A stretch of DNA of 64,000 nucleotides from Kutzneria viridogrisea. Lineage in GTDB: Bacteria > Actinomycetota > Actinomycetes > Mycobacteriales > Pseudonocardiaceae. Positions 1 through 64,000 of this stretch are shown here, in pieces (the first letter of the stretch is position 1; each line of letters begins with the position of its first letter). Position numbers and translations under genes: made by a program. The notes beneath the pieces were generated by a model that saw only the letters and a program-made list of their open reading frames with translations, made no database searches and was not told where the DNA came from. Where the stretch lies: positions 634,001-698,000 of the forward strand of contig JACJID010000002.1 in NCBI GenBank assembly GCA_014138725.1. Direction: 5' to 3'.

Positions 1-1357
1 CGTGCCGCTGCCCGTACCCGGCCGAACCGCGCGGGTTGGGCAGCACCACGGCATACCCGGCCGAGGCGTAGACCTGCGCCTCGTCGAAGAATCCCCAGCC
101 GTGGTACATGAAAGGTCCGCCGTGCACGGCGAGCAGCACCGGGTGCGGCCCCGGCCCCTCGGGCAGCACCAGCCAGCCGTGCACCGGGTAGCCGTCGGCC
201 GAGTCCCCGGCCAGCTCCCGCACCGGGTGCAGCCCCGAGCTCCGCAGCGGCTCCGCGAAGTCGGTGAGCTTTCCCTTACCCACGAGGACAACCTCACCAG
301 GGCTGTCCGATGTGGACAGTACGGCCACGGTCCTGCCCGCCTCGTGCGCGAAGGACCGCAGCTGGGCCCGTTCCCCTGCCAGCACCGGGATCTGTTCCAG
401 CACAAGGCCGTCCGCGTCCAGCGGCACCCGGCGCAGCTCCACCGCCCCTCGGTTGCGCACCCCGAGCAGCACGCCCTCGGCCGTCACCACCGGGGCCCCG
501 GCGTCGGGCTCGCAGTCCACGGTCTCCTCGTCGGTGAGCCGCCGCGGTGTGCCGCCCGCCAGGTCGGCCACCCACAGCCCGTGGTTGCTGGGCAGCCACT
601 CCAGCTCGGCGAAGCGCACGCCCAGGTAGTACACCTGCTGCCCGTGCACCACGGGCCGGTACGACTCGCCCTCGGTGCGCACGGCCAACTCCGGCGTGCC
701 ACCGGCCGAGGGCACCAGGTAGAGGTCGAAGTGCAGGGTGGGCCGCTCGCCCAGCGCGCGCGGCGCCACGACGACCAGCCGCTCGCCGTCCTCGGTCCAC
801 GCCGGGTCGGCCAGGTCGCAGTCGACCTCGGTGAGCTGGCGCACCGGGCCGTCCAGTTCGGCCACGAACAGCTGCTGGGGCCGGTCCAGCAGGAAGCCGG
901 TGTTGTCCAGCCGGTAGTCCAGGCGGGTGATCCGGCGCGGGGCCTCGCCCTCGGCCACGGGTGCGCCCTCAGTGCCGTAGCGGCCCGGTTCGGGCACCCT
1001 GGCCACGAAGGCGATCCGCCGCGAGTCCGGGGCCCACACCGGGGCACCGGCCCCGCCGGGCAGCTCGGTGAGCCGCACCGGCTCCCCGCCGTCCGCGGGC
1101 ATCACGTAGAGCTGCGCGACGCCCCGCTCCCTGCGCAGGAACGCCACCGTGCGGCCGTCCGGGGAGATCGCGGGCGAGCTGTCCCGCTCGCCCCTGGTCC
1201 ACGGCTGGGCCGGTGCCCCGTCCAGCGGGACCCGCCACAGCCCGCCCACGTAGGCGTCGGCCGTCAGGTCGGGGGCGGCGAGGTCGACCAGCAGCAGGTC
1301 ACCGTGCAGGCAGGGGGCGGCGGGGACGCGCAGCAGCGCGATGTCGTCAGGGCGCAC
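1..1357 (-). CDS. S9 family (prolyl oligopeptidase-like) peptidase, 3' end outside the window
   Basis: This is a serine peptidase of the S9 dipeptidyl-/acylaminoacyl-peptidase type, cut by the left edge of the window. About 452 residues are visible. The N-terminal part has repeated beta-propeller (WD40-like PD40) motifs such as SPDGRTVAFLRR and WAPDSRRIAFVAR. The start of the alpha/beta-hydrolase domain follows, with HGGPFMYHGWGFFDEAQ and YAVVLPNPRGSAGYG, which are classic S9 segments. The catalytic GxSYGG serine, Asp and His would lie beyond position 1 and cannot be seen. The GTG at 1357 lies 20 bases downstream of the TerC stop codon, so the two genes are probably co-transcribed. The family is usually cytoplasmic and cleaves short peptides. 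Family call firm; substrate unknown. Confidence 0.88.
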   Translation of the reverse strand, partial: MRPDDIALLRVPAAPCLHGDLLLVDLAAPDLTADAYVGGLWRVPLDGAPAQPWTRGERDSSPAISPDGRTVAFLRRERGVAQLYVMPADGGEPVRLTELPGGAGAPVWAPDSRRIAFVARVPEPGRYGTEGAPVAEGEAPRRITRLDYRLDNTGFLLDRPQQLFVAELDGPVRQLTEVDCDLADPAWTEDGERLVVVAPRALGERPTLHFDLYLVPSAGGTPELAVRTEGESYRPVVHGQQVYYLGVRFAELEWLPSNHGLWVADLAGGTPRRLTDEETVDCEPDAGAPVVTAEGVLLGVRNRGAVELRRVPLDADGLVLEQIPVLAGERAQLRSFAHEAGRTVAVLSTSDSPGEVVLVGKGKLTDFAEPLRSSGLHPVRELAGDSADGYPVHGWLVLPEGPGPHPVLLAVHGGPFMYHGWGFFDEAQVYASAGYAVVLPNPRGSAGYGQRH

Positions 1358-1376
1358 GCAGCGGACCGTACCCGGC

Positions 1377-2366
1377 TCAGCCCGCCTCGGGACTGGCCTT
1401 GCCGGACATGTGCGTCTTCACCAGGCTCGCGACGGTCGTCACGGCCAGGATGCCGCCGATGACCGCCAGGGACAGGCCCGTGCTGATCACGGGAACCGGC
1501 ACCGGCTGGCCACCGTTGAGGAAGGGCAGCGAGTTCTCGTGCAACGCCTCAAGGATGAGCTTGACGCCGATGAAACCGAGCACCACCGACAGCCCGATGG
1601 ACAGGTACACCAGCCGGTCCAGCAGCCCGTCGATGAGGAAGTACAGCTGGCGCAGGCCCATCAGCGCGAAGGCGTTGGCGGTGAAGACCAGGAAGGGCTC
1701 CTTGGTCAGCGCGAAGATCGCCGGGATGGAGTCCAGTGCGAACAGCAGGTCGGTGGTGCCGATGGCGATCATCACGATGAGCATCGGGGTCACCATGCGC
1801 CTGCCCGCGACCCGGATGAAGGACTTGGCGCCGTGGTAGTCATCGGTGACCGGCAGCACCTTGCGGGCGAACCGGATCAGCGCGTTCTCCTCGTACTCCT
1901 CGCCCTCGTTGCGGTGCCTGGCCAGCTGGATGCCCGTGTAGATCAGGAACGCGCCGAACAGGTAGAACACGGCGCTGAACTGGTGGATCACCACCGAGCC
2001 CAGCGCGATGAACACACCGCGCATGACCAGCGCGAGCACCACGCCGATCAGCAGCACCCGGTGCTGGTGCACCCTGGGCACGGCGAAGGTGGTCATGATG
2101 ATCACGAACACGAACAGGTTGTCCACCGAGAGCGAGTACTCGGTGATGTACCCGGCGAGAAACTCGCCGGCGGGCTGGGCCCCGGCGAACCACCACAGTC
2201 CGCCCGCGAAGGCCAGGGCACAGGCCACGTAGAACACGACCCAGCGGGTGGCCTCACCCGTGGTGACCTCGTGCGGCTTGCGGTCGACGATCACCAGGTC
2301 GATCGCCAGCAGGACGATCAGGCCACCGAGAGTGGCCAGCCAGAGCCACATCGGGACGTTCATCAC
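1377..2366 (-). CDS. TerC/Alx family integral membrane protein, probable Mn2+ exporter
   Basis: This 329-aa polytopic membrane protein has about eight to nine hydrophobic segments and the two TerC signatures: SLSVDNLFVF near residue 80 and ALDSIPAIFAL near residue 210, each with the conserved Asp. Family members (E. coli Alx, Bacillus YkoY/YceF) export manganese, and several are controlled by manganese riboswitches. The GTG at 2366 is preferred because GGAGG lies 7 nt upstream; an ATG follows directly. The mRNA leader carries a yybP-ykoY-like aptamer and a helix that would cover the ribosome binding site (annotated separately). This supports a manganese role rather than tellurite resistance. 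The downstream S9 peptidase is close enough to share the transcript. Confidence 0.93.
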   Translation of the reverse strand: MMNVPMWLWLATLGGLIVLLAIDLVIVDRKPHEVTTGEATRWVVFYVACALAFAGGLWWFAGAQPAGEFLAGYITEYSLSVDNLFVFVIIMTTFAVPRVHQHRVLLIGVVLALVMRGVFIALGSVVIHQFSAVFYLFGAFLIYTGIQLARHRNEGEEYEENALIRFARKVLPVTDDYHGAKSFIRVAGRRMVTPMLIVMIAIGTTDLLFALDSIPAIFALTKEPFLVFTANAFALMGLRQLYFLIDGLLDRLVYLSIGLSVVLGFIGVKLILEALHENSLPFLNGGQPVPVPVISTGLSLAVIGGILAVTTVASLVKTHMSGKASPEAG

Positions 2367-2372
2367 AGTTCA

Positions 2373-2409
2373 ACCTCCGGTCTACGGGCATGCGCCACCG
2401 ACCGGAGGT
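2373..2409 (-). promoter_or_regulatory. Switch helix covering the TerC ribosome binding site
   Basis: ACCUCCGGUC (2409-2400) is a perfect 10-bp complement of GACCGGAGGU (2382-2373), and the latter contains the Shine-Dalgarno GGAGG of the GTG start at 2366. The first strand overlaps the CCUCC needed for aptamer helix P1, so the two structures exclude each other. The simplest reading is translational control: ligand-bound P1 frees the ribosome binding site, and the unbound form hides it. Confidence 0.72.
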
Positions 2410-2505
2410 CTCTTCCGCCGACAAACGTCGACCGACGGCACCGGGTGCTCATCGTTGAACACCGTGCTGACGACACCGTCGCTGGGGAATACTCCCCTCC
2501 AACTG
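2395..2505 (-). promoter_or_regulatory. yybP-ykoY-like manganese riboswitch aptamer
   Basis: The minus-strand leader of the TerC gene has hallmarks of the yybP-ykoY (RF00080) aptamer in the right order. GGAGG followed by GGGGAGUA lies at 2500-2490, a CGUCAGCAC segment at about 2473-2464, and an AAGAGACCUCC 3' strand at about 2414-2404. The outer helix P1 would pair GGAGG (2500-2496) with CCUCC (2408-2404). The downstream gene is a TerC-family protein, a standard partner of this riboswitch class. A covariance-model search would be decisive. I infer Mn2+ as the ligand from the family. Confidence 0.78.
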
Positions 2506-2622
2506 TCACCGATTGTCCACCATGCACGGTGCGTGACGCCAGCGGGATGGACCGACATCACTCCGCTGCGCGTGTGAGGCGGTGCACGTACGCGCAAAAG
2601 CGCGGCATGACACGATTCACCC

Positions 2623-2913
2623 GTGATCCTCACGATCGCCGAGATCCGCGTCCGGCCGGGCTGCGACGAGGCGTTCGTCGCCGCCCACCGGGACGGGGCC
2701 GGGCGCATCCTGGCCACGCCGGGCTGCCGGTCGGCCAGGCTCACCCGCAGCGTGGAGGACCCGGACCGGTTCCTGGTCATCTCGGAGTGGGACTGCCCGC
2801 TGCCGCACGAGGAGCACCTCAGCGGGTGGTCCGCCGTGGTCGGTGAGTACCTCCAGGCACCCGCGGTCGTGGAACACCACACCCAGGTGCTGCACCATCG
2901 AGGAGAGATTTGA
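2623..2913 (+). CDS. Antibiotic biosynthesis monooxygenase (ABM) domain protein
   Basis: This 96-aa protein has the size and pattern of a single ABM/dimeric alpha-beta barrel domain. It opens with ILTIAEIRVRPGCDEAF, followed by TPGCRSARLTRSVEDPDRFLVISEWD and a C-terminal histidine pair (VEHHTQVL). Such proteins act as small cofactor-free monooxygenases or as haem/quinol-handling enzymes; the substrate cannot be read from sequence. The GTG at 2623 starts it. The stop overlaps the TTG start of the hydrolase-ABC gene by a few bases (TTGA), so the two are translationally coupled. The functional link between them is unclear. Confidence 0.8.
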   Translation: MILTIAEIRVRPGCDEAFVAAHRDGAGRILATPGCRSARLTRSVEDPDRFLVISEWDCPLPHEEHLSGWSAVVGEYLQAPAVVEHHTQVLHHRGEI

Positions 2914-5558
2914 GCGTCAAGCGCAGGTGGCCGGTCCTGGCCGCTGTTGTCGTGCTGCTGCTCGGCGTCGCCGGGACGCTGTGGGTCAACCGCACGGCCC
3001 CGGTGCCCGAGGTGCACTCGAGGGACCTGCTCATCGACGTGGTCGACGGGCCGCAGCACGACCAGGCCGTGCAGATCGACGCCACCTTCTACCTGCCGCC
3101 GACCACCCCGGCCCCCGCCGTGATCGTCTCGCCGGGCTTCGGCGCCACCAAGACCAGCCTCGCCGAGGACGCCACCGCGCTGGCCAGGCGTGGGTTCGCC
3201 GTGCTGGCCTACAGCGCGCGCGGCTTCGGGCGCAGCACCGGGCAGATCGCGCTGAACTCCCCGGACTACGAGGTCGCCGACGCGCACCAGCTGGTGGACT
3301 GGCTGGCCAGGCAGCCCGAGGTGCAGCTGGACAAGATCGGCGACCCCCGGGTCGGGGTCACCGGGGCCTCCTACGGCGGGGCGCTGTCCCTGCTGCTGGC
3401 GGGCACCGACCCCCGGGTGGACGCGATCGCGCCGGTGATCACCTACAACGACCTGTCCCAGGCGCTGGTGCCCGGCGGGGTGTTCAAGAAGGCGTGGGCG
3501 GGCGCCCTGTTCGGCTCCGCGCTGACCGGCGGCGGCCAGGCGCCGGGGGCCTGCGGGCGGTTCCTGCCCGAGGTGTGCCAGGCCTACACCGAGCTGGCCA
3601 CCACCGGGCGTGCCGGTGAGCAGACCATCGACCTGCTCAAGCGCAACTCCCCGGCCAGCGTGACCAGTTCGATCACCGTGCCCACCCTGCTCGTGCAGGG
3701 CGAGCAGGACACCCTGTTCGGGCTGGACCAGGCCGATGCCAACGCACGGCAGGTCAAGGGCAGGGTCAAGGTCGAGTGGTACCCCGGCGGGCACGACGGC
3801 GGTCCGCCCGGTGACCAGGTCCGCGCCGACATCGGCGACTGGTTCGGCTTCCACCTGGCGCACACCGGGACCGATCCCGGCACCGGCTTCTCCTACCAGG
3901 TGCAGGGCGCCTTCCGGGCCCGTGGCGCCCCGCTCACCCGCACCGTCACCGCCCCCGCCTACCCGGGCGCCGAGCAGCACACCGTGGCACTGACCGGGCC
4001 GATCCAGCCGGTGGTCAACCCACCCGGTGGCAGCCCCGCCTCGGTCAGCGGCCTGCCGGGGCTCGGCGCCGCGCTGCTCGGCGGGTCCGGCACGGCCGCC
4101 ACCGGCCTCGCCGGATCGCTCGCGGCGGACCTGCCCGGTGAGTCGGCGGTGTTCACCAGCGCTCCGGTGGACAGCCAGCTGCTGATCGCCGGGTCGCCCA
4201 CCGTCCGGCTGTCGGTCAGCGCCCCACCCGGCGCGGAGTCGGGCTCCACCGTACTGTTCGCCAAGCTCTACGACGTGGGCCCGGACGGTCGTCGCACCCT
4301 GCCGGGTTCGGCCGTGACCCCGATCCGCCTGGACGCGGTGCCCGCCGAGCTGACCGTCACCCTGCCGGGCATCGTGCGCCCCGTGGCGGCGGGCCACCGG
4401 CTCCAACTGGTCGTCACCACCACCGACCAGGCGTACGCCAACCAGACCGAACCGGCCGTGCGCACGATCGGGCTGGCGGGCAACAGCGCGCTGTCGGTGC
4501 CCGTCGTGCCGGGCAGCAGCGCCACGGGCTCAGGCGTGCCCACCGGCCCGTTGGTGGGCATCGCGGTCGTGCTGGGGCTGGGCCTGCTGGCGGCGATCGT
4601 GGGCCTGGTGCGCAGGCGCTACGCCGAGGACCTCGACCCCGAGCTGGCCGAGGTGCCCATGGTGATCACCGGACTCACCAAGTCCTATCCCGGCAGGCTG
4701 ACCGCGGTGCAGGACCTGTCCTTCCGGGTGGAACGCGGGCAGGTGCTCGGGCTGCTCGGCCCCAACGGGGCGGGCAAGACCACCACCCTGCGCATGCTGA
4801 TGGGCCTGGTGCGGCCGACCGAGGGCGAGATCAGGGTGTTCGGCCACCGGGTGCACGCCGGGGCGCCGGTGCTGTCCCGGGTCGGCTCCTTCGTGGAGGG
4901 CGCGGGCTTCCTGCCACACCTGTCCGGGGCGGCCAACCTGCGGCTGTACTGGGCGGCCACCGGCCGTCCCGCCGAGCACGCGCACGTGGAGCAGGCGCTG
5001 GAGATCGCCGGGCTGGGCGACGCGATCCGGCGCAGGGTCGGCACCTACAGCCAGGGCATGCGCCAGCGGCTGGCGATCGCGCAGGCCATGCTCGGGCTGC
5101 CGGACCTGCTGGTGCTCGACGAGCCGACCAACGGGCTGGACCCGCCGCAGATCCACCAGATGCGTGACGTGCTGCGGCGCTACGCCGCCACCGGCCGGAC
5201 CGTGCTGGTGTCCAGCCACCTGCTGTCGGAGGTGGAGCAGTCCTGCACGCACGTGGTGGTCATGCACAAGGGCAAGCTGGTGGCCTCGGGCACCGTGGAG
5301 GAGATCGGCGCGGGCAGTGGTGAGGCCAGCTTCCGCGTGGACCGGGTCACCGAGGCGGCGCGCGTGCTGCGCGAGCTCAACGGGACCGGCCCGGTCACCG
5401 TCGAGGGCCAGGTCGTGCACGCCGACCTGGGTTCCACCGCGCGCTCGGCCGCGGTGGACGCGCTGGTTCGTGCGGGCGTCGCAGTGGAGCAGGCCGGGCC
5501 GCGGCGAAGGCTGGAGGACGCGTTCCTCCAGCTGGTGGGCGAGGAGGCCCGATCATGA
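2910..5558 (+). CDS. S15-type alpha/beta hydrolase fused to an ABC transporter ATP-binding domain
   Basis: This 882-aa fusion starts at a TTG preceded by AGGAGAG. A membrane segment at residues 6-26 is followed by a CocE/X-prolyl-peptidase-like hydrolase: VSPGFGATKTSLAED, then GASYGG near 152-157 with Ser154 as nucleophile. A beta-sandwich-like region runs to about residue 530. A second membrane segment at about 545-566 leads into a complete ABC ATPase: Walker A GPNGAGKTTT near 616, signature YSQGMRQRL near 712 and Walker B LLVLDEPTNGLD near 732. The inferred topology puts the hydrolase outside and the ATPase inside. The next gene is the partner permease (ATGA overlap). The exported substrate may be trimmed by the hydrolase; that is inference. 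Confidence 0.88.
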   Translation: MSVKRRWPVLAAVVVLLLGVAGTLWVNRTAPVPEVHSRDLLIDVVDGPQHDQAVQIDATFYLPPTTPAPAVIVSPGFGATKTSLAEDATALARRGFAVLAYSARGFGRSTGQIALNSPDYEVADAHQLVDWLARQPEVQLDKIGDPRVGVTGASYGGALSLLLAGTDPRVDAIAPVITYNDLSQALVPGGVFKKAWAGALFGSALTGGGQAPGACGRFLPEVCQAYTELATTGRAGEQTIDLLKRNSPASVTSSITVPTLLVQGEQDTLFGLDQADANARQVKGRVKVEWYPGGHDGGPPGDQVRADIGDWFGFHLAHTGTDPGTGFSYQVQGAFRARGAPLTRTVTAPAYPGAEQHTVALTGPIQPVVNPPGGSPASVSGLPGLGAALLGGSGTAATGLAGSLAADLPGESAVFTSAPVDSQLLIAGSPTVRLSVSAPPGAESGSTVLFAKLYDVGPDGRRTLPGSAVTPIRLDAVPAELTVTLPGIVRPVAAGHRLQLVVTTTDQAYANQTEPAVRTIGLAGNSALSVPVVPGSSATGSGVPTGPLVGIAVVLGLGLLAAIVGLVRRRYAEDLDPELAEVPMVITGLTKSYPGRLTAVQDLSFRVERGQVLGLLGPNGAGKTTTLRMLMGLVRPTEGEIRVFGHRVHAGAPVLSRVGSFVEGAGFLPHLSGAANLRLYWAATGRPAEHAHVEQALEIAGLGDAIRRRVGTYSQGMRQRLAIAQAMLGLPDLLVLDEPTNGLDPPQIHQMRDVLRRYAATGRTVLVSSHLLSEVEQSCTHVVVMHKGKLVASGTVEEIGAGSGEASFRVDRVTEAARVLRELNGTGPVTVEGQVVHADLGSTARSAAVDALVRAGVAVEQAGPRRRLEDAFLQLVGEEARS

Positions 5559-6496
5559 GTGAGCAGCACGGGGTGCACACCGACCCGGGCGCGATCGCCG
5601 ACCTGGTGGACGCGGCCGAGCAGGACCACACGGTGGTCGGCAGGGACGGCGCGGTGTCCAGCTACCGGGCGCGGCGCACCCTGCGGCTGGGCGTGGAGCT
5701 GCGCAGGCAGTTGCGCCGCAAGCGGACCCAGCTGACCCTGGGCTTCCTCGCGGTGCTGCCGTTCCTGCTGCTGATCGCGTTCAAGATCGCGCCAACCAGC
5801 GGTTCCACCGGCCAGCGGACCGCCTCCTCGGCCTTCGTGGACCTGGCCACCGCCAGCGGCCTGAACTTCGTGGTGTTCGCCCTGTTCGCCTCGGCCAGCT
5901 TCCTGCTGGTCGTGGTGGTGGCCCTGTTCTTCGGCGACACCGTGGCCAGTGAGGCGTCCTGGTCCAGCCTGAAGTACCTGCTGGCCATGCCCGTTCCGCG
6001 CGGCCGGCTGCTGCGGCAGAAGGCCCTGGTGTCCGGGCTGCTCGCGCTGGGCGGGCTGGTGCTGCTGCCCGCGGTCGCGCTGGTGGTCGGCCTGGTCTGG
6101 TACGGCTCCGGCGAACTGGTCAGCACCACCGGCGAGGCCCTGCCCTTCGGCACCGGCCTCGGCAGGGTCGCACTGGCCGTCGCCTACCTGGCCGTGTCCC
6201 TGGTGTGGGTGGCCGGGCTCGCCCTGCTGCTGTCGGTGTCCACCGACGCCCCGCTGGGCGCGGTGGGCGGCGCCGTGCTGGTGTCGATCCTGTCGCAGAT
6301 CCTCGACTCGATCACCGCCCTGGGCGACCTGCGCGAGTACCTGCCCACGCACTACGCCTTCGCCTGGTCGGACCTGCTCGGCAGCGAGGTGGACTGGGGC
6401 GACATGACCCGGGGCGTGTTCTCCTCCCTGGCCTTCGGCGCCGTGTTCCTCGCGCTGGCCGTCCGCCGCTTCACCACCAAGGACATCACCTCGTAG
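5555..6496 (+). CDS. ABC-2 type transporter permease
   Basis: The 313-aa protein has a soluble N-terminal stretch of about 60 residues and then roughly six hydrophobic segments (for example FLAVLPFLLLIAF, FVVFALFASASFLLVVVVALFF and LLALGGLVLLPAVALVVGLVW). This is the layout of an ABC-2 exporter permease. The motif WSSLKYLLAMPVPRGRLLRQK is typical of this family. Its ATG overlaps the stop of the hydrolase-ATPase gene (ATGA), so the two almost certainly form one transporter. It ends three bases before the end of the convergent EamA gene. Substrate unknown. Confidence 0.88.
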   Translation: MSEQHGVHTDPGAIADLVDAAEQDHTVVGRDGAVSSYRARRTLRLGVELRRQLRRKRTQLTLGFLAVLPFLLLIAFKIAPTSGSTGQRTASSAFVDLATASGLNFVVFALFASASFLLVVVVALFFGDTVASEASWSSLKYLLAMPVPRGRLLRQKALVSGLLALGGLVLLPAVALVVGLVWYGSGELVSTTGEALPFGTGLGRVALAVAYLAVSLVWVAGLALLLSVSTDAPLGAVGGAVLVSILSQILDSITALGDLREYLPTHYAFAWSDLLGSEVDWGDMTRGVFSSLAFGAVFLALAVRRFTTKDITS

Positions 6497-6499
6497 CGA

Positions 6500-7411
6500 T
6501 CACCTCCTCCGCGCCGTCCAGGTCGCGCCCGCCGAGGCCGCGACCACGCAGACGATCGCCGCCCACTGCCAGCCGCCGAGGTGCTCGCCGAGCAGCAGCA
6601 CCCCGGCGAGGGCCCCCAGAGCGGGCTCCACGCTCATCAGCACCCCGAACAGCCGGGGCGGGATCTTGCGCAGCGCCTCCAGCTCCAGGCTGTACGGGAT
6701 CACCGAGGACAGCACCGCGACCCCGGCCCCGGCCAGCAGCGCCAGCGGGCTGAGCAGCGCGCCACCCGCCTCGGCCACGCTGAACGGGGCCACGATCAGC
6801 GCGCCGACGGTCATGCTCAGCGCCAGCCCCGAACCCCCGCTGGTGACCTCGCCCAGCTTGGCGCCGATCAGGATGTAGAGCGCCCAGCAGGTGGCCGCCC
6901 CCAGCACGAACAGCAGGCCCACGAACGAGATCCCGCCGTCCGCCCTGGTCAGCAGCGCGACCCCGGCCCCGGCCAGCAGCGCCCACAGCACGTCCAGCCA
7001 GCGCCTGGACCCCGCCAGTGCCACCGCGAGCGGGCCCAGGAACTCGATCGTCACCGCGATGCCCAGGGGTAAGCGCGCCAGGGCCTCGTAGAACATCAGG
7101 TTCATCAGGCCCAGTACCGCGCCGTAGCCCAGCACCACCGGCAGCGCCTTGCGCCCCAGCTTCAGCGTGGGCCGCCACAGCACCAGCAGGAAGACCGCCG
7201 CGAACACCAGGCGCACCCCCGCCGTGCCCGCGGCGCCGACCAGGGGGAACAGGTCCTTCGCCACCGCGGCGCCGAACTGGACGCTGACCATGCCGCCCAG
7301 CAGCAGCCCCGTCGGCGGGATCGAGCCCATCGCCTGCCCCGCCAACTGCGGCAACGCCGCCCACCGGGGCAGCCATCGCCCCGGTGTCCCCTCAGCCTGT
7401 GCCATCACCAT
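6500..7411 (-). CDS. EamA family (DMT superfamily) transporter, RhtA-like
   Basis: The 303-aa protein has about ten transmembrane segments forming two EamA repeats. Characteristic stretches include GLMNLMFYEALARLPLGIAV and a C-terminal SSVIPYSLELEALRKIPPR followed by VLMSVEPALGALAGVLLLGE. This pattern is that of the RhtA/YdcZ-like exporters of threonine, homoserine and related metabolites. Two ATG codons (7411 and 7405) are possible starts and neither has a convincing Shine-Dalgarno. The gene is convergent with the ABC permease. Its upstream region holds a pair of palindromic repeats shared with another place in this window. Export of an amino acid or metabolite is likely; the substrate is not determinable. 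Confidence 0.88.
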   Translation of the reverse strand: MVMAQAEGTPGRWLPRWAALPQLAGQAMGSIPPTGLLLGGMVSVQFGAAVAKDLFPLVGAAGTAGVRLVFAAVFLLVLWRPTLKLGRKALPVVLGYGAVLGLMNLMFYEALARLPLGIAVTIEFLGPLAVALAGSRRWLDVLWALLAGAGVALLTRADGGISFVGLLFVLGAATCWALYILIGAKLGEVTSGGSGLALSMTVGALIVAPFSVAEAGGALLSPLALLAGAGVAVLSSVIPYSLELEALRKIPPRLFGVLMSVEPALGALAGVLLLGEHLGGWQWAAIVCVVAASAGATWTARRR

Positions 7412-7483
7412 GACCCAGACATTAGGGAGCACCCCTGACAATCCCGAACCACGCCCACACTCTGGGCGCGGCCGCCATGTCAC

Positions 7484-7622
7484 GAAGGTGCCGTTCACGA
7501 CGCCCAACGCCCCAAACGGCACCTTCATGACCGGCCACCGCGCCCGCGCAGGCTCACCGCCCCCGGCCAACCACGCCGTGAAGGTGGCTTTCGCCGCACT
7601 GAGCGCGGCGAAAGCCACCTTC
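7484..7622. repeat. Dispersed palindromic repeat pair, copy A
   Basis: Two strong hairpins lie in the 300-bp gap between divergent genes. The first has perfect 12-bp arms GAAGGTGCCGTT (7484-7495) and its complement (7515-7526) with a 19-nt loop. The second has perfect 18-bp arms (7580-7597 and 7605-7622, beginning GAAGGTGGCTTTCG) with a 7-nt loop. Close relatives of both occur at 46,988-47,127 in the opposite order. A position between two divergent starts argues against a terminator role. The rest of the gap (7412-7711) shows no gene. Confidence 0.85.
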
Positions 7623-7711
7623 GCGGCGCACCTCGCCGGGGCAGATGACACCAACCTCACCGGTGGCGTGACAAGGTGGGCGTTCCACCCGTGTGAAAGC
7701 GAGGGGCAGTC

Positions 7712-9265
7712 GTGCCGCGCCAAGCGTTCCGGGGCCGGGCGATCGGCTTGCTCCTGCCCGTCCTGCTGACGGCCGCCGCCTGTGCGGTGGGCCCGTCGGT
7801 GCGACCGGTCATCGCGGTGAACGACGGCTCCCCGCAGGCCAAGCCCGGCGAGCAGGCGACCGGGTCGCTGCCTCCGCTGGACAAGCCCTCGGGGTCGACG
7901 GTCTCCTGGTCGGAGTGCGGCGGCGGGGCGCGGGCCAGGCTGGGCGAGCTGGCCGCCAACACGGCGCTGGCCGTGCGCTGCGGGCGGATCATCAACGAGC
8001 TGGACGCGCCGAACAGCCCGGGTGTGGGCGACGTGGCCCTGTCGGTGCTGCGCGCGGGCACCGGGGACATCCCGCTGGTCGTGCTGAACGACGTGGCCGG
8101 TGAGCCGGGCACGGTCTACGCGGCGAAGCTGGCGAGCAAGCTGCCGCCGGAGCTGTTGAAGACCTTCTTCCTGGTCGGCATGGACCGCAGGGGCACGGGT
8201 ACCTCGGACCCGGCGCAGTGCGTGCCGGACCAGGTGCGGGCCCGCATCGTCGGGTTCGACCCGGCGAGCAGCCAGCTGGACGGGCTGCTGGACGCGGCAC
8301 ACAAGGCCAGCCAGGAGTGCGTGCTGGACATGGACGACCGGCTCGCGGCGCTGGACAGCTGGCGCACCGCGGCGGACGTGGACGAGCTGCGCAAGCAACT
8401 GGGCGTGCCGAAGCTGAACGCGATCGGGCACGGGGACGGCTCGCGGGTGCTGACGGTCTACGCGGACCGCTACGCCGACCGGGTGGGCAGGCTGGTGCTG
8501 GACGGCTCGCCGGACCCGACCCTGGACCCGGCGGGGGCGGCGCAGGCCGGGGCGGTGGGCGCGGAGGCGGCTTACACGGCGTTCGCGGCCGACTGCAAGG
8601 CGCGGGCCTGCCCGCTGGGCGGGGACCCACGCCAGGCGCTGACGGGACTACTGGAGCAGGTGCGGGCCAAGCCGCTGGTGAACCCGAACGGCGCACAGCT
8701 GACCGCGGGCGGCGTGCTGCAGGGCGTGCTGACGGGTCTGGCGGACCGGTCGGGCTGGCCGGCGCTCGCGGAGGCGATCAGCAAGGCGGCGGGTGGTGAC
8801 GGCACCGCGCTGGGCAGGTACACGGCCCCGCTGCTGGGTGTGGTCAACGGCAACCCGGCGCGGCTGGACGCGCAGCTGACCCAGTGCAACGACACGCAGA
8901 CCAGGCTGCCGCCGGAGCAGATCAGCGGCATGGTCAAGGACTGGAGCGGCAAGATGCCGCTGTTCGGCGGGCTGTTCGCGCAGCGGCTGCTGCTGTGCAG
9001 TTCCTGGCCGGTGCCCGCGAAGCCGTTGGCCGCGCCGAGCGGGCACGGGGCTCCGCCGATCCTGGTGCTGAGCACCGCGAGCGACCCGGTGACCCCCGAG
9101 GAGGGCACCGCGCGCACCGCCCGGCAACTGGCCAGCGGGGTGCTCGTGAGCTGGCAGGGCGGTGGCCACGGGGCACTCGCGCAGTCCCCGTGTGCCACCG
9201 CCGCTGCACAACAGTTCCTCACCAACGCCCTGGTCCCGGCGGACGGTACTGCCTGCCCGCCGTGA
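7712..9265 (+). CDS. Lipoprotein of the tripeptidyl-aminopeptidase-like alpha/beta hydrolase family, nucleophile lost
   Basis: The 517-aa protein starts at GTG 7712 (GAGGGG upstream) with a signal peptide ending LLTAAAC, so Cys24 is a likely lipobox cysteine and the protein is anchored outside the membrane. The body follows the SlpD/SlpE secreted peptidase family: an oxyanion region FFLVGMDRRGTGTSDP, a nucleophile elbow, a C-terminal TAP-like domain with catalytic-type STASDPVTPEEG (Asp) and GGGHGAL (His). At the elbow, where active members have GxSxG, this protein reads GHGDGS, so the serine position is glycine. It may be a non-catalytic binding protein. The next gene downstream on the other strand is a tiny cysteine-rich ORF. 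Confidence 0.85.
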   Translation: MPRQAFRGRAIGLLLPVLLTAAACAVGPSVRPVIAVNDGSPQAKPGEQATGSLPPLDKPSGSTVSWSECGGGARARLGELAANTALAVRCGRIINELDAPNSPGVGDVALSVLRAGTGDIPLVVLNDVAGEPGTVYAAKLASKLPPELLKTFFLVGMDRRGTGTSDPAQCVPDQVRARIVGFDPASSQLDGLLDAAHKASQECVLDMDDRLAALDSWRTAADVDELRKQLGVPKLNAIGHGDGSRVLTVYADRYADRVGRLVLDGSPDPTLDPAGAAQAGAVGAEAAYTAFAADCKARACPLGGDPRQALTGLLEQVRAKPLVNPNGAQLTAGGVLQGVLTGLADRSGWPALAEAISKAAGGDGTALGRYTAPLLGVVNGNPARLDAQLTQCNDTQTRLPPEQISGMVKDWSGKMPLFGGLFAQRLLLCSSWPVPAKPLAAPSGHGAPPILVLSTASDPVTPEEGTARTARQLASGVLVSWQGGGHGALAQSPCATAAAQQFLTNALVPADGTACPP

Positions 9266-9284
9266 GCGTCAGTTGTTCACCGCG

Positions 9285-9371
9285 TCAGCTGCAACTGGAG
9301 CAGCAGCCACAGCCGGGTCCAGTGCAGCTGCCGCAGCAGCTGCAGCCACCGAGCTCAGGCGTCTTGTCCAT
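9285..9371 (-). CDS. Candidate 28-aa cysteine-rich peptide
   Basis: An ATG at 9371 is preceded by GGGGAGG with 5-nt spacing, one of the best ribosome binding sites in the window. It opens a 28-codon frame: MDKTPELGG and then CSCCGSCTGPGCGCCSSCS, with eight cysteines in the last 19 residues and a TGA stop at 9285. No long ORF occupies this stretch. I know no family that it matches with certainty. It could be a metallothionein-like metal binder or a precursor of a modified peptide. No modification enzyme is adjacent, though an MNIO enzyme with a Gly/Ser/Cys-rich partner lies 28 kb away. The GC-rich repeat composition could also produce such a frame by chance, but the start signal argues against that. 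Confidence 0.5.
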   Translation of the reverse strand: MDKTPELGGCSCCGSCTGPGCGCCSSCS

Positions 9372-9531
9372 GTGGACCTCCCCGGAAATAGCAGCGGAAA
9401 CTACCAGGAAGAACCGTATTTCCACGGACTTGGCGCGGACACCGCTACGCGAGCGATGACTTCGAACTAGATCATCACCCGATCGCCCGAGCTAACACGG
9501 AAACACATCGCCATAAGTCACCACATGGAGC

Positions 9532-9560
9532 AAAAAGGGGCACCCGAACGGGTGCCCCTT
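9532..9560 (-). terminator. Intrinsic terminator of the gene at 9577-10305
   Basis: On the minus strand an 11-bp perfect stem (AAGGGGCACCC with its complement, GTTC loop) is followed by TTTTTG. It lies 17 bases beyond the stop codon of the upstream minus-strand gene. Confidence 0.88.
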
Positions 9561-9576
9561 CCGCTGAGGTCTGGAC

Positions 9577-10305
9577 TCAGCCGGCCAGGTCCTCCAGGGC
9601 CTTCTGCGCGGCCTCCAGCTCGGCGCGCAGCTGCTCCACCTTGGCGGTCTGCTGCTCGCGGGCCTGCTCGAGCACGGCCTCGATGGACTCGTGCACCTCG
9701 GGGTGCAGCGCCTTGGCCGCCGCGCCGACCACGGCCGGGGTCACCTGGACGGCGCGCAGGGCCTTCTTCTTGGCCGCCACCACGTCCACGGTCCAGTCGC
9801 CGTCGATGCTGCCGCTGATGGTGATCACCACATCGGCCACGCGCGTCTTCTTGGCAGTGCTGGCGGCCGGACGGGGCTTCTTCGCCGCGGGAGCGGGCGT
9901 GCCCTCCGGCGTGGCCTCGCCAGCCGGGGCCTCCTCAGCCGGGGCCGAGGTCGACTCGGTGACCTCGGTGGCCTCGGTGGTGGTGTTCTCGATCTCCGAC
10001 ATGTTCTGCTCCATGGAGGGACGGGATACCGCTTGTGGTACGTCTGCTGGCGAACGGGTGTTGCGACCAGGTCTGAGCAGCGTCAGTTCGCCCGGGGAGA
10101 AGGCCAGTTCGTCCTGCGAGCCGCTGGGGCGGACCTGGATGAAGTCCACCTCAGCCGGGTCCGACAGCCCCACGACCTTTGCCGAGCGGCCGACCTGAAC
10201 ACCGACGGCGTCGGCGGTGAACCAGACGGTGGCCTCACGGCCCCTGACCAACTCGTCGCGAAGGTGCTCGACGTCCTCCTCGGACAGCGAGCCTGGTAGC
10301 GCCAT
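9577..10305 (-). CDS. DUF6319-like hypothetical protein with an Ala/Pro/Lys-rich linker
   Basis: The ATG at 10305 (GAGGAG 6 nt upstream) gives 242 residues; upstream in-frame codons lack a binding site. The N-terminal 80 residues (MALPGSLSEEDVEHLRDELVRGREATVWFTADAVGV) look like a small compact domain. A low-complexity Thr/Glu/Ala/Pro linker and a Lys-rich patch follow. The C-terminal part holds a conserved-looking domain (VADVVITISGSIDGDWTVDVVAAKKKAL) and a terminal helix (EQLRAELEAAQKALEDLAG) likely to form a coiled coil. I associate it with the actinobacterial DUF6319 group from memory. Function unknown. It is a single-gene unit closed by a strong terminator. Confidence 0.72.
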   Translation of the reverse strand: MALPGSLSEEDVEHLRDELVRGREATVWFTADAVGVQVGRSAKVVGLSDPAEVDFIQVRPSGSQDELAFSPGELTLLRPGRNTRSPADVPQAVSRPSMEQNMSEIENTTTEATEVTESTSAPAEEAPAGEATPEGTPAPAAKKPRPAASTAKKTRVADVVITISGSIDGDWTVDVVAAKKKALRAVQVTPAVVGAAAKALHPEVHESIEAVLEQAREQQTAKVEQLRAELEAAQKALEDLAG

Positions 10306-10465
10306 CTCATTCTCCTCGATGCGTGCCGCGCGCCTCGCCGGGGTGGAGCACACGCACGCGTCCCCAGACCGTGTCGCCCGGCAAACTAGCAGCACGCTCC
10401 CACCAACAAGCCCTGACGGGCGGGCGACACGTTAGCACAGGTGTTCGAAACACGAACAGCCTGGC

Positions 10466-10660
10466 TCAGGATTCGCGCAGCCGGTACTCCCAGCCGAACT
10501 TGTCGGCGTGGTGCAGGTCGTAGTGGTGCTCGATCTTCGGCCCGTCGTGCAGGTGCACGTGGGTGATCGTCTGCTTGGGCTCGGTGATCGGGGTGCTCCA
10601 GATCTCCTCACGGCCGTCCAGCGGACCGCCCACGAAGCGGGCAACGTACGGGATCGTCAT
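10466..10660 (-). CDS. Small conserved-type hypothetical protein (64 aa)
   Basis: The ATG at 10660 has GGAGG at 5-nt spacing. The product MTIPYVARFVGGPLDG... contains a His-rich middle (THVHLHDGPKIEHHYDLHHADKFGWEYRL). The opening YVARFVGGPLDG resembles small actinobacterial hypothetical proteins, but I do not recognise a named family. There is no signal peptide or membrane segment. The histidines could bind metal, which is speculation. It lies alone between two other minus-strand genes with gaps of 100-160 bases. Confidence 0.72.
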   Translation of the reverse strand: MTIPYVARFVGGPLDGREEIWSTPITEPKQTITHVHLHDGPKIEHHYDLHHADKFGWEYRLRES

Positions 10661-10760
10661 GGCGCCCTCCTCGTGCTTCCGGTCGCGCGGCACATCGCCC
10701 TGTCCCCCATGGTAAACGGACTCGGGCCGTGCGCCGAGAGCGGTCACACAGACGCTGCAG

Positions 10761-11498
10761 TCAGGTCACGGGCGTGCGACGCGCCAGCAACAACCCGGCA
10801 GCGCCCAGACCCAGCAGCAACAAGGCGACGCTCGCGGTCAGCCGCAGCATCGGCGGGATCGCCGGGTAGTGCGCCAGGTTGAACACCAGGTGCGCCACCA
10901 CCGCCGGCCACACCAGCCAGATCTTGCGGTACACGAACAGCACTCCGGTCATCCACACCAGACACAGCAGCAGCGCGGCGGGCCCGTAGTAGAGGTGGAA
11001 CGGCACCCGCAGGGCGAACACGAGCAGCAGTTGGGCCCACAGCGGCCAGCCCAGCCGCGCGCTGATCGCCACCGGCAGCGCCAGCAACAGCAACTCCTCG
11101 ACGATGCCGCCGTGCAGACTCGCCGCCAGGTCCCACAACGGCTGCGACTCGGATTGTTCCGCCCACTGCGGGAACAGGTGCAGCACCTGGAAACCGAGCC
11201 ACATCATCAGGTAGCTCAACCCCGTGGCGCCCAACGCGCCGAGCGGGAACAGGTGGCCGCCGCGCAGCCCGAGCGAGTCCGCCGACAGCCCGAGCCAGCG
11301 GTGCGCCGCGTACAGCCCGAGCGGGGCGAGCGCGAACCCGGCGAGCAGCACCACCCCGTACAGACCCGAAGGCGCGGGCTGAACGCCCACCAGCAGGCAG
11401 ATCGCGGCCACCGAGGGCAGGCCGAACGCCAGCAGGTAGCACAGGGCTTGCAGACCCCAGGCCCTGGCGGCCCAACCGGGTGCGGGATCAGTGGACAA
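10761..11498 (-). CDS. CPBP-family intramembrane protein (CAAX protease-like)
   Basis: The TTG at 11498 has GAGGAG upstream and opens a 245-aa polytopic protein (about seven hydrophobic segments). The CPBP/Abi signatures are recognisable: GGIVEELLLLALPVAI carries the paired glutamates, VPFHLYYG supplies the second motif, and VAHLVFNLAHY is the third (HxxxN-like). The usual Arg of EExxxR is not present (EELLLL), so catalytic competence is uncertain. Family members act as intramembrane proteases in prenylated-protein processing or bacteriocin self-immunity. The gene is divergent from a MarR regulator, which may control it through the shared intergenic operator. Confidence 0.8.
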   Translation of the reverse strand: MSTDPAPGWAARAWGLQALCYLLAFGLPSVAAICLLVGVQPAPSGLYGVVLLAGFALAPLGLYAAHRWLGLSADSLGLRGGHLFPLGALGATGLSYLMMWLGFQVLHLFPQWAEQSESQPLWDLAASLHGGIVEELLLLALPVAISARLGWPLWAQLLLVFALRVPFHLYYGPAALLLCLVWMTGVLFVYRKIWLVWPAVVAHLVFNLAHYPAIPPMLRLTASVALLLLGLGAAGLLLARRTPVT

Positions 11499-11592
11499 CG
11501 CGGCTCGCTCCTCGAGGTGTGGCGACCGCCCGACGGTAGCCGATCGGCACCGGATGGTCCACATAGGACAGTCGAGGCGCTCCCTCGGCCAA

Positions 11593-11613
11593 TTGACAGT
11601 CAAGTCGCTTGAC
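11593..11613 (+). promoter_or_regulatory. Promoter -35 with an adjoining palindromic operator
   Basis: TTGACA (11593-11598) is followed immediately by GTCAAGTCGCTTGAC (11599-11613), a perfect 6-bp inverted repeat with a TCG centre, inside the divergent gap between the CPBP gene and marR. Size and position fit a MarR dimer site that would block the promoter (autoregulation). The -10 box is not clear. Confidence 0.6.
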
Positions 11614-11643
11614 CACCCAGGGGTGGGCGCGCAGCATGGACCC

Positions 11644-12132
11644 ATGCCACCAGCTGAGGACGAGGTCGTCATCCCGGCACTGCTGCGCGCCGCCAGGGGC
11701 AGCTACGGCCATGCCATCCGCGCGCGGCTGGCCGACGCCGGGTTCGAGGACGTGCCGCACAACGGGGCGTACGTGCTCGGCGGCATGGTCGACCACGGCG
11801 GCTCGGCCGGTCAGCTGGTGCGGGAGCTCGGCATCAGCAAGCAGGCCGCCAGCCAACTCGTGGACGCCTTGGTGCAGCGCGGTTACCTCACCCGCGAGGA
11901 CCACCCCGAGGACCGCAGGCGGGTGCACATCGCCGTGACCGAACGCGGACGTGCCGCGGCGGCGGAGGTCCGCGCCGGGGTGCTGGGCGTGGACGCCGAA
12001 CTCGCCCGGATGATCTCACCGGGCGAGCTCGCCGGGCTGCGCGCCGGGTTGACGGCCCTGACCGCGATCAGGCAGCGGCTGGCGGAGCAGTCACGCGGCC
12101 AGGCCGGGCGAGGTCGTCCAGCAGGCGGTTGA
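11644..12132 (+). CDS. MarR family transcriptional regulator
   Basis: The 162-aa protein starts at ATG 11644 (MPPAEDEVVIPALLRAARGSYGHAIRARLADAGF). It has the full winged-helix core: GSAGQLVRELGISKQAASQLVDALVQRGYLTREDHPEDRRRVHIAVTERGRAAA, where the DR-R wing is diagnostic of MarR. A perfect GTCAAG-CTTGAC palindrome 30 bp upstream is its probable operator. The divergent CPBP gene is the likeliest target. Ligand unknown. The 3' end overlaps the convergent lipase gene by 65 bp, an unusually long tail-to-tail overlap. Confidence 0.92.
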   Translation: MPPAEDEVVIPALLRAARGSYGHAIRARLADAGFEDVPHNGAYVLGGMVDHGGSAGQLVRELGISKQAASQLVDALVQRGYLTREDHPEDRRRVHIAVTERGRAAAAEVRAGVLGVDAELARMISPGELAGLRAGLTALTAIRQRLAEQSRGQAGRGRPAGG

Positions 12133-13342
12133 GCACGTTCTGGTTGCCCGGCAAGGAGAAGTGGTCCACGCCGGGGTTGTCGCTGATCGTGAAGCTGTGG
12201 CCGCGCATGGCCTGCCACGCGGTGACCGCCTCGTTGGTGATGTCCTCCTGGTTGCCGTCCCCGTCCCGGTTCAGGAACTGGCCGGGGTCGGCCACCTGGC
12301 CCGGGGTCAGGTCGGGCAGCCGCGCGCCCACCACGGTCGGCAGGCCGGAGCCCTTCTCGGCGTGCACGTCGACATCCGGGAACCACCGCGGCTGGGCGAA
12401 CCTGACGAAGCCGATGTAGTGCTCGGCGATCTCCTGTGCCACCGGCAGTTCCGCGTCGGCGAACAACCTCGGGTAGTCCCGAGGGGTGTAGTCGCGGCCG
12501 GTGGAGTCGTCGTGCACGACGACCTCCCGGTCGCCGAAGACCGCGGGATCGGCCGCACTGAGGTAGGTCGAGGGCGCGGTCAGGTACATGGCGGCGCTGC
12601 TCGCGGCGTTCGCCCGGTCCGCGGGGTAGCCGAAGTCCCGCACGTTCAGGCCGGTGAACAGCACCGAGTAGAGCAGGCCCTGCCCGGGGAGGTTGCCCGC
12701 GAGCGGGGTGAAGCCCTGCACGTACTTGTCCCGCCAGGCGCGCGAGGTGTGTGTGAGCAGGTACTGGGCGTAGATCGGGCCGTTGGAGTGGCCCACCAGG
12801 CGCACCGGGCGGTTGCCGTTGTCCCGGTAGGTGTCCTCGACCAGGCGCACCGTGCGCCGCAGGAAGCCGCCCATGTCCGGGGTCAGCCGCGAGTCGTAAC
12901 CGGCCACCCGGATGTCGGCGTCCCGCCGGTAGCCCCGGCCCTCCAGGGTCCGGTAGAGCTGCTCGTAGAACGGCGCGCTGGAGGTCCTGCCGTAGTCGAG
13001 GACGCGCACGTCCACGCCGGGCTGCTCGGAGAACCGCGCGGCCATGGGCTTGGCGCGGTCGCGCTCGTAGCGCAGCGTCAGCAGCCGATCCTGGCAGACC
13101 TGGCTGAACTCCGCACTCGGGTGGTCGTTGCGGTACCAGTCCTCGAAAGCGCCCGACCGCGGGCAGTCCGGCGCCGCGGACTGGTCGTGCACGGTCACCT
13201 TGAGCTTGGTGAGGTGGAACGCGGGGAACAGCACGACCGGGGTGCGCCCCCGCGGTGACGCGGTGGCGGTGCCGGTGCCGGGCAGCACCGCCGCCGCCAC
13301 CGCGGCCGCGAGCACGACCCGGAGCCAGAGCTTGCCGACCAT
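12068..13342 (-). CDS. Secreted lecithin:cholesterol acyltransferase (LCAT)-like lipase
   Basis: The ATG at 13342 gives 424 residues with a clear signal peptide (KLWLRVVLAAAVAAAVLPGTGTATA). The mature part has the LCAT/phospholipid acyltransferase layout: VVLFPAFHLTKLKV near the start, FEDWYRNDHPSAEFSQVCQDRL, the nucleophile elbow LVGHSNGPIYAQYLL (GHSNG), and a C-terminal Asp/His region ending in NPGVDHFSLPGNQNVLNRL. The enzyme would act outside the cell on phospholipid or other lipid esters. It stands alone on the minus strand and overlaps the MarR gene at its 3' end. Confidence 0.85.
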   Translation of the reverse strand: MVGKLWLRVVLAAAVAAAVLPGTGTATASPRGRTPVVLFPAFHLTKLKVTVHDQSAAPDCPRSGAFEDWYRNDHPSAEFSQVCQDRLLTLRYERDRAKPMAARFSEQPGVDVRVLDYGRTSSAPFYEQLYRTLEGRGYRRDADIRVAGYDSRLTPDMGGFLRRTVRLVEDTYRDNGNRPVRLVGHSNGPIYAQYLLTHTSRAWRDKYVQGFTPLAGNLPGQGLLYSVLFTGLNVRDFGYPADRANAASSAAMYLTAPSTYLSAADPAVFGDREVVVHDDSTGRDYTPRDYPRLFADAELPVAQEIAEHYIGFVRFAQPRWFPDVDVHAEKGSGLPTVVGARLPDLTPGQVADPGQFLNRDGDGNQEDITNEAVTAWQAMRGHSFTISDNPGVDHFSLPGNQNVLNRLLDDLARPGRVTAPPAAA

Positions 13343-13414
13343 CGGCGGCCTTCCTGCTCGGTGACGAGGCAGGCTCAACCTAGCGCGATGATCGGTTCCA
13401 CCGGTGCCCGAGGC

Positions 13415-14416
13415 TCATCGGCGCAGCACCGCCCGTTGCGCTCGCAGCAAGGTCTCACCGGGTTCGACGTCGAGGTCGTCGATCAGCCGACGGCGCGTGC
13501 GGGTGAACACGGCCAGCGCGTCGGCCCGGCGGCCGCTGCCGTGCAGTGCCCGCATCAACAGTGCGGCCACCGGTTCGCAGTGCGGGTGTTCCGAGGTCAG
13601 GGACAGCAGTTCGTCGATCGCCTGGCTGTGCCTGCCCAGCCGCAACTGCCCCTGCGCCTTCTGCTGCGCCAAGGCCATCCGGCGTTCGGTGAGCCGGAGC
13701 CGTTCCACTTCCGCGAACGGTCCCGACAGCCCCGCCAGCGGCTCGCCCTGGAACAACCCCAGCGCGCGGGTGCAACCGCTCACCGCCTCGACCAGGTCAC
13801 CGGCCCGCTCGGCCGCCCCCGCCTCGGCGGCGATCTCCTCCATCCGCGCCGAATCCACCGACATGCCGCCGCTGGGCAGTCGGTAGCCCCACTTGTCCCG
13901 GCTGATGACCGGGTCCGGTCGGTGGCCGCCGGGATGCAGGCACTTGCGCAGCCGGTACACGTAGACCGGCACCACGTTCCCGGCCGGGGGCTCCGGTCCC
14001 CAGACCCCGTCGAGCAGTTCGCGCTGGCTGACGGTCACGTCCGGGCGCAGCACCAGCGCCGCGAACAGGGCCTGCTGGCGGACCGGCCCGAGGTCGAGCG
14101 GCTGCCGCCCGCGCCAGGCCCGCAGCGGGCCGAGCACGGAGATCCGGAGCCGGGGAGCGGGTTCGCGGACGGCCGCTTTCAGCGGACGGCCGGGGGTGAC
14201 GATGCCGTGGTCGAAGGCGTAGACGATGGCGGCGGCGCGGTCGCGCAGTCCGAGGGTGCTCAGGATCCGCCCGACGTGGCGGGCCACCGTGGTGGTGGGC
14301 ATGGCCAGGGCGGCGGCGATCTCGGTGTTGGTCAGGCCTCGACCGAGGGCACGCAGCACCTCGTGGTCGCGGGGTGCGAGCGCGCGCGGTTTGTCTTTGA
14401 TCGTGGTCAGCGCCAC
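13415..14416 (-). CDS. LuxR-type HTH fused to a SARP (OmpR-like HTH plus BTAD) regulator
   Basis: GTG 14416 (GGGGGAG, 7-nt spacing) opens 333 residues. Residues 10-75 form a LuxR/FixJ-type helix-turn-helix (RDHEVLRALGRGLTNTEIAAALAMPTTTVARHVGRILSTLGLRDRAAAIVYA). A winged helix typical of SARPs follows (LRISVLGPLRAWRGRQPLDLGPVRQQALFAALVLRPD ... VYVYRLRKCL). The C-terminal bacterial transcriptional activation domain contains ALGLFQGEPLAGLSGPFAE and repeated TPR-like helices. SARPs activate secondary metabolite or developmental genes. Two different DNA-binding domains in one protein are uncommon. It is divergent from a STAND regulator, with a large palindrome between them. Confidence 0.85.
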   Translation of the reverse strand: MALTTIKDKPRALAPRDHEVLRALGRGLTNTEIAAALAMPTTTVARHVGRILSTLGLRDRAAAIVYAFDHGIVTPGRPLKAAVREPAPRLRISVLGPLRAWRGRQPLDLGPVRQQALFAALVLRPDVTVSQRELLDGVWGPEPPAGNVVPVYVYRLRKCLHPGGHRPDPVISRDKWGYRLPSGGMSVDSARMEEIAAEAGAAERAGDLVEAVSGCTRALGLFQGEPLAGLSGPFAEVERLRLTERRMALAQQKAQGQLRLGRHSQAIDELLSLTSEHPHCEPVAALLMRALHGSGRRADALAVFTRTRRRLIDDLDVEPGETLLRAQRAVLRR

Positions 14417-14492
14417 AGCGAACTCCCCCGGTGTTGGCGGTCTGGCCAGTGTGGGATCGATGGTGGTGTTGCGGCCGACCAGGTGCCAGGCC

Positions 14493-14530
14493 GGGGACCG
14501 GCCATATGTGGCCGGTCCCCGCGCTAGAGT
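14493..14530. promoter_or_regulatory. Large palindrome and -10 box between divergent regulators
   Basis: GGGGACCGGCC (14493-14503) and its exact complement (14510-14520) flank ATATGT. TAGAGT (14525-14530) follows immediately and fits a -10 box 36 nt before the GTG of the STAND gene. Position between two divergent regulator genes suggests an operator; a stable hairpin in the leader is the alternative. Confidence 0.55.
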
Positions 14531-14566
14531 CCGGTCCTGGAAGAGATACCGGCTGAGAGGCGCCCT

Positions 14567-16828
14567 GTGACCGGCCAGTTCAACGTGCTGCTGCGACAGT
14601 TCCGGCGGCAGGCCGGGATGACGCAGGAGCAGTTGGCCGAACGTGCCGGTGTCGGCGCCCGCACCATTCGCGGGTTCGAGACCGGTGAGCGCACCGATCC
14701 CCGTGTGGTCACGGTGCGGTTGCTGGCCGACGCGCTCGGGCTCGCGCCGAACGAGCGGGACAAGCTGCTGGCCGCCGCCGTCGGCGCCGACCCCGGGGAA
14801 CCGGCCGGGCCGGTGCCGCGCCAGCTGCCCGCACCGCCAGGCGTGTTCGTGGGCAGGCGCCGCGAACTGGACGCGCTCACCGTGGCCATGGACGGCGGTG
14901 CCGTCGAGGGCGCGACCGTGGTGATCTCGGCGATCAGCGGCGGCGGCGGGGTCGGCAAGACCTGGCTGGCCCTGAACTGGGCGCACCAGCACCTGGCGGA
15001 GTTCCCCGACGGGCAGTTGTTCGTCGACCTGCGCGGCTTCGCCCCCAGCGGTCGGCCGATGGCCCCGGCCGAGGCCGTGCGGGGGTTCCTGGACGCACTC
15101 GGTGTCCCGCCCGCGGCGATCCCGGCCGATGTGGACGCCCAGATCGGCCTGTACCGGAGCCTGGTGGCCGACAGGCGGATGCTGATCGTGTTGGACAACG
15201 CCCGCGACGCCACCCAGGCCGCTCCGCTGCTGCCCGGCGGCCCCACCTGCACCGTCGTGGTGACCAGCAGGGACCGGCTGGCCGGACTGGTCGCCGCGCA
15301 CAACACCAGGCCGATCGCGCTGGGCGTGCTGGACGAGACCGATGCCCGCGACCTGCTGGCCCGCCGCCTCGGCGAGCAGCGGCTGACCGAGGAGCCGGAC
15401 GCGACGGCAGACCTGCTGGCCAGCTGCGCCGGGCTGCCGTTGGCGCTGGCCGTGGTGGCCGCCCGCGCCGCCCTGCGCCCGGACATCCCGCTGGCCGTGT
15501 TGGCCGCCGAACTGCGGGATGCCGCCACCCGGCTGGGGGCGCTGGACGCTGGGGATTCCGCCGCCAGCGTCCAGGCGGCGCTGTCGTGGACCCACGCCGC
15601 ACTGGACCCGGAGCAGGCCGACGTGTTCGCCAAGCTCGGCATCGCACCTGGGCCGGACATCAGCCTGACCGCCGCCGCCGCCCTCACCGGGCTGCCCGTC
15701 GAGCGGGTCGGCAGCGCGTTGCGCAAGCTGGAACTGACCTCGCTGATCGAGCAGCACGTGCCCGGCCGCTACCGCATGCACGACCTGGTCCGCCTGCACG
15801 CCACCGAACGCGCCAACCGGGACCTCTCCCGCACGACGCGGGAAGTGGCGTTGCGCCAACTGGTCGACTTCTGCCTGCACACCGCGTTCACCGCTGACCG
15901 GCTGGTCAACCCGACCCGCCAGCCGATCCACCCCGCGGACCCGATCGGCGAGCACCACCCCCTGGCCGACCAGGCCGCGGCGTGGGCATGGTTCGACGCC
16001 GAGCACACCAACCTGCTGGCCGCCCACCAACTGGCCGTGCACCTCGGCTGGCACACCGCCGTCTGGCAGCTGGCCTGGGCCCTGCAGAGCTTCCTGTGGC
16101 GACGGGGCCACCTCCAGGACAACCTCGCCGCGTGGCAGGCCGGACTGCCCGCCGCCCAGCAGTCGGGCGACCTGGCCGCCCACGCCATCGCGCACCGCCT
16201 CCTCGGCCGCGCCCACACCTTCCTCGGGCACAACGCCGAAGCCGTGCACCACCTGCGGCAGGCCCTCACCATGACCGAGGGCGCCGGGGACGTCTCCGGC
16301 CAGGCGCACACCCACCAAGTCCTCATGAAGGCGTGGGAACAACAGGGCAACGGCGAGCGGGCGCTGGAGCACGCCACCAGCGCCCTGCGCCTGTTCCAGG
16401 TCCTCGGCGACCCGGTTGGGGAGGCCGAGGCGCTCAACAACCTGGGCTGGCACGAGGCGCGCCTCGGCCAGTACGAGCAGGCCCGCGCCCACTGCGAGGC
16501 CGCACTGGACCTGCACCGCCAGCACCAGAGCAGCTACGGCGAGGCCCTCACGCTGACCAGCCTGGGCTACATCGCCCTGCACACCGGACAGCACACCGAG
16601 GCCCTGCGCCACTACCAGCAGGCCCTCCCCCTGTTCAGCAGCGCCTACGACGAGGCCGACGCCCTCGACGAACTGGGGCAGACCCACCACGCACTCGGTC
16701 AGTCCGAGCAGGCCAGCGCCGCCTGGCAGCAGGCCTTGGAGCTGTACCAGGCCCAGCACCGCACGGCCGAGGCCGACCAGGTCCGCGCCGCGATGAGCGC
16801 CCTGCCCTCCAGCCCCGCTGACCGCTGA
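14567..16828 (+). CDS. XRE-HTH / NB-ARC / TPR STAND-type regulator
   Basis: The 753-aa protein starts at GTG 14567. Residues 1-70 are an XRE helix-turn-helix (LLRQFRRQAGMTQEQLAERAGVGARTIRGFETGER). An NB-ARC nucleotide-binding module follows, with P-loop SGGGGVGKTWLALNWAHQH near 122-140, FVDLRGF, a Walker B-like MLIVLDNARDA and VVVTSRDRL. A winged-helix and a long C-terminal TPR region (about residues 480-740) follow, with repeats such as ALNNLGWHEARLGQYEQARAHCEAAL. These proteins are signal-dependent ATP switches that activate transcription in actinomycetes. It is divergent from the LuxR-SARP gene. The two secreted hydrolases downstream are possible targets; that is inference. Confidence 0.92.
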   Translation: MTGQFNVLLRQFRRQAGMTQEQLAERAGVGARTIRGFETGERTDPRVVTVRLLADALGLAPNERDKLLAAAVGADPGEPAGPVPRQLPAPPGVFVGRRRELDALTVAMDGGAVEGATVVISAISGGGGVGKTWLALNWAHQHLAEFPDGQLFVDLRGFAPSGRPMAPAEAVRGFLDALGVPPAAIPADVDAQIGLYRSLVADRRMLIVLDNARDATQAAPLLPGGPTCTVVVTSRDRLAGLVAAHNTRPIALGVLDETDARDLLARRLGEQRLTEEPDATADLLASCAGLPLALAVVAARAALRPDIPLAVLAAELRDAATRLGALDAGDSAASVQAALSWTHAALDPEQADVFAKLGIAPGPDISLTAAAALTGLPVERVGSALRKLELTSLIEQHVPGRYRMHDLVRLHATERANRDLSRTTREVALRQLVDFCLHTAFTADRLVNPTRQPIHPADPIGEHHPLADQAAAWAWFDAEHTNLLAAHQLAVHLGWHTAVWQLAWALQSFLWRRGHLQDNLAAWQAGLPAAQQSGDLAAHAIAHRLLGRAHTFLGHNAEAVHHLRQALTMTEGAGDVSGQAHTHQVLMKAWEQQGNGERALEHATSALRLFQVLGDPVGEAEALNNLGWHEARLGQYEQARAHCEAALDLHRQHQSSYGEALTLTSLGYIALHTGQHTEALRHYQQALPLFSSAYDEADALDELGQTHHALGQSEQASAAWQQALELYQAQHRTAEADQVRAAMSALPSSPADR

Positions 16829-16926
16829 CCGCGTCGCGGGACCGGCCACCGCTGTTTCATCAGGATTTCACGGACCGCGGCTACCGTCGCGCCGGAATCG
16901 TCAGAAAACCGCTATGGAGGTGCATT

Positions 16927-18351
16927 GTGGCGTTTCGCGGGCTCACCGCCGGCGTCGCTGTGGTGTGTGCTGGGCTGTCGGTGGTGGCCGCGCTGATCCC
17001 GCCGGTCGCCACCGCGCGCACAACGCGATCAGCCGACCAGGACAGCGTCAGCGCGCTCCGCCAATCAGTTCTCGACGGCTCGCTGCGGCGCACCCATCAG
17101 ACGATCAACGGGTGCGTGGTCACCGACGGCGGCACGAAGTACCACCTCGGCTGCGACCACTCGGTCGTCGCCTCCTCCGCCGACGCGTCGAAGCCGCTGA
17201 CCACGGCCACGCCCGCCGGCCTCGGACCTGATGACCTCGCCCGTGCCTTCGCCCTGCCCGAGGACCCGGGCAAGGCGGGGACCGTGGGCATCGTGACCGT
17301 GGCCGACGACCCGAACCTGGAATCCGACCTCGCCACGTACCGCAGCCAGTACAACCTGCCGCCCTGCACGACCGCGAACGGCTGCCTGACGGTGGTCGGC
17401 AAGGACGGCGGCCCCCGGCCCGCGCCGACCGCCAACCTCCCGGGGCTCAACCAACTCGCGCAGAGCTACACCATGGAGACCATGCTGGACGTCGAGATGA
17501 CCTCGGCGGCCTGCCCGCGCTGCAAGATCGTGGTGGTGGAGCAGCCGATCGACCTGATCGCGCTCGGTGCGGGCCAGCTCGGGCTGCCGCAGGCGGCGGC
17601 ACAGAACGAGGCCACCGCGGTGAACACGGCCATCCGCCTCGGCGCGAACGCCGTCTCCATCAGCTACTTCATCGGCAACGGCAGGCAGCCCAACATCCTG
17701 ACCAGCGGTGCGCTGGCCGAATCGCTGTACCACCCCGGTGTCGCGATCGTGGAGGCCTCGGGCGACTACGGCTTCCTCGGCACCGCTGCGGCCGATCAGA
17801 ACTGGCCGCAGGAACTGCCCTGGGTGATCTCCGCGGGCGGCGTGGAGCTGACCTCGGCCGACGGTGGCCGGACCTTCGACAAGAAGGCGTGGGGCAAGGT
17901 GGAGGTCACCGGCAAGTACATGGCCTCGTCCAGCGGCTGCGCCACCATGCTGCCGCCCGCCAACGGGCAGCCCTCCGCCGTCTCGGCGCTCTGCGGCGGC
18001 CACCGCGCGGCCTCGGACATCTCCGCCGCGGCGACCAACCTCGCCTTCTACCTCACGTACCTGCCTGCCACGGGTGGGCCGGGCGGCTGGGGCATCGCCC
18101 TGGGCACCAGTGCCTCCTCGCCCTACATCGCCGGGCTGTACGCCCGAGCCGGTACCGCGGGCGTCGACGGCCCGAACACCCTCTACCAGGCGCCCGCCGG
18201 CGCGATCGAGGACGTCACCAGCGGTTCCAACACGCAGACGGGCGCCGCGGGCTGCAAGGACGCCCCGGTCGCGCTGTGCGTGTCCGGCCCGGGGTGGGAC
18301 GGTCCGACCGGCCTCGGCGTGCCGCACGGCCTCGGTGCGTTCCAGCGCTGA
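16927..18351 (+). CDS. Secreted S53 (sedolisin)-like peptidase
   Basis: GTG 16927 has GGAGG at 6-nt spacing. The 474-aa product begins with a signal peptide (GLTAGVAVVCAGLSVVAALIPPVATA). Sedolisin features are present: the acidic motif YTMETMLDVEM near 184 (catalytic Glu and Asp), an ASGDYG oxyanion-Asp region, the nucleophile motif GTSASSPYIAGL near 394, and a C-terminal Ca-site-like GPGWDGPTGLG. The family cleaves proteins at low pH after secretion. Several cysteine pairs (PPCTTANGC, ACPRC) suggest disulfides in the extracellular protein. It is followed by another secreted hydrolase after 27 bases. Confidence 0.82.
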   Translation: MAFRGLTAGVAVVCAGLSVVAALIPPVATARTTRSADQDSVSALRQSVLDGSLRRTHQTINGCVVTDGGTKYHLGCDHSVVASSADASKPLTTATPAGLGPDDLARAFALPEDPGKAGTVGIVTVADDPNLESDLATYRSQYNLPPCTTANGCLTVVGKDGGPRPAPTANLPGLNQLAQSYTMETMLDVEMTSAACPRCKIVVVEQPIDLIALGAGQLGLPQAAAQNEATAVNTAIRLGANAVSISYFIGNGRQPNILTSGALAESLYHPGVAIVEASGDYGFLGTAAADQNWPQELPWVISAGGVELTSADGGRTFDKKAWGKVEVTGKYMASSSGCATMLPPANGQPSAVSALCGGHRAASDISAAATNLAFYLTYLPATGGPGGWGIALGTSASSPYIAGLYARAGTAGVDGPNTLYQAPAGAIEDVTSGSNTQTGAAGCKDAPVALCVSGPGWDGPTGLGVPHGLGAFQR

Positions 18352-18378
18352 GCAGTGACAACACCAGGGGAGGACAAG

Positions 18379-19551
18379 TTGCGCACGAAGTCCAGACTGA
18401 CCAGACAGGTGCTTGCGACCGCGAGTGCCGCCGTCATCTCGGCGAGCGTGCTGCTGGCACCTTCGGCTTCCGCGGCCACCGCGCCACACGCCGCTACGCA
18501 GGCCGCCATCGACACGCTCAGGACCCAGGACGACAGCCCCGGGGCAGGCGTCGTCGTCCGCGAGGGCGACAGCATGTGGAGCCTGTCCAGTGGCACCAGG
18601 GCGGTGAACCAGAACCTGCCGTTCGGCCCCGACCACAAGGCCCGCATTGGCAGTCTGACCAAGACGTTCACCTCGGCCATCGTGCTGCAACTGGTCGCCG
18701 CGAACCAGGTCGACCTCGACGCCCCGGTCGAGACCTACCTGCCCGGGGTGGTCAAGGGTAACGGCTACGACGGCACCAAGATCTCGGTCCGCCAGTTGCT
18801 CAACCACACCAGCGGCATCGCCGACTACCTGTCGCTGGACGTCCTGCTGAACCCGGCCAACCAGTTGCGGACCCACACGCTGGCCGAGGTGGCGTCCTGG
18901 GGCCTGGCCCAACCGCCGATGTTCGCGCCGGGCAAGGGACAGCGCTACTCCGACACCAACTACATCCTCGCCGGCATGATCATCGAGAAGGTCACCGGCA
19001 ACCCCTACGACCAGGAACTGCGCTCCCGGATCATCACCCCGCTCGGCCTGACCAACACCTTCCTGCCCACGCCCGGCGACAAGGTGATGCCCCCGGGTCA
19101 CGTGCGCGGGTACATCCGCAAGACCGTGCTCGGCATGCACTTCTTCGTCGACCTCACGGACTTCATCGAGCCGAGCATGGGCCTGTCCGGTGGCGGCATG
19201 GTCTCCAGCGGTGCGGACACCAGCCGGTTCTACCAGGCTCTCCTCACCGGCCGAGTGGTCCCCGCGGCGCAGCTGGCCGAGATGCTCAAGCCCAACGGCG
19301 TGCCCGGCGCCAGCTTCCCCGACTACGGGCTCGGTGTGGACCGGTTCCCACTCCCCTGTGGCGGTTCGGCCTGGGGCCACTACGGCAGGTGGCCCGGCTA
19401 CGTGGCGTACTCCGCGGCCACCACCGACGGCCGCTCCGCCTTCGTCGTGGTCAACACCTTGGACTCGATCGTCGGCTCAGGCGGTTCCGGGGGCCCAGGT
19501 CCGGCCGAGCCGGGCGTTGCCCTGGCCACCGCGCTCTGCGACAAGAACTGA
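18379..19551 (+). CDS. Secreted serine hydrolase, beta-lactamase / D-Ala-D-Ala carboxypeptidase fold
   Basis: The TTG at 18379 is favoured over the earlier GTG because GGGGAGG precedes it by 5 nt. The 390-aa product has a signal peptide (RLTRQVLATASAAVISASVLLAPSASA). Class C-like motifs are present: SLTK near 91-94 (SxxK), YSDTN near 189 (YxN-like) and HYGRWPG near 333 (HxG). NHTSGIADY is the usual pre-motif. Such enzymes act on peptidoglycan peptides or related esters and peptides outside the membrane. It probably shares a transcript with the S53 peptidase just upstream and ends before a strong hairpin. Confidence 0.88.
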   Translation: MRTKSRLTRQVLATASAAVISASVLLAPSASAATAPHAATQAAIDTLRTQDDSPGAGVVVREGDSMWSLSSGTRAVNQNLPFGPDHKARIGSLTKTFTSAIVLQLVAANQVDLDAPVETYLPGVVKGNGYDGTKISVRQLLNHTSGIADYLSLDVLLNPANQLRTHTLAEVASWGLAQPPMFAPGKGQRYSDTNYILAGMIIEKVTGNPYDQELRSRIITPLGLTNTFLPTPGDKVMPPGHVRGYIRKTVLGMHFFVDLTDFIEPSMGLSGGGMVSSGADTSRFYQALLTGRVVPAAQLAEMLKPNGVPGASFPDYGLGVDRFPLPCGGSAWGHYGRWPGYVAYSAATTDGRSAFVVVNTLDSIVGSGGSGGPGPAEPGVALATALCDKN

Positions 19552-19584
19552 CAGTTCGGCTCCGCCCCAACGCGTGCGGCGGGT

Positions 19585-19633
19585 GTCCCCTCCTCTGGTC
19601 GGTCCACTCGTGGATCAGGCCAGAGGAGGGGAC
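19585..19633 (+). terminator. Strong hairpin after the serine hydrolase
   Basis: A perfect 14-bp inverted repeat (GTCCCCTCCTCTGG at 19585-19598, complement at 19620-19633) with a 21-nt loop lies 33 bp after the stop codon. No U-tract follows, as is common for actinomycete terminators. Confidence 0.68.
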
Positions 19634-19737
19634 CCGAGAATTCGCGGTCCCCGAGGTGCCCTGCACGACCCTCCTAAATGGACTCACGGTCCCGCCATGG
19701 ACCGAGGTTGTCCGGCGAACACCATGCCTCAGCCGCC

Positions 19738-19792
19738 AGAACCCTTGGCACGGCTCGGTTGTACCCGCTTGGGTTCGCCTGCCATCTTGGGG
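19738..19792. repeat. Left attachment-site repeat
   Basis: These 55 bp (starting AGAACCCTTGGCACG) recur at 29,415-29,469 with two substitutions. To the left the minus-strand frame continues to a stop at 19729-19731, so the uninterrupted gene would have ended ...AKGSGG. That is the ancestral 3' end displaced by the insertion. Confidence 0.85.
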
Positions 19793-20047
19793 ATAACCAC
19801 CCCTTCAGCACTGTGCTGACCTGCGAAGACGCAGGTAGTCGATCAACGGTGTGCGCCTGGTTATCAGGCGAGTTCCGCAGCCTCTGAGCGGAGTTCGGTC
19901 GTCCACGAAGGACGGCCCCGCTCGGTGCTGCGAACACCGTGACGGGGCCTGGACGGATCGGAGGTCCGCCTTGGCTCCCCATGCTGCCATCGTCAACCGC
20001 GCACCGGGACGCGCCCCGCACGGCTTCACCCCCACGGGCGGTGCCGC

Positions 20048-20632
20048 GTGAGCATCGAAGCCATCTCCTGGGCGCTCAACCACGCCCCCATCCCCCGCGA
20101 CCGGCGCGACGCCTCCTCGCTCGCCATCGTGCTCGTCGGCCTCGCCAACCACGCCGACCCGGAGGGCCGCAACGCCTTCCCCGCCGTATCCCGGCTGGCC
20201 CGCTACACACGACTGTCCGAACGCTCCGTGCAGTACGCCCTGCGCGCGCTGGAGGAACTGAACCTCATCCGGCCCTCCGACCCCGCCATCGTCGCCGCCC
20301 ACATCAAGCGCGGCGACCGGCGCCCCAAGGGCTGGGACCTCGCGATCCGTCACGGGGTGCAGACTCTGCACCCCGCTGACGTCCACGGGGTGCAAACTCA
20401 GCCCCACGGGGTGCAAACAGCGCGCCCACGGGGTGCAGAGCTTGCACCCGAAACGTCCTTTAACCGTCCTGAGAACCACCCCGCGCGCGAGCACGCGCGC
20501 GAGGACGACCCATGCGGCCAGTGCGACGCACGCCCCGGCGAGCCCATCTCCGCCCGGCAGACCACCAACGCCCAGGGCCGCTCCGTGAAGTGCCCACGCT
20601 GCCACCCGCACGCCCTGGCGGTGGCCCAGTGA
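20048..20632 (+). CDS. Helix-turn-helix protein, candidate replication initiator of the element
   Basis: The 194-aa protein starts at GTG 20048. Residues about 1-90 match the HTH_36-like domain of many actinobacterial plasmid and phage replication proteins (SIEAISWALNHAPIPRDRRDASSLAIVLVGLANHADPEGRNAFPAVSRLARYTRLSERSVQYALRALEE, read in short segments). The middle holds repeated HGVQT motifs created by iteron-like DNA repeats. The C-terminus has a two-CxxC zinc-ribbon-like segment (CGQCDA and CPRCHP). Placement of iterons inside the initiator gene resembles lambda O. The next small ORF overlaps by GTGA. Initiator function is inference; a transcriptional regulator is the alternative. Confidence 0.7.
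   Translation: MSIEAISWALNHAPIPRDRRDASSLAIVLVGLANHADPEGRNAFPAVSRLARYTRLSERSVQYALRALEELNLIRPSDPAIVAAHIKRGDRRPKGWDLAIRHGVQTLHPADVHGVQTQPHGVQTARPRGAELAPETSFNRPENHPAREHAREDDPCGQCDARPGEPISARQTTNAQGRSVKCPRCHPHALAVAQ
20351..20450. repeat. Iteron-like repeats inside the HTH gene, candidate origin
   Basis: Four direct copies of CACGGGGTGCARAS start at 20351, 20384, 20405 and 20427. Inverted partial copies lie at 20364-20375 and 20441-20450. Spacings of 33, 21 and 22 bp are close to whole helical turns. The last 22-bp step breaks the reading-frame register, so the DNA sequence is conserved rather than the peptide. This is expected for protein-binding iterons. Confidence 0.6.
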
Positions 20633-20880
20633 GCACCGACTCCCTGACCGCCCACCTGTACCGGCTCACCGACGCGCTGCTCGTCTGGGAGGGCCGCGAC
20701 GACACCAAGGCTCAACCCGGCGTCCGGCAGGCCGCGAACATCGCCGTGGACTCGATCGACGCCCTCCTTCACGAACTGCACGAGCTTCGTGGCTCGTTGC
20801 TGGCTGAGATCCGCGCCTCCGATGATGCGAGCGCCGCCCGCGTCGATGCCCTGTTGCACTCGCGCGAGGCCCAGCCATGA
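20629..20880 (+). CDS. Small hypothetical protein (83 aa) of the element
   Basis: GTG 20629 overlaps the TGA of the HTH gene (GTGA), so translation is coupled. The product MSTDSLTAHLYRLTDALLVWEGRDD... is acidic and mostly helical, with SIDALLHELHELRGSLLAEI suggesting a short coiled coil. No family recognised. Its stop overlaps the ATG of the next small ORF (ATGA). The three genes are stacked as in many phage and plasmid early operons. Confidence 0.65.
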   Translation: MSTDSLTAHLYRLTDALLVWEGRDDTKAQPGVRQAANIAVDSIDALLHELHELRGSLLAEIRASDDASAARVDALLHSREAQP

Positions 20881-21005
20881 GACCTCGTTCGCTGCGCCTA
20901 CGCCGATGCCGACACCGCCGTGCTTCTCCAGGCTGGGGCGCCCTGCTGACCCTGCTCGGCTTCGGCGCCGCCCCGGTCATCACCGTGCTGCAGGAGGGCT
21001 CGTGA
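20877..21005 (+). CDS. Tiny hypothetical protein (42 aa) with a hydrophobic segment
   Basis: The ATG overlaps the previous stop (ATGA). The product has an Arg-rich N-terminus (RPRSLRLRRCRHRR) followed by one membrane-like helix (GWGALLTLLGFGAAPVITVLQ), the layout of a small inner-membrane peptide. Coupling and composition support it as real; the function is unknown. Confidence 0.5.
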   Translation: MRPRSLRLRRCRHRRASPGWGALLTLLGFGAAPVITVLQEGS

Positions 21006-21098
21006 GCCCGAGTCACGGCCATGATCAACACATAGTTGCGCGCTCAGCTACACGAACCGGAAGGCGCAGGCCAACGTCATTCGATCATGAAAATTGGC

Positions 21099-21116
21099 GT
21101 ATCCCGCTAGGGATAC
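21099..21116. promoter_or_regulatory. Perfect inverted repeat, candidate operator
   Basis: GTATCCC-GCTA-GGGATAC is a perfect 7-bp inverted repeat in a locally AT-richer, non-coding stretch just upstream of the broken gene at 21138. It is a likely regulator site of the element, such as for its XRE-like or HTH protein. Confidence 0.45.
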
Positions 21117-21137
21117 CACTGTACACCGGCATGAATC

Positions 21138-21767
21138 TTGAAGTTTCACGCCGCACACCCCCACCAGGCACTTCACCGATTCGGTCCCGCACCCTCTCGG
21201 CCCCATCCCCCTCTACGAAGCCACCGCCCGACGACCCCACCCCGCCCGGTGCCGCCTCATGAACCATCACCTCGATGCCCTGCGCGCCGACTTCCTCGCC
21301 CTCGTCGCCGCCGAAGTCGCCGCCACCCCAGATCCCCCACCCGACGCCTGCGGCCAAGCCCTCCTCCGCGTCCACGTCATCGGCCAGGCCCGCACCCTCG
21401 TCGCCGAACTCCTCGAACAAGTCCTCGACGACGCCCTCCTCGCCGCCCGCACCACCCACCCCGTCGGCGCCACCTGGGCCGAACTCGGCGCCCAACTCGG
21501 CATCACCGGCCAAGCCCTCTCCAAACGCGCCACCGTCCGCTCGTTGGACCGGGGTCGCACTCGCCCCGAGCCACGTCCCATCCCACGCCTCTCAGCCACT
21601 CCCGCCGCCACGCCTCTGAGCGTCCATCCTCAACCAGCCCACGACCCCTCTCCTCCGCCACACCACCCCTCGCACAGCACACCAACCCGATCCCCGCCGA
21701 GGCCCTGTTCACCGCCCCACAACGCCGCCGCCCCAAGTCCGCCAAGCACCACCGCAATAAGCGCTGA
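21138..21767 (+). pseudogene. Frame-disrupted small DNA-binding protein gene
   Basis: No single frame gives a sensible protein here. One frame begins KFHAAHPHQALHRFGP. The signal then passes to the frame PLGPIPLYEATARRPHPARCRLMNHHLDALRADF and continues through a helix-turn-helix-like ATWAELGAQLGITGQALSKRA (near 21480-21540). Codon usage typical of the host then returns to the first frame for NPIPAEALFTAPQRRRPKSA up to the stop at 21767. Two compensating single-base shifts explain this. The open frame from ATG 21259 to 22029 is the alternative, but its C-terminal half is proline/serine noise. Sequencing error is possible. Confidence 0.4.
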
Positions 21768-22095
21768 TCACCGCACGTCAGGTTGGTTTCATCGAGTCAC
21801 CCGACCCGGTAAACCATGGCCGGACCTCTCTCGTGAGAAGCCAGGCGTCCGCCGTCAACATTCAAGAGCACACCTCACCCAGGCAGGTTCCACCCAGACG
21901 GACCTGACCGCCGATGAAGATCACTTGGACGCCGATATGGCTCCAGTACGTCGCGCTTCGGGGACAGAGATCCAACAGTCGCCTCACCTGCCATCAGCAG
22001 CCACTGCGGGCTCCCCGTGCCGCAAGTAGGCCTCGTAACAGAAGTCGACAGAAGCACGAAGAACCACCTGACGCTGCGGGCAGGAGGTCCACTCG
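21768..22095. other. Gap with no recognised gene
   Basis: I see no convincing ORF, hairpin or repeat in these 328 bp, only the ribosome binding site GGAGG (22083-22087) of the next gene. Base composition begins to fall toward that gene. Confidence 0.5.
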
Positions 22096-23796
22096 ATGAC
22101 GTACCGATTCAACCCTCCACCGAACTGGCCGAGGATGCCCGCAGGCTGGGTGCCGCCTCAAGGTTGGCAACCGCCCGCCAACTGGCCACAGCTTCCCGAG
22201 TCATGGCAGCTATGGGTCTCTGATACTGCTCGCCCGAACTCTGGTCACGATGTCGCTGGAGGACCATCTCAACAGGCCCTTGTGCCGCCAGTTGCCACCC
22301 CGACGCCGCTGATTCACAATAAAAGCGTCGGATTCTTCGGCGCCCGCAAAAAGCTTCAACAGGTTGAGTCCGAGTTGCGGATAGCTCAGGATCAAGATCG
22401 TCGGCTCCAAGATATGATCCACACAGAAAAAACACGTGCCACACAGCTGGAAGCGCAACTGCAGGAAGCAAATGCCCGCAACACAGCCCTAACGACACAG
22501 ACCGAAGATCTAGCGAAACGCTACGTGGAACTACAGGGAAAAGATGCCGCCACCCTGGAGAAGGAGATTCAAGAGGCTCGGCTTCTACTGACCCGACTGG
22601 CCACTGAGGCTGAATCCCGAAGAGCTGCCAGCGCTCAAGAACAGAATGAGGCAGTAAGCCTACTTTCCTCGGTGCAGAACCAGATCAACACAGCACGGTC
22701 TGAGTTAGAAATTGTCCGTGGCGAGATCGTTGAAACGCAGGATATTGCCCTACTCCAAGAGGCCGGAATCTATGAGTACCGGCACCGCCTGGCGGACGCT
22801 GTTGCCTACAAAGCATCCCTGGAGGAACTTAAGGACGCAATCAAGTACTCCGCCAAGAACAACCACGCCATTACGGCCACCACAAACTGGACGGTCAACA
22901 ACTCGGCCGTCGAGGGTCAGCGCATGGTGCGCGACTTTTCGAAGTTGATGCTGCGCGCATACAACACGGAAGCCGATAACTGCGTCAGAGCAATGCGTCC
23001 ATACAGACTTGAGTCATCCAAAGATCGACTCAATAAGGCCAGGGAGATAGTCTCCAAGCTGGGCAAGACCATGCACATCAACATCTCTTCGCAGTATCAC
23101 AAGCTCCGCCTTCGAGAACTTGAACTGACGTCAGACTACTTGGCAAAAGTAGAAGAAGAGAAAGAACGCATCAGAGCCGAGCGGGAACGTCAGCGAGACG
23201 AGCTTCAGGCTCGCCGCGAGTTCGAGCGGGAAAAGGCTAGACTCGACAAGGAAAAGTCGCACTGGGAAAACGCTATGCAGAAGTGGGCGAGCGCTGGCGA
23301 CATAACCAAGACCGCCGAGGCTCAGGCCAAGCTGGAGGAACTTGGCGAGGCAATAAAGGGAGTAGAGGAGCGAGAGGCCAACATTCGAACCGGCTGGGTC
23401 TATGTGATCTCCAACATCGGCTCCTTCGGTCAGGATGTGGTAAAAATTGGACTAACCAGGCGACTGGACCCCATGGAGAGGGTGCGCGAACTTGGCGACG
23501 CTTCGGTTCCATTCAAATTTGATGTTCACGCATTGATTTTTAACGCGGATGCAGTAAGTCTGGAAACACACCTACATCAGAGGCTCACTGATCAACGAGT
23601 CAATCGCATCAATTTGAGGCGCGAGTTCTTCTACGCAACCCCTGCAGAAGTTCTCGAAATCCTTCGCGACATGGGCCTGCAGGACAATCTGGTGGACTAC
23701 GTCCAAGAACCAGAAGCACAGGAATGGCGATCCAGCCAACAAATCTCCAACACTACACAGAACACAAAAATACCTAACCTCGACACAAGCCAGTAA
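22096..23796 (+). CDS. DUF4041 / T5orf172 (GIY-YIG-like) domain protein with coiled coil
   Basis: ATG 22096 has GGAGG at 8-nt spacing. The 566-aa product opens with a Pro/Trp-rich tail (PPPNWPRMPAGWVPPQGWQP), then a coiled coil (about 75-205). A DUF4041-like region (about 210-365; ATTNWTVNNSAVEGQRMVRDF, LMLRAYNTEADNCV) and a second charged coiled coil follow. A C-terminal T5orf172/MUG113 domain ends it (GWVYVISNIGSFGQDVVKIG near 433, then LETHLHQRLTDQRVNRINLRREFF). That domain is a relative of the GIY-YIG nuclease fold. Base composition is clearly lower in GC than its neighbours, so it was acquired separately. A phage-defence or phage-derived role is plausible but unproven. Confidence 0.82.
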   Translation: MTYRFNPPPNWPRMPAGWVPPQGWQPPANWPQLPESWQLWVSDTARPNSGHDVAGGPSQQALVPPVATPTPLIHNKSVGFFGARKKLQQVESELRIAQDQDRRLQDMIHTEKTRATQLEAQLQEANARNTALTTQTEDLAKRYVELQGKDAATLEKEIQEARLLLTRLATEAESRRAASAQEQNEAVSLLSSVQNQINTARSELEIVRGEIVETQDIALLQEAGIYEYRHRLADAVAYKASLEELKDAIKYSAKNNHAITATTNWTVNNSAVEGQRMVRDFSKLMLRAYNTEADNCVRAMRPYRLESSKDRLNKAREIVSKLGKTMHINISSQYHKLRLRELELTSDYLAKVEEEKERIRAERERQRDELQARREFEREKARLDKEKSHWENAMQKWASAGDITKTAEAQAKLEELGEAIKGVEEREANIRTGWVYVISNIGSFGQDVVKIGLTRRLDPMERVRELGDASVPFKFDVHALIFNADAVSLETHLHQRLTDQRVNRINLRREFFYATPAEVLEILRDMGLQDNLVDYVQEPEAQEWRSSQQISNTTQNTKIPNLDTSQ

Positions 23797-24329
23797 CAAC
23801 GCAGACCAACGTTGACCTTAAGCGGCACAAGAATGCTTAAGGAGAGCGAAAATTCCTGTCGGCTCCCACATAGCACCTGCGCCCAGTATCGGTCACCGAA
23901 ATGGCAGGTGGTTCGACTACCGTACGCTCTGACAGGCAATTAGTAGCCGTCCATTGCGAGGCGTACGCGCGGAAAACACCACCAGCGGGATCAACATTTC
24001 CATCGTCAGAGACGAGCCTCGCGTCATCCCGTCGACCTGGGGCCTACTCGATCAGGTGGCCAGCCGGGGCGCAGTATGCCAACCAACCGGAACCTGCGGT
24101 GCCAGGCTCTGCGCCCCGGCTGGCCACCTGATAGCCCCGTTCAGGTCGGCGGGATGACGCGGAGCAGCCCCTTACAAACCGCAGCGGTCTGCTGCTCGGC
24201 GTCCATCCTGTTGGCCTGCCCGTCCGGCGAGGACATGCAGTTGCACTTCGCCCCCGCGCGGCTCGCCGGGAGCTGTCGTGCACCGCTGGAGTGCCGGAGG
24301 TGAGGCCCCGACCAGGGCGACGGAGTGGC
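23797..24329. other. 533-bp gap containing a very long hairpin
   Basis: No credible coding sequence is seen. The central part (24020-24161) is an exceptional inverted repeat, annotated separately. The first 200 bp keep the lower GC of the upstream gene. Confidence 0.55.
24020..24161. repeat. 142-nt hairpin element with 43 paired positions
   Basis: Nested perfect arms are: 12 bp (24020-24031 with 24150-24161, CGCGTCATCCCG), 7 bp (24033-24039 with 24142-24148, CGACCTG) and 24 bp (24051-24074 with 24109-24132, beginning ATCAGGTGGCC). The terminal loop is 34 nt. Candidates are a single-strand replication origin, a transfer origin, a miniature inverted-repeat element or a very strong terminator. 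No U-tract is present. Confidence 0.75.
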
Positions 24330-25448
24330 TCATTGCAGGCGTTCACCACCTGCGGTCGAGAGCGGCACGACGGGGGTTGCAGTGGGGGTGCCGTGGATGA
24401 TGTGGAGGCTGTGGGGCAGTTCGCGTGTGAGGACTCGGTCGTAGGCGTCCCAGCGGCTGTCGAGGGTGGCCACGTCGAGCAGCACGCTGGCTTGTGGGGT
24501 GTGGGTTCGAGTGAGGCGCAGCACGGTGTCGGTGCTGTGGTCGTGGATGGTGATGTCGTTGGCGTCGCGGCTGAGGTCGAACTCGTCGCCGGGCAGGCCG
24601 ACCACAGGGTGGATCAGGCCGGTCGCCACCGTGGGGGTGGTCGCTCCGCCCGCCCAGTCCAGGTGCACCTGGTCGTTCTCGACGCGGACGCTGCTCCACA
24701 GGGCGTCGCCGGTGAGCCGGATGCGGCGGAGGAGTGCGCTCAAGACGTCGAGCTCAGCTGAATCACGGCGTCCCGCAGTGATCGCGGTGGCTTCCTGCGG
24801 GGTGAGGGCACAGGGGTCGGTGAAGATGTCGAGCTGGCGGCCGTCGAGGGGCGCGGCGTCGAGGAAGGCCATGGCGGCGAGCCATTGGCGGTAGGAGACG
24901 TTGGAGATCAGGACGGTGGCTTGGGGGTCGGTGTCGACGAGGTAGAGCTCGACGTGGCGGCGGTGCAGACGGGCACGGAGGCCCGGTAGGCCCAGGACGT
25001 CGTCGGCGGTGATGCGGGGCATCAGTTCGAGCATGAGTGGGGCCAGTGCGGGTGGCTCGATGTGCAGGACGAGGTCGCCGGGCAGGGAGCGGACCATGCG
25101 GAACACGCGGGCTGGCCGCAGCAGGTCGGCGGGGCGGCGCAGGTGCAGGTAGTTCACGGCGCGTCCGGCGGCGGCGAGGATGCCGGATTCCAGTTCGCGC
25201 TGGTCTCGGGTGGTGGCGTCGGGTAGCACGGCCTGGCGGATGCGGGCGGGCAGCGGGGGCAGGCTGTTCTCGCCGAGTGCGCGGGTGACCCAGTTGTGGG
25301 CCAGCGTCGAGAGCAACTGGGCGCGCTCGTCGGGGTCCAGCAGCTGGCCGCCCTGGCTGATCGCGGGCAGCACGGAGGAATCGGTCTCCCCGGTGTAGCT
25401 GGAACGCAACTCCGCGAGACGACGGATCAACGACGTCCGATTCGGCAT
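24330..25448 (-). CDS. Hypothetical protein of the element (372 aa)
   Basis: The frame is open further upstream, but ATG 25448 (MPNRTSLIRRLAELRSSYTGE) is the first good start; a short upstream ORF ends in TGATG there. Visible features: an all-helical N-terminal half with LLDPDERAQLLSTLAHNWVTRALGENSLPPLPARIRQA, and a C-terminal part rich in beta strands (DEFDLSRDANDITIHDHSTDTVLRLTRT). No signal peptide, membrane helix or known catalytic motif was recognised. It is divergent from the SLOG-XRE pair, so it may be part of the same accessory module. Family unknown. Confidence 0.68.
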   Translation of the reverse strand: MPNRTSLIRRLAELRSSYTGETDSSVLPAISQGGQLLDPDERAQLLSTLAHNWVTRALGENSLPPLPARIRQAVLPDATTRDQRELESGILAAAGRAVNYLHLRRPADLLRPARVFRMVRSLPGDLVLHIEPPALAPLMLELMPRITADDVLGLPGLRARLHRRHVELYLVDTDPQATVLISNVSYRQWLAAMAFLDAAPLDGRQLDIFTDPCALTPQEATAITAGRRDSAELDVLSALLRRIRLTGDALWSSVRVENDQVHLDWAGGATTPTVATGLIHPVVGLPGDEFDLSRDANDITIHDHSTDTVLRLTRTHTPQASVLLDVATLDSRWDAYDRVLTRELPHSLHIIHGTPTATPVVPLSTAGGERLQ

Positions 25449-25587
25449 CAGGCGCCCCAGTTCAGCGAGGCGGTCGATGTACGGGGGTGCGGCCGGAGCG
25501 GACGACGGCGCATGCGAATCTCCGTGGTGCGTTTGACGTCGAGTGTTGGTACACCCATGAGAACCCGACCACGGAGGACAGCGGCTG

Positions 25588-26103
25588 ATGACATTCGATG
25601 ACGTTTCAGATTCGGCGCAGCCTCCCGCTGTGACGATCACCGGCACTCGCTCTGCGCGAATGACACCGGTTCTCGCCCAGGCATTTGCGACCTACCTGCG
25701 GCCGTTCGCGCTGCCGGACACGCGGTTCTACCTCGGCGGTGCCGTTGGCATCGACTCGCACGCCTTGCTCTGGCTCGCAGAGCACACCGACTCCTCGTTG
25801 ATCGTGGTTGCTCCGTCAACAATGGCCGACCAACCGGCAGAAGCCCGCGATGCGGTTGACCGCGCCGCAGAAGCAGGCCGTCTGACCAACGTGGTCGAGT
25901 TGGGGGCACCGCGGCTTGGAACGGCCGCTTACCACGCGCGAAATCGCTGGATGGTCGATCGTAGTGGGCTGGTCATTGGGTTCCCTGCAGGCACCGCCCG
26001 CACCAGTGGAACGTGGTACACCCTGGACTACGCCGCTGAACGGGGGATGCCGCATGTGGTTGTACCTGTGGACAGCTCAGAAGGTGGTGTACTGAAACCG
26101 TGA
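25588..26103 (+). CDS. SLOG/DprA-like Rossmann-fold protein
   Basis: ATG 25588 with GGAGG 10 nt upstream gives 171 aa. The pattern follows the DprA/Smf-LOG superfamily: VTITGTRSARMTP at the first strand, RFYLGGAVGIDSHALLWLAEH (the GGAxGID nucleotide-binding signature), ARNRWMVDRSGLVIGFPAGTARTSGTWYTLDYAAERG and MPHVVVPV. SLOG proteins bind nucleotides or single-stranded DNA and recur in defence and competence contexts. Its stop overlaps the GTG of the XRE-TPR gene (GTGA), indicating a tight functional pair. Whether it is a sensor or enzyme cannot be read here. Confidence 0.78.
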   Translation: MTFDDVSDSAQPPAVTITGTRSARMTPVLAQAFATYLRPFALPDTRFYLGGAVGIDSHALLWLAEHTDSSLIVVAPSTMADQPAEARDAVDRAAEAGRLTNVVELGAPRLGTAAYHARNRWMVDRSGLVIGFPAGTARTSGTWYTLDYAAERGMPHVVVPVDSSEGGVLKP

Positions 26104-27440
26104 CCAGCGGAGATCGCCTGGCCGGTGTGGAGCTGCTGCGACGGCTGCGGGAATCCCGCGGCTGGTCGTGGGCTGATCTCGCACGTGCACTCCAGACGGC
26201 CGCGCGGCGACTCGGGATCGCCTCGGTGATGCAGGTTGAGCTTCCGAGCATCGTCAGGACCTTGGCGCGCTGGGAAAGCGTGACTGGCACGTCGGCGCCA
26301 CGCGAGCGCTACCAGGTTCTGCTCGCGCACATCTACGCGTACACACCGGCGGGCAGCCTCCACATGGGGCCAGGTTCCGACTTCGCCGTCCTGACGACGG
26401 CGCTCCGACACCTCGGCACTCCGCCGAAGCGGCTCGTGCAGATCACCACATTGGTCACCCAAGCCGCGAACACGGACAACGCGCAGTGGCTCGTGTGGCT
26501 CTCCCCTGCAATGCAAGCTCAGGCAGCTGCTGTCCTGAAAGGCGAACGACGACTTGACGAGGAGCTTCTCCAACAGCTTGCTGGCAGCGTTGCCGGTGTC
26601 GCCCGGCAAGTCGGGAACACACCGTTCGGTCGTTTGCAGCTACAACTCGCGCCAATCGTCGAGCTCTGTCGGCTGCTGCTCAAAGCCGACAGCCCGTCCA
26701 ACGAACTGCTTGTCCTCGCCTCGGACGCCACCGCGTTGGCTGCGCGGCTGGCGTTCGAGCTCGCCGATGACGAGGTCTCCATGGCGCTTTACCAGGAAGC
26801 CACCAACACCGCCGGAGAGCTGCCGGAACGCTTCTACCGTGCTGCCATCCTCACCAGCCGCACCATGGTCACCTTGCACGCCACTGGAAGTCCGCACGCA
26901 GCTGCTGACCTGGCACGCGAAGCAGTTGCTGAGGCGCACCGCGGAGCCAGCTACACCATGCGGGCTCGTGCGCATGCCATCCACGCGGAACTCCGTGCCC
27001 GAACTGGTGATCACACGGAGACTCAGCGCGCGCTGAACAAGGCGTGGACAACGGTGGACCAGCTCACCGAGGACGATCCCTGCGGTGGTTTCAACGCCAC
27101 GCGCCTCGCAGGGTTCGACGGACTGTGCGCACTGCACGTTGGCGATGCCGTCCGAGCACACGATCAGCTCGCCCTTGCCGTATCGGCCCTTGACGGACCA
27201 GGTGACCTGGTTCAACGCGGCATCGTCAGCACCGACCTCGCTCTGGCACGACTACGGCTGAACAGCCCGGATGCCTGCGCCGAGTTGATGCACCAAGCCG
27301 TCGACATCACAGCGCACACCGGCGGCCGTGTCTCCGGTCAGCGCATCCGGCAAGTACGCCAAGCACTTCGGCCGTGGCGCAGTGAGTCGTTCGTGCTCGA
27401 CCTCGACGATCATATTCACGACGCACTGATCGGTCGCTGA
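26100..27440 (+). CDS. XRE-family regulator with TPR-like C-terminal domain
   Basis: GTG 26100 overlaps the SLOG stop by four bases. The 446-aa protein begins with an XRE-like helix-turn-helix (LLRRLRESRGWSWADLARALQTAARRLG ... SIVRTLARWESVTG), followed by a long helical region with TPR-like repeats (MRARAHAIHAELRARTGDHTETQRALNKAWTTVD; ADLAREAVAEAHRGAS). Actinomycetes encode many such regulators, often beside small effector genes. Here the effector or sensor partner is the SLOG protein. It most likely regulates this pair or the divergent hypothetical gene. Confidence 0.82.
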   Translation: MTSGDRLAGVELLRRLRESRGWSWADLARALQTAARRLGIASVMQVELPSIVRTLARWESVTGTSAPRERYQVLLAHIYAYTPAGSLHMGPGSDFAVLTTALRHLGTPPKRLVQITTLVTQAANTDNAQWLVWLSPAMQAQAAAVLKGERRLDEELLQQLAGSVAGVARQVGNTPFGRLQLQLAPIVELCRLLLKADSPSNELLVLASDATALAARLAFELADDEVSMALYQEATNTAGELPERFYRAAILTSRTMVTLHATGSPHAAADLAREAVAEAHRGASYTMRARAHAIHAELRARTGDHTETQRALNKAWTTVDQLTEDDPCGGFNATRLAGFDGLCALHVGDAVRAHDQLALAVSALDGPGDLVQRGIVSTDLALARLRLNSPDACAELMHQAVDITAHTGGRVSGQRIRQVRQALRPWRSESFVLDLDDHIHDALIGR

Positions 27441-27767
27441 CGCACCGTCGTGTGAGCAGTCCACATCATCCAGCAGCGTTACTCCGAATGGATGATGGCC
27501 CATCCGCGTACTGGTGTGGCACAGCGTTGGCGATTACACCTGTGGCAGCAAGCTTTCACGACCGAACAGGTGAGGGTGTGACCGTCGACCAGGCCGCAGG
27601 CTGACCGGGAGCGCAAGCCGGGGCAGCAGTGGGTTGTGGACGCACGTAACGCTCTACTTCGTTGCAGCACTGGGGAATTCGCGCGGGCCGAGCCGTGCAT
27701 GGTCGTGAAGCTCGCATCCAACCTCAGCGAGCCGACGCGGCTTGAGCACACGAACAGGAACCTGCAC
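27441..27767. other. Gap with no recognised gene
   Basis: Only short frames with poor codon usage are present on either strand. No clear inverted repeat was found. It presumably holds the promoter of the WhiB-like gene. Confidence 0.5.
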
Positions 27768-28169
27768 ATGGATAGTCCTGGCGATGACACACGCCCAGAT
27801 CACGAACACCAGCGGAGAAGGAGCTGGCGAAGTTCAGCGGCATGCGGTGGGCGGCTGGACTTGGAGTGGTTCGATCCGGAACCAGCGGAGAAGTTGCGCT
27901 GTCTGGCGCTGTGTTCCGCCTGTCCTGTAAGGGCATTCTGCGAGTTAGAGGCGCTCGAGGAACGAGATCCGTGGGGAATCTGGGGTGGACTGGATCCGGA
28001 GGGACGAAGGCGGGTGGCGGAGGAAGGGAACAAGCCGATGCCCGCGGTGTTGCCACCACACGGGACGAACTCACGGTACGCGAAGCACCAATGCCGTTGC
28101 CGTCCGTGCGGTTCAGCACACGTGGAGTACGAACAAGCGAGGAGGGCTCGTCAATCACTCTCTGCGTGA
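27768..28169 (+). CDS. WhiB-like Fe-S protein with a Cys-rich C-terminal extension
   Basis: ATG 27768 (AGGAA 7 nt upstream) gives 133 aa. The WhiB signature is complete: Cys26, then CSACPVRAFC with Cys49, Cys52 and Cys58 (C-x2-C-x5-C), and the turn motif WGIWGGLDPEGRRR. These proteins bind a 4Fe-4S cluster and act with sigma factors on transcription. A C-terminal extension (HGTNSRYAKHQCRCRPCGSAH) carries three further cysteines and looks like the short motif found on many actinophage-encoded proteins. Location inside the integrated element fits a phage or plasmid-type WhiB that reprograms the host. It overlaps the next convergent gene by 15 bp. Confidence 0.85.
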   Translation: MDSPGDDTRPDHEHQRRRSWRSSAACGGRLDLEWFDPEPAEKLRCLALCSACPVRAFCELEALEERDPWGIWGGLDPEGRRRVAEEGNKPMPAVLPPHGTNSRYAKHQCRCRPCGSAHVEYEQARRARQSLSA

Positions 28170-28400
28170 GCGGGCCTTCACGCTGAGCATGGCGAGTCGG
28201 CAGAAGTAAGCGCTCCGAGCGGATTCAGCACGTCGGGCACGTTCACACGGAGACAGGATGCCCTCGGGATCGACTTGATGCTCGAAGCGCTCCAGGGATG
28301 CACGGCGTGCGGGGGCCGTTCGAGCGGAGCGGTCAGTGGTCTTGGCCCAGGACGCGTGAGCGGCGATGCGGGCCCGCAGGGTTCGTTGCTCGGGAGTCAT
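28155..28400 (-). CDS. Small conserved actinobacterial hypothetical protein (81 aa)
   Basis: From ATG 28400 the product reads MTPEQRTLRARIAAHASWAKTTDRSARTAPARRASLERFEHQVDPEGILSPCERARRAESARSAYFCRLAMLSVKARSRRE (read in short segments). The pattern TLRARIAAH..WA.T.D....TAPAR.A...RFE..VDP.G.L...ERARRAE.A..AYF.RLA..SA.AR is one I recognise from a very common small actinobacterial protein of unknown function. It is basic and helical. It lies between the WhiB-like gene (convergent) and the integrase (same strand). Confidence 0.75.
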   Translation of the reverse strand: MTPEQRTLRARIAAHASWAKTTDRSARTAPARRASLERFEHQVDPEGILSPCERARRAESARSAYFCRLAMLSVKARSRRE

Positions 28401-28441
28401 GGAACAAGAACAACACGGGCGTGTCACCAGTGACGCCCTGG

Positions 28442-29341
28442 CTACACACGGTCCCCTCTGGACAGTCGCCTGGCTGCGACCTCAGCGCGCACATCGGCGC
28501 CGGACGCGCCATAGCGTTCCAGCATGGCGTCCGAGGACCAGCCCGCGAGTCGTTTGAGGGTCTGGCCTTCCCCACCGTTGAGCAGGAAGTCGTGCGCGTA
28601 AGTGTGCCGGAACCGGTGCGGGTTGGTCGGTCCGGTGATCCCAGCGATCTGAGCGCGCTTGTCCACGAGCCAGCGCAGGCCGTCAGGCGTCATGGCACCG
28701 CGCTCACCGAGCCAGAAGGCGGCGAGGTGTGCGTGCCGGTGCCTGGCACGGGCTCGGCGATAGCGGTCAAGGGCTCGTCCGGTCTTGGAGCTGAAGTAGA
28801 CAAGGCGGATCTTGCCTCCCTTGCCGTTGACGAGAATCGCGTCACGCTCGAAGTCGACGGTTTCCGTTGTCATGGCACAGATCTCGGAAGCACGCACACC
28901 GAGGTCGAGCAGGCAGCGGATGATCGCTTCGTCGCGGAGGTCGGCGAACTCCTTGCCCTTGCACGCCCCGATCCACGCCTTGAGCTCGTCGTCGGTGATC
29001 ACGGGCACGATCGGATCGGAGGGCGCGGGCTTGCGCATCCCGGCCATCGGGTGCGCAGACAGCTCCCCTTCGGTGACAAGCCAAGTGCAGAATCGGTGGA
29101 GTCCGACCCAGTACGTGCGCAGGGTGCCCTTGGTGAACCGGTTGGCGACCTGTGCGAGCCACTCCTGGATGGACTCGCGTCTCAGCTCTCCCAGCACAGG
29201 TTCGCGCCCCTGCTCGCTGAGCCAGTCGGTGAAGAAGCGGACTGGCTGGCTGTAGGCGCGGTAGGTGTTGTCAGAGCGCCCCTCGGCGCGGAGATCACGG
29301 CGGAAGGAGGCCAACAAGTCCACCAGCGGCTCCTCGATCAT
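28442..29341 (-). CDS. Tyrosine recombinase / integrase of the element
   Basis: The 299-aa protein has an N-terminal SAM-like core-binding domain (residues 5-90: LLASFRRDLRAEGRSDNTYRAYSQ ... LRTYWVGLHRFCTWLVTEG) and a C-terminal catalytic domain. All catalytic residues are visible: Arg150 (LGVRASE), Lys177 (GKGGKIR), His242-x-x-Arg245 (PHRFRH), Trp268 (AGWSS) and the nucleophile Tyr277 (LERYG). It starts 73 bp from the right attachment repeat and reads away from it. This is the usual arrangement of an integrase with its att site upstream. It would catalyse integration and excision at the LigD-pol gene. Confidence 0.94.
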   Translation of the reverse strand: MIEEPLVDLLASFRRDLRAEGRSDNTYRAYSQPVRFFTDWLSEQGREPVLGELRRESIQEWLAQVANRFTKGTLRTYWVGLHRFCTWLVTEGELSAHPMAGMRKPAPSDPIVPVITDDELKAWIGACKGKEFADLRDEAIIRCLLDLGVRASEICAMTTETVDFERDAILVNGKGGKIRLVYFSSKTGRALDRYRRARARHRHAHLAAFWLGERGAMTPDGLRWLVDKRAQIAGITGPTNPHRFRHTYAHDFLLNGGEGQTLKRLAGWSSDAMLERYGASGADVRAEVAARRLSRGDRV

Positions 29342-29405
29342 GAGCCGAGGTTATCCGGCGAGTGGACTGTATGCTAGCCCTCGACCAACTCCATCAGAGG
29401 CTGTT

Positions 29406-30422
29406 TTAGCTGGTAGAACCCTTGGCACGACTCGGTTGTACCCGCTTAGGTTCGCCTGCCATCTTGGGGTAGTCGGGCGGGTAGGGCATCTCACCGCGGT
29501 CGTCGGCCTCGTACCACTGCAACAGGGTTTCGATGCCGAACGACTCGGCGTCCATGGGGGCGTTGGCGTCTCCGTGCTGGGCGAGCCAGTCGGGCACGGT
29601 CAGCACGTCGAAGTCGTCAGGGTCCACAGTGGACAACTGGTCCCAGGTCACCGGCACGGACACGGTGGCGCGCGGGGTGCCGCGCACGGACCAGGCGGAG
29701 GCGATGGTCCGGTCCCGGGCGGCCTGGTTGTAGTCCAGGAACACGCGTTGCCCGCGCTCCTCCTTCCACCAGGCGGTGGTGGCCAGTTCGGGCACACGGC
29801 GCTCGACCTCGCGGCCCAGGGCGATCACGGCGTGCCGCACGGCGATGAAGTCCCACTCCGGGCGGATCCGCACGGCGACGTGGATGCCGCGCCCGCCGGA
29901 GGTCTTGGGGTAGCCGGTGATGCCGAGTTCGCCGAGCACCTCGCGCAACACCTCGGCGACCCGCACGGCGTCGCGGAAGTCGGTGCCGGGCTGGGGGTCG
30001 AGGTCCACGCGCAGCTCGTCGGGCTGGTCCACTCGGGGCCTGCGCACGGGCCAGGGGTGGAAGTCGAAGGTGCCCATCTGGGCGGCCCACACGATGACGG
30101 CGGGCTCGGTGGGGCACAGCTGCTCGGCGGTACGCCCGGACGGGAAGGTGACCCGCGTGGTCTGCACCCACTCCGGCGCGCCCTTGGGCAGCCGCTTGGC
30201 GTAGAACGGCTCACCGGTGACCCCGTCGGGGTACCGCTTGAGGGTGGTCGGCCGGTCCCGCAGCGCGTTCAGCAGCGGCTCGGCGACGGCCAGGTAGTAC
30301 TCGACCACCTGGCGCTTGGTGATGCCCCGCTCGGGGAAACAGACCTTGGCCGGGCTGGACACCCGCACGACGCGTTCGCCGTCGGGGCCACCGGGCACGG
30401 TCAGTTCGAGGTGCTCCGCCAC
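29406..30422 (-). CDS. LigD-type DNA polymerase/primase domain protein (NHEJ)
   Basis: The 338-aa protein from GTG 30422 is a stand-alone LigD polymerase (archaeo-eukaryotic primase-like) domain. Evidence: VSSPAKVCFPERGITKRQVVEYYLAVAEPLL at the N-terminus, LRVDLDPQPGTDF with the metal-binding DxD, YPKTSGGRGIHVAVRI (the SGGRGxH motif) and VFLDYNQAARDRTIASAWSVRGTPRATVSVPV. These proteins fill gaps in non-homologous end joining with Ku and a ligase, neither of which is in the window. Its last codons are the integration target of the adjacent element, and the C-terminal tail has been altered from ...SGG to ...STS. Confidence 0.92.
   Translation of the reverse strand: MAEHLELTVPGGPDGERVVRVSSPAKVCFPERGITKRQVVEYYLAVAEPLLNALRDRPTTLKRYPDGVTGEPFYAKRLPKGAPEWVQTTRVTFPSGRTAEQLCPTEPAVIVWAAQMGTFDFHPWPVRRPRVDQPDELRVDLDPQPGTDFRDAVRVAEVLREVLGELGITGYPKTSGGRGIHVAVRIRPEWDFIAVRHAVIALGREVERRVPELATTAWWKEERGQRVFLDYNQAARDRTIASAWSVRGTPRATVSVPVTWDQLSTVDPDDFDVLTVPDWLAQHGDANAPMDAESFGIETLLQWYEADDRGEMPYPPDYPKMAGEPKRVQPSRAKGSTS
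29415..29469. repeat. Right attachment-site repeat (inside the LigD-pol 3' end)
   Basis: This copy of the 55-bp repeat lies inside the coding sequence of the LigD-pol gene and restores its C-terminus, which now ends SRAKGSTS with a new stop at 29406-29408. Restoration of the target gene by the repeat is typical of site-specific integration at gene 3' ends. Confidence 0.85.
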
Positions 30423-30435
30423 ACCGCAGACCCTC

Positions 30436-31068
30436 TCACGACTGGCCGGTCAGCGCCTCGTAAACGGTGTCGAGACCGGTCAGCAGCGCGGACAGGGCCA
30501 GCTCGAAGCTGTCCTGGTCCACCTCCTGGGCGTGCTCGCGCAGCAGGTGGGCCTGCCCGAGGTGCGGGTAGCGGTCCACGTACAGCTGGGCGTCGTCGGA
30601 GAAACCCGCGGCGAAGGAGCTCATCGCGGCGCCGACCACGAGGTACTTGGTGGAGGCGCCGATCATGGTGGCGTAGCGCGGCGGCCAGCCCGCGCCGACC
30701 AGCGCCCCGTGCACGGCGTCGGCCCTGCGCAGGGCGGCGTCGCGGCGACCGGGCCCCTGGGACAGCAACGGCACCATGTTGGGGTGCTCGGCCAGCGCCG
30801 CCCGGTAGGAGCGGGCCCAGGAGGCCAGGCCGGGCCGCCAGCCCTGGGTGAAGCCGGACACGTCCACCCGCTCCATGATCTCGTTGGCGATCTCGTTGAG
30901 CAGGTCCTCCTTGGTGGCCACGTGGCTGTACAGGGAGGCCGCGCGCACCCCCAGCTCGGCGGCGAGCTTGCGCATGGACAGCCCCTCCAGCCCCTCGCGG
31001 TCGACCAGCTCCAGCGCGGTGTCCCGGATGCGCCGCCTGCTCAGCAGCGGCGTGCTCGGCCTTGGCAT
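30436..31068 (-). CDS. TetR family transcriptional regulator
   Basis: ATG 31068 (GGGAGG upstream) gives 210 aa. The N-terminal helix-turn-helix is standard TetR (RRRIRDTALELVDREGLEGLSMRKLAAELGVRAASLYSHVATKEDLLNEIANEIM). The C-terminal ligand domain resembles the TetR_C group (SWARSYRAALAEHPNMVPLLSQGP). A near-perfect palindrome in the divergent gap before the acyl-CoA dehydrogenase gene is its likely operator, so it probably represses that pair in response to an acyl-CoA or similar ligand. It ends 14 bp before the LigD-pol start. Confidence 0.92.
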   Translation of the reverse strand: MPRPSTPLLSRRRIRDTALELVDREGLEGLSMRKLAAELGVRAASLYSHVATKEDLLNEIANEIMERVDVSGFTQGWRPGLASWARSYRAALAEHPNMVPLLSQGPGRRDAALRRADAVHGALVGAGWPPRYATMIGASTKYLVVGAAMSSFAAGFSDDAQLYVDRYPHLGQAHLLREHAQEVDQDSFELALSALLTGLDTVYEALTGQS

Positions 31069-31092
31069 CGGCCACCTCCCTCCCGTACATTT

Positions 31093-31115
31093 AAAACCTA
31101 ACACCGTTCGGTTTT
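31093..31115. promoter_or_regulatory. TetR operator candidate
   Basis: AAAACCTAAC-ACC-GTTCGGTTTT is an inverted repeat with one mismatch in 10-bp arms. It lies midway between the divergent tetR and acyl-CoA dehydrogenase starts, in an otherwise GC-rich region. Placement and size fit a TetR dimer site controlling both genes. Confidence 0.72.
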
Positions 31116-31132
31116 GCGCAGGAGGGTAAGGC

Positions 31133-32302
31133 GTGGACTTCTCACTCAGCGACGAGCAGCGCGAGATCAGGGACTGGGTGCGCACCTTCGTGCGCAAGGA
31201 GGTCATGCCGCTGGAGGCCGAGGTGCTGCGCCGCGAGCGCGCCGGGCAGCAGGGCTTCACCTTCGAGCAGTCCCGCGAGCTCCAGCTCAAGGCCAAGGAG
31301 GCCGGGTTCTGGGGTGTGCTGACCCCGCAGGAGTACGGCGGCATGGGCCTGGACGCGGTGACCGCCGCGCTCATCGAGGCCGAGCTTGGCCGCTCCTTCG
31401 TGCCGTTCTACCTGGGCGGCAAGGCCGACAACATCCTGTTCCACGCCAACGAGGAGCAGCAGCAGCGCTACCTGCTGCCCACCATCGCCGGTGACCGCAA
31501 GTCCTGCTTCGCGATCACCGAGCCGGGCGCGGGCTCGGACGCGCGCAACATCCGCACCTCGGCCCGCAAGGAGGGCTCGGAGTGGGTGATCAGCGGTGAG
31601 AAGACCTTCATCACCGGCGGCAACGAGGCCGACTTCGTGATGGTCTTCGCCGTCACCGACAAGGAGAAGGGCGCCGACGGCGGGGTCACCTGCTTCCTGG
31701 CCGACCGGGACATGGGCTGGAAGTCCGAGCCCATCGACACCATGGGCGAGTGGGGCCCGGCCGCGCTGGTCTTCGACGAGGTGCGGGTGCCCGAGGAGAA
31801 CGTGCTCGGCGAGGTCGGCCAGGGCTTCCGGCTGGCGATGCAGTGGATCGGCCAGGGCCGCTACCTGCTGCCCGCCAGGGCCATCGGCGCCTGCGAGCGG
31901 CTGGTGGACATGGCCGTGGAGCAGGCCAAGACCCGGGTGACCTTCGGCCAGCCCATCGCCGAGCGGCAGGCCATCCAGTGGATGCTGGCCGACTCCGCGG
32001 TGGAGATCGAAGCGCTGCGCTGGCTGGTGCTGCACGCCGCGTGGCAGGTGGACCAGGGCGTGGACTCCCGTCAGGCGCAGTCCATGGCCAAGCTGTACGG
32101 CGGTGTGAAGGCCAACGAGATCGTGGATCGCGTGCTGCAGATCCACGGCGGCATGGGCTACACCCGTGAACTGCCCGTGGAGCGCTGGTACCGCGAGCTG
32201 CGCCTGCTGCGCATCTACGAGGGCACCGACGAGATCCAGCGCCGCACCATCGCGCGCAACCTGCTCAAGGGCCACGCGAAGATCGGCGGCTACCTCGGGT
32301 GA
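31133..32302 (+). CDS. Acyl-CoA dehydrogenase
   Basis: The 389-aa flavoprotein has the normal family length and motifs: FSLSDEQREIRDWVRTFVRKEV, CFAITEPGAGSDARNIRTSA, WVISGEKTFITGGNEADF, and the C-terminal QIHGGMGYTRELPVERWYRELRLLRIYEGTDEIQRRTIARNLL (read in short segments). The catalytic Glu lies in the YEGTDE segment or nearby, as in the medium-chain group. GTG 31133 has GGAGG upstream. It oxidises an acyl-CoA at the alpha-beta position. It overlaps the MaoC-like gene (GTGA), so the pair performs two consecutive steps on the same substrate. Control is probably by the divergent TetR. Confidence 0.94.
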   Translation: MDFSLSDEQREIRDWVRTFVRKEVMPLEAEVLRRERAGQQGFTFEQSRELQLKAKEAGFWGVLTPQEYGGMGLDAVTAALIEAELGRSFVPFYLGGKADNILFHANEEQQQRYLLPTIAGDRKSCFAITEPGAGSDARNIRTSARKEGSEWVISGEKTFITGGNEADFVMVFAVTDKEKGADGGVTCFLADRDMGWKSEPIDTMGEWGPAALVFDEVRVPEENVLGEVGQGFRLAMQWIGQGRYLLPARAIGACERLVDMAVEQAKTRVTFGQPIAERQAIQWMLADSAVEIEALRWLVLHAAWQVDQGVDSRQAQSMAKLYGGVKANEIVDRVLQIHGGMGYTRELPVERWYRELRLLRIYEGTDEIQRRTIARNLLKGHAKIGGYLG

Positions 32303-33129
32303 TCGACCAGTCGATCCTGGGCGTCGTCGAGGGTCCGTGGCGCAAGTCCTGGACCCCCGACGACGCCCTGCGCTACGCGGTGGGCGTCGGTGCGCACGAA
32401 CTGGCCTTCGCCACCGAGAACTCCACCGGCGTGGACCAGCAGGCGTTGCCCACGCTGGCCCTGGCGCTCACGCACTGGACCGAGCCCGCGCAGGTGTTCG
32501 GGGACGTGGACGAGTCGCTGGTGCTGCACGCCGGGCAGTCGCTGGAGCTGCACCGGCCGCTGCCGGTCGCGGGCACGGTCGAGGTGACCCGCCAGGTCAC
32601 CGACATCTTCGACAAGGGTTCGGGCGCGCTGGTGCTCAGCCGGGTCGACGCCGTGCACGCCGACACCGGGCAGCCCGCGTTCACCGCGCGCTCCTCGGTG
32701 TTCCTGCGCGGGGAAGGCGGGTTCGGCGGCGAACGCGGCCCGTCGGCGCCCCGGTGGCAACCGCCCGATTCCCCACCGGACGTCGTGCTGCGCTTCACCA
32801 CCTCGCCCACGCAGGCGCTGCTGTACCGGCTCTCCGGTGACCGCAACCCCTTGCACAGCGATCCCGTCTACGCGGCGAAAGGCGGTTTCGCGCGGCCCAT
32901 CCTGCACGGGCTGTGCACGTACGGCATCACCTGCCGGTTGCTGATCACCGAGCTGCTCGGCGGGGGCGCGCACCGAGTGTCCACTGTGGACGCACGGATG
33001 AGCGCTCCAGTGCTACCCGGTGAGGAACTCCTCGTCAGCGCCTGGCAACTCGCTGACGGCGCGGTCTTCCGCACCTGCACGGCGGCGGGGGCCGTGGTGC
33101 TGGACGCGGGCCGCCTCACCTCCCGCTGA
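32299..33129 (+). CDS. MaoC-like (R)-enoyl-CoA hydratase, double hot-dog
   Basis: The 276-aa protein contains two hot-dog halves. The C-terminal half carries the hydratase-2 motif ([37 protein letters not shown], with Asp and His catalytic positions). The length and N-terminal half (LRYAVGVGA ... [25 protein letters not shown]) match the double hot-dog MFE-2-type hydratases. It hydrates the enoyl-CoA made by the overlapping acyl-CoA dehydrogenase. The GTG start overlaps that gene's stop by four bases. Confidence 0.9.
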
Positions 33130-33200
33130 GGGCCCGACCGCGCTTGTGCCGCCGCTGTGCCCGGCTGCTGTTCACTACCAGCGAGCCGAGAGGTGGTGCG

Positions 33201-33494
33201 ATGACTCTGCAGACACGTGGTGCGGCCGGAGTGGAGAGGCCCACGGCGAGCGGACTGGCCGACGTCCTGGCCCTGATCCTGGACAAGGGTCTGGTCATCG
33301 ACGTGTACGTGCGGATCTCCTTGGTGGGCATCGAACTGCTCACGATCGACGCCAGGATCGTGGTGGCCAGCGTGGACACCTACCTGCGGTTCGCCGAGGC
33401 GGTCAACCGCGTGCCCATGCCGGACCCCGGGGAGCTGCCGGGCACGCGGCCCACAAGCGCCTCGGCGGTGCCCGAGCGGGAGTTGCAGGCATGA
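33201..33494 (+). CDS. gvpA: Gas vesicle structural protein GvpA-like
   Basis: The 97-aa protein contains the GvpA/J core [50 protein letters not shown] (read in short segments), which is closer to GvpA than the other two paralogues here: [22 protein letters not shown]. GvpA polymerises into the gas-impermeable shell. ATG 33201 with GAGAGG upstream starts the cluster. A C-terminal Pro-rich tail of about 25 residues is longer than in typical GvpA. It overlaps gvpF/L by four bases. Confidence 0.88.
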
Positions 33495-34243
33495 CGAACG
33501 ACTTCCCGGACCGTGCCTGCTACGTCTACGGACTCGTACCGGGACTGACGACGCTGCCCGAGAACCTGCCCGGGGCGGAACTCAGGCTGGTCCACCACCG
33601 CGAGTTGGCCGCGGTTGTGGGCGAGGCGCCGACGGACCGTCCACTTGGGACGCGCAGCGACCTGTTGGGCCACAGCGCGGTGCTCGACCAACTGGCCCGA
33701 ACCGCGCCGGTGCTGCCAATGCGGTTCGGCACGGTGGTGCCCGACGAGCGGGCAGTCGAACGGGAAGTGCTGGCCGCACAGCACGACCTGGTCAGCCAGG
33801 CCCTCGACCGGCTCAACGGCAAGGCGCAGTTCGTCCTGGGCGTGCGCTACCTGGAGCAGGTCGTGCTCACCGAACTGCTGGACGAGGACCGCGGGATCAG
33901 CCGACTCCGCGCGGCCGTGGCGCGGCTGCCCGAGCGAGCGGGCCACCACGAGCGCGTGCGGTTGGGCGAGGCCGTCGCCCGCGCACTCGACCGCAAGCGG
34001 GCCGGGGACGCCGCAGTGCTGGAGGCCGCGCTGCGATCACAAGCCGTGGCCGTCGAGGTCCGGGAACCTGCCGACCAGTACGAGGTCCTGGACGCGGCGT
34101 TCCTGGTCGAACTGTCCCGCGCCACCGCCTTTGAGCAAGCCGTGGACGAACTCGCCCAGCGGGTCGGGCACCGGATGCGGCTGCGGCTGCTCGGGCCGAT
34201 GGCCGTCTACGACTTCGTCGGCTCCCTCACCGGAGCGGAGTGA
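33491..34243 (+). CDS. gvpF: Gas vesicle protein GvpF/GvpL
   Basis: The 250-aa protein has the GvpL/GvpF fold signature: CYVYGLVPG at the start, [31 protein letters not shown], and a C-terminal [18 protein letters not shown]. GvpF/L are accessory proteins that chaperone GvpA or line the vesicle during assembly. The letter assignment between the two paralogues in this cluster is uncertain. ATG 33491 overlaps the gvpA stop, and the stop lies just before gvpG. Confidence 0.88.
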
Positions 34244-34247
34244 GGCG

Positions 34248-34496
34248 ATGGGTCTGCTCAGCGCTCTGGTCACGCTGCCGCTGGCACCCGTCCGAGGGGT
34301 CATCTGGCTGGCGGAGCGGTTGGCCGAACACGCGCAAGCCCAACTGCACGACCCGCAGGTGATCCGCGGTCAGCTCGCGGAGCTGGCGCGGGCCAGGCAG
34401 CGCGGCGAAGTGTCCGAACAGGACGGTGACCGCCTGGAACAGGAACTGCTCGACCGCCTGTGGTCGGCCCGACCACCGGGACCGGAGGGGCTTTGA
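34248..34496 (+). CDS. gvpG: Gas vesicle protein GvpG
   Basis: The 82-aa protein matches GvpG in size and content: MGLLSALVTLPLAPVRGVIWLAERLAEHA at the start, then the helical stretch IRGQLAELARARQRGEVSEQDGDRLEQELLDRL. GvpG is an accessory factor for vesicle assembly. It sits directly after gvpF/L, the usual order. Confidence 0.86.
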   Translation: MGLLSALVTLPLAPVRGVIWLAERLAEHAQAQLHDPQVIRGQLAELARARQRGEVSEQDGDRLEQELLDRLWSARPPGPEGL

Positions 34497-34498
34497 TC

Positions 34499-34786
34499 GT
34501 GTCCGAGGACGAGCTGGGCCGTGCGGCGGCGGACGGGCTCCAGCACGCACGGCAGGCCGGCAGGTACCTCGCCGAGCTCACCGGTCGGGAGCCGGGGGGC
34601 GTGGTGTGGCTGGAGGCGGCCGAGGACGGTTGGCAGGTCGGGATCGAGGTGGTCGAGGAACGCCGGGTGCCCTCCGCCAACGACATCATCGCGATCTACG
34701 AGATCCGGCTGGCGGCGGACGGCGGGCTGCTGTCAGTGCGCAGGACCCGCAGGTACTACCGGAGCAGCATGGAGGACTGGACTTGA
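34499..34786 (+). CDS. gvpO: Gas vesicle protein GvpO
   Basis: The 95-aa protein has GvpO features: GVVWLEAAEDGWQVGIEVVEERRVPSANDIIAIYEIRLAADG and the final tyrosine-rich RRTRRYYRSSMEDW. GTG 34499 is preferred to the TTG at 34493 because GGAGGGG then has 8-nt spacing. GvpO is needed for vesicle formation in actinomycetes and haloarchaea. Its stop overlaps the TTG of the next gene. Confidence 0.86.
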   Translation: MSEDELGRAAADGLQHARQAGRYLAELTGREPGGVVWLEAAEDGWQVGIEVVEERRVPSANDIIAIYEIRLAADGGLLSVRRTRRYYRSSMEDWT

Positions 34787-35091
34787 GTGTCGACGCAGCC
34801 CCCGCGAACCTGGCCGACATCCTGGAACGCGTGCTGGACAAGGGCCTGGTCATCGCGGGGGACATCCGGGTGAGCCTGCTCGACATCGAGCTGCTGACCA
34901 TCAGGCTGCGGCTGCTGATCGCCTCGGTGGACCGCGCCAGGGAGATGGGCATCGACTGGTGGGAGCACGACCCCTCGCTCAGTTCGGGCGGCCGGTCGAC
35001 GCGGGAACTGCTCGCCGAGAACCAACTGCTCAAGCAGCGCCTCGCGGCCGCGGAGGCCTTGCCGGACAGGCAGGGGGGCGAGAGTGGTTGA
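34783..35091 (+). CDS. gvpJ: Gas vesicle protein GvpJ
   Basis: The 102-aa paralogue of GvpA reads LADILERVLDKGLVIAGDIRVSLLDIELLTIRLRLLIASVDRAREMGIDWWEHDP (read in short segments). The MGIDWWEHDP tail is typical of the GvpJ group, a minor shell or nucleation protein. A leucine-rich C-terminal helix (LLAENQLLKQRLAAAEAL) follows. TTG 34783 overlaps the gvpO stop with GGAGGA upstream. Confidence 0.88.
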   Translation: MSVDAAPANLADILERVLDKGLVIAGDIRVSLLDIELLTIRLRLLIASVDRAREMGIDWWEHDPSLSSGGRSTRELLAENQLLKQRLAAAEALPDRQGGESG

Positions 35092-35836
35092 GCGGGCGCT
35101 CAGGTACCTGTACGCGGTGTCGCGCCGGGTGGAGTTGGACTGGGTGTACGGGCTGCGCGGGGTCGGGGGTGAACAGCCGCACGTGGTTGCCGCGGGCGGT
35201 GTCACGGCTGTGGTCGGCGCGGTGGACCAGGCCGAGTTCGGCGTGGACGCGTTGCAGGGCGCGCTGGCGGACCCCGTCCGGCTGGAGCAGTTCGCCCGCG
35301 CGCACCACCACGTGGTCGACAGCCTCGCCCTGCGCACGACGACCGTCCCGCTGCGCATGGGCACCGTGTGCGAGGGCCTGGCCGGTGTGCTGGCCCTGCT
35401 CACCGGCCACCCCGACCGGTTCCGCAGCCTGCTCGACCGGTTCGAGGACCACCAGGAGTGGGGTGTGAAGGGCTACCTGGACGCCGACTGCGCGGAGACG
35501 GAGGATGCCGCGGCGACCTACCCCGGTCGGTCAGGCACGGAGTACCTGCTGCGCCGACGGGCGGCCCAGCACCGGGACGCCCAGCGCACCGACCGGGTGA
35601 TCTGGGTCAGCGGACAGGTGCACGCCGAGCTGTCCGCACTCGCGGCCGGGGAGCGACTGCTGCGCCCGCGCGGATCGTTGATGGTGCTCAACGGCGCGTA
35701 CCTGGTGCGACGGGCGGATGTGCCGGGCCTGCGGAGGGTGGTGGCGGGTCTGCCGCAGAGCCATCGCGGGCTGCGCCTGGAGGTCACCGGCCCGTGGGCG
35801 CCCTACTCCTTCGTGGACGAGGGGGCGCGGCCGTGA
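35084..35836 (+). CDS. gvpL: Gas vesicle protein GvpL/GvpF (second copy)
   Basis: The 250-aa protein is a second GvpF/L: YLYAVSRRVELDWVYGLRGVGG, HHHVVDSLALRTTTVPLRMGTVCEG, and the C-terminal GLRLEVTGPWAPYSFVDEG. The ALRTTTVPLRMGT segment corresponds to the PMRFGT segment of the first copy. GTG 35084 overlaps gvpJ and the stop overlaps the next GTG, so translation is coupled. Two F/L paralogues per cluster are normal in actinomycetes. Confidence 0.88.
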   Translation: MVERALRYLYAVSRRVELDWVYGLRGVGGEQPHVVAAGGVTAVVGAVDQAEFGVDALQGALADPVRLEQFARAHHHVVDSLALRTTTVPLRMGTVCEGLAGVLALLTGHPDRFRSLLDRFEDHQEWGVKGYLDADCAETEDAAATYPGRSGTEYLLRRRAAQHRDAQRTDRVIWVSGQVHAELSALAAGERLLRPRGSLMVLNGAYLVRRADVPGLRRVVAGLPQSHRGLRLEVTGPWAPYSFVDEGARP

Positions 35837-36012
35837 CCCCGCAGAGCGCCCAGCCCGTCGCGCTGGTGGACCTGCTCGACCGCCTGCTCGCCGAGGGGGT
35901 GGTCCTCGTCGGGGACCTCACGATCAGCGTCGCGGACATCGACCTGGTCCAGGTGTCCCTGCGGGCGCTGGTGACCAGCCTCCTGCCGGAGGGGGCGCCA
36001 GGTGGACCGTGA
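35833..36012 (+). CDS. gvpS: Gas vesicle protein GvpS/GvpA-family, short
   Basis: A third, very short GvpA-family protein (59 aa): VALVDLLDRLLAEGVVLVGDLTISVADIDLVQVSLRALVTSLL. It keeps the amphipathic core only. In Streptomyces clusters this position is called GvpS or GvpM. GTG 35833 overlaps gvpL by four bases; the gene overlaps gvpK by 11 bp. Confidence 0.82.
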   Translation: MTPQSAQPVALVDLLDRLLAEGVVLVGDLTISVADIDLVQVSLRALVTSLLPEGAPGGP

Positions 36013-36304
36013 CTCGGGGCCCCGGGTGGACATCAGCCCCGACGGGGTGGACCGGGGACTGGCCCGCCTCGTGCTGACCGTGGTGGAACTGCTCCGGCAG
36101 CTCCTGGAACGCCAGGCGGTCCGCCGGGTCGACCTCGGGGACCTGTCCGAGGCGGAGATCGAGCGGCTGGGCACCACGTTGATGCTGCTCGAACAGCGGA
36201 TGACCGAGCTGCGCGCGGCCTTCGGCCTCACCGCGGCGGACCTCAACCTCGACCTGGGCCCGCTGGGCACCCTGTTGCCCCGCGACGGGGCCGACCCGCG
36301 CTAG
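36002..36304 (+). CDS. gvpK: Gas vesicle protein GvpK
   Basis: The 100-aa protein matches GvpK: VDISPDGVDRGLARLVLTVVELLRQLLERQAVRRVDLGDLSEAEIERLGTTLMLLEQRM (read in short segments), then a short ADLNLDLGPLGTLLP tail. It closes the gas vesicle cluster and ends one base before the end of the convergent minus-strand operon. Confidence 0.9.
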   Translation: MDRDSGPRVDISPDGVDRGLARLVLTVVELLRQLLERQAVRRVDLGDLSEAEIERLGTTLMLLEQRMTELRAAFGLTAADLNLDLGPLGTLLPRDGADPR

Positions 36305-36637
36305 CTAACGCGCCCGCCGCCACCACGAACGTCGTGGCGCGGCCAGCTCGCCCTGGTCCACCAACCAGGTGCCGAAGGCCTCGGCGTCCTCGCGGGCGCG
36401 GCTGCCCGCGAGCCGGGGGTGGTCCACGGCGTAGGCGGTGAAGGTCAGCGCGAACCGGTCGCCCAGCGCCTCGGCCAGGTCGGGCCGGATCATCGCGACG
36501 ACCCGGCGCCGCTTGGCCAGCAGCGCCCTGGTCTGCGCGGCGATCCGCTCCGGGTCGAAACCGGCGGGCGGCTGGCCACCCGCGAGCAGCGCCCGGAGCA
36601 GCTCACCCTGTTGCAGGGCAAGGGATTCGCGAGTCAT
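36305..36637 (-). CDS. Small partner protein of the MNIO enzyme (SCO6045-like)
   Basis: The 110-aa protein starts at ATG 36637, overlapping the MNIO stop by four bases (ATGA). The product is basic and helical ([74 protein letters not shown] in short segments). I associate it with the SCO6045-like group that accompanies DUF692 genes in actinomycetes. In other MNIO systems a partner protein (MbnC, TglI) presents the substrate peptide to the oxygenase. A similar docking role is inferred here, not shown. Confidence 0.72.
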
Positions 36638-37446
36638 GACAGCACTTCCCGGATCGCGGTGAGCTCGGCGGCCAGTTCCTCGTCGGTCGGGTACTCGTCG
36701 TCACGTTCGAGCAGCACGCCCGGCGGCTTCGTGCGCGAGCACAGTTCGCCGAGCAGGTCGAGCACCTCGTGCTGCACGGCGTGCGCGTGCGTGTCGTGGT
36801 AGAGCCCCTCCCGCTCCACCCCGCCCGCGACGTGCACATAAGCCAGTCGCTCCAACGGGATCGCGGTCAGGAACTCCACCGGGTCGGTACCCAGGTTGCG
36901 CGCGTTGGCGTGCAGGTTGGCCACGTCCACCAGCAGCCAGCAGTCGGTGCGCTCCACCAGCTCGGCGAGGAACTGGCCCTCGGTCAGCTCGGCGCCCGGC
37001 CAGTCCAGCAGCGCGGCCACGTTCTCCAGCGCCAACGGCACCGGCAGCAGGCGCTGGGCCTGCTTCACGTTGGCCACCAACACCTCCAGCGCCTCGCGGG
37101 TGCGCGGCACGGGCATCAGGTGGCCCGCGTCGAGCCCGCCCGCGCGCACGAAGCACACGTGGTCGCTGACCAGCGGTGCGCGCACGGTCTCGGCCACGGC
37201 GGCCAGGTGCTCCACCCTCGCCGCGTCCACCGGGTCGGCGCCGCCCAGCGACAGGGACACGGCGTGCGGCAGGATCGGCAGCCCGCGCTCGGCCAGCAGC
37301 CGCAGGGACTCGGGCAGCTCGCCGGGGTGCAGGTTCTCCGCGACGACCTCCACGAAGTCCACACCGGGCAGCCGTTCCACGGTCAGGTCGATCTCGGGCC
37401 GCCAGCCGATGCCGACGCCCAGGTGTGGTGCGGTCACAGTGCGCAC
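36634..37446 (-). CDS. MNIO (DUF692) iron-dependent oxidative enzyme
   Basis: The 270-aa TIM-barrel protein has the DUF692 metal ligands in order: [64 protein letters not shown] and [10 protein letters not shown]. This family includes MbnB (methanobactin) and TglH, which oxidise cysteine or other residues in peptides with a multi-iron centre. GTG 37446 has GGGGGAGG at 6-nt spacing. The gene lies between a TIGR04222-type membrane protein with a Gly/Ser/Cys tail and a small partner, with four-base or longer overlaps. The tail is the most likely substrate; a 33-aa ORF overlapping the start is another. Confidence 0.92.
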
Positions 37447-37535
37447 GAGCTACCTCCCCCGGTCATCGGCGCACGGCACGGCCGCACCACCAGGTGCCGC
37501 CGCGCCACGCCGACCTCCAGCAGGGGCGTGTTCAT
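37434..37535 (-). CDS. Candidate 33-aa ORF between the membrane protein and the MNIO enzyme
   Basis: ATG 37535 overlaps the TIGR04222 stop (ATGA), and the frame ends 13 nt inside the MNIO gene. The product opens [19 protein letters not shown], then a CRAPM segment and ends GGGSSCAL. Third positions are almost all G or C, as in real genes here. GGGSSC also occurs in the neighbouring membrane protein tail. Caution: the GGGG portion is also the Shine-Dalgarno of the MNIO gene, so the match may be coincidental. It could be a precursor peptide or a translational linker. Confidence 0.45.
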
Positions 37536-38434
37536 CCCCCGCACCCCCCGCCGCCACAACCGCCGCCACCGCCTCCGCCGCAGCTCGACCCGCCGCCACT
37601 GCTGCAACTGGAACCCCCGCCCCCGCCGCCGCCCCACCAGCTCGACCCGGACGAGCCGGTGGTCATCGTGGCCGGGTAGATCGCCGAGGTGACGTCCCGG
37701 TCCGGGAAGGCGAGCAGCCCGCCGAGCACCACGGCCCCGGCGGCACCGCCGAGCAGCAGCGCCTCGTTCGACCCGATGACGTTGCGCGCCTTCATGGTGC
37801 GGCTGAGCACCCGATCACCGCGGAAGGTCCTCAGGTGCTGCTTGCGCAGCAGCAGCGCCAGCAGCACGGTCAGGGCCGCGCTGAGCACCAGCAGCGCGCC
37901 CAGCCACCCGGCGGGCCGGTGCAGGTTGACCCCGTTGACGAACCGGGCCAGCCCGACCAGGAACACCAGGCCCATCGGCGCCGCGGACAGGGTGCGGAAA
38001 CCCCGCGCCCGCGCCGGGGCGACCACCAGGCCGTCCCGGACCAGCTGCTCGCCGATCGCCGCCAGCTCACGGGACTCGGCGAGGCGGTTCTGCAACGCGA
38101 CCAGCCCGTAGCCGGTGGGCGGCCGGCACTTGCGCAGCACCGCCGCCTCCAGCGGGTCGGCCGAGGCCGGGCCGGTGGCCACCAGGTAGCCGGTGCCGCG
38201 CGAGGCGCGCAGCGCACCGGACTCCAGCAGCCTGGCCACGGCCGTCTCCACCGCCCGCGCCGGACCACCCGACAGGTAGCCCAGCTCGGACGCGCTGAGC
38301 TGGCGGGCGGGTCCGGCCTGAGCGGCCTTGGCGGCCACTCGGACCAGCAGGGCCGCCAGCAGCGCGACCCCGATGCCCACCAGGTAGTACGAAAGGAATT
38401 CGGGGCCACTGATGCCCCACGGTTCCTGTCCCAT
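37532..38434 (-). CDS. TIGR04222-type membrane protein with a Gly/Ser/Cys-rich tail
   Basis: ATG 38434 gives 300 aa. The N-terminus has one membrane helix (FLSYYLVGIGVALLAALLVRV), a cytoplasmic winged-helix-like region (LSASELGYLSGGPARAVETAVARLLESGALRAS in short segments) and two more hydrophobic segments near residues 160-200 (GLVFLVGLARFVNGV; LGALLVLSAALTVLLALLL). A further helix (LLLGGAAGAVVLGGLLAF) leads to a tail of about 35 residues made of Gly, Ser and Cys with two Trp: SSWWGGGGGGGSSCSSGG and then [18 protein letters not shown]. Such tails beside DUF692 genes suggest enzymatic modification of the cysteines. The gene heads a four-frame overlapping operon. Confidence 0.82.
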   Translation of the reverse strand: MGQEPWGISGPEFLSYYLVGIGVALLAALLVRVAAKAAQAGPARQLSASELGYLSGGPARAVETAVARLLESGALRASRGTGYLVATGPASADPLEAAVLRKCRPPTGYGLVALQNRLAESRELAAIGEQLVRDGLVVAPARARGFRTLSAAPMGLVFLVGLARFVNGVNLHRPAGWLGALLVLSAALTVLLALLLRKQHLRTFRGDRVLSRTMKARNVIGSNEALLLGGAAGAVVLGGLLAFPDRDVTSAIYPATMTTGSSGSSWWGGGGGGGSSCSSGGGSSCGGGGGGGCGGGGCGG

Positions 38435-38778
38435 CCTCCACCCCCGAAGGAAACGACATAAATTCACTCGATCAGACTATTGCGCCAATGTGTTCCGAGT
38501 GAATGACGACAGTGAAAGAAAGGCCGGGTGCTGCGGCTGACCCCCAGTCGGCCGCAGTACCCGGCACCGCCCCCTACACGTCCGTCGGAGCCCCCTGGCC
38601 ACCGACCGACCACACGTTCATCCTCGCAGGTCAGCACCCCTTCTTCGGGGCGGAAGACCGGCTACTTCCGCTGACGCCAGGTCCTGTCCCTCATGGCCCC
38701 TCCGGTCCCTTGGCGAACCTTTTGTGGGACCAATCTTCAGCCCGCCGGAATACCGGAACAAGACCTCTTGAGCAAGGC
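38435..38778. other. 344-bp gap with a possible small RNA or leader-peptide unit
   Basis: On the minus strand TTGCTC (38775-38770) and TATTCC (38752-38747) are 17 bp apart, a good promoter match. GGAGGGG precedes ATG 38694, which opens a 10-codon frame MRDRTWRQRK ending at 38662. A 7-bp hairpin follows, and a larger hairpin (38523-38565) may terminate it. The transcript would be about 220 nt. No longer gene is seen. Confidence 0.45.
38523..38565. terminator. Bipartite hairpin, probable terminator
   Basis: GCCGGGT (38523-38529) pairs with ACCCGGC (38559-38565), and CTGCGGC (38531-38537) pairs with GCCGCAG (38551-38557), separated by one mismatch. The stem is about 17 bp long, with no U-tract. 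It separates msrB from the TIGR04222 operon. Confidence 0.6.
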
Positions 38779-39207
38779 TTAGGGTGCCTGTTCCTCGACC
38801 AGCCGGAGCGAGATGCTGTTGATGCAGTACCGCTGATCGGTGGGGGTCGGATAGCCCTCGCCCTCGAAGACGTGGCCGAGGTGGCTGTGGCAGGTCGCGC
38901 ACAGCACCTCCACCCGCACCATGCCCATGGCGCGGTCCTCGCGCAGCACCACGCGGTCGCCCGCCAGCGGGCTGAAGAACGAGGGCCAGCCGCAGTGCGA
39001 GTCGAACTTGGTGTCGCTGCGGAACAACTCCGCCCCACAGGCCCGGCACTCGTAGACCCCGGTGGTCTTGGTGTCGGTGTACTCCCCGGTCCAGGGCCGC
39101 TCGGTGCCCGCCTGGCGCAGCACGGCGTACTCCTGCGGGCTCAACTGCTCGCGCCACTCCTGCTCGGACTTGACGACCTTCGGGGTGGCTCCGACAACGG
39201 GTTCCAT
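38779..39207 (-). CDS. msrB: Peptide-methionine (R)-S-oxide reductase MsrB
   Basis: The 142-aa protein has all MsrB features: structural zinc CxxC pairs (CRAC and CATC), the motifs HCGWPSFF and HLGHVFEGEGYPTPTDQRYCINSISL. The catalytic Cys is that in RYCINS. It reduces methionine-R-sulfoxide in oxidised proteins using thioredoxin. ATG 39207 gives a normal length. It stands alone on the minus strand, with a possible short transcription unit just downstream. Confidence 0.96.
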   Translation of the reverse strand: MEPVVGATPKVVKSEQEWREQLSPQEYAVLRQAGTERPWTGEYTDTKTTGVYECRACGAELFRSDTKFDSHCGWPSFFSPLAGDRVVLREDRAMGMVRVEVLCATCHSHLGHVFEGEGYPTPTDQRYCINSISLRLVEEQAP

Positions 39208-39261
39208 GCCACCAAGCTAATAGATCGACAGCGAACCCGCGGTTGACGAAGTCTTACGCCC

Positions 39262-40215
39262 TCAGGCGGCCACGGCGGCGAACGCGGGCCGCACCCCGCC
39301 GACCTTGCGGCCGTGGCCCAGCACCGGCGCCTCGGCCAGCGCGGACAGCCCGCTGACGTCCAGGCCGAGCTCGCGCAGCGCGGCCACGACCACGACCGGG
39401 CGGGCGCGGGTGGAGCCGTCGGCGATCTTCACCGCCACGGCGGACCCGTCGGGCAGGCCGATCGCGTAGACGCCCTCGGCCCCGTCCTTGGCCACCGACC
39501 CGGGCAGCGCGGCCATCAGCTCGGTGACGTCACGCCCGGTGCCGCCGACCCACTCCGGGTACCGGCTCATCGCCTCGGCGACGCGGCGCTCGGGCGTACC
39601 CGCGGGCGCTGCGGCCAGCCTGCCGAAGGCCCTGGCCAGCCCGGTGAGCGTGATCGCGAACAGCGGGGCGCCGCAGCCGTCCACGCCCACGGCGCCGACC
39701 GACTCACCGGACAGGTCCTCCAGCGCGGTGCGGGCGGCCAGTTGCAGCGGGTGGCCCGGCTCCAGGTAGTCGTGCGTGGACCAGCCGTTGTGCACGCAGG
39801 TGGCCAGCATCGCGGCGTGCTTGCCGGAGCAGTTCATGTAGATCGGGGCGCTCTGCCCGCCACCGGCCAGCAGCGCCTGCTTGGCCTGCTCGCCCAGGGG
39901 CAGGTCGGGGGTGCACTGGAGCGCGTCCTCGGTGAGTCCGGCACCGGCCAGGATCCGGCGCGCGCCCTCGACGTGGAACGGCTCACCGGAGTGGCTGGCG
40001 CAGGCCAGTGCGAGCAGCTCGCCGTCCAGCGCGAGCCCGCTGCGCACCATCGCCAGGCCCTGGAACGGCTTGTTCGAGGAGCGCGGGTAGGTCAGCTCGT
40101 CGGGCTGGCCGACAGCCAGCACCTGGCGGCCCTGCGCGTCCACGGCCACGACCGAGCCATGGTGGACCGACTCCAGGAACTCGCCCCGCCACACTTCCGC
40201 CACGAGCTCGTGCAC
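39262..40215 (-). CDS. Asparaginase II family protein
   Basis: The GTG at 40215 (GAGGGG upstream) gives 317 aa. The product begins VHELVAEVWRGEFLESVHHGSVVAVDAQG and carries the Pfam asparaginase_II pattern: SSNKPFQGLAMV, ACASHSGEPFHVEGARRILA, YMNCSGKHAAMLATCVHNGW and VGVDGCGAPLFAITLTG. The family hydrolyses asparagine to aspartate and ammonia in the few studied members. It is divergent from a GntR/FCD regulator with a perfect palindrome between them, so it is likely under its control. Confidence 0.9.
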   Translation of the reverse strand: MHELVAEVWRGEFLESVHHGSVVAVDAQGRQVLAVGQPDELTYPRSSNKPFQGLAMVRSGLALDGELLALACASHSGEPFHVEGARRILAGAGLTEDALQCTPDLPLGEQAKQALLAGGGQSAPIYMNCSGKHAAMLATCVHNGWSTHDYLEPGHPLQLAARTALEDLSGESVGAVGVDGCGAPLFAITLTGLARAFGRLAAAPAGTPERRVAEAMSRYPEWVGGTGRDVTELMAALPGSVAKDGAEGVYAIGLPDGSAVAVKIADGSTRARPVVVVAALRELGLDVSGLSALAEAPVLGHGRKVGGVRPAFAAVAA

Positions 40216-40243
40216 CTCGGTCCCCTCACGCAGATGAACTGTA

Positions 40244-40257
40244 AACTGTCGACAGTT
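40244..40257. promoter_or_regulatory. GntR/FCD operator candidate
   Basis: AACTGTCGACAGTT is a perfect 14-bp palindrome in the 84-bp divergent gap between the asparaginase and GntR genes. FadR/FCD-type regulators use sites of this size and often repress themselves and the adjacent gene. Confidence 0.7.
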
Positions 40258-40299
40258 AACAACTTGCCCTGGATCGTTGTAAAGGTGGAGGTTCATCAC

Positions 40300-40938
40300 A
40301 TGTCGGTCGACCTCCCCGTGCACGTGAGCCTGGCCGGTCAGACGGTGTCGGTCCTGCGCGAGCTGGTGCTGACCGGCGAGATCGCGGCCGGGGAGCGGGT
40401 CAACGAGGTCGGCGTGTCCCAGCGCCTGGGCATCAGCCGCGGCCCGTTACGCGAGGCGATCCGCCACCTGGCCAGCGAGGGCCTGCTCGTGCTGACCCCG
40501 AACCGGGGCGCGCGCGTGCCGCAGCTCACGCCCGAGGAGGTGCGCGCGCTGTTCGAGCTGCGCACCGCCCTGGAGTGCGCCGCCGCCGCACTGGCCGCCC
40601 AGCGGCGCACCGAGGAGGACCTGGTCAAGATGCGCGGGGCGGTGATCCGCGCGCGGACCGGGCTGACCACCGGCGAGTTCCCGTACCGGCTCGACCTGGC
40701 CTTTCACCAGGCGCTGATGGACGCCGCGCGCAGCCCGCTGATCGCCGAGCAGGTCCGCCTGGTGCAGCAGCGGGTGATCCTGCTGCGGGCCAGCATCGAG
40801 GTGGCCTTCTCCCACGAGCAGGCCTCCATCGACGACCACGAGGAACTGATCACCGCGATCGACGCCCGCGCGGGCGACCGCGCCGCCGAGATCATGTCCC
40901 GCCACCTCGACCGGGTCCGCGACCAACTCCTCACCTGA
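40300..40938 (+). CDS. GntR family regulator, FadR/FCD subfamily
   Basis: The 212-aa protein from ATG 40300 has an N-terminal GntR winged helix (VLRELVLTGEIAAGERVNEVGVSQRLGISRGPLREAIRHLASEGLLVLTPNRGARV) and a C-terminal all-helical FCD domain with likely metal ligands (DLAFHQALMDAARS, DHEELITAIDARAGDRAAEIMSRHL). The FCD domain usually binds an organic acid or amino-acid-related ligand. The divergent asparaginase and the palindrome between the starts suggest control of asparagine or aspartate use. Confidence 0.92.
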   Translation: MSVDLPVHVSLAGQTVSVLRELVLTGEIAAGERVNEVGVSQRLGISRGPLREAIRHLASEGLLVLTPNRGARVPQLTPEEVRALFELRTALECAAAALAAQRRTEEDLVKMRGAVIRARTGLTTGEFPYRLDLAFHQALMDAARSPLIAEQVRLVQQRVILLRASIEVAFSHEQASIDDHEELITAIDARAGDRAAEIMSRHLDRVRDQLLT

Positions 40939-40939
40939 C

Positions 40940-41103
40940 CCGCGAGTCCCGCCCACGGGTGCACGAGTCCCGGCCTCCCACACGCGAGTCCCGGCCAGCC
41001 ACACGCGAGTCCCGCCCACCGGAACGCGAGTCCCGCCCTCCCGCACGCGAGTCCCGCTCTCCCGCACGCGAGTCCCGGCCACCGGAGCACAAGCCCCGGC
41101 CTG
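40940..41103. repeat. 21-bp tandem repeat array (about eight units)
   Basis: Units of about 21 bp share the core ACGCGAGTCCCG followed by a variable C/G-rich half. The first and last units are more diverged. The array fills the space between convergent genes. The unit length is a multiple of three, so one frame reads a heptapeptide repeat (GTRVREG-like), but no start or binding site supports translation. Confidence 0.85.
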
Positions 41104-41119
41104 GACGGGCTCCCGCGCC

Positions 41120-42838
41120 TCAGACGTCCGGGGTGATCCGCATCGTCATCGGGGGCAGCGGGTCCTGACCGTCCACGAAGGACTCGCCGCTGGGCAGCCA
41201 GGCGCACGAGCTGGCCAGCAGGCCACTGGTGGCCTCGGCGGCCTCGCCGCACCAGACCGCGGTCACGCCCTCGGGCAGTTCCGTCCCCGGCGCCCCCTCG
41301 GCGAACCACCGCCCGTACTGCTCGGTGTAGGCCTCGCGGAAGCTGACCCGCCCGTCGTGCGGCCGGGACAGGTTGCGCTGCACCATGCGCATGGTCAGGG
41401 CGTAGCGGTCGAGCCAGTGCCGGTGGAAGTCGAACGCGGCGAGGTGGCGGCCCGCGGCGGCGCCCTTGGCGTCCACGTCAGCGATCATGTCCGGCGGCAT
41501 GGTGAGGTTGAACCCGCCCTCGCCGTCGGACAGCGGGATCGGCACGACCCGATCGCGGAACCCGGGCAGCTGCGCCTGGAGCGTGTCGTGCCAGTTCATG
41601 CCCGCCAACAGGATCGAGTGCAGGTAGCCGACGACCTTGGTGGGATCGGGCAGCCGCTGCGGGCGCTGCGGTTCGGGCCGGCCGGTCGGCGGGATCGGGG
41701 CGCCAAAGTACAGGCCGAAGGTGGGCCGGGTGGGCAGCCAGGCGTCGAAGAACTGGATCGGGAAGTTGCTGGAGATGCCCCCGTCGGCGAACCAGTGCCG
41801 TGCGACGCCCTGCTCCTTGACCGTCCACAGTGGAACCGCGGAGAGCATGACCGGGAAGGCGAGGCTGATCCGGGCGGCCAGCAGCACCGGCATGCCGCCG
41901 CCGGGCAACGCGCGCAGCTGACCGGCCTCCGGGTAGCGCACCGGGCAGGTCCTGGCGAGAAAGTCCAGCACTGGCTTGGGAACCAGCGGGCGGAGTTCCT
42001 CGACTGAGAACAGGTACTCGACCCCGGAGTGCGACCCGTTGGGCATGCGCACCGGGCGGCCACCGGTCACGTCGGTGGTCATCAGTTGCAGGTCAACACC
42101 CCGGGAGAGCAGGTCCTCGAAGGTCAGCGGATCGTCCTCGGCCCGCCCGGCGATGTGCTGGATCTTCTTGTGCAGCCAGTCGGTGAGCGCGTCGGCGTCG
42201 GCGGGCCGCTGCTTGGCGCCCGGCACCATGCCGAAGTTGTTGGCGGGCATGCGCTTGACCAGCCCGCGCACCGACCAGCCCAGCGCGACCACCAGTCCGA
42301 GCGCGGCGGTCACCAGCACGCCGAAGGAGAACACGACCCAGCCCAGCACGCCGAGCCCGCCCAGTGTGCCGCCCGCGCTGTGCACCAGCACCACGCCCAG
42401 GCCGAACGCCGCGGCCCCGGACAGCAGCGCGGGCAGGAACAGCCAGCGGACCAGGCCCCACAGGTAGGTCATGGCCTTGGCGCCATCGGTGTGCTTGGCC
42501 TGTGCTCCCAACAGGATGCGGAACAGCGGGGCCGCGTCACGGGTCGGCCTGAACAGCCCGGCGATCAGCCCGGGGGTGCGCAGCTCCGCGCGCAGTTCCT
42601 CCAGCCGCTGGAAGCCGCCGCTGTCGCGGGCGTACTCGGCGGCGGCGGTCACCGCGGCGGCCATCGCCCCGGCCGAGGCCCCGCCGATGCTGCGGAACCG
42701 GAAGTGCTTGTGCAGCTCGATCACGGCCGCCGGATAGGCGACCCCGCTGGTGATCCCGCCCTGCATCACCAGGTCGCACTCGGTGGGCGCCGCCGGGATC
42801 GGGGCCTGGTCGGACTGCGTGGACGCCACTGCCACCAC
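41120..42838 (-). CDS. Patatin-like phospholipase family protein with membrane segments
   Basis: The 572-aa protein has a split patatin domain. The N-terminal part has the oxyanion motif MQGGITSGVAYPAAV and the nucleophile GGASAGAMAAA (GxSxG). The catalytic Asp lies in WFADGGISSNFPIQFFDAWLP. Between them is a hydrophobic region (LFLPALLSGAAAFGLGVVLV, VLGWVVFSFGVLVTAALGLVVALGW), so the enzyme is probably membrane-bound. Patatins are acyl hydrolases. Several GTG codons near 42838-42829 compete as starts. The array of 21-bp repeats lies beyond its 3' end. Confidence 0.86.
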   Translation of the reverse strand: MVAVASTQSDQAPIPAAPTECDLVMQGGITSGVAYPAAVIELHKHFRFRSIGGASAGAMAAAVTAAAEYARDSGGFQRLEELRAELRTPGLIAGLFRPTRDAAPLFRILLGAQAKHTDGAKAMTYLWGLVRWLFLPALLSGAAAFGLGVVLVHSAGGTLGGLGVLGWVVFSFGVLVTAALGLVVALGWSVRGLVKRMPANNFGMVPGAKQRPADADALTDWLHKKIQHIAGRAEDDPLTFEDLLSRGVDLQLMTTDVTGGRPVRMPNGSHSGVEYLFSVEELRPLVPKPVLDFLARTCPVRYPEAGQLRALPGGGMPVLLAARISLAFPVMLSAVPLWTVKEQGVARHWFADGGISSNFPIQFFDAWLPTRPTFGLYFGAPIPPTGRPEPQRPQRLPDPTKVVGYLHSILLAGMNWHDTLQAQLPGFRDRVVPIPLSDGEGGFNLTMPPDMIADVDAKGAAAGRHLAAFDFHRHWLDRYALTMRMVQRNLSRPHDGRVSFREAYTEQYGRWFAEGAPGTELPEGVTAVWCGEAAEATSGLLASSCAWLPSGESFVDGQDPLPPMTMRITPDV

Positions 42839-42970
42839 CTCAGTTCAGCCGCTGACAACCAGATTAATGATCGTCCTGTACGGACTGAAAGAGCCGTCGG
42901 GGGGACCTTGAATACCGAGCGGGCCCAGCACTGCCCGAACGGCGGACCGATCGGGCAGTGCGGCGAACGG

Positions 42971-43663
42971 CTACGGGAGGGCGGCGACCAGCTCCGCAGC
43001 GGGCACGCGGGTGCCGGTGTAGAACGGCACCTCCTCGCGCACGTGCCTGCGGGCCTCGGTGGCGCGCAGGTGGCGCATGAGGTCCACGATGCGGTGCAGC
43101 TCGTCGGCCTCGAAGGCGAGGATCCACTCGTAGTCGCCCAGTGCGAAGGAGGCCACGGTGTTGGCGCGCACGTCCGGGTAGTCGCGCGCCTCCTTGCCGT
43201 GGTCGGCCAGCATCCTGCGGCGGTCCTCATCGGGCAGCAGGTACCACTCGTAGGAGCGCACGAAGGGGTACACGCAGATGTAGTTGCGGGCTTCCTCACC
43301 GGCCAGGAAGGCCGGGATGTGGCTCTTGTTGAACTCGGCGGGCCGGTGCAGTGCGACCTGGCTCCACACCGGGGTGCTGGCGCGGCCGACCGCGGTGTGC
43401 CGGAAGCCGGAGTACGCGGCCTGCAACTGCTCGATCTGCTCGGCGTGCCACCAGATCATGTAGTCGGCGTCGGCGCGCAGACCCGCGAGGTCGTAGACGC
43501 CGCGCACGACGACGCCCTTGGCCTCCAGCGAGTCCAGGTACTCCTGTGCCTCGGTCGCCGCCGGGCCCCGGTTCTCGGGCAGCCGACCGGACTCGGCGCG
43601 GAACACCGACCACATCGTGTAGCGGATGGTGTCGTTCAACTCGGTGTAGTTCAGGCGGGCCAT
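42971..43663 (-). CDS. hemQ: HemQ, coproheme decarboxylase (chlorite dismutase family)
   Basis: The 230-aa protein matches actinobacterial Hem[130 protein letters not shown] (in short segments). HemQ converts coproheme III to haem b in the coproporphyrin-dependent pathway. ATG 43663 lies inside the 3' end of the oxidase gene (13-bp overlap), forming the order hemE-hemY-hemQ on the minus strand. Confidence 0.95.
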
Positions 43664-45093
43664 GCACCCATCGTCCCACCGGTGGGCCGGTAGCGGCCCA
43701 GCAGGTGGGCAGCGACACGGGCCGCGGCGGCCTGTGAGGTGGCGATGCACGCGGGCACGCCGACCCCGTGCAGGCTCGCGCCCGCCACCGCCAGTCCGGG
43801 CACCTCGCGCACGGCCGCCTCGATCGCGCTCACCCGGTCCAGGTGGCCGACCCCGTACTGCGGCAGCCCGCCGCCCCACCGGGTCACGCTGGTCTCCAGC
43901 GGCTTGGCGGTGATCCCGGTCAGCTCGGCCAGGTCCGCGAGCACCGCGCTGACCAGTTCCTCGTCCTCGACCTGCAACGAGGCGGCCTCACCCGCGCGGC
44001 CCACCGAGCCGCGCAGCACCAGCGGTTCCCCCGCCGGGGCCAGGTGTGCCCACTTGCGGCCGGAGTAGGTGAACGCCTTCGCGGTGAACGGGGTGCCGTC
44101 GGCGTGCCGGTCGTCGGCGGCGATCAGCACCCCGGAGTTGGTCGGCAGCGCCACGTCCGGCGGCAGTGCCAGTGCCACCACGGCCATCGAGGCCAGCTCG
44201 ACCTCGGCGAAAGCGTTTGCGGCAGCGGGAACGGCGTCGGCCAGCAGCTTGCGGGCCGCGGGCGCGGGCACCGCGAGCACCACCCCGTCCACGAGCACGG
44301 CCTCGGTGCCCAGGTCCAGGCGCCAGCCCGTCTCGGTGCGGCACAGACCGCGCACGGTCTGCCCCAGCCGCACCGTGGCGGCGGAGGCCTCGGCGAGCCG
44401 GTCCACCAGCGAGCCCAGGCCACCGGCGAGCGTGCCGAACACCGGTGGGCGACTGGTGCCCTTCTGCGGCGGGGCGGGCACCAGCGTGGCCGCCGCGGCG
44501 ACCAGCGAGCCCACGCCCCGGTCCAGGGCCCGCGCCAGGGCGGGCATGGTGGCCCGCAACCCCAGCGCGTCGGCACGGCCCGCGTAGACCCCGCCGAGCA
44601 GCGGGTCGACCAGCCGGTCGGCCACCTCGGGGCCGAACCGCTCACGCAGCAGCGCGCCGACCGCCACGTCCCCGTCCAGCTCGATCGGCGGCAGCGTGGG
44701 CTCCTCGGACACCCGGCGCAGCGCCTGCTCGGACAGCACCTCGCGCACGGCCTCCGCCGAAGCGGGCACGCCCATCAGCGTGTGCGCGGGCAGCCTGTTG
44801 GTGCGCCCACCGGCGCGCACCGTGGCGCCCGCCTGGGTGGGGTGCACCAGCTGCTCGGCCATGCCCAGCTCGGTGATCAGCTCGGTGGCCTCGCCGCGGC
44901 GGGCCAGGAACGCCTCGGCGCCCACGTCGAACCCGCGCCCGGCGAACTCGATCGTGCGCAGCTTGCCGCCCAGCCGGTCGGCCTGCTCGAACACCGTGAT
45001 CTCGGCCGCGGGTCCCAGCAGGCGGCGCAGCCGGTAGGCGGCCGCCGTGCCGGAGACGCCGCCGCCGATGACGGCGACGCTGGTGGGCGTCAT
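43651..45093 (-). CDS. hemY: Coproporphyrinogen III / protoporphyrinogen oxidase (CgoX, HemY type)
   Basis: The 480-aa flavoprotein starts with an FAD-binding Rossmann motif ([35 protein letters not shown]) and carries [45 protein letters not shown] and the C-terminal [29 protein letters not shown]. Adjacent hemQ indicates the coproporphyrin-dependent branch, so the substrate is probably coproporphyrinogen III. ATG 45093 overlaps hemE by four bases and its end overlaps hemQ. Confidence 0.94.
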
Positions 45094-46163
45094 GAGAGGG
45101 AGTGCACCAGGTCGGCGACTCTGGTGACCACCTCGGGATCGGTCTGCGGCAGCACCCCGTGGCCCAGGTTGAAGATGTGCCCGCCCGCGGCGCGCCCCTC
45201 CTCGACGATGCGGCGCACCTCGCGCTCCAGCACCGGCCAGCCCGCGAACAGCAGTGCCGGGTCCAGGTTGCCCTGCACGACCGGCTCGGGGCCCTCCGGC
45301 CGGGCGGCGCGCAGCCTGCGGGCCGCCTCGTCCAGCGGGATGCGCCAGTCCACGCCGACCACGTCGGCACCGGCCTCGCGCATGGCGGGCAGCAACTCGC
45401 CCGTGCCCACCCCGAAGTGGATCCTCGGCACGCCCGCGTCGGCCACGGCCGCCAGCACGCGCGTCGAGTGCGGCAGCACGAACTCGCGGTAGTCGCGCTC
45501 GGACAGCGCGCCCGCCCAGGAGTCGAACAGCTGCACGGCGTCCACCCCGGCCTCGACCTGCAGGCGCAGGAACTCGCCGGTGATCGTGGCCAGCCGGTCC
45601 AGCAGCGCGTGCCAGACCTCCGGCTCGGAGTGCATCAGCGCCTTGGTGCGCTCGTGGTTGCGGCTGGGCCCGCCCTCGACCAGGTAGGAGGCCAGGGTGA
45701 ACGGGGCGCCCGCGAAGCCGATCAGCGGGGTGTCGCCCAGCTCGGCGGTGAGCAGCCGGATGGTGTCGGCCACCGGCTCGACCTGTTCGGGGCGCAGCAG
45801 CGGCAGCGCGGCCACGTCGGCGGCGGTGCGCACCGGGTTGGCCACGACGGGGCCGGTGCCCGGCACGATGTCCAGGTCGACACCGGCCGCGTAGAGCGGC
45901 ACCACGATGTCGCTGAACAGGATCGCCGCGTCCACGCCGTGCCTGCGCACCGGCTGGAGCGTGACCTCGCAGGCCAGCTCCGGGGTGAGGCAGGCCTGCA
46001 GCATCGGCGTGCCCTCGCGGACCTGGCGGTACTCCGGCAGGGACCGACCGGCCTGGCGCATGAACCACACCGGGGTCCTGGACGGGGCACCGCCGCGCGC
46101 GGCAACCAGCAGTGGGGATTCGGAGAGGTCCCGGCGTGCCGAGACCGGTGCAGTGTTGGTCAT
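45090..46163 (-). CDS. hemE: Uroporphyrinogen decarboxylase
   Basis: ATG 46163 with GGAGG at 5-nt spacing gives 357 aa. Motifs: [21 protein letters not shown] (the conserved [14 protein letters not shown]), [63 protein letters not shown] and [17 protein letters not shown]. It decarboxylates uroporphyrinogen III to coproporphyrinogen III, feeding the next gene's oxidase. The gene is divergent from the DUF3000 gene. Confidence 0.96.
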
Positions 46164-46259
46164 CTCGCCCTCCATGCTCCCACGGCTCGGGAACGCGCGA
46201 GCCGCCGGTTCGGCGCGGCGCACGGGGCGGGGCACCGGTTGGCCCTAGAGTCACGTCAC

Positions 46260-46826
46260 GTGACCGGGAAGTCGGAACCGCCTGAGCTGTTCCGGCAGGC
46301 CGTGCAAGCGCTTCACTCGGTGCGGCCGAGGCCGGAGGTCGAGCTGGTCGAGGTGCGCGCGCCGCAGCGGCTGGCGCCGTGGTCCTTCGCGTTCAGCGCG
46401 GAGGCGCACGGGCCTGCCGACGAGCTGGCCACCGGCCGGCTGGTACTGCTGCACGACCCCGAGGCGGAGGACGCCTGGGGTGGGGTGCTGCGGGTGGTCG
46501 CCTTCGTGCGGGCCGAGCTGGACGCCGAGCTGGCCAGCGACCCGCTGCTGTCCGCCGTGGCCTGGTCCTGGCTCACCGACGCGCTGGAGGGGTCCACCGC
46601 GCACTGGAGCCAGCTGGGCGGCACCGTCACGCAGACCTCCTCGGCCCGGTTCGGCGACATCTCGGGTCCCGCCCGCACCGACGACCTGGAGCTGCGCGCC
46701 TCCTGGACCGCCGACGACGCCGAACTGGCCGCGCACGCCGACGCGTTCTGCGAGCTGATCTCCAGCACCGTGGGCCTGCCCCCGGTGGGCGTCACCCTGT
46801 TCACCCAGCGCCAGGGCACGCCGTAA
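46260..46826 (+). CDS. DUF3000 domain protein, likely leaderless
   Basis: The 188-aa protein matches the actinobacterial DUF3000 family: PELFRQAVQALHSVRPRPEVELVEVRAPQRLAPWSFAFSAE, LLHDPEAEDAWGGVLRVVAFVRAELDAELASDPLLSAVAWSWLTDAL and GGTVTQTSSARFGDIS (in short segments). Function unknown. TAGAGT at 46246-46251 ends 8 nt before the GTG, so the mRNA is probably leaderless. A GTCACGTGAC palindrome (46255-46264) covers the start. The gene is conserved next to haem and RNase D genes in actinobacteria. Confidence 0.9.
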   Translation: MTGKSEPPELFRQAVQALHSVRPRPEVELVEVRAPQRLAPWSFAFSAEAHGPADELATGRLVLLHDPEAEDAWGGVLRVVAFVRAELDAELASDPLLSAVAWSWLTDALEGSTAHWSQLGGTVTQTSSARFGDISGPARTDDLELRASWTADDAELAAHADAFCELISSTVGLPPVGVTLFTQRQGTP

Positions 46827-46987
46827 CGCCGCTACGGGTTGTCCACAGGCCGTGAGTTGTCCACAGGTGGATCTTCAGCAAGATCAACTAGGTGGGGTGG
46901 CGGGTAGACTGGAGCTGGGCACGCCCCCCGAGGAGTGGCGGGGGCTGAGCTGGGGGGATGGGCCGCGGCGGCCTGCTTCGCAGCTCC

Positions 46988-47127
46988 GCGGCGAAAGGTC
47001 CTTTCGCCGCGTCCAGCGCAGCGAAAGCCACCTTCGCGGCATCAGCGACCCACGCCGCCCACCCCACCCGGCCACGTCATGAAGGTGCCCTTCACGACGT
47101 CGAACGTCTCAAAGGGCACCTTCATGA
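46988..47127. repeat. Dispersed palindromic repeat pair, copy B
   Basis: The region repeats copy A (7,484-7,622) in opposite order. First, an 11-bp palindrome (GCGGCGAAAGG with its complement, 46988-47010) is joined to a GCGAAAGCCACCTTCGCGG arm. Second, GAAGGTGCCCTT (47081-47092) with its complement (47112-47123) surrounds a 19-nt loop similar to that of copy A. It lies between convergent genes. The rest of the gap 46827-47131 holds two copies of GTTGTCCACAGG and no gene. Confidence 0.85.
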
Positions 47128-47131
47128 CGCG

Positions 47132-48286
47132 TCAACCCCGCAGCTTGCGCGCCACGGCCTCGGCGTCGCGCAGCACGCGCAGGGTGTTGGCCCCGGCGAG
47201 CTTGGCGCAGTCCTGCTCGCTCCAGCCGCGGTCGAGCAGCTCGCCGAACAGGCGCGGGTAGCAGGACACGTCCTCCAGGCCGACGGGCAGCACGCCGACC
47301 CCGTCGTAGTCCCCGCCCAGGCCCAGGTGGTCGATGCCGAGGACCTCGCGGGCGTGCTCCAGGTGGGCCACGACGTCCGCGATGGTGACCTCCGGCTTGA
47401 GCTCGGTCCACGTGGCGGTGAACCGCTCGCGCTGGGCGATGTCGCGGTGGTCGGCCCCGGCGGCGTGCATGGCCTCGCGCAGCCGCCCGTCCCACTCCGC
47501 GAAGGCGGGCGACACGAAGGCAGGCACGAATGTGACCATGCACACACCGCCGTTCGTGGCCAACTTCGCGAGCACGTCGTCGGGCACGTTGCGCGGGTGG
47601 TCGGCGACGGCCCGGCAGGAGGAGTGGCTGAAGATCACCGGCGCCTGGCTGGTGGCCAGCGCGTCGCGCATCGTGGTGGGGGCCACGTGCGACAGGTCGA
47701 CCAGCATGCCGAGCCGGTTCATCTCGCGCACGACCTCGTGGCCGAACTCGCTCAGACCAGCGGAAACGGGCTCGTCGGTTGCCGAGTCGGCCCACGGGGT
47801 GTTCAGGTTGTGGGTCAGCGTCATGTACCGGACGCCGAGCCGGTGCAGTGCCCGCAGCACGCCAAGGGACTCGGCGATGGCGTGCCCACCCTCGGCACCG
47901 AGCAGGGAGGCGATCCGCCCGTTGGCGAACGCGGCCTCGGCCTCGTCGGCGGTGGTCGCCATGGCCAGGTGTTCCGGGTACCTCGCGGCAAGTTCGTACA
48001 CCAGTTCGATCTGCTCCAGCACGGCGGTGACCGCGCCGTGCCCGGCGTACTGGCAGGGCACGTAGACGGACCAGAACTGCAGGCCCAAACGGCCCGCACG
48101 CAACTTGACCAGGTCGGTGTGCAGGTCGGACACGCGCTGCGTCAGGTCGACCCCGGCCCAGTCGGCCAACCAGCCCACTCCCCCGGCGCGTTCGCGCAGT
48201 GCCCACGGCAGGTCGTTGTGCCCGTCGGCCAGCTGGTGCAGCTCCAGGAGCGCCTCGGCGCGCGCTGCGGACCCGTTCGGGGACAC
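47132..48286 (-). CDS. Membrane dipeptidase (M19 family)
   Basis: The M19 zinc peptidase motifs are present: ADGHNDLPWAL, LGAEGGHAIAES, YMTLTHNLNTPWADS, MLVDLSHVAPTTM, FSHSSCRAVADHPRN and HLGLGGDYDGVGVLP. The GTG at 48286 is preferred because AAGGAG lies 6 nt upstream (384 aa); an ATG at 48301 is the alternative. The family hydrolyses dipeptides and some other amide compounds. No signal peptide is visible, so it is probably cytoplasmic here. Confidence 0.92.
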   Translation of the reverse strand: MSPNGSAARAEALLELHQLADGHNDLPWALRERAGGVGWLADWAGVDLTQRVSDLHTDLVKLRAGRLGLQFWSVYVPCQYAGHGAVTAVLEQIELVYELAARYPEHLAMATTADEAEAAFANGRIASLLGAEGGHAIAESLGVLRALHRLGVRYMTLTHNLNTPWADSATDEPVSAGLSEFGHEVVREMNRLGMLVDLSHVAPTTMRDALATSQAPVIFSHSSCRAVADHPRNVPDDVLAKLATNGGVCMVTFVPAFVSPAFAEWDGRLREAMHAAGADHRDIAQRERFTATWTELKPEVTIADVVAHLEHAREVLGIDHLGLGGDYDGVGVLPVGLEDVSCYPRLFGELLDRGWSEQDCAKLAGANTLRVLRDAEAVARKLRG

Positions 48287-48606
48287 CGTCAACTCCTTCA
48301 TGTCGTCATGAACCGTTCTCGCGTTAGCAAACTCGCGCGGCATCCCTCGATCGTGCGACAAACCTGCCCGCCTGTGACAACTCGATCGGGATAGATACCC
48401 GTTTGATCGTCCCGCTGACCCGCTTGGGCGGCTACGCTGCTGCCGTCGACACCACTTTCGGTCGATCAGTGGCGCGGCTGATTGGACGAGAGTCCCGGTG
48501 CCGGTCGGGGGGCACGACCGACTCCAGGGAGGTAGTGACGTGGCTGCCGTCGGCTTAGGTCAGGCCGTTCGTACCACGCCAGCCGGCTCGTTGCCGGCGA
48601 ACGAAC
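48287..48606. other. Intergenic region before the response regulator
   Basis: No gene is clearly supported. A GGGAGG precedes GTG 48540, which opens a 37-codon frame overlapping the regulator start (weak evidence). TACGCT at about 48431-48436 is a possible -10 box. Confidence 0.4.
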
Positions 48607-49260
48607 ATGGTCCCGCACCCGCGGGAGGAATTGTTCTCAGTGCTGGTGGTTGACGACCACCCACTGCTGAGGGAGGCGATAGCGGCCCGGTTGACCCAGA
48701 TGGGCGCCGGAACTGTGCATGAGGCCGCATCGGTGGCCGAGGCGAGGGCGCGTGCCCTGGCCACGGGACCGTGCGACCTGGCGATCCTCGATCTCGGGTT
48801 GCCCGACGGAAGCGGCATCGACCTGGTCACGGAACTCCGTGCCCAGGGGTGGCCGCGCATCGTGGTGCTCGCGTCCTCCGACGACCCCTATGCGGTTCGG
48901 TCGGCCTTCCAGGCAGGCGCTCAGGCGTACCTGCTGAAGTCCGCCTCGCCCATGGTGGTCACCGACGGGGTGCGCCGAGTGCTCGACGGCGGGGTGTACG
49001 CAGACCCGAGTGTGGCACCGGTCCTGGCTGCAGGAACGCGGGTGCCCGGCACCGACAACACGCCGCGGGAACTGTCCGCGCGTGAGGTCGAGGTGCTCCA
49101 GCTGGTCGCCGATGGCCAGAGCAACAAGGAGATCGGCGAGGCTCTGAACCTGTCCGCGCTCACGGTGAAGTCACACCTGTCGCGGATCGGTCGGAAGCTG
49201 GGCACCGGGGATCGCGCTCAGATGGTCGCGTTGGCCATGAGGGCCGGTGTGATCCGCTGA
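48607..49260 (+). CDS. NarL/FixJ family response regulator
   Basis: The 217-aa protein has a receiver domain (VLVVDDHPLLREAIAARL; the phosphorylated Asp is in CDLAILDLGLPDGSG; LLKSAS supplies the lysine) and a C-terminal LuxR helix-turn-helix (LSAREVEVLQLVADGQSNKEIGEALNLSALTVKSHLSRIGRKLG). No sensor kinase is adjacent, so it may be an orphan. The ATG at 48607 is upstream of a GTG within SVLVVDD; the ELFS segment before it appears to be coding. It precedes the RNase D gene and lies on the same strand. Confidence 0.92.
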   Translation: MVPHPREELFSVLVVDDHPLLREAIAARLTQMGAGTVHEAASVAEARARALATGPCDLAILDLGLPDGSGIDLVTELRAQGWPRIVVLASSDDPYAVRSAFQAGAQAYLLKSASPMVVTDGVRRVLDGGVYADPSVAPVLAAGTRVPGTDNTPRELSAREVEVLQLVADGQSNKEIGEALNLSALTVKSHLSRIGRKLGTGDRAQMVALAMRAGVIR

Positions 49261-49312
49261 GCGGACGTGATCCACGCCCGCGCGGGGCGTGGAGGACGTA
49301 GGGTCTTCCGCC

Positions 49313-50602
49313 GTGGATGCACCCTGCTCTGAACCGACAGGTCCTACCGGAGACAACCCGGTACCGCTGACGGAACCCGCTGAGGGAGTTCCGCCCGTGG
49401 TGTCCGATCCGACAACGCTGCGGCGCGCGGCCGCGGCGCTGTCGGGCGGGACGGGCCCGGTGGCGGTGGACACCGAAAGGGCATCGGGCTACCGCTACTC
49501 GCAACGCGCCTACCTGGTGCAGTTGCGACGGGAAGGCGCAGGAACAGTGCTGGTCGACCCGGTCGCGCTCAGCGGCCGGATCGACCCGCTGGCAGAGGCG
49601 TTGGAAGGCACCGAGTGGGTGCTGCACGCAGCCTCCCAGGACCTGCCATGTCTGGCGGAACTGGGACTGCGACCCACGGTCCTGTTCGACACCGAGCTGG
49701 CAGGCCGGCTTGCCGGCTTCGACCGGGTCGCCCTCGGGGCGATGGTCGAGCGCCTGCTCGGGTATCGCTTGGAGAAGGGGCACGGCGCGGCCGACTGGTC
49801 GCGCCGTCCTCTCCCCGAGGACTGGCTCACCTACGCCGCGCTGGACGTGGAACTGCTCGTCCCGCTGCGCGACGTGCTGGAGCGCGAGCTGACCGCTCAG
49901 GGCAAGCTGGACTGGGCGTTGCAGGAGTTCGAGGCGGTGCGCACCGCGCCGCTGTCCAAGCCGAGGGCCGAGCCGTGGCGCCGCACCTCCGGCATCCACC
50001 GGCTGCGCAACCCCCGCCAACTGGCCGCGGTGCGCGCCCTGTGGGAGGCCCGGGACGGCCTGGCCAGGCAGCGCGACATCGCACCGGGACGGGTGCTGCC
50101 CGACAGCGCGATCATCGACGCCGCCGTGAACGACCCGGCCACCGAGCCCGAGCTGCTCGCCCTGCCGGTGTTCCGCGGCCGCTCGCAGCGCCGCAGCGCG
50201 CGGGTCTGGTCCGAGGCCCTGGCCGCCGCCCGCGAGCTCACCCGCAAGGAGCTCCCCGAGGTCTCACCGCCGCACGACGGCCCGCCGCCGCCCAACCGGT
50301 GGTCCGACCGCGACCCCGACGCCGCGGCCCGCCTGGCGGCCGTCAGAGCGGCGCTGACGGGCATCGCCGACCGGCTGCGCATGCCGGTGGAGAACCTGCT
50401 GCTGCCCGACCTGGTCCGGCGCACCTGCTGGGAGCCGCCCGCCGACCTGGGCGTGGCCTCGGTGACCGAGGTGCTGCGCGCGGGCAACGCCCGGCCGTGG
50501 CAGGTGGAGCTGGCCGCCGGGCCACTCAGCGAGGCGCTGCGGACTACGGCAGCATCTGCCAGTGACGTACACGACAAGCCCCCACTGGTTACCGGCGAGT
50601 AA
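49313..50602 (+). CDS. RNase D family 3'-5' exonuclease with HRDC domain, likely leaderless
   Basis: The 429-aa protein has the DEDD exonuclease motifs (VAVDTERASGYRYSQRAYLVQL; WVLHAASQDLPCLAELGL; FDTELAGRL; LTYAALDVELL) and a downstream HRDC domain (RNPRQLAAVRALWEARDGLARQRDIAPGRVLPDSAII in segments). RNase D trims tRNA and other RNA 3' ends. GTG 49313 is chosen because TAGGGT (49299-49304) ends 8 nt before it, consistent with a leaderless mRNA. The 3' end of the gene contains the first of two operator-like sites for the fad operon. Confidence 0.88.
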   Translation: MDAPCSEPTGPTGDNPVPLTEPAEGVPPVVSDPTTLRRAAAALSGGTGPVAVDTERASGYRYSQRAYLVQLRREGAGTVLVDPVALSGRIDPLAEALEGTEWVLHAASQDLPCLAELGLRPTVLFDTELAGRLAGFDRVALGAMVERLLGYRLEKGHGAADWSRRPLPEDWLTYAALDVELLVPLRDVLERELTAQGKLDWALQEFEAVRTAPLSKPRAEPWRRTSGIHRLRNPRQLAAVRALWEARDGLARQRDIAPGRVLPDSAIIDAAVNDPATEPELLALPVFRGRSQRRSARVWSEALAAARELTRKELPEVSPPHDGPPPPNRWSDRDPDAAARLAAVRAALTGIADRLRMPVENLLLPDLVRRTCWEPPADLGVASVTEVLRAGNARPWQVELAAGPLSEALRTTAASASDVHDKPPLVTGE

Positions 50603-50634
50603 CTGAGGCTAGAGTCTGGGTTACCGGCCGGTAG
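50589..50634 (+). promoter_or_regulatory. Paired TTACCGGC..GTA sites upstream of fadAB
   Basis: TTACCGGCGAGTAA (50589-50602, overlapping the RNase D stop) and TTACCGGCCGGTAG (50621-50634) share a 14-bp near-palindromic pattern 32 bp apart. TAGAGT (50610-50615) between them may be the -10 box. This suggests control by a TetR- or GntR-type fatty-acid regulator. Confidence 0.55.
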
Positions 50635-50678
50635 TGATCCCGGCCGAACCCGCTTGACTCACCGAGGAGGAGCACGCC

Positions 50679-51902
50679 GTGGCCGCACCCGTAGCGACGC
50701 AGCGTGCCGTTCGGAACGTGGTCTTCGTCGACGGCGTGCGCACGCCGTTCGGCAAGGCCGGTCCGAAGGGCATCTACGCCGAGACCCGCGCTGACGACCT
50801 GGTCGTCAAGGTCATCCGCGAACTGCTGCGGCGGCACCCCGAGCTGCCCCCGGAGCGGGTGGACGAGGTGGCCATCGCGGCCACCACCCAGATCGGTGAC
50901 CAGGGCCTGACCATCGGCCGCACCGCCGCGCTGCTGGCCGGGCTACCCAAGTCGGTGCCCGGCTACGCCGTGGACCGCATGTGCGCCGGCGCCATGACCG
51001 CGGTGACCACCGCGGCCAGCGGCATCGCCTTCGGCGCCTACGACGTGGTCATCGCGGGCGGGGTCGAGCACATGGGCCGTCACCCGATGGGTGAGGGCGT
51101 GGACCCCAACCCGCGCTTCCTCGCCGACCGCCTGGTGGACACCTCGGCCCTGGTCATGGGCCAGACCGCGGAGAACCTGCACGACCGGTTCCCCGGCATC
51201 ACCAAGGAGCGCGCAGACGCCTACGCGGTGGCCTCGCAGGACAAGTACGAGGCCGCGGTGAAGGCGGGCAAGATCGGTCCGGAGTTCGTCACCGTGGCCA
51301 CCCGCTCCGCCGAGAAGGGCTGGGGCCTGGCCACCGCCGACGAGCCGCCGCGCCCGGGCACCACCGTGGCGAACCTGGCCGGGCTGAAGACCCCGTTCCG
51401 CCCGCACGGCCGGGTCACCGCGGGCAACGCCGCCGGGCTCAACGACGGCGCCACCGGCTGCCTGCTCGCCGATGAGGAGACCGCCAACGAGCTGGGCCTG
51501 CCGGTGGGCATGCGGCTGGTCGGCTACTCCTTCGCGGGCGTGGAGCCCGAGGTGATGGGCGTCGGTCCGGTGCCGGCCACCGAGAAGGCGCTCAAGCGGG
51601 CCGGGCTGACCATCGACGACATCGGCCTGTTCGAGATCAACGAGGCCTTCGCCGTTCAGGTACTGGCCTTCCTGGACCACTTCGGCATCGCCGAGGACGA
51701 CCCCAGGGTCAACCAGTGGGGCGGGGCCATCGCCACCGGCCACCCGCTGGCCTCCTCCGGCGTGCGGCTGATGACCCAGCTGTCCCGCCAGTTCGCCGAG
51801 CGCCCCGACGTGCGCTACGGCATCACCACCATGTGCATCGGCATCGGCATGGGCGGCACCGTGATCTGGGAGAACCCGCACTTCGAGGGAGGCGACAAGT
51901 GA
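50679..51902 (+). CDS. fadA: Acetyl-CoA acyltransferase (thiolase, FadA)
   Basis: The 407-aa thiolase has the catalytic motifs: nucleophile Cys in YAVDRMCAGAMTAV, FEINEAFAVQVLAFL, GGAIATGHPLASSGVRL (His) and the C-terminal TTMCIGIGMGGTVIWE (second Cys). It cleaves 3-ketoacyl-CoA with CoA in beta-oxidation. GAGGAGG lies before GTG 50679. It is followed directly by the multifunctional FadB (GTGA overlap), the conserved actinobacterial fadA-fadB pair. Confidence 0.95.
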   Translation: MAAPVATQRAVRNVVFVDGVRTPFGKAGPKGIYAETRADDLVVKVIRELLRRHPELPPERVDEVAIAATTQIGDQGLTIGRTAALLAGLPKSVPGYAVDRMCAGAMTAVTTAASGIAFGAYDVVIAGGVEHMGRHPMGEGVDPNPRFLADRLVDTSALVMGQTAENLHDRFPGITKERADAYAVASQDKYEAAVKAGKIGPEFVTVATRSAEKGWGLATADEPPRPGTTVANLAGLKTPFRPHGRVTAGNAAGLNDGATGCLLADEETANELGLPVGMRLVGYSFAGVEPEVMGVGPVPATEKALKRAGLTIDDIGLFEINEAFAVQVLAFLDHFGIAEDDPRVNQWGGAIATGHPLASSGVRLMTQLSRQFAERPDVRYGITTMCIGIGMGGTVIWENPHFEGGDK

Positions 51903-54004
51903 TCACCGCTGAGCAGGCCAAGGCCGCCTTCCCGGACGAGGTGGTCACGAAGGCCACCACCCGGCTGATCTCCGTGCCCGGCGTGTCCGGGCAGGTCGCG
52001 CTGATCACCATCGACAACGGGCACGACCACACCAGGCCGTCCACCTTCGGGCCGCAGAGCCTGGTGAGCCTGAACTCCGCGCTGGACGAGGCGATCGCGG
52101 CCAAGCCCGCGGCCATCGCCGTGACCGGCAAGCCGTTCATCTTCGCGGTGGGCGCGGACCTGTCCGGGGTGGAGCAGGTCGCCGACCCGGCACTGGCCCG
52201 CCAGATCGCGCAGACCGGGCACGACGTGTTCCGCCGGTTCACCGAGTCGCAGATCCCGACCTTCGCCTTCGTCAACGGCGCGGTCATGGGCGGCGGCCTG
52301 GAACTGGCGCTGTCCTGCCACTACCGCACGCTGGCCGCCAACGCCGCCGCGATCTCCTTCCCGGAGGTCTTCCTCGGCCTGTTCCCGGGCTGGGGCGGCA
52401 CCCAGCTGCTGCCGAACCTGATCGGCGCGGACGCCGCCGTGACGGTGATCATCGAGAACGCGCTGAACCAGAACAAGATGCTCAAGCCCGCGCAGGCCGC
52501 GCAGCTGGGCATCGTGGACGTGCTGCTGGACTCCGCCGACTACCTGGAGCAGTCGCTGCTGTGGCTGTCCAAGGTGCTCGCGGGCGAGATCAGGCCGGAG
52601 CGCAAGGAGATCGACCGGGGCGCGGGCTGGGACGCCGCGCTGGCCCGCGGTCGCGCCTTCGTCGAGGCCAAGACGCACGGGGCCTCCCCCGGCGCGCTCA
52701 AGGCCCTGGAGCTGCTGGAGCTGGCCCGCGGCAACGACCTCGACGCCGGGTACGCCGCCGAGACCGACGGGCTGGCCGAGCTGCTGCTGACCGACGAGCT
52801 GCGGGCCGGGCTGTACTCGTTCAACCTGGTGCAGAAGCGGGCCAAGCGCCCCGCGGGTGCCCCGGACAAGTCCCTGGCGCGGCCGATCACCAAGGTCGGC
52901 GTCGTGGGCGCGGGCCTGATGGCCAGCCAGCTCGCCCTGCTGTTCGTGCGCCAGCTCAAGGTGCCGGTGGTGCTCACCGACATCGACCAGGCGCGGGTGG
53001 ACAAGGGCGTCGGCTACGTGCACGGCGAGATCGACAAGTTGCAGGGCAAGGGCAGGCTGTCCCCCGACGCCGCCAACCGGCTCAAGGCGCTGGTGAGCGG
53101 CTCGCTGGACAAGGCCGCCTTCGCCGACGCGGACTTCGTCATCGAGGCCGTGTTCGAGGAGCTGTCGGTCAAGCAGCAGGTGTTCGCCGAGGTCGAGGAG
53201 CACGTCTCCGCCGAGTGCATCCTGGCCACCAACACCTCCTCGCTGTCGATCACCGAGATGGCCGCGAAGCTGGCCCACCCCGAGCGGGTCGTCGGCTTCC
53301 ACTTCTTCAACCCCGTCGCCGTGCTGCCGCTGCTGGAGATCGTGCGCGGCGAGCAGACCGACGACGCCTCGCTGGCCACCGCGTTCTCCGTGGGCAAGCA
53401 GCTGAAGAAGTCCTGCGTGCTGGTCAAGGACGCGCCCGCGTTCGTGGTCAACCGGCTGCTCACCCGGTTCCTCGGCGAGGTCATCGCCGCGGTGGACGAG
53501 GGCACCCCGTTCGAGGTCGCCGACAAGGCCCTGGAGCCGCTCGGCCTGCCCATGAGCCCGCTCGTGCTGCTCCAGCTCGTCGGCCCCGCCGTCGCGCTGC
53601 ACGTGGCCGAGACGATGCACGGGGCGTTCCCCGACCGGTTCGGCGTCAGCGAGAACATGCGCAAGTTCGTCGCTGCCGGTAAGACGGGCGTCTACACATG
53701 GGACGCCCAGGGCAACCAGTCGGTCGACCCCGAGGTCGCCGCGCTGTGGCAGCCCGGCGACAAGCCGCTGACCGCCGAGCAGCTGCGCACCCGCGCCGAG
53801 GAGGCCCTCGCGCAGGAGATCCGGCTCATGCTGGACGAGGGTGTCGTGGCCGAGGCGCAGGACATCGACCTGTGCCTGATCCTCGGTGCTGGCTGGCCGT
53901 TCTGGCTGGGCGGCATCACCCCGCACCTGGACCGCACCGGCGTGTCCGAGCGGGTCACCGGCAAGCGGTTCCTGGCTCCGGGCGTGGCCTCCGTGCCCGC
54001 CTGA
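51899..54004 (+). CDS. fadB: Multifunctional enoyl-CoA hydratase / 3-hydroxyacyl-CoA dehydrogenase (FadB)
   Basis: The 701-aa protein has an N-terminal crotonase domain (PFIFAVGADLSGVEQ; VNGAVMGGGLELALSCHYR; FPEVFLGLFPGWGGTQLLPNLIG) and a C-terminal NAD-dependent dehydrogenase (VGVVGAGLMASQLALLFV Rossmann motif; ATNTSSLSITEMA; HFFNPVAVLPLLEIVRG; KDAPAFVVNRLLTRFLGE). The two steps hydrate enoyl-CoA and oxidise the product for the FadA thiolase. It ends at a strong terminator-like hairpin. Confidence 0.95.
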   Translation: MITAEQAKAAFPDEVVTKATTRLISVPGVSGQVALITIDNGHDHTRPSTFGPQSLVSLNSALDEAIAAKPAAIAVTGKPFIFAVGADLSGVEQVADPALARQIAQTGHDVFRRFTESQIPTFAFVNGAVMGGGLELALSCHYRTLAANAAAISFPEVFLGLFPGWGGTQLLPNLIGADAAVTVIIENALNQNKMLKPAQAAQLGIVDVLLDSADYLEQSLLWLSKVLAGEIRPERKEIDRGAGWDAALARGRAFVEAKTHGASPGALKALELLELARGNDLDAGYAAETDGLAELLLTDELRAGLYSFNLVQKRAKRPAGAPDKSLARPITKVGVVGAGLMASQLALLFVRQLKVPVVLTDIDQARVDKGVGYVHGEIDKLQGKGRLSPDAANRLKALVSGSLDKAAFADADFVIEAVFEELSVKQQVFAEVEEHVSAECILATNTSSLSITEMAAKLAHPERVVGFHFFNPVAVLPLLEIVRGEQTDDASLATAFSVGKQLKKSCVLVKDAPAFVVNRLLTRFLGEVIAAVDEGTPFEVADKALEPLGLPMSPLVLLQLVGPAVALHVAETMHGAFPDRFGVSENMRKFVAAGKTGVYTWDAQGNQSVDPEVAALWQPGDKPLTAEQLRTRAEEALAQEIRLMLDEGVVAEAQDIDLCLILGAGWPFWLGGITPHLDRTGVSERVTGKRFLAPGVASVPA

Positions 54005-54019
54005 TCCCCGCGCACCGTC

Positions 54020-54058
54020 GGGGCCGGTCGTGCGTTCGCGCGCGACCGGCCCCTTCTT
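54020..54058 (+). terminator. Terminator of the fadAB operon
   Basis: GGGGCCGGTCG (54020-54030) and its exact complement (54043-54053) form an 11-bp stem with a 12-nt loop, followed by TTCTTG. It lies 16 bp after the fadB stop. Confidence 0.85.
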
Positions 54059-54074
54059 GTCGGATCATGGAGTG

Positions 54075-54794
54075 GTGATCCGCATCGGGACCTCCGGCTG
54101 GGTGTACCCGGAGTGGCGCGGGCCCTTCTACCCTAAGGGGCTCGTGCAACGCCGTGAGCTGGAGTTCCTGTCCCGCAAGGTGAACTCCATCGAGATCAAC
54201 GGCTCGTTCTACTCGCTGCGCACACCCGCCAACTACCAGTCCTGGGCCGCCCAGGTACCCGAGGACTTCGTGTTCGCCGTGAAGGGCCACCGGTTCGTCA
54301 CCCACGTCAAGCGCCTGCACGCCGTCGCTGAGGCCGTGCACGAGTTCTTCGACTCCGGCGTGCTCACCCTCGGCCCCAAGCTCGGCCCCGTGCTGTGGCA
54401 ACTACCGCCAAGCCTGCACTTCCAGCCCGACCGCCTGCGCGATTTCCTCGCCGTGCTGCCCGATTCGGTGCGGCACGCCGTCGAAGCCCGGCACCCCAGC
54501 TTCGACACGCCCGAGTACTTCGCCCTGCTGCGCGCCCACAACGTCGCTTCCGTCATCGCCGACACCGCTGGCGCCCACCCGCGCTTCGACGTCCTGACCG
54601 CCGACTTCACCTACGTGCGCCTGCACGGCGGCGCCGAGCTGTACGCCAGCGCCTACAGTTCGCCCGAACTCGACTCGTGGGCCGCCCGTGTGCGTGCGTG
54701 GGCCGCCACCGGTGACGTCCATGTGTACTTCGACAACAGCATGCACGCCCACGCCCCGCACGACGCCCTGTCGCTGGCGGGGCGGGTGGGGTGA
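54075..54794 (+). CDS. DUF72 domain protein (YecE-like)
   Basis: The 239-aa protein is a DUF72 TIM barrel: IRIGTSGWVYPEWRGPFYPKG, VNSIEINGSFYSLRTPANYQSWA, FVFAVKGHRFVTHVKRL, GPVLWQLPPSLHF, VEARHPSF, FTYVRLHGGAELYAS and DVHVYFDNSMHAHAPHDAL. The function of the family is unknown. GTG codons at 54072 and 54075 are both possible starts; GGAG is too close, so a leaderless or weakly initiated mRNA is likely. It ends two bases before the convergent toxin gene end. Confidence 0.92.
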   Translation: MIRIGTSGWVYPEWRGPFYPKGLVQRRELEFLSRKVNSIEINGSFYSLRTPANYQSWAAQVPEDFVFAVKGHRFVTHVKRLHAVAEAVHEFFDSGVLTLGPKLGPVLWQLPPSLHFQPDRLRDFLAVLPDSVRHAVEARHPSFDTPEYFALLRAHNVASVIADTAGAHPRFDVLTADFTYVRLHGGAELYASAYSSPELDSWAARVRAWAATGDVHVYFDNSMHAHAPHDALSLAGRVG

Positions 54795-54796
54795 GC

Positions 54797-55195
54797 TCAA
54801 GCGCCTGGGCTCGCCGTGGGCAACCCTATTGCTCCGGCTGACGCGAGCAAGCGCTTGTCATAAGTGACGAATGCCGTCAGGGCTTCACCGAGTGCCGCGT
54901 GCGCGGTGGCGAGGTGGATCGCGTCCAGTGACCGCAGGAGCGGGTCCTGGTAGGCCGCAGCCGTGGCGCGCACGAGGTCATCGATCTCGTAGATGGCGAT
55001 GCGACGCAACACAGCGGGCACGCTGCCGAGCAGTTCGGGTTCGCTGCGCCGCAACGCCCGGGGCACCTCGACCTCGGACAGCGCGGAGGAGACGAGCATC
55101 GTGCCCTGGCGCGCGTCCAGCCAGTCGACGAGCTCGTCACTGGCGACCTCGCGGCGGATGAGCTTGATCAGCGCCGCGGTGTCGAGGTAGATCAT
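54797..55195 (-). CDS. PIN-domain ribonuclease toxin (VapC-like)
   Basis: The 132-aa PIN protein has the acidic catalytic residues: MIYLDTAALIKL (Asp5), VSSALSEVEVPRAL (Glu), LRSLDAIHLATA (Asp) and FVTYDKRLLASA (Asp). VapC-type toxins cleave RNA, often tRNA or rRNA. Its ATG shares one base with the upstream antitoxin stop (TGATG), the normal toxin-antitoxin arrangement. Confidence 0.92.
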   Translation of the reverse strand: MIYLDTAALIKLIRREVASDELVDWLDARQGTMLVSSALSEVEVPRALRRSEPELLGSVPAVLRRIAIYEIDDLVRATAAAYQDPLLRSLDAIHLATAHAALGEALTAFVTYDKRLLASAGAIGLPTASPGA

Positions 55196-55467
55196 CAGTA
55201 GCGTTCCTCGTCCCGCAGCCCGCTGACCAACTCGCCCGCCTCGTGATCGGCGCGTACCGGCCCCCGCGGCCTCGGCATCGGCCCACCGACGGTCGGCAAC
55301 CGGAGCTTGCCCGAAGCGATGCGGTCCGCCAGTGGCTGCGGCGTGGGCGGCACGATGCGGGCGACCACGACGCCCCGCTCCGTGATCTCGACTTCCTCGC
55401 CGCGCTTCACCCTCGCCAGCACACCCGCGGTGTCCTGGTTGAGCTGGCGGACGGGGACTTCGCTCAT
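55195..55467 (-). CDS. Phd/YefM-type antitoxin of the VapBC-like pair
   Basis: The 90-aa protein starts at ATG 55467. Its N-terminus is a typical Phd/YefM fold (VPVRQLNQDTAGVLARVKRGEEVEITERGVVVARIVP), with a C-terminal Pro/Arg-rich region likely to bind the toxin. It should neutralise the overlapping PIN toxin and repress its own promoter, where a palindrome lies 10-28 bp upstream. Confidence 0.9.
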   Translation of the reverse strand: MSEVPVRQLNQDTAGVLARVKRGEEVEITERGVVVARIVPPTPQPLADRIASGKLRLPTVGGPMPRPRGPVRADHEAGELVSGLRDEERY

Positions 55468-55476
55468 GGGAACACG

Positions 55477-55495
55477 GTACTACAAGTTGTACTAC
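55477..55495 (-). promoter_or_regulatory. Operator/promoter of the toxin-antitoxin pair
   Basis: On the minus strand GTAGTACAACTTGTAGTAC combines an inverted repeat (TACAA/TTGTA) and a direct repeat (GTAGTAC twice) in an AT-rich patch just before the antitoxin start. This fits autoregulation by the antitoxin dimer. It also touches the 3' end of the upstream gene. Confidence 0.6.
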
Positions 55496-55496
55496 A

Positions 55497-56174
55497 TCAG
55501 CCCACCACTGACAGGCGGCACACCGGGCGGGTGGTCAGCCTGCCGTGGTAGCTGCCGGGCACGACCAGGTTGGGCTGGCCGTCGATCTCGGCGACCACGT
55601 CCTCGCCGACCTCCACGGCCACGGCGCGCGCGGCGGGGCGGGTGGTGGTGACACCGGCGAACACGGCGGTGACGACCATGCCCTCGGCGGTGGGCCGCAG
55701 CACGAGCTCCTCGGCGTCGCGGGCCCGCCCGCCGCCGTCGGTCCAGGCGACGCGGCCCAGCAGGCGCAGTTCGCGCACGACCACGTCCTGGCGGCCGTTG
55801 TCGCGGGTGATCAGCACGGCGGGCTGGTGGGTGCGGATCAGCCGGCCGCTGTCCTCACCGATCTCGCCGGGCACGACCACCGGCACGTTCCACATCGCGC
55901 CGCAGCGCTCGGCGGCGGCGGTCAGCGCGCGGTTGGTGGCCACGACCAGGTCGGCTTGCGGGGTGGCGGAGAGCTCACCGAGACCGGGGATGGGGGTCAG
56001 GTCGACGAGGTGGCCCCCGCGCTCGCGCACGACCTCGAGCAGGGCGTCCTTGGTGGCACGGCTGGACTTGTCGAAGCCGCGCAGCACGGCGACGGTCCGG
56101 AAGTCGGGGAGCCGGCGGATGGCTTCCACCAGTGCGCGCTGGTCACGGCGCAGTGCGGGAGCGGGATGGGACAT
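55497..56174 (-). CDS. Hypothetical protein (225 aa)
   Basis: From ATG 56174 the product reads MSHPAPALRRDQRALVEAIRRLPDFRTVAVLRGFDKSSRATKDALLEVVRERGGHLVDLTP (in short segments). There is no signal peptide or membrane helix. It has alternating strand/helix patterns (VAVLRGF, DLVVATNRALTAAAERCG, VPVVVPGEIGEDSG, PAVLITRDNG), so an alpha/beta fold is likely; the C-terminal strands (ARAVAVEVGEDVVAEIDGQPNLVVPGS) recall the beta domain of NAD/lipid kinases, but key motifs are not recognised. A GTG at 56189 could also start it. Family unknown. Confidence 0.62.
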   Translation of the reverse strand: MSHPAPALRRDQRALVEAIRRLPDFRTVAVLRGFDKSSRATKDALLEVVRERGGHLVDLTPIPGLGELSATPQADLVVATNRALTAAAERCGAMWNVPVVVPGEIGEDSGRLIRTHQPAVLITRDNGRQDVVVRELRLLGRVAWTDGGGRARDAEELVLRPTAEGMVVTAVFAGVTTTRPAARAVAVEVGEDVVAEIDGQPNLVVPGSYHGRLTTRPVCRLSVVG

Positions 56175-56338
56175 CAGGGTGCTTGCCACTCACCGTTCTT
56201 ACCCTGCCCCACACCCCGAAAAACCCGATCTTGGCGTGCGCTTGCTCACCTCGGCCGACACCAACGGGTGACAGTGGTCCGTTCCGGCCCCGCGACGGGC
56301 TCTGAACTGGCGGAGTTGTCCAACGGAGGGAGTACCCG

Positions 56339-56698
56339 ATGTCGACCAGGATCCTGCTCGGACTCACCGCGGCCGTCCTGCTGGCCGCCGCGGCACCCGC
56401 GGCCGCGGCCACCGCCGAGGACGCCAAGTGTGACGCGGGCGAGTTCTGCGCGTGGAGCGGACCGAACTACACCGGCAAGTCGGTGCGGCTGAACCTGGAG
56501 ACCGCCAACCCCAACGAGTGCGTGCCGCTGCCCGAGAAACTGGTCGCCAGATCGCTGGTGAACAGGCTGACCCGTGATGTGTCCGTCTACCAAGGAGCGA
56601 AGTGTTCGACCGAAGCGGAGTTCACCACCTATCCCAAGGGCGGTACCTACGTGCCCGACGCGCCGTTCGTGGTGCGGGCCATCCAGATCTGGGACTGA
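56339..56698 (+). CDS. Secreted peptidase inhibitor I36-like protein
   Basis: ATG 56339 (GGAGGG upstream) gives 119 aa with a signal peptide ending at AAAAPAAAA. The mature part has the I36/beta-gamma-crystallin-like pattern of secreted actinomycete inhibitors (CDAGEFCAWSGPNYTGKSVRLNL), with three cysteines. Members inhibit metalloproteases or are simply secreted structural proteins. It precedes a flavoprotein gene on the same strand with 13-bp spacing. Confidence 0.85.
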   Translation: MSTRILLGLTAAVLLAAAAPAAAATAEDAKCDAGEFCAWSGPNYTGKSVRLNLETANPNECVPLPEKLVARSLVNRLTRDVSVYQGAKCSTEAEFTTYPKGGTYVPDAPFVVRAIQIWD

Positions 56699-56711
56699 CT
56701 AGCCTGACCCG

Positions 56712-57659
56712 GTGACCGTGACCGTGATCGGCGCCGGCGTCGCCGGACTGGCCTGCGCCAGGGCCCTGGTCGACGCCGGCGTCGCGGTCACCGTGCTGGA
56801 GCGGGACACCGTGGTGGGCGGCCGGCTGGCCACCGAGTCCCACGAGGGCCGTCCCACCGATGTCGGCGCGGCCTACTTCACCGTCAGCGACCCGGGTTTC
56901 GAGGCTGTCGTGACGCGGTGGCGGGACAAGGGGCTGGCCAGGCCGTGGACCGACACGCTGACGGCGATCGACCGGCACGACCACGTGGCCGCGCCGGGAC
57001 CGATGCGCTGGGCGGCGCCGCGCGGGCTCAGGTCGCTGGCAGCGGACCTGGCCGCCGGGTTGCCGGTCGCACTCGGCCGGGCGGTCCGCTCAGTCGGCCC
57101 CGGCCCCGTAGTGGACGGATCGCGCGCGGACCACGTCGTGCTGGCCATGCCCGGCCCCGAGGCGTTGCCGCTGCTGGCCGAGGACCTGTCGGCCGCCCGC
57201 GCCGCCGCGGCCGCACAGCGCTGGCAGTCCTCGATCGCCGTGACGCTGCGGTACGCGGAGCGGACCTGGCGGTTGCGGGGCGCGTTCGTCAACGGGCACG
57301 GGCAGTTGCGGATGATCTGCGACGATGGCTCGCGTCGCGGCGATGACGCCCCCGTGCTGGTGGCTCACACCACAGCCGAGTACACCGCCGAACACCTGGA
57401 CAACCCCGAGCGCGCCGCTGAGGACGTGGTGCAGGCGCTCAGCTACGTCATCGGCCTCAGGCAGCAGCCACTGTCCCGGCACGTGCGGCTGTGGCGGTAC
57501 GCCCAGCCCGAGCCGGTCACCGAGGCCCCGTTCCACCTGGACGAGCAGGGCATCGGCCTGTGCGGGGACGCCTGGGGCGCCACGCCCCGCGTGCAGACCG
57601 CCTGGCTGTCGGGCACCGCGCTGGGCCAGGAGATCGCCCGGCGGCTGCTCCCCGGTTAG
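56712..57659 (+). CDS. FAD-dependent amine oxidoreductase, renalase-like
   Basis: The 315-aa flavoprotein has VTVIGAGVAGLACARALVDAGVAVTVLERDTVVGGRLATES, a Rossmann FAD motif, and the C-terminal GLCGDAWGATPRVQTAWLSGTALGQEIARRL that closes the family. Members oxidise an unknown nicotinamide- or amine-type substrate. TAGCCT (56700-56705) ends 6 nt before the GTG, so the mRNA may be leaderless. Confidence 0.88.
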   Translation: MTVTVIGAGVAGLACARALVDAGVAVTVLERDTVVGGRLATESHEGRPTDVGAAYFTVSDPGFEAVVTRWRDKGLARPWTDTLTAIDRHDHVAAPGPMRWAAPRGLRSLAADLAAGLPVALGRAVRSVGPGPVVDGSRADHVVLAMPGPEALPLLAEDLSAARAAAAAQRWQSSIAVTLRYAERTWRLRGAFVNGHGQLRMICDDGSRRGDDAPVLVAHTTAEYTAEHLDNPERAAEDVVQALSYVIGLRQQPLSRHVRLWRYAQPEPVTEAPFHLDEQGIGLCGDAWGATPRVQTAWLSGTALGQEIARRLLPG

Positions 57660-57730
57660 GGGCTGTTGCGCTCCCGCCGATCGGCCTAGGGTCGAGGTGA
57701 TCTTGTTCGGTGTAGCGGGAAGGGTGCGTC

Positions 57731-58123
57731 ATGGCGACGTGGAAAGACCTGGTGGCCTTCATCAGGACCGAGTACCGGGTCGTGGAGGAGACGCGCGACG
57801 AGATCAACATCTACGTGGAGTTCGAGGATGAGCGCAGTCAGCTGATCTGGCTCAGCCGTGAGGTGCTCGACGGCCGCGAGGAGTGGGTGCAGATCGCCTC
57901 CCCGTTCGCGATGGCCGGGCAGGTCAACCTGAACGCGGTGCTCAAGGAGATCGGCGAGACCACGGTGGTGGGCGGGGCGGCGATCATGGGTGAGCACGTG
58001 GTGCTGCGGCACTCGCTGCCGCTGTCGAACCTGGACATCAACGAGTTCGTGGACCCGCTGGCGCTGCTGGCGGGCACGGTGGACTCGTTGGAGGAGACCT
58101 TCTCCGGTGGCGACGCCTTCTAG
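57731..58123 (+). CDS. YbjN-domain-like small protein (130 aa)
   Basis: The protein MATWKDLVAFIRTEYRVVEETRDEINIYVEFEDERSQLIWLSREVLDGREEWVQIASPF... has the short alpha/beta pattern of the YbjN/type III chaperone-like fold seen in many actinobacteria. A TAGGGT box lies about 40 bp upstream. Function unknown. Its end overlaps the next gene by 17 bp. Confidence 0.72.
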   Translation: MATWKDLVAFIRTEYRVVEETRDEINIYVEFEDERSQLIWLSREVLDGREEWVQIASPFAMAGQVNLNAVLKEIGETTVVGGAAIMGEHVVLRHSLPLSNLDINEFVDPLALLAGTVDSLEETFSGGDAF

Positions 58124-58475
58124 ACGGGCCGGGGCGGCCGTGGCGCTGGTGCTCGCGGCCGCCGGGTGCGCGGGCGGCACGGAACCGGCCGCTCCCACCA
58201 CCACGACGACCACCGCGGTCGACGCGGTGACGGCGTGCACCAACCAGTTGGCGTACTGGGCGCGGGAGGCGCTGCGCAACGCCCGGGACACCGGCCTGGA
58301 CTACCAGGAGATGGGCCTGTCCGGGGACCAGTACGACGCGCTGCTGGCGTTGCTGGGCAAGGCCCGCGAACTGGGCGCGCAGGCCACCCCGAACTGGATC
58401 GCCGAGCAGGCCAGGGCGGCGTGCACCCGGCTCGCCGCGGCGCCGAGCACCTCGCACGCACCGGGTTGGCCGTGA
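58107..58475 (+). CDS. Small predicted lipoprotein
   Basis: GTG 58107 gives 122 aa with a lipoprotein signal (RAGAAVALVLAAAGCAGG; the Cys is the likely anchor). A Thr-rich linker and a helical domain follow (VTACTNQLAYWAREALRNARDTGLDYQEMGLSGDQYDALLALLGKARELGAQ in segments). Two further cysteines may form a disulfide. Function unknown. It starts inside the end of the upstream gene, so translation is coupled. Confidence 0.75.
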   Translation: MATPSRRAGAAVALVLAAAGCAGGTEPAAPTTTTTTAVDAVTACTNQLAYWAREALRNARDTGLDYQEMGLSGDQYDALLALLGKARELGAQATPNWIAEQARAACTRLAAAPSTSHAPGWP

Positions 58476-58482
58476 ACGCCCG

Positions 58483-59226
58483 CTAGCCCCGCACCACCGG
58501 CACGCGGTCGAGGTCGAAACCGAAGTGCTCGCGGTAGGCGGCGAGCACCGCGGTGTCCCCGTGCAGTTCCTGTTCGGTGCGCTGCCCCTCGACGGTGTGG
58601 ATCAGACGGGTGCCGCTGAGCGTGACGCGGCCGTCAGCGGTGAGCCGGGAACAGGTCAGCGACTTGGTGAACCCGGAGTCGGGCGAGTTCTGCTGCCACC
58701 AGCACATCGCGGCGAACTCGGTCAGTTCGCGGGGCCGTGTCTCCAACCGGTACTGCGGCACACCGTTCTGGAGCACGTCGATGTCACCGTGCTCGGCCTC
58801 GGCGAGCTGGAACATCCCGCTGGGATCCTGTTGCTCAGCAAAGGAATCCAGGCGCAACGGGTAGCGGCTGAACCGCCCGAAACCCACGTCGAGCAGCAGG
58901 TCGCCGACAGCGAGCGCGAGGTGGTCCAGGGGCGGGCCGAGCCGGTCCTGGCCGTACACCCGCGCGGCGAGCAGCCGCACGGGGTGCCCGAGCGCGGTCA
59001 GCAGGGCGGCGAACAACCCGTTGAGCTCGTAGCAGAAGCCGCCACGACGCCGGGTGATCATCTTGTCCACCAGTGCGTCCAGGTCCAGGCTGATCGGCTC
59101 ACCGAGGTGGATGGCCAGGTTCTCGAACGGAATGGCGAGCAGGTGCCGCTCCTGGAGCACCGGCAGCGGATCTCCCGCCTCGGCGCCGATCCTGGCCAGA
59201 TACTTGTCCACAGTGGACTGGTCCAT
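58483..59226 (-). CDS. Arylamine N-acetyltransferase (NAT)
   Basis: The 247-aa protein has the NAT triad: Cys in RRRGGFCYELNGLFAALL, His in GPPLDHLALAV and Asp in DVGFGRFSRYPLRL. N-terminal IPFENLAIHLGEPISLDLDALVDKMI is typical. It transfers acetyl groups from acetyl-CoA to arylamines, hydrazines or, in actinomycete antibiotic pathways, amide bonds in ansamycins. ATG 59226 overlaps the end of the sensor kinase gene on the same strand, which suggests co-transcription with the two-component system. Confidence 0.95.
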   Translation of the reverse strand: MDQSTVDKYLARIGAEAGDPLPVLQERHLLAIPFENLAIHLGEPISLDLDALVDKMITRRRGGFCYELNGLFAALLTALGHPVRLLAARVYGQDRLGPPLDHLALAVGDLLLDVGFGRFSRYPLRLDSFAEQQDPSGMFQLAEAEHGDIDVLQNGVPQYRLETRPRELTEFAAMCWWQQNSPDSGFTKSLTCSRLTADGRVTLSGTRLIHTVEGQRTEQELHGDTAVLAAYREHFGFDLDRVPVVRG

Positions 59227-59227
59227 G

Positions 59228-60355
59228 TCATCCCCCCGGTTTGCTCGGCAGGCGCACGGTGACGGCCAGCCCGCCACCGGGCACCGGCTCGGCGTGCACC
59301 ACCCCACCGTGCGCGCCCACGGCGGCCCGCACGATGGACAACCCGAGCCCGGTCCCGGTCCGCGCGGTGCGGTCCACCCCGCCGCGCCGGAAGGGCTCGA
59401 ACAGCTCGTTGACCCGCTCGCTGTCGACCTGCTGCCCGCTGGAGCTCACCCGCAGCACCGTCCACTGTGGACCGCTCTCGGTCTGCACCTCGATCCAGCC
59501 GCCCTCAACGTTGTGCCGGGCGGCGTTCTCCAGCAGGTTGCCCGCGACCCGCTCCAGCAGGGCGGGATCGCCCACGGCCGAGGCGGGCACGGTGCGGAAG
59601 GTGGCCTGCACACCCCGGGCCTCGGCCTCCAGCCGGGCGGAGCGCCAGGCGCTGGCGACCACGGCGGACAGGTCGACCGGTTCGTGCACGACCAGGCCGA
59701 TGCCGTCGGTGCGGGCCAGCAGCAGCAAGGACTCCACCAGCTGCTCGGCGCGCAGCGCGGCGGTGCGCACGACCTGGGCCATGCGCCGGAGCTCCTCGGC
59801 GTCGGCGTCCTGGTCGGAGAGCGTGACGTCCAGTTCGGTGCGGATCACGGCCAGCGGGGTGCGCAGCTCGTGACTGGCGTTGGCCACGAACCGGCGCTGC
59901 GAGTCGAAGGCGGCTTGCAGGCGGTCGAGCATGGCGTCGAAGGTGTCGGCCAGCTCGGACACCTCGTCGCGCGGGCCGTCCAGGTTGATGCGCTCGCCCA
60001 GGGACTCGGCGGACAGCCTGCGGGCGGTGCCGGTGACCTCGTGCAGCGGGCGCAGCACCCGCCCGGTGAAGGTCCACGCGAGCACGGCCGCCGCCAGCAG
60101 CAGGAACACGAACGCCACCAGTCCGGTGCCGAGCACCTGCGCCCTGGCGTGGTCCTGGAGCACCTCACCGAGCTGGGCCGCCTCCACGGCGGCCCCGTCC
60201 ACGATGACCTGACTGCCCGGTGGCAGCTGGGGCACGGCACCCCGCACGGCCGCGCCCACCAGCAGCCAGCCCAGCCAGAGCAGCACCGCGCTGACCGCGG
60301 CGACGATGCCGACCGCGATCAGGGTGATGCGCAGCCGCAGGCCGGGACCACGCAT
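59228..60355 (-). CDS. Sensor histidine kinase
   Basis: The 375-aa protein has two membrane helices (LRITLIAVGIVAAVSAVLLWLGWLLV; VLGTGLVAFVFLLLAAAVLAWTF), a HAMP linker, the H-box ASHELRTPLAVIRTELDVTL and the kinase boxes LLENAARH (N), VDRTARTGTGLGLSIV (G). The small periplasmic domain of about 70 residues gives little hint of the signal. The partner response regulator lies directly upstream on the same strand. Confidence 0.92.
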   Translation of the reverse strand: MRGPGLRLRITLIAVGIVAAVSAVLLWLGWLLVGAAVRGAVPQLPPGSQVIVDGAAVEAAQLGEVLQDHARAQVLGTGLVAFVFLLLAAAVLAWTFTGRVLRPLHEVTGTARRLSAESLGERINLDGPRDEVSELADTFDAMLDRLQAAFDSQRRFVANASHELRTPLAVIRTELDVTLSDQDADAEELRRMAQVVRTAALRAEQLVESLLLLARTDGIGLVVHEPVDLSAVVASAWRSARLEAEARGVQATFRTVPASAVGDPALLERVAGNLLENAARHNVEGGWIEVQTESGPQWTVLRVSSSGQQVDSERVNELFEPFRRGGVDRTARTGTGLGLSIVRAAVGAHGGVVHAEPVPGGGLAVTVRLPSKPGG

Positions 60356-60435
60356 CACTGCCGCGACTCGCTGGCGCTCGCCGCAGCGCTTCGCGCAGGC
60401 ACTGTGCTTGATGATTCGCTCGCAAGCTCGCTCAT

Positions 60436-61128
60436 CTAGGCGCGGTCCTGCGCGGTGACGGCCTTGCCAGCGGCGGGCACCCGGTAGCCGGAGCCGACCA
60501 CGGTCTCGATGATGCCGGGCTCGCCGAGCTTCTTGCGCAGGGTCATCACGGTCACCCGCACGGTGGTGGTGAACGGGTCGGCGTTCTCGTCCCAGACCCG
60601 CTCCAGCAGTTCCTCGCTGCTGACCACGGTGCCGCCGGCGGCCATCAGGACCTCCAGCACGCCGAACTCCTTGCGGGTCAGGTCGACGAGCTGACCGGCT
60701 CTGGTGACGGTGCGCTTGGCCGGGTCCAGCTGCACGTCGGCGGCGATCAGCACCGGCGGGGTGGCCGGGGTCGCACGCCGGGCCAGTGCCCGCACCCTGG
60801 CCACCAGCTCGGCGAAGGCGAAGGGCTTGGCAAGGTAGTCGTCGGCGCCCAGGGACAGTCCCGCCACCCGGTCCTCGACGGTGGTGCTGGCGGTGAGCAT
60901 GATCACACGGGTGAGCGCGCCGGAGCGCACTATCTCCCGGCACAACTCGTCCCCGGACATCCTGGGCAGGTCACGGTCCAGCACCACCACGTCGTACCGC
61001 GTGACGGCGACCTTCTCGTGGCCCGACTCGCCGTCGAAGGCGACGTCCACTGCCATACCCTCACGCCGCAGGCCACGGGCGATCGCCTCGGCCAACGGCT
61101 GTTCGTCCTCGACTACCAGGATCCGCAC
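60436..61128 (-). CDS. OmpR-family response regulator
   Basis: The 230-aa protein has the receiver domain (ILVVEDEQPLAEAIARGLRREG; phospho-Asp in YDVVVLDRDLPRMSGDE; MLTAST; GADDYLAKPF) and the winged helix (LVDLTRKEFGVLEVLMAAGGTVVSSEELLERVWDENADPFTTTVRVTVMTLRKKLG in segments). GTG 61128 is the start. It should be phosphorylated by the adjacent sensor kinase. Target genes are not evident, though NAT follows in the same direction. Confidence 0.93.
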   Translation of the reverse strand: MRILVVEDEQPLAEAIARGLRREGMAVDVAFDGESGHEKVAVTRYDVVVLDRDLPRMSGDELCREIVRSGALTRVIMLTASTTVEDRVAGLSLGADDYLAKPFAFAELVARVRALARRATPATPPVLIAADVQLDPAKRTVTRAGQLVDLTRKEFGVLEVLMAAGGTVVSSEELLERVWDENADPFTTTVRVTVMTLRKKLGEPGIIETVVGSGYRVPAAGKAVTAQDRA

Positions 61129-61185
61129 CCCTCCACGGTGCCACAGCCCGGGGACCGGACGCCGCAGGAGGGGTGCGCGGCGGGC

Positions 61186-63114
61186 TCAGGCCCCCTTGTG
61201 CTCGTCGACCTGCTCGGTCACGGCAGTGGGCTGGCCCACGCGGCCCGCGACCCACTCGGTGACCCGCCTGGCCACGTCCTGGGCGGTCAGTCCGAGCGCG
61301 GCCAGCACCTCGGAGCGCGAGCCGTGCTCCAGGAAGCGCTGGGGCACACCGAGGTCGCGCAGCGGCACGTCCACCCCGGCGTCGCGCAGCGCGGCCGCCA
61401 GCGACCAGCCGAAGCCGCCGTGCCTGCCCGAGTCCTCCACGGTGACCACCAGCCGGTGCTCGGCGGCCATCTCGACCAGCTCGGCGGGCACCGGCATGAC
61501 CCACCTCGGGTCCACCACGGTGACCCCGATGCCCTGGTCGGCGAGCCTGCTCGCGGCGGCGACACCCAGCTCGCCGAACGCGCCGACCGCGATCAGCAGC
61601 ACATCGCCCTCGGCGCCCGCACCGGGCTCGGCCAGCACGTCCACCGAGCCGACGCGGCGCAGCGCGGACACCTCCTCGACCACCGCGCCCTTGGAGAAGC
61701 GCAGCACCGAGGGCCCGTCGTCCACGGCGAGCGCCTCGCGGAACTCCTCCCGCAGGGTGCGGGCGTCCCGCGGTGCGGCCACCCGGATGCCGGGGACCAG
61801 CCCGAGGATGGACAGGTCCCACATGCCGTTGTGGCTGGGGCCGTCGGAGCCGGTGATGCCCGCGCGGTCCAGCACGAGGGTGACCGGCTGCTTGTGCAGG
61901 GCCACGTCCATCAGCAGCTGGTCGAAGGCCCGGTTGAGGAAGGTGGAGTAGAGCGCCACCACCGGGTGCAGACCGGCCATGGCCATGCCCGCCGCGGAGG
62001 TCAGCGCGTGCTGCTCGGCGATGCCCACGTCGAAGCAGCGGTCCGGGAAGGACCGCGCGAACTTGTCCAGGCCGGTGGGCGCGAGCATGGCGGCGGTGAT
62101 CGCCACCACGTCCTCGCGCTCGGTGCCCGCGCGAACCAGTTCCTCGGCGAACACCGAGGTCCAGGACGTCGACTTGGGGCCGAGCGGCTTGCCGGTGACC
62201 GGGTCCATGGCACCGCACTGGTGCATCTGGTCGGCCTCGTCGTTCTCGGCGGGCGGGTAGCCGTTGCCCTTGCGGGTGACCGCGTGCACGATCACCGGCC
62301 CGTTGAACGCCTTGGCCTTGCGCAGCGCCGCCTCGAGCGCGCCGAGGTCGTGGCCGTCCACCGGCCCCAGGTACTTCAGGCCCAGGTCCTCGAACATCGC
62401 CTGCGGGGCCAGCGCGTCCTTGATGCCGCGCTTGGCCGCGTGCAGTGCGGCGTAGACCGCGTTGCCCACCATCGGCGTGCGTTGCAGGGTGCGCTTGCCG
62501 CTCTCCAGCACGCGCTCGTAGCCGGGTTGCAGGCGCAGCGAGGCGAGGTGGTCGGCGAACCCGCCGATGGTCGGCGAGTAGGACCGGCCGTTGTCGTTGA
62601 CCACGATCACCACCGGCCTGGTGCGGTCGGCGGCGATGTTGTTCAGCGCCTCCCAGCACATGCCCCCGGTGAGCGCCCCGTCCCCGACCACGGCCACCAC
62701 GTGCCGCCGGGACCCGGCCAGCTTGAACGCCTTGGCCATGCCGTCGGCGTAGGACAGTGCGGTGGAGGCGTGGCTGTTCTCGACGAAGTCGTGCTCGCTC
62801 TCCGCGCGGCTCGGGTAGCCCGAGACGCCGCCGGTCTGCTTGAGCAGGTCGAACCCGTCCCGGCGGCCGGTGAGGATCTTGTGCACGTAGCACTGGTGGC
62901 CCACGTCGAACAGCAGGGCGTCGCTGGGTGAGTCGAACACCCTGTGCAGCGCCATGGTCAGCTCCACGACGCCCAGGTTGGGCCCGAGGTGGCCGCCGGT
63001 CTTGGACACCTTGTCCACCAGGAACGACCTGATCTCGGCCGCGAGCTGCTCCAGCTCGTTCTGCTCCATCCGCTTCACATCGGTGGGACCGTGCACGGAT
63101 TCCAGCAGCGTCAC
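61186..63114 (-). CDS. dxs: 1-deoxy-D-xylulose-5-phosphate synthase
   Basis: GTG 63114 (CGAGG upstream) gives 642 aa, matching the usual actinobacterial start [16 protein letters not shown]. Motifs: [48 protein letters not shown], the thiamine diphosphate motif [18 protein letters not shown] ... [24 protein letters not shown], and the transketolase central domain [20 protein letters not shown]. It makes DXP from pyruvate and glyceraldehyde-3-phosphate, the first step of the MEP isoprenoid pathway. The 5' region (63115-63387) shows no riboswitch or gene. Confidence 0.97.
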
Positions 63115-63387
63115 CGCTTCACCTCGCCTGTTGGCACCTGGGGTCAATTCGGGGCCTCGTCCTGCGACCTCACCGCCTGTGAGCGGCGCCGTTCAGTCTA
63201 CGGAGCAAGGTCGCGCCCGGCTGGCGGGCAGTGGCCGAGAGTGCGGTTGCCCGATGTGCTCAACCGCCGTTCGAACGACACGGTCACCGCACGTCCGGCC
63301 CAAGACCCTGCACAGACAGACGTACGACTGCGGGCTGGAGTTGTCCTGCCACCGCAGGAGGTCACCCGCTTGAGTCATTTCTCACGC

Positions 63388-63957
63388 TCAACCGGTTGGC
63401 GGCACCTCCCTGCCCAGGAAGGCGGCGAGCCGGTCGGCCGCGGTGGCCCCGGGCGGCGCGGGCCGCTCCGCGGCGAACGGCCCGCCCTCGGGCCGACCGA
63501 CCTCGGCGAGCCGGGCCTGCCACATGGCCAGCGCGCGCTCGGCCAGCTCCGGGACCAGGTCGGTGGGCTGCCCGGTGGCCGCCGCCACGTCCCAGCCGTG
63601 CGCCAGCATCTCGTTGACCCGCATGTGCACGAGGAACTCGCCGGGGCGCGGGCCGATCGGGGTGGGGTAGCGCCCGGCCAGCGCGCCCGGGGCCGTGGCC
63701 GCGGCGCGGAAGGCCCCCACCGCGCGGCCGAACGCCTCGGCGGGCCGCTCGCCGAGGTGGTCGGCGGCGCGGTCGGGTCCGGGGCCCTCGGACACGATCG
63801 CCGCGAACACCAGGTGCCCGCTGACCAGGTGGTCGACCACCCGACGCACGTCCCAGCCCGCACAGGGCGAGGGCAGCGCGAACTGCTCGGGGCCGACCGC
63901 CGAGATCACCCGCTGGGTCTGCTCGGCGACGAGTTCGAACTCGTCAATCACGTCCAT
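63388..63957 (-). CDS. TIGR03086-type / mycothiol-dependent maleylpyruvate isomerase-like metal-binding protein
   Basis: The 189-aa protein has the DinB-like four-helix pattern of this family: VIDEFELVAEQTQRVISAVGPEQFALPSPCAGWDVRRVVDHLVSGH (first His pair) and VNEMLAHGWDVAAATGQP (third His). Actinobacterial members bind a metal and are thought to use mycothiol; the reaction is unknown for most. ATG 63957 is close to the window's right end, and the last 43 bases show no further gene. Confidence 0.88.
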   Translation of the reverse strand: MDVIDEFELVAEQTQRVISAVGPEQFALPSPCAGWDVRRVVDHLVSGHLVFAAIVSEGPGPDRAADHLGERPAEAFGRAVGAFRAAATAPGALAGRYPTPIGPRPGEFLVHMRVNEMLAHGWDVAAATGQPTDLVPELAERALAMWQARLAEVGRPEGGPFAAERPAPPGATAADRLAAFLGREVPPTG

Positions 63958-64000
63958 GCCCCCAGCCTGGCACCGGGGTCTGACAACTCGCGCGGCGTCA

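Follow-up and report, generated by a model that had tools for sequence, protein, structure and literature searches.

The pairing of DUF692 enzymes (MNIOs) with TIGR04222 proteins and PME-type 2 partners was published in 2025, as a putative system, by Antoine et al. (PMC12452194). In the available text of that paper, the Ser/Gly-rich, Cys-bearing C-termini of TIGR04222 proteins are presented as putative MNIO substrates and the tail is placed in the periplasm. The same text reports that more than one quarter of the TIGR04222 proteins have no C-proximal Cys, that MNIO is missing in a third of the TIGR04222 genomes, that PME-type 2 partners occur in at least 10% of the TIGR04222 clusters, and that the association with MNIO is looser than for bufferins. 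A second point of comparison is the oxazolin system HvfABC, in which an MNIO and a required partner oxidise repeated C-terminal Cys. According to the accessible part of PMC13419390, the Cys product of HvfB is a 5-thiooxazole, with a change of -4 Da per Cys, and high activity is reported for an artificial HvfB-HvfC fusion. For the enzyme TglH, the iron ligands H71, H107, E151, D184, N187, H216, D229, H231 and E258 are given in the available text of PMC10880893.

The locus from Kutzneria viridogrisea analysed here and its relatives resemble the clusters of Antoine et al.: the three gene types are the same, the hosts are mostly Actinomycetota, and Cys are found in C-terminal Ser/Gly regions (PMC12452194). 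One strain is even shared, since partner model A of those authors comes from Saccharothrix sp. NRRL B-16314, the source of our locus L036. Beyond the available text of PMC12452194, and partly in contrast with it, we find that Cys tails track MNIO, which is present in 42/44 genomes with TIGR04222 matches of at least 75 bits, that a partner occurs at all 80 close loci and is naturally fused to MNIO in some, and that the tail is predicted to lie inside. The cytoplasmic-side prediction, the natural fusion and the membrane-free candidates described below make the published hypothesis directly testable. Should the tail prove to be modified, MNIO would act on full-size membrane proteins that belong to the ordinary physiology of actinomycetes, as well as on secreted peptides.

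Gene set, enzyme and partner

The window, a stretch of 64,000 nucleotides, contains three co-directional genes on the minus strand, transcribed in the order TIGR04222 membrane protein, MNIO, 110-aa partner (Table 1). The initial annotation had described a TIGR04222 membrane protein ending in a Gly/Ser/Cys tail with four cysteines, followed by a DUF692 enzyme and a small partner, and the ORFs and family matches bear this out. Its further statement that all three genes overlap is right for MNIO and partner, which share 4 nt (ATGA), and wrong for the membrane protein, whose stop codon lies 85 nt from the GTG start of MNIO. The sequence GGGGGAGG stands ahead of this start. In 43/73 loci of the relatives, MNIO, its start being extrapolated, overlaps the last tailed gene. 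The 10.2-Mb source genome has a single match each to the MNIO family and the TIGR04222 family.

Table 1. Features of the MNIO operon; positions are those of the window, residues those of the membrane protein
Feature	Position	Strand	Basis or remark
TIGR04222 membrane protein (300 aa), candidate substrate	37532..38434	-	NCBIfam TIGR04222 132.5 bits; AlphaFold2 mean pLDDT 83.8
TM1, residues 13-31, N-terminus predicted outside	38342..38398	-	KD 2.3
Cytosolic domain, residues 42-139, two winged-helix-like lobes in model, possibly GPP34/GOLPH3-like	38018..38311	-	
TM2-TM3 hairpin, residues 140-197	37844..38017	-	absent from membrane-free homologues
Post-hairpin helix (residues 204-252), which probably belongs to the cytosolic fold	37679..37825	-	hydrophobic here (KD 2.16)
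Low-complexity Gly/Ser/Cys tail, residues 261-300, putative modification site	37535..37654	-	Cys 277, 285, 293, 298
33-aa ORF across the gap before MNIO, unlikely to be a gene	37434..37535	-	no homologue, no family match
MNIO (DUF692, MbnB_TglH_ChrH) enzyme	36634..37446	-	GTG start; PF05114 E 3.6e-86
Partner, 110 aa, DUF2063-like (PME-type 2)	36305..36637	-	homologues at MNIO loci; weak colinear DUF2063 match

The bridging 33-aa ORF was considered as a hidden precursor and ruled out, as tblastn (E up to 0.01) found no homologue in 80 other loci; it matched no Pfam or NCBIfam family either. Searches with PHROGs and PADLOC gave nothing up to E 0.01, and none of the gene neighbours in the window tested by Pfam showed a link to metals. 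Upstream of the membrane protein gene lies a gene for MsrB (PF01641; 38779-39207, minus strand). Of the 75 loci that extend at least 3 kb upstream, 53 have an MsrB gene there, on the same strand; this position could reflect synteny or an oxidation-related link. On the other side, a gas-vesicle protein GvpK (PF05121; 36002-36304, plus strand) converges with the operon, and two ORFs near it (33020-34243 and 35084-35836) presumably resemble GvpF/L.

The enzyme of the window matches PF05114 with 289 bits (cut-off 25) and has its closest relatives among the MNIOs of Kutzneria and other Pseudonocardiaceae. This placement in the MNIO tree, like the locus counts below, is based on the best 80 of 132 relatives by likeness to the window MNIO, which are not a random sample and include two records (L052 and L053) from one assembly. 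All nine TglH ligands (PMC10880893) are matched in the alignment, in the same order and with near-identical spacing. H61, H96, E141, D174, N177, H205, D218 and H220 are invariant in 98/98 MNIO sequences, and E247 is found in 98%. The enzyme stays below the cut-offs of three named equivalogs: it reached 205 bits against a cut-off of 310 for BufB (NF050167), 47.8 against 325 for MbnB (TIGR04159) and 175.5 against 360 for HvfB. No transmembrane segment is predicted in it or in the partner. The MNIO is predicted to be an iron-dependent peptide-modifying enzyme, and the iron ligands together with the partner gene agree with the partner-guided MNIO proposed at the outset.

A partner homologue is present at all 80 MNIO loci (tblastn E up to 0.01), L081 losing its own at the stricter limit of 1e-4. 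The partner shows both marks of PME-type 2, its gene lying directly after MNIO and its sequence having no Pfam DUF2063 match; the absence of this PME-type 1 match and the score of MNIO below the BufB cut-off separate the locus from bufferin systems. Nothing in Pfam scored above cut-off (best TerS_N, E 0.18), NCBIfam gave no match, and the partner profile, run against PDB sequences, returned only FlgJ, at E 0.33 and worse. Compared with five DUF2063-type proteins, the partner profile aligned colinearly from end to end, at a weak P of 0.0074 and a probability of 5%. In all ten loci examined from genus g8, a presumed Streptomyces, MNIO and partner share one open frame (L140, L141, L152-L159), a natural counterpart of the artificial HvfB-HvfC fusion (PMC13419390). 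Among plasmid-collection records, a single one resembles the DNA of a g8 locus, and it is from Streptomyces (82% over 15% of the query).

Cysteine tails and MNIO linkage

Tails were recognised at the 80 loci, and in the linkage list of the class sample, by a G+S+C fraction of 0.5 or more in the last 30 residues (definition 1). All 148 tailed TIGR04222-domain ORFs found at the 80 MNIO loci carry 2-6 Cys in these 30 residues and lie on the same strand as MNIO. Between one and five Cys-tailed genes are present at 75 of the 80 loci; the recurrence of the pairing in actinomycetes, stated in the initial annotation, is already published (PMC12452194). Among the five loci with no tailed gene, MNIO lies less than 1 kb from the contig end in L040, L068 and L076; L067 and L075 are unexplained. 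Another 28 domain ORFs at the 80 loci are untailed paralogues or fragments. In a 57-row alignment, C293 of the window protein is invariant and C285 is conserved in at least 90% of the rows, in a low-complexity region that is loosely aligned.

Several variants of this arrangement were observed. Lentzea operons (L005 2397-3206, L017 2254-3147 and others) hold extra paralogues devoid of TM1, with Ser-rich tails in which Cys often recur every seven or eight residues (CSSSSSSC). Tail-less TIGR04222 paralogues with no Cys in the last 30 residues sit mid-operon in Umezawaea and Saccharothrix (L003 2233-3150, L011 1400-2377), where the flanking members are Cys-tailed. The MNIO locus L069 has an 85-aa ORF consisting of a transmembrane segment plus tail (313-570), with 2 Cys in the last 30 residues. 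In L165, a 65-aa ORF rich in Gly, Ser and Cys (5574-5771; 8 Cys) stands just before MNIO and is a possible candidate for a free-standing precursor peptide.

The distribution of MNIO was followed in two overlapping samples, of 396 genomes for the phylum and 246 for the class, in which scoring was confined to the 7 or 11 best first-look TIGR04222 candidates of each genome, so that some genes may be missed. G537 and six below-cut-off places were left out of the class sample, and G484 gave no complete ORF. The curated TIGR04222 cut-off is 43 bits. In the phylum, MNIO was found in 15 of the 16 genomes with an over-cut-off match among the candidates scored, the exception (G028) having its TIGR04222 gene at a contig end, and in 0/44 genomes having only below-cut-off matches. 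In the class, 45 of 64 over-cut-off genomes have MNIO; where the matches reach 75 bits or more, 42/44 genomes have it, versus 3/19 with weaker over-cut-off matches, MNIO-less G537 being left out of these two counts. This difference suggests that the loose association published for MNIO may come partly from weak or sibling-family matches.

The tails themselves were compared in the class sample by a second definition (G+S+C+D of 0.5 or more and six or more Gly), a gene being called linked when it lies within 6 kb of an MNIO. At least two Cys were found in 27/29 linked tails versus 1/12 in MNIO-less genomes (Fisher P 2.8e-7, a value that ignores kinship); by definition 1, the linked fraction is 29/30. 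Under that same definition 1, the multi-Cys cases in MNIO-less genomes are G520, whose gene ends 141 nt from the contig end, and G600, whose frame end is unlike a genuine tail, and in G536, G544 and G614 multi-Cys tailed proteins are unlinked to the MNIO of their own genome. In this survey of DUF692-TIGR04222 neighbourhoods, which the initial annotation had envisaged, Cys tails track MNIO linkage, and some linked proteins have no Cys tail. The latter amount to 14/44 linked matches in the class sample, with neither tail nor Cys in the last 30 residues, and one further linked protein (G598) has a short Gly/Ser end devoid of Cys. Twelve of the 14 belong to genus g8, where two adjoin a tailed gene. 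In the MNIO tree, which left out the tail-less loci G582, G607, G615 and G641, six tail-less g8 rows form one starred clade within tailed relatives, a position suggesting that the tail-less state may go back to a single derived loss. In G023 and G193, two g8 genomes with MNIO, no TIGR04222 match was present among the candidates scored and no Gly-rich tail ORF was seen near MNIO.

The presumed Streptomyces loci offer some further observations. A DUF4142 protein lies between MNIO and the tail-less TIGR04222 gene in L152 (3392-4186, minus strand; family tested), and a second one, identified by likeness only, in L154 (4872-5711, plus strand). Unlinked TIGR04222-type proteins, many devoid of transmembrane segments, bear Gly or Gly/His-rich tails in L132-L135 and L169-L187. 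These soluble orphans were considered as substrates in trans, a role that is not claimed because their tails mostly contain 0-1 Cys.

Membrane topology and fold

Transmembrane segments were assigned by Kyte-Doolittle windows, which are not a trained predictor. The first hydrophobic segment of the window protein reads by charge as an N-out anchor. Bufferin precursors have a Sec signal peptide; the HvfA precursor too has a Sec signal (PMC13419390), whereas the candidate substrate here is a membrane protein. In the 57-row alignment, K+R average 3.19 after TM1 against 0.39 before it. Among linked proteins, 122 of 130 hairpin-bearing ones have charges that place both domain and tail on the inner side and lack a fourth transmembrane segment, a further 46 having shown no hairpin. 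Together with the membrane-free variants and a weak GOLPH3-like match, this count makes a tail on the cytoplasmic side probable, in disagreement with Antoine et al. (PMC12452194). For the window protein itself the topology is ambiguous: its segment 225-243 is hydrophobic enough (KD 2.16) to be a possible fourth transmembrane segment, which would leave the tail outside.

The cytosolic domain gave a middling structural match to GOLPH3 with VIA-align, which included the post-hairpin helix up to residue 245-254 and had a Z that the tool rates as perhaps no more than a common arrangement. Foldseek returned nothing at E below 1, and PF05719 (GPP34) was absent from the Pfam matches of the window protein up to E 1. 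Profile similarity between TIGR04222 and GPP34 was found, with a column-shuffle control of 0/150 for the 57-row set. A P of 7.7e-6 for the soluble set against GPP34 was set aside and is not relied on, because 2/150 column shuffles equalled or exceeded the observed score, one or more of them with an implausibly high value (score 131). The TIGR04222 profile searched against PDB sequences gave HTH regulators, with E 0.036 at best, along with low-complexity matches. Compared with GOLPH3/Vps74 and bacterial GPP34 proteins, the TIGR04222 protein would add transmembrane anchors and a tail. An RRE in the TIGR04222 domain was also considered; the domain profile gave no match to the RRE part of DUF2063-type partners (P 0.31, five sequences only), and an RRE is not claimed.

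DUF2207 membrane proteins (PF09972/PF20990) resemble the TIGR04222 proteins in their Gly-rich C-terminal tails and show profile kinship with them (P 7.4e-7); the similarity of DUF2207 to GPP34 is weak (P 0.0048). The below-cut-off TIGR04222 match of L104 falls within DUF2207_C, and all four below-cut-off siblings tested by Pfam were DUF2207. In contrast to the linked TIGR04222 proteins, 20 Gly-tailed siblings have no Cys in their last 30 residues. Among the literature matches listed, no paper joined GPP34 or DUF2207 to DUF692, TIGR04222 or MNIO.

Proposed mechanism and alternatives

At the sequence level, the enzyme, its partner and the Cys-tailed protein form a conserved gene set in which the nine iron ligands are kept. 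We lean slightly towards MNIO and its DUF2063-like partner being a putative cytoplasmic oxidase that modifies Cys in the Gly/Ser/Cys tail of the TIGR04222 protein. The tail would be the substrate, since multi-Cys tails go with MNIO linkage, and since the proteins can do without the membrane anchors and, in a few loci, without the domain as well. On the cytoplasmic face, where it is predicted to lie, it could be modified in place, as the initial annotation had inferred, and would need neither export nor removal of a leader. If HvfB and the bufferins are a guide, each Cys might become a 5-thiooxazole and the tail a membrane-tethered ligand of a metal, most likely copper. Mass changes of -2, +14 or +16 Da had initially been named; HvfB-type chemistry leads one to expect -4 Da per Cys instead (PMC13419390). 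The GPP34/GOLPH3-like cytosolic domain might then hold the tail in position or react to its modification. The complete picture, a GOLPH3-like tethered protein bearing a cytoplasmic string of 5-thiooxazoles that is made in place, never cleaved or exported, and serves as a copper buffer or sensor at the inner face, is offered tentatively, as a possibility that we rate below an even chance. If true, it would be a use of MNIO distinct from secreted bufferins, oxazolins and methanobactins, which some lineages would have multiplied, with up to five Cys-tailed paralogues per locus, or released from the membrane.

Antoine et al. inferred an extracytoplasmic tail (PMC12452194), which would be modified inside, either ahead of the insertion of the last segment or while it proceeds, and would afterwards act as an outer copper ligand like the bufferins. 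The hydrophobicity of the segment in the window protein speaks for such an arrangement, as does a post-hairpin KD reaching 1.6 in 12 of 57 rows; the charge pattern of the 122 hairpin proteins argues against it. Membrane-free homologues, moreover, keep the post-hairpin segment, which falls inside the GOLPH3-like structural alignment, and membrane-free Cys-tailed proteins adjoin MNIO (L016 2587-3210; G531). On this evidence an outer tail appears unlikely.

The preferred reading of a modified cytoplasmic tail also has to be set against the view that the tail is no MNIO substrate, its thiols acting unmodified in metal binding or disulfides while MNIO modifies another protein or peptide. In the presumed Streptomyces genus, 58 of 61 genomes have an MNIO, 8 of the 10 loci examined showed no Cys-tailed gene close to it, and it persists beside a tail-less TIGR04222 protein, all of which would suit this view. 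The six tail-less rows nevertheless form one clade inside tailed relatives, perhaps through one derived loss, and elsewhere Cys tails and MNIO linkage agree; we regard a different substrate as rather unlikely. Finally, the tail might be low-complexity drift arising from slippage in Gly codons, with Cys of no role. Gly-rich tails devoid of Cys are indeed common in the below-cut-off siblings (20/20 Gly-tailed ones examined, from 26 loci fetched; 0/600 residues Cys). In the 146 distinct linked tails, however, Cys account for 547 of 4380 residues (12.5%), most commonly six residues apart, versus 60 in total for Arg (9), Val (11) and Ala (40), whose codons likewise lie one base away from those of Gly; this makes drift highly improbable. 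Conservation of the tail Cys, which the initial annotation had proposed to check, points the same way: in 18 Lentzea tails, five Cys columns are conserved at 78-100%, with a mean of 93% versus 76% for Ser and 89% for Gly, and four of the five show synonymous changes between TGC and TGT.
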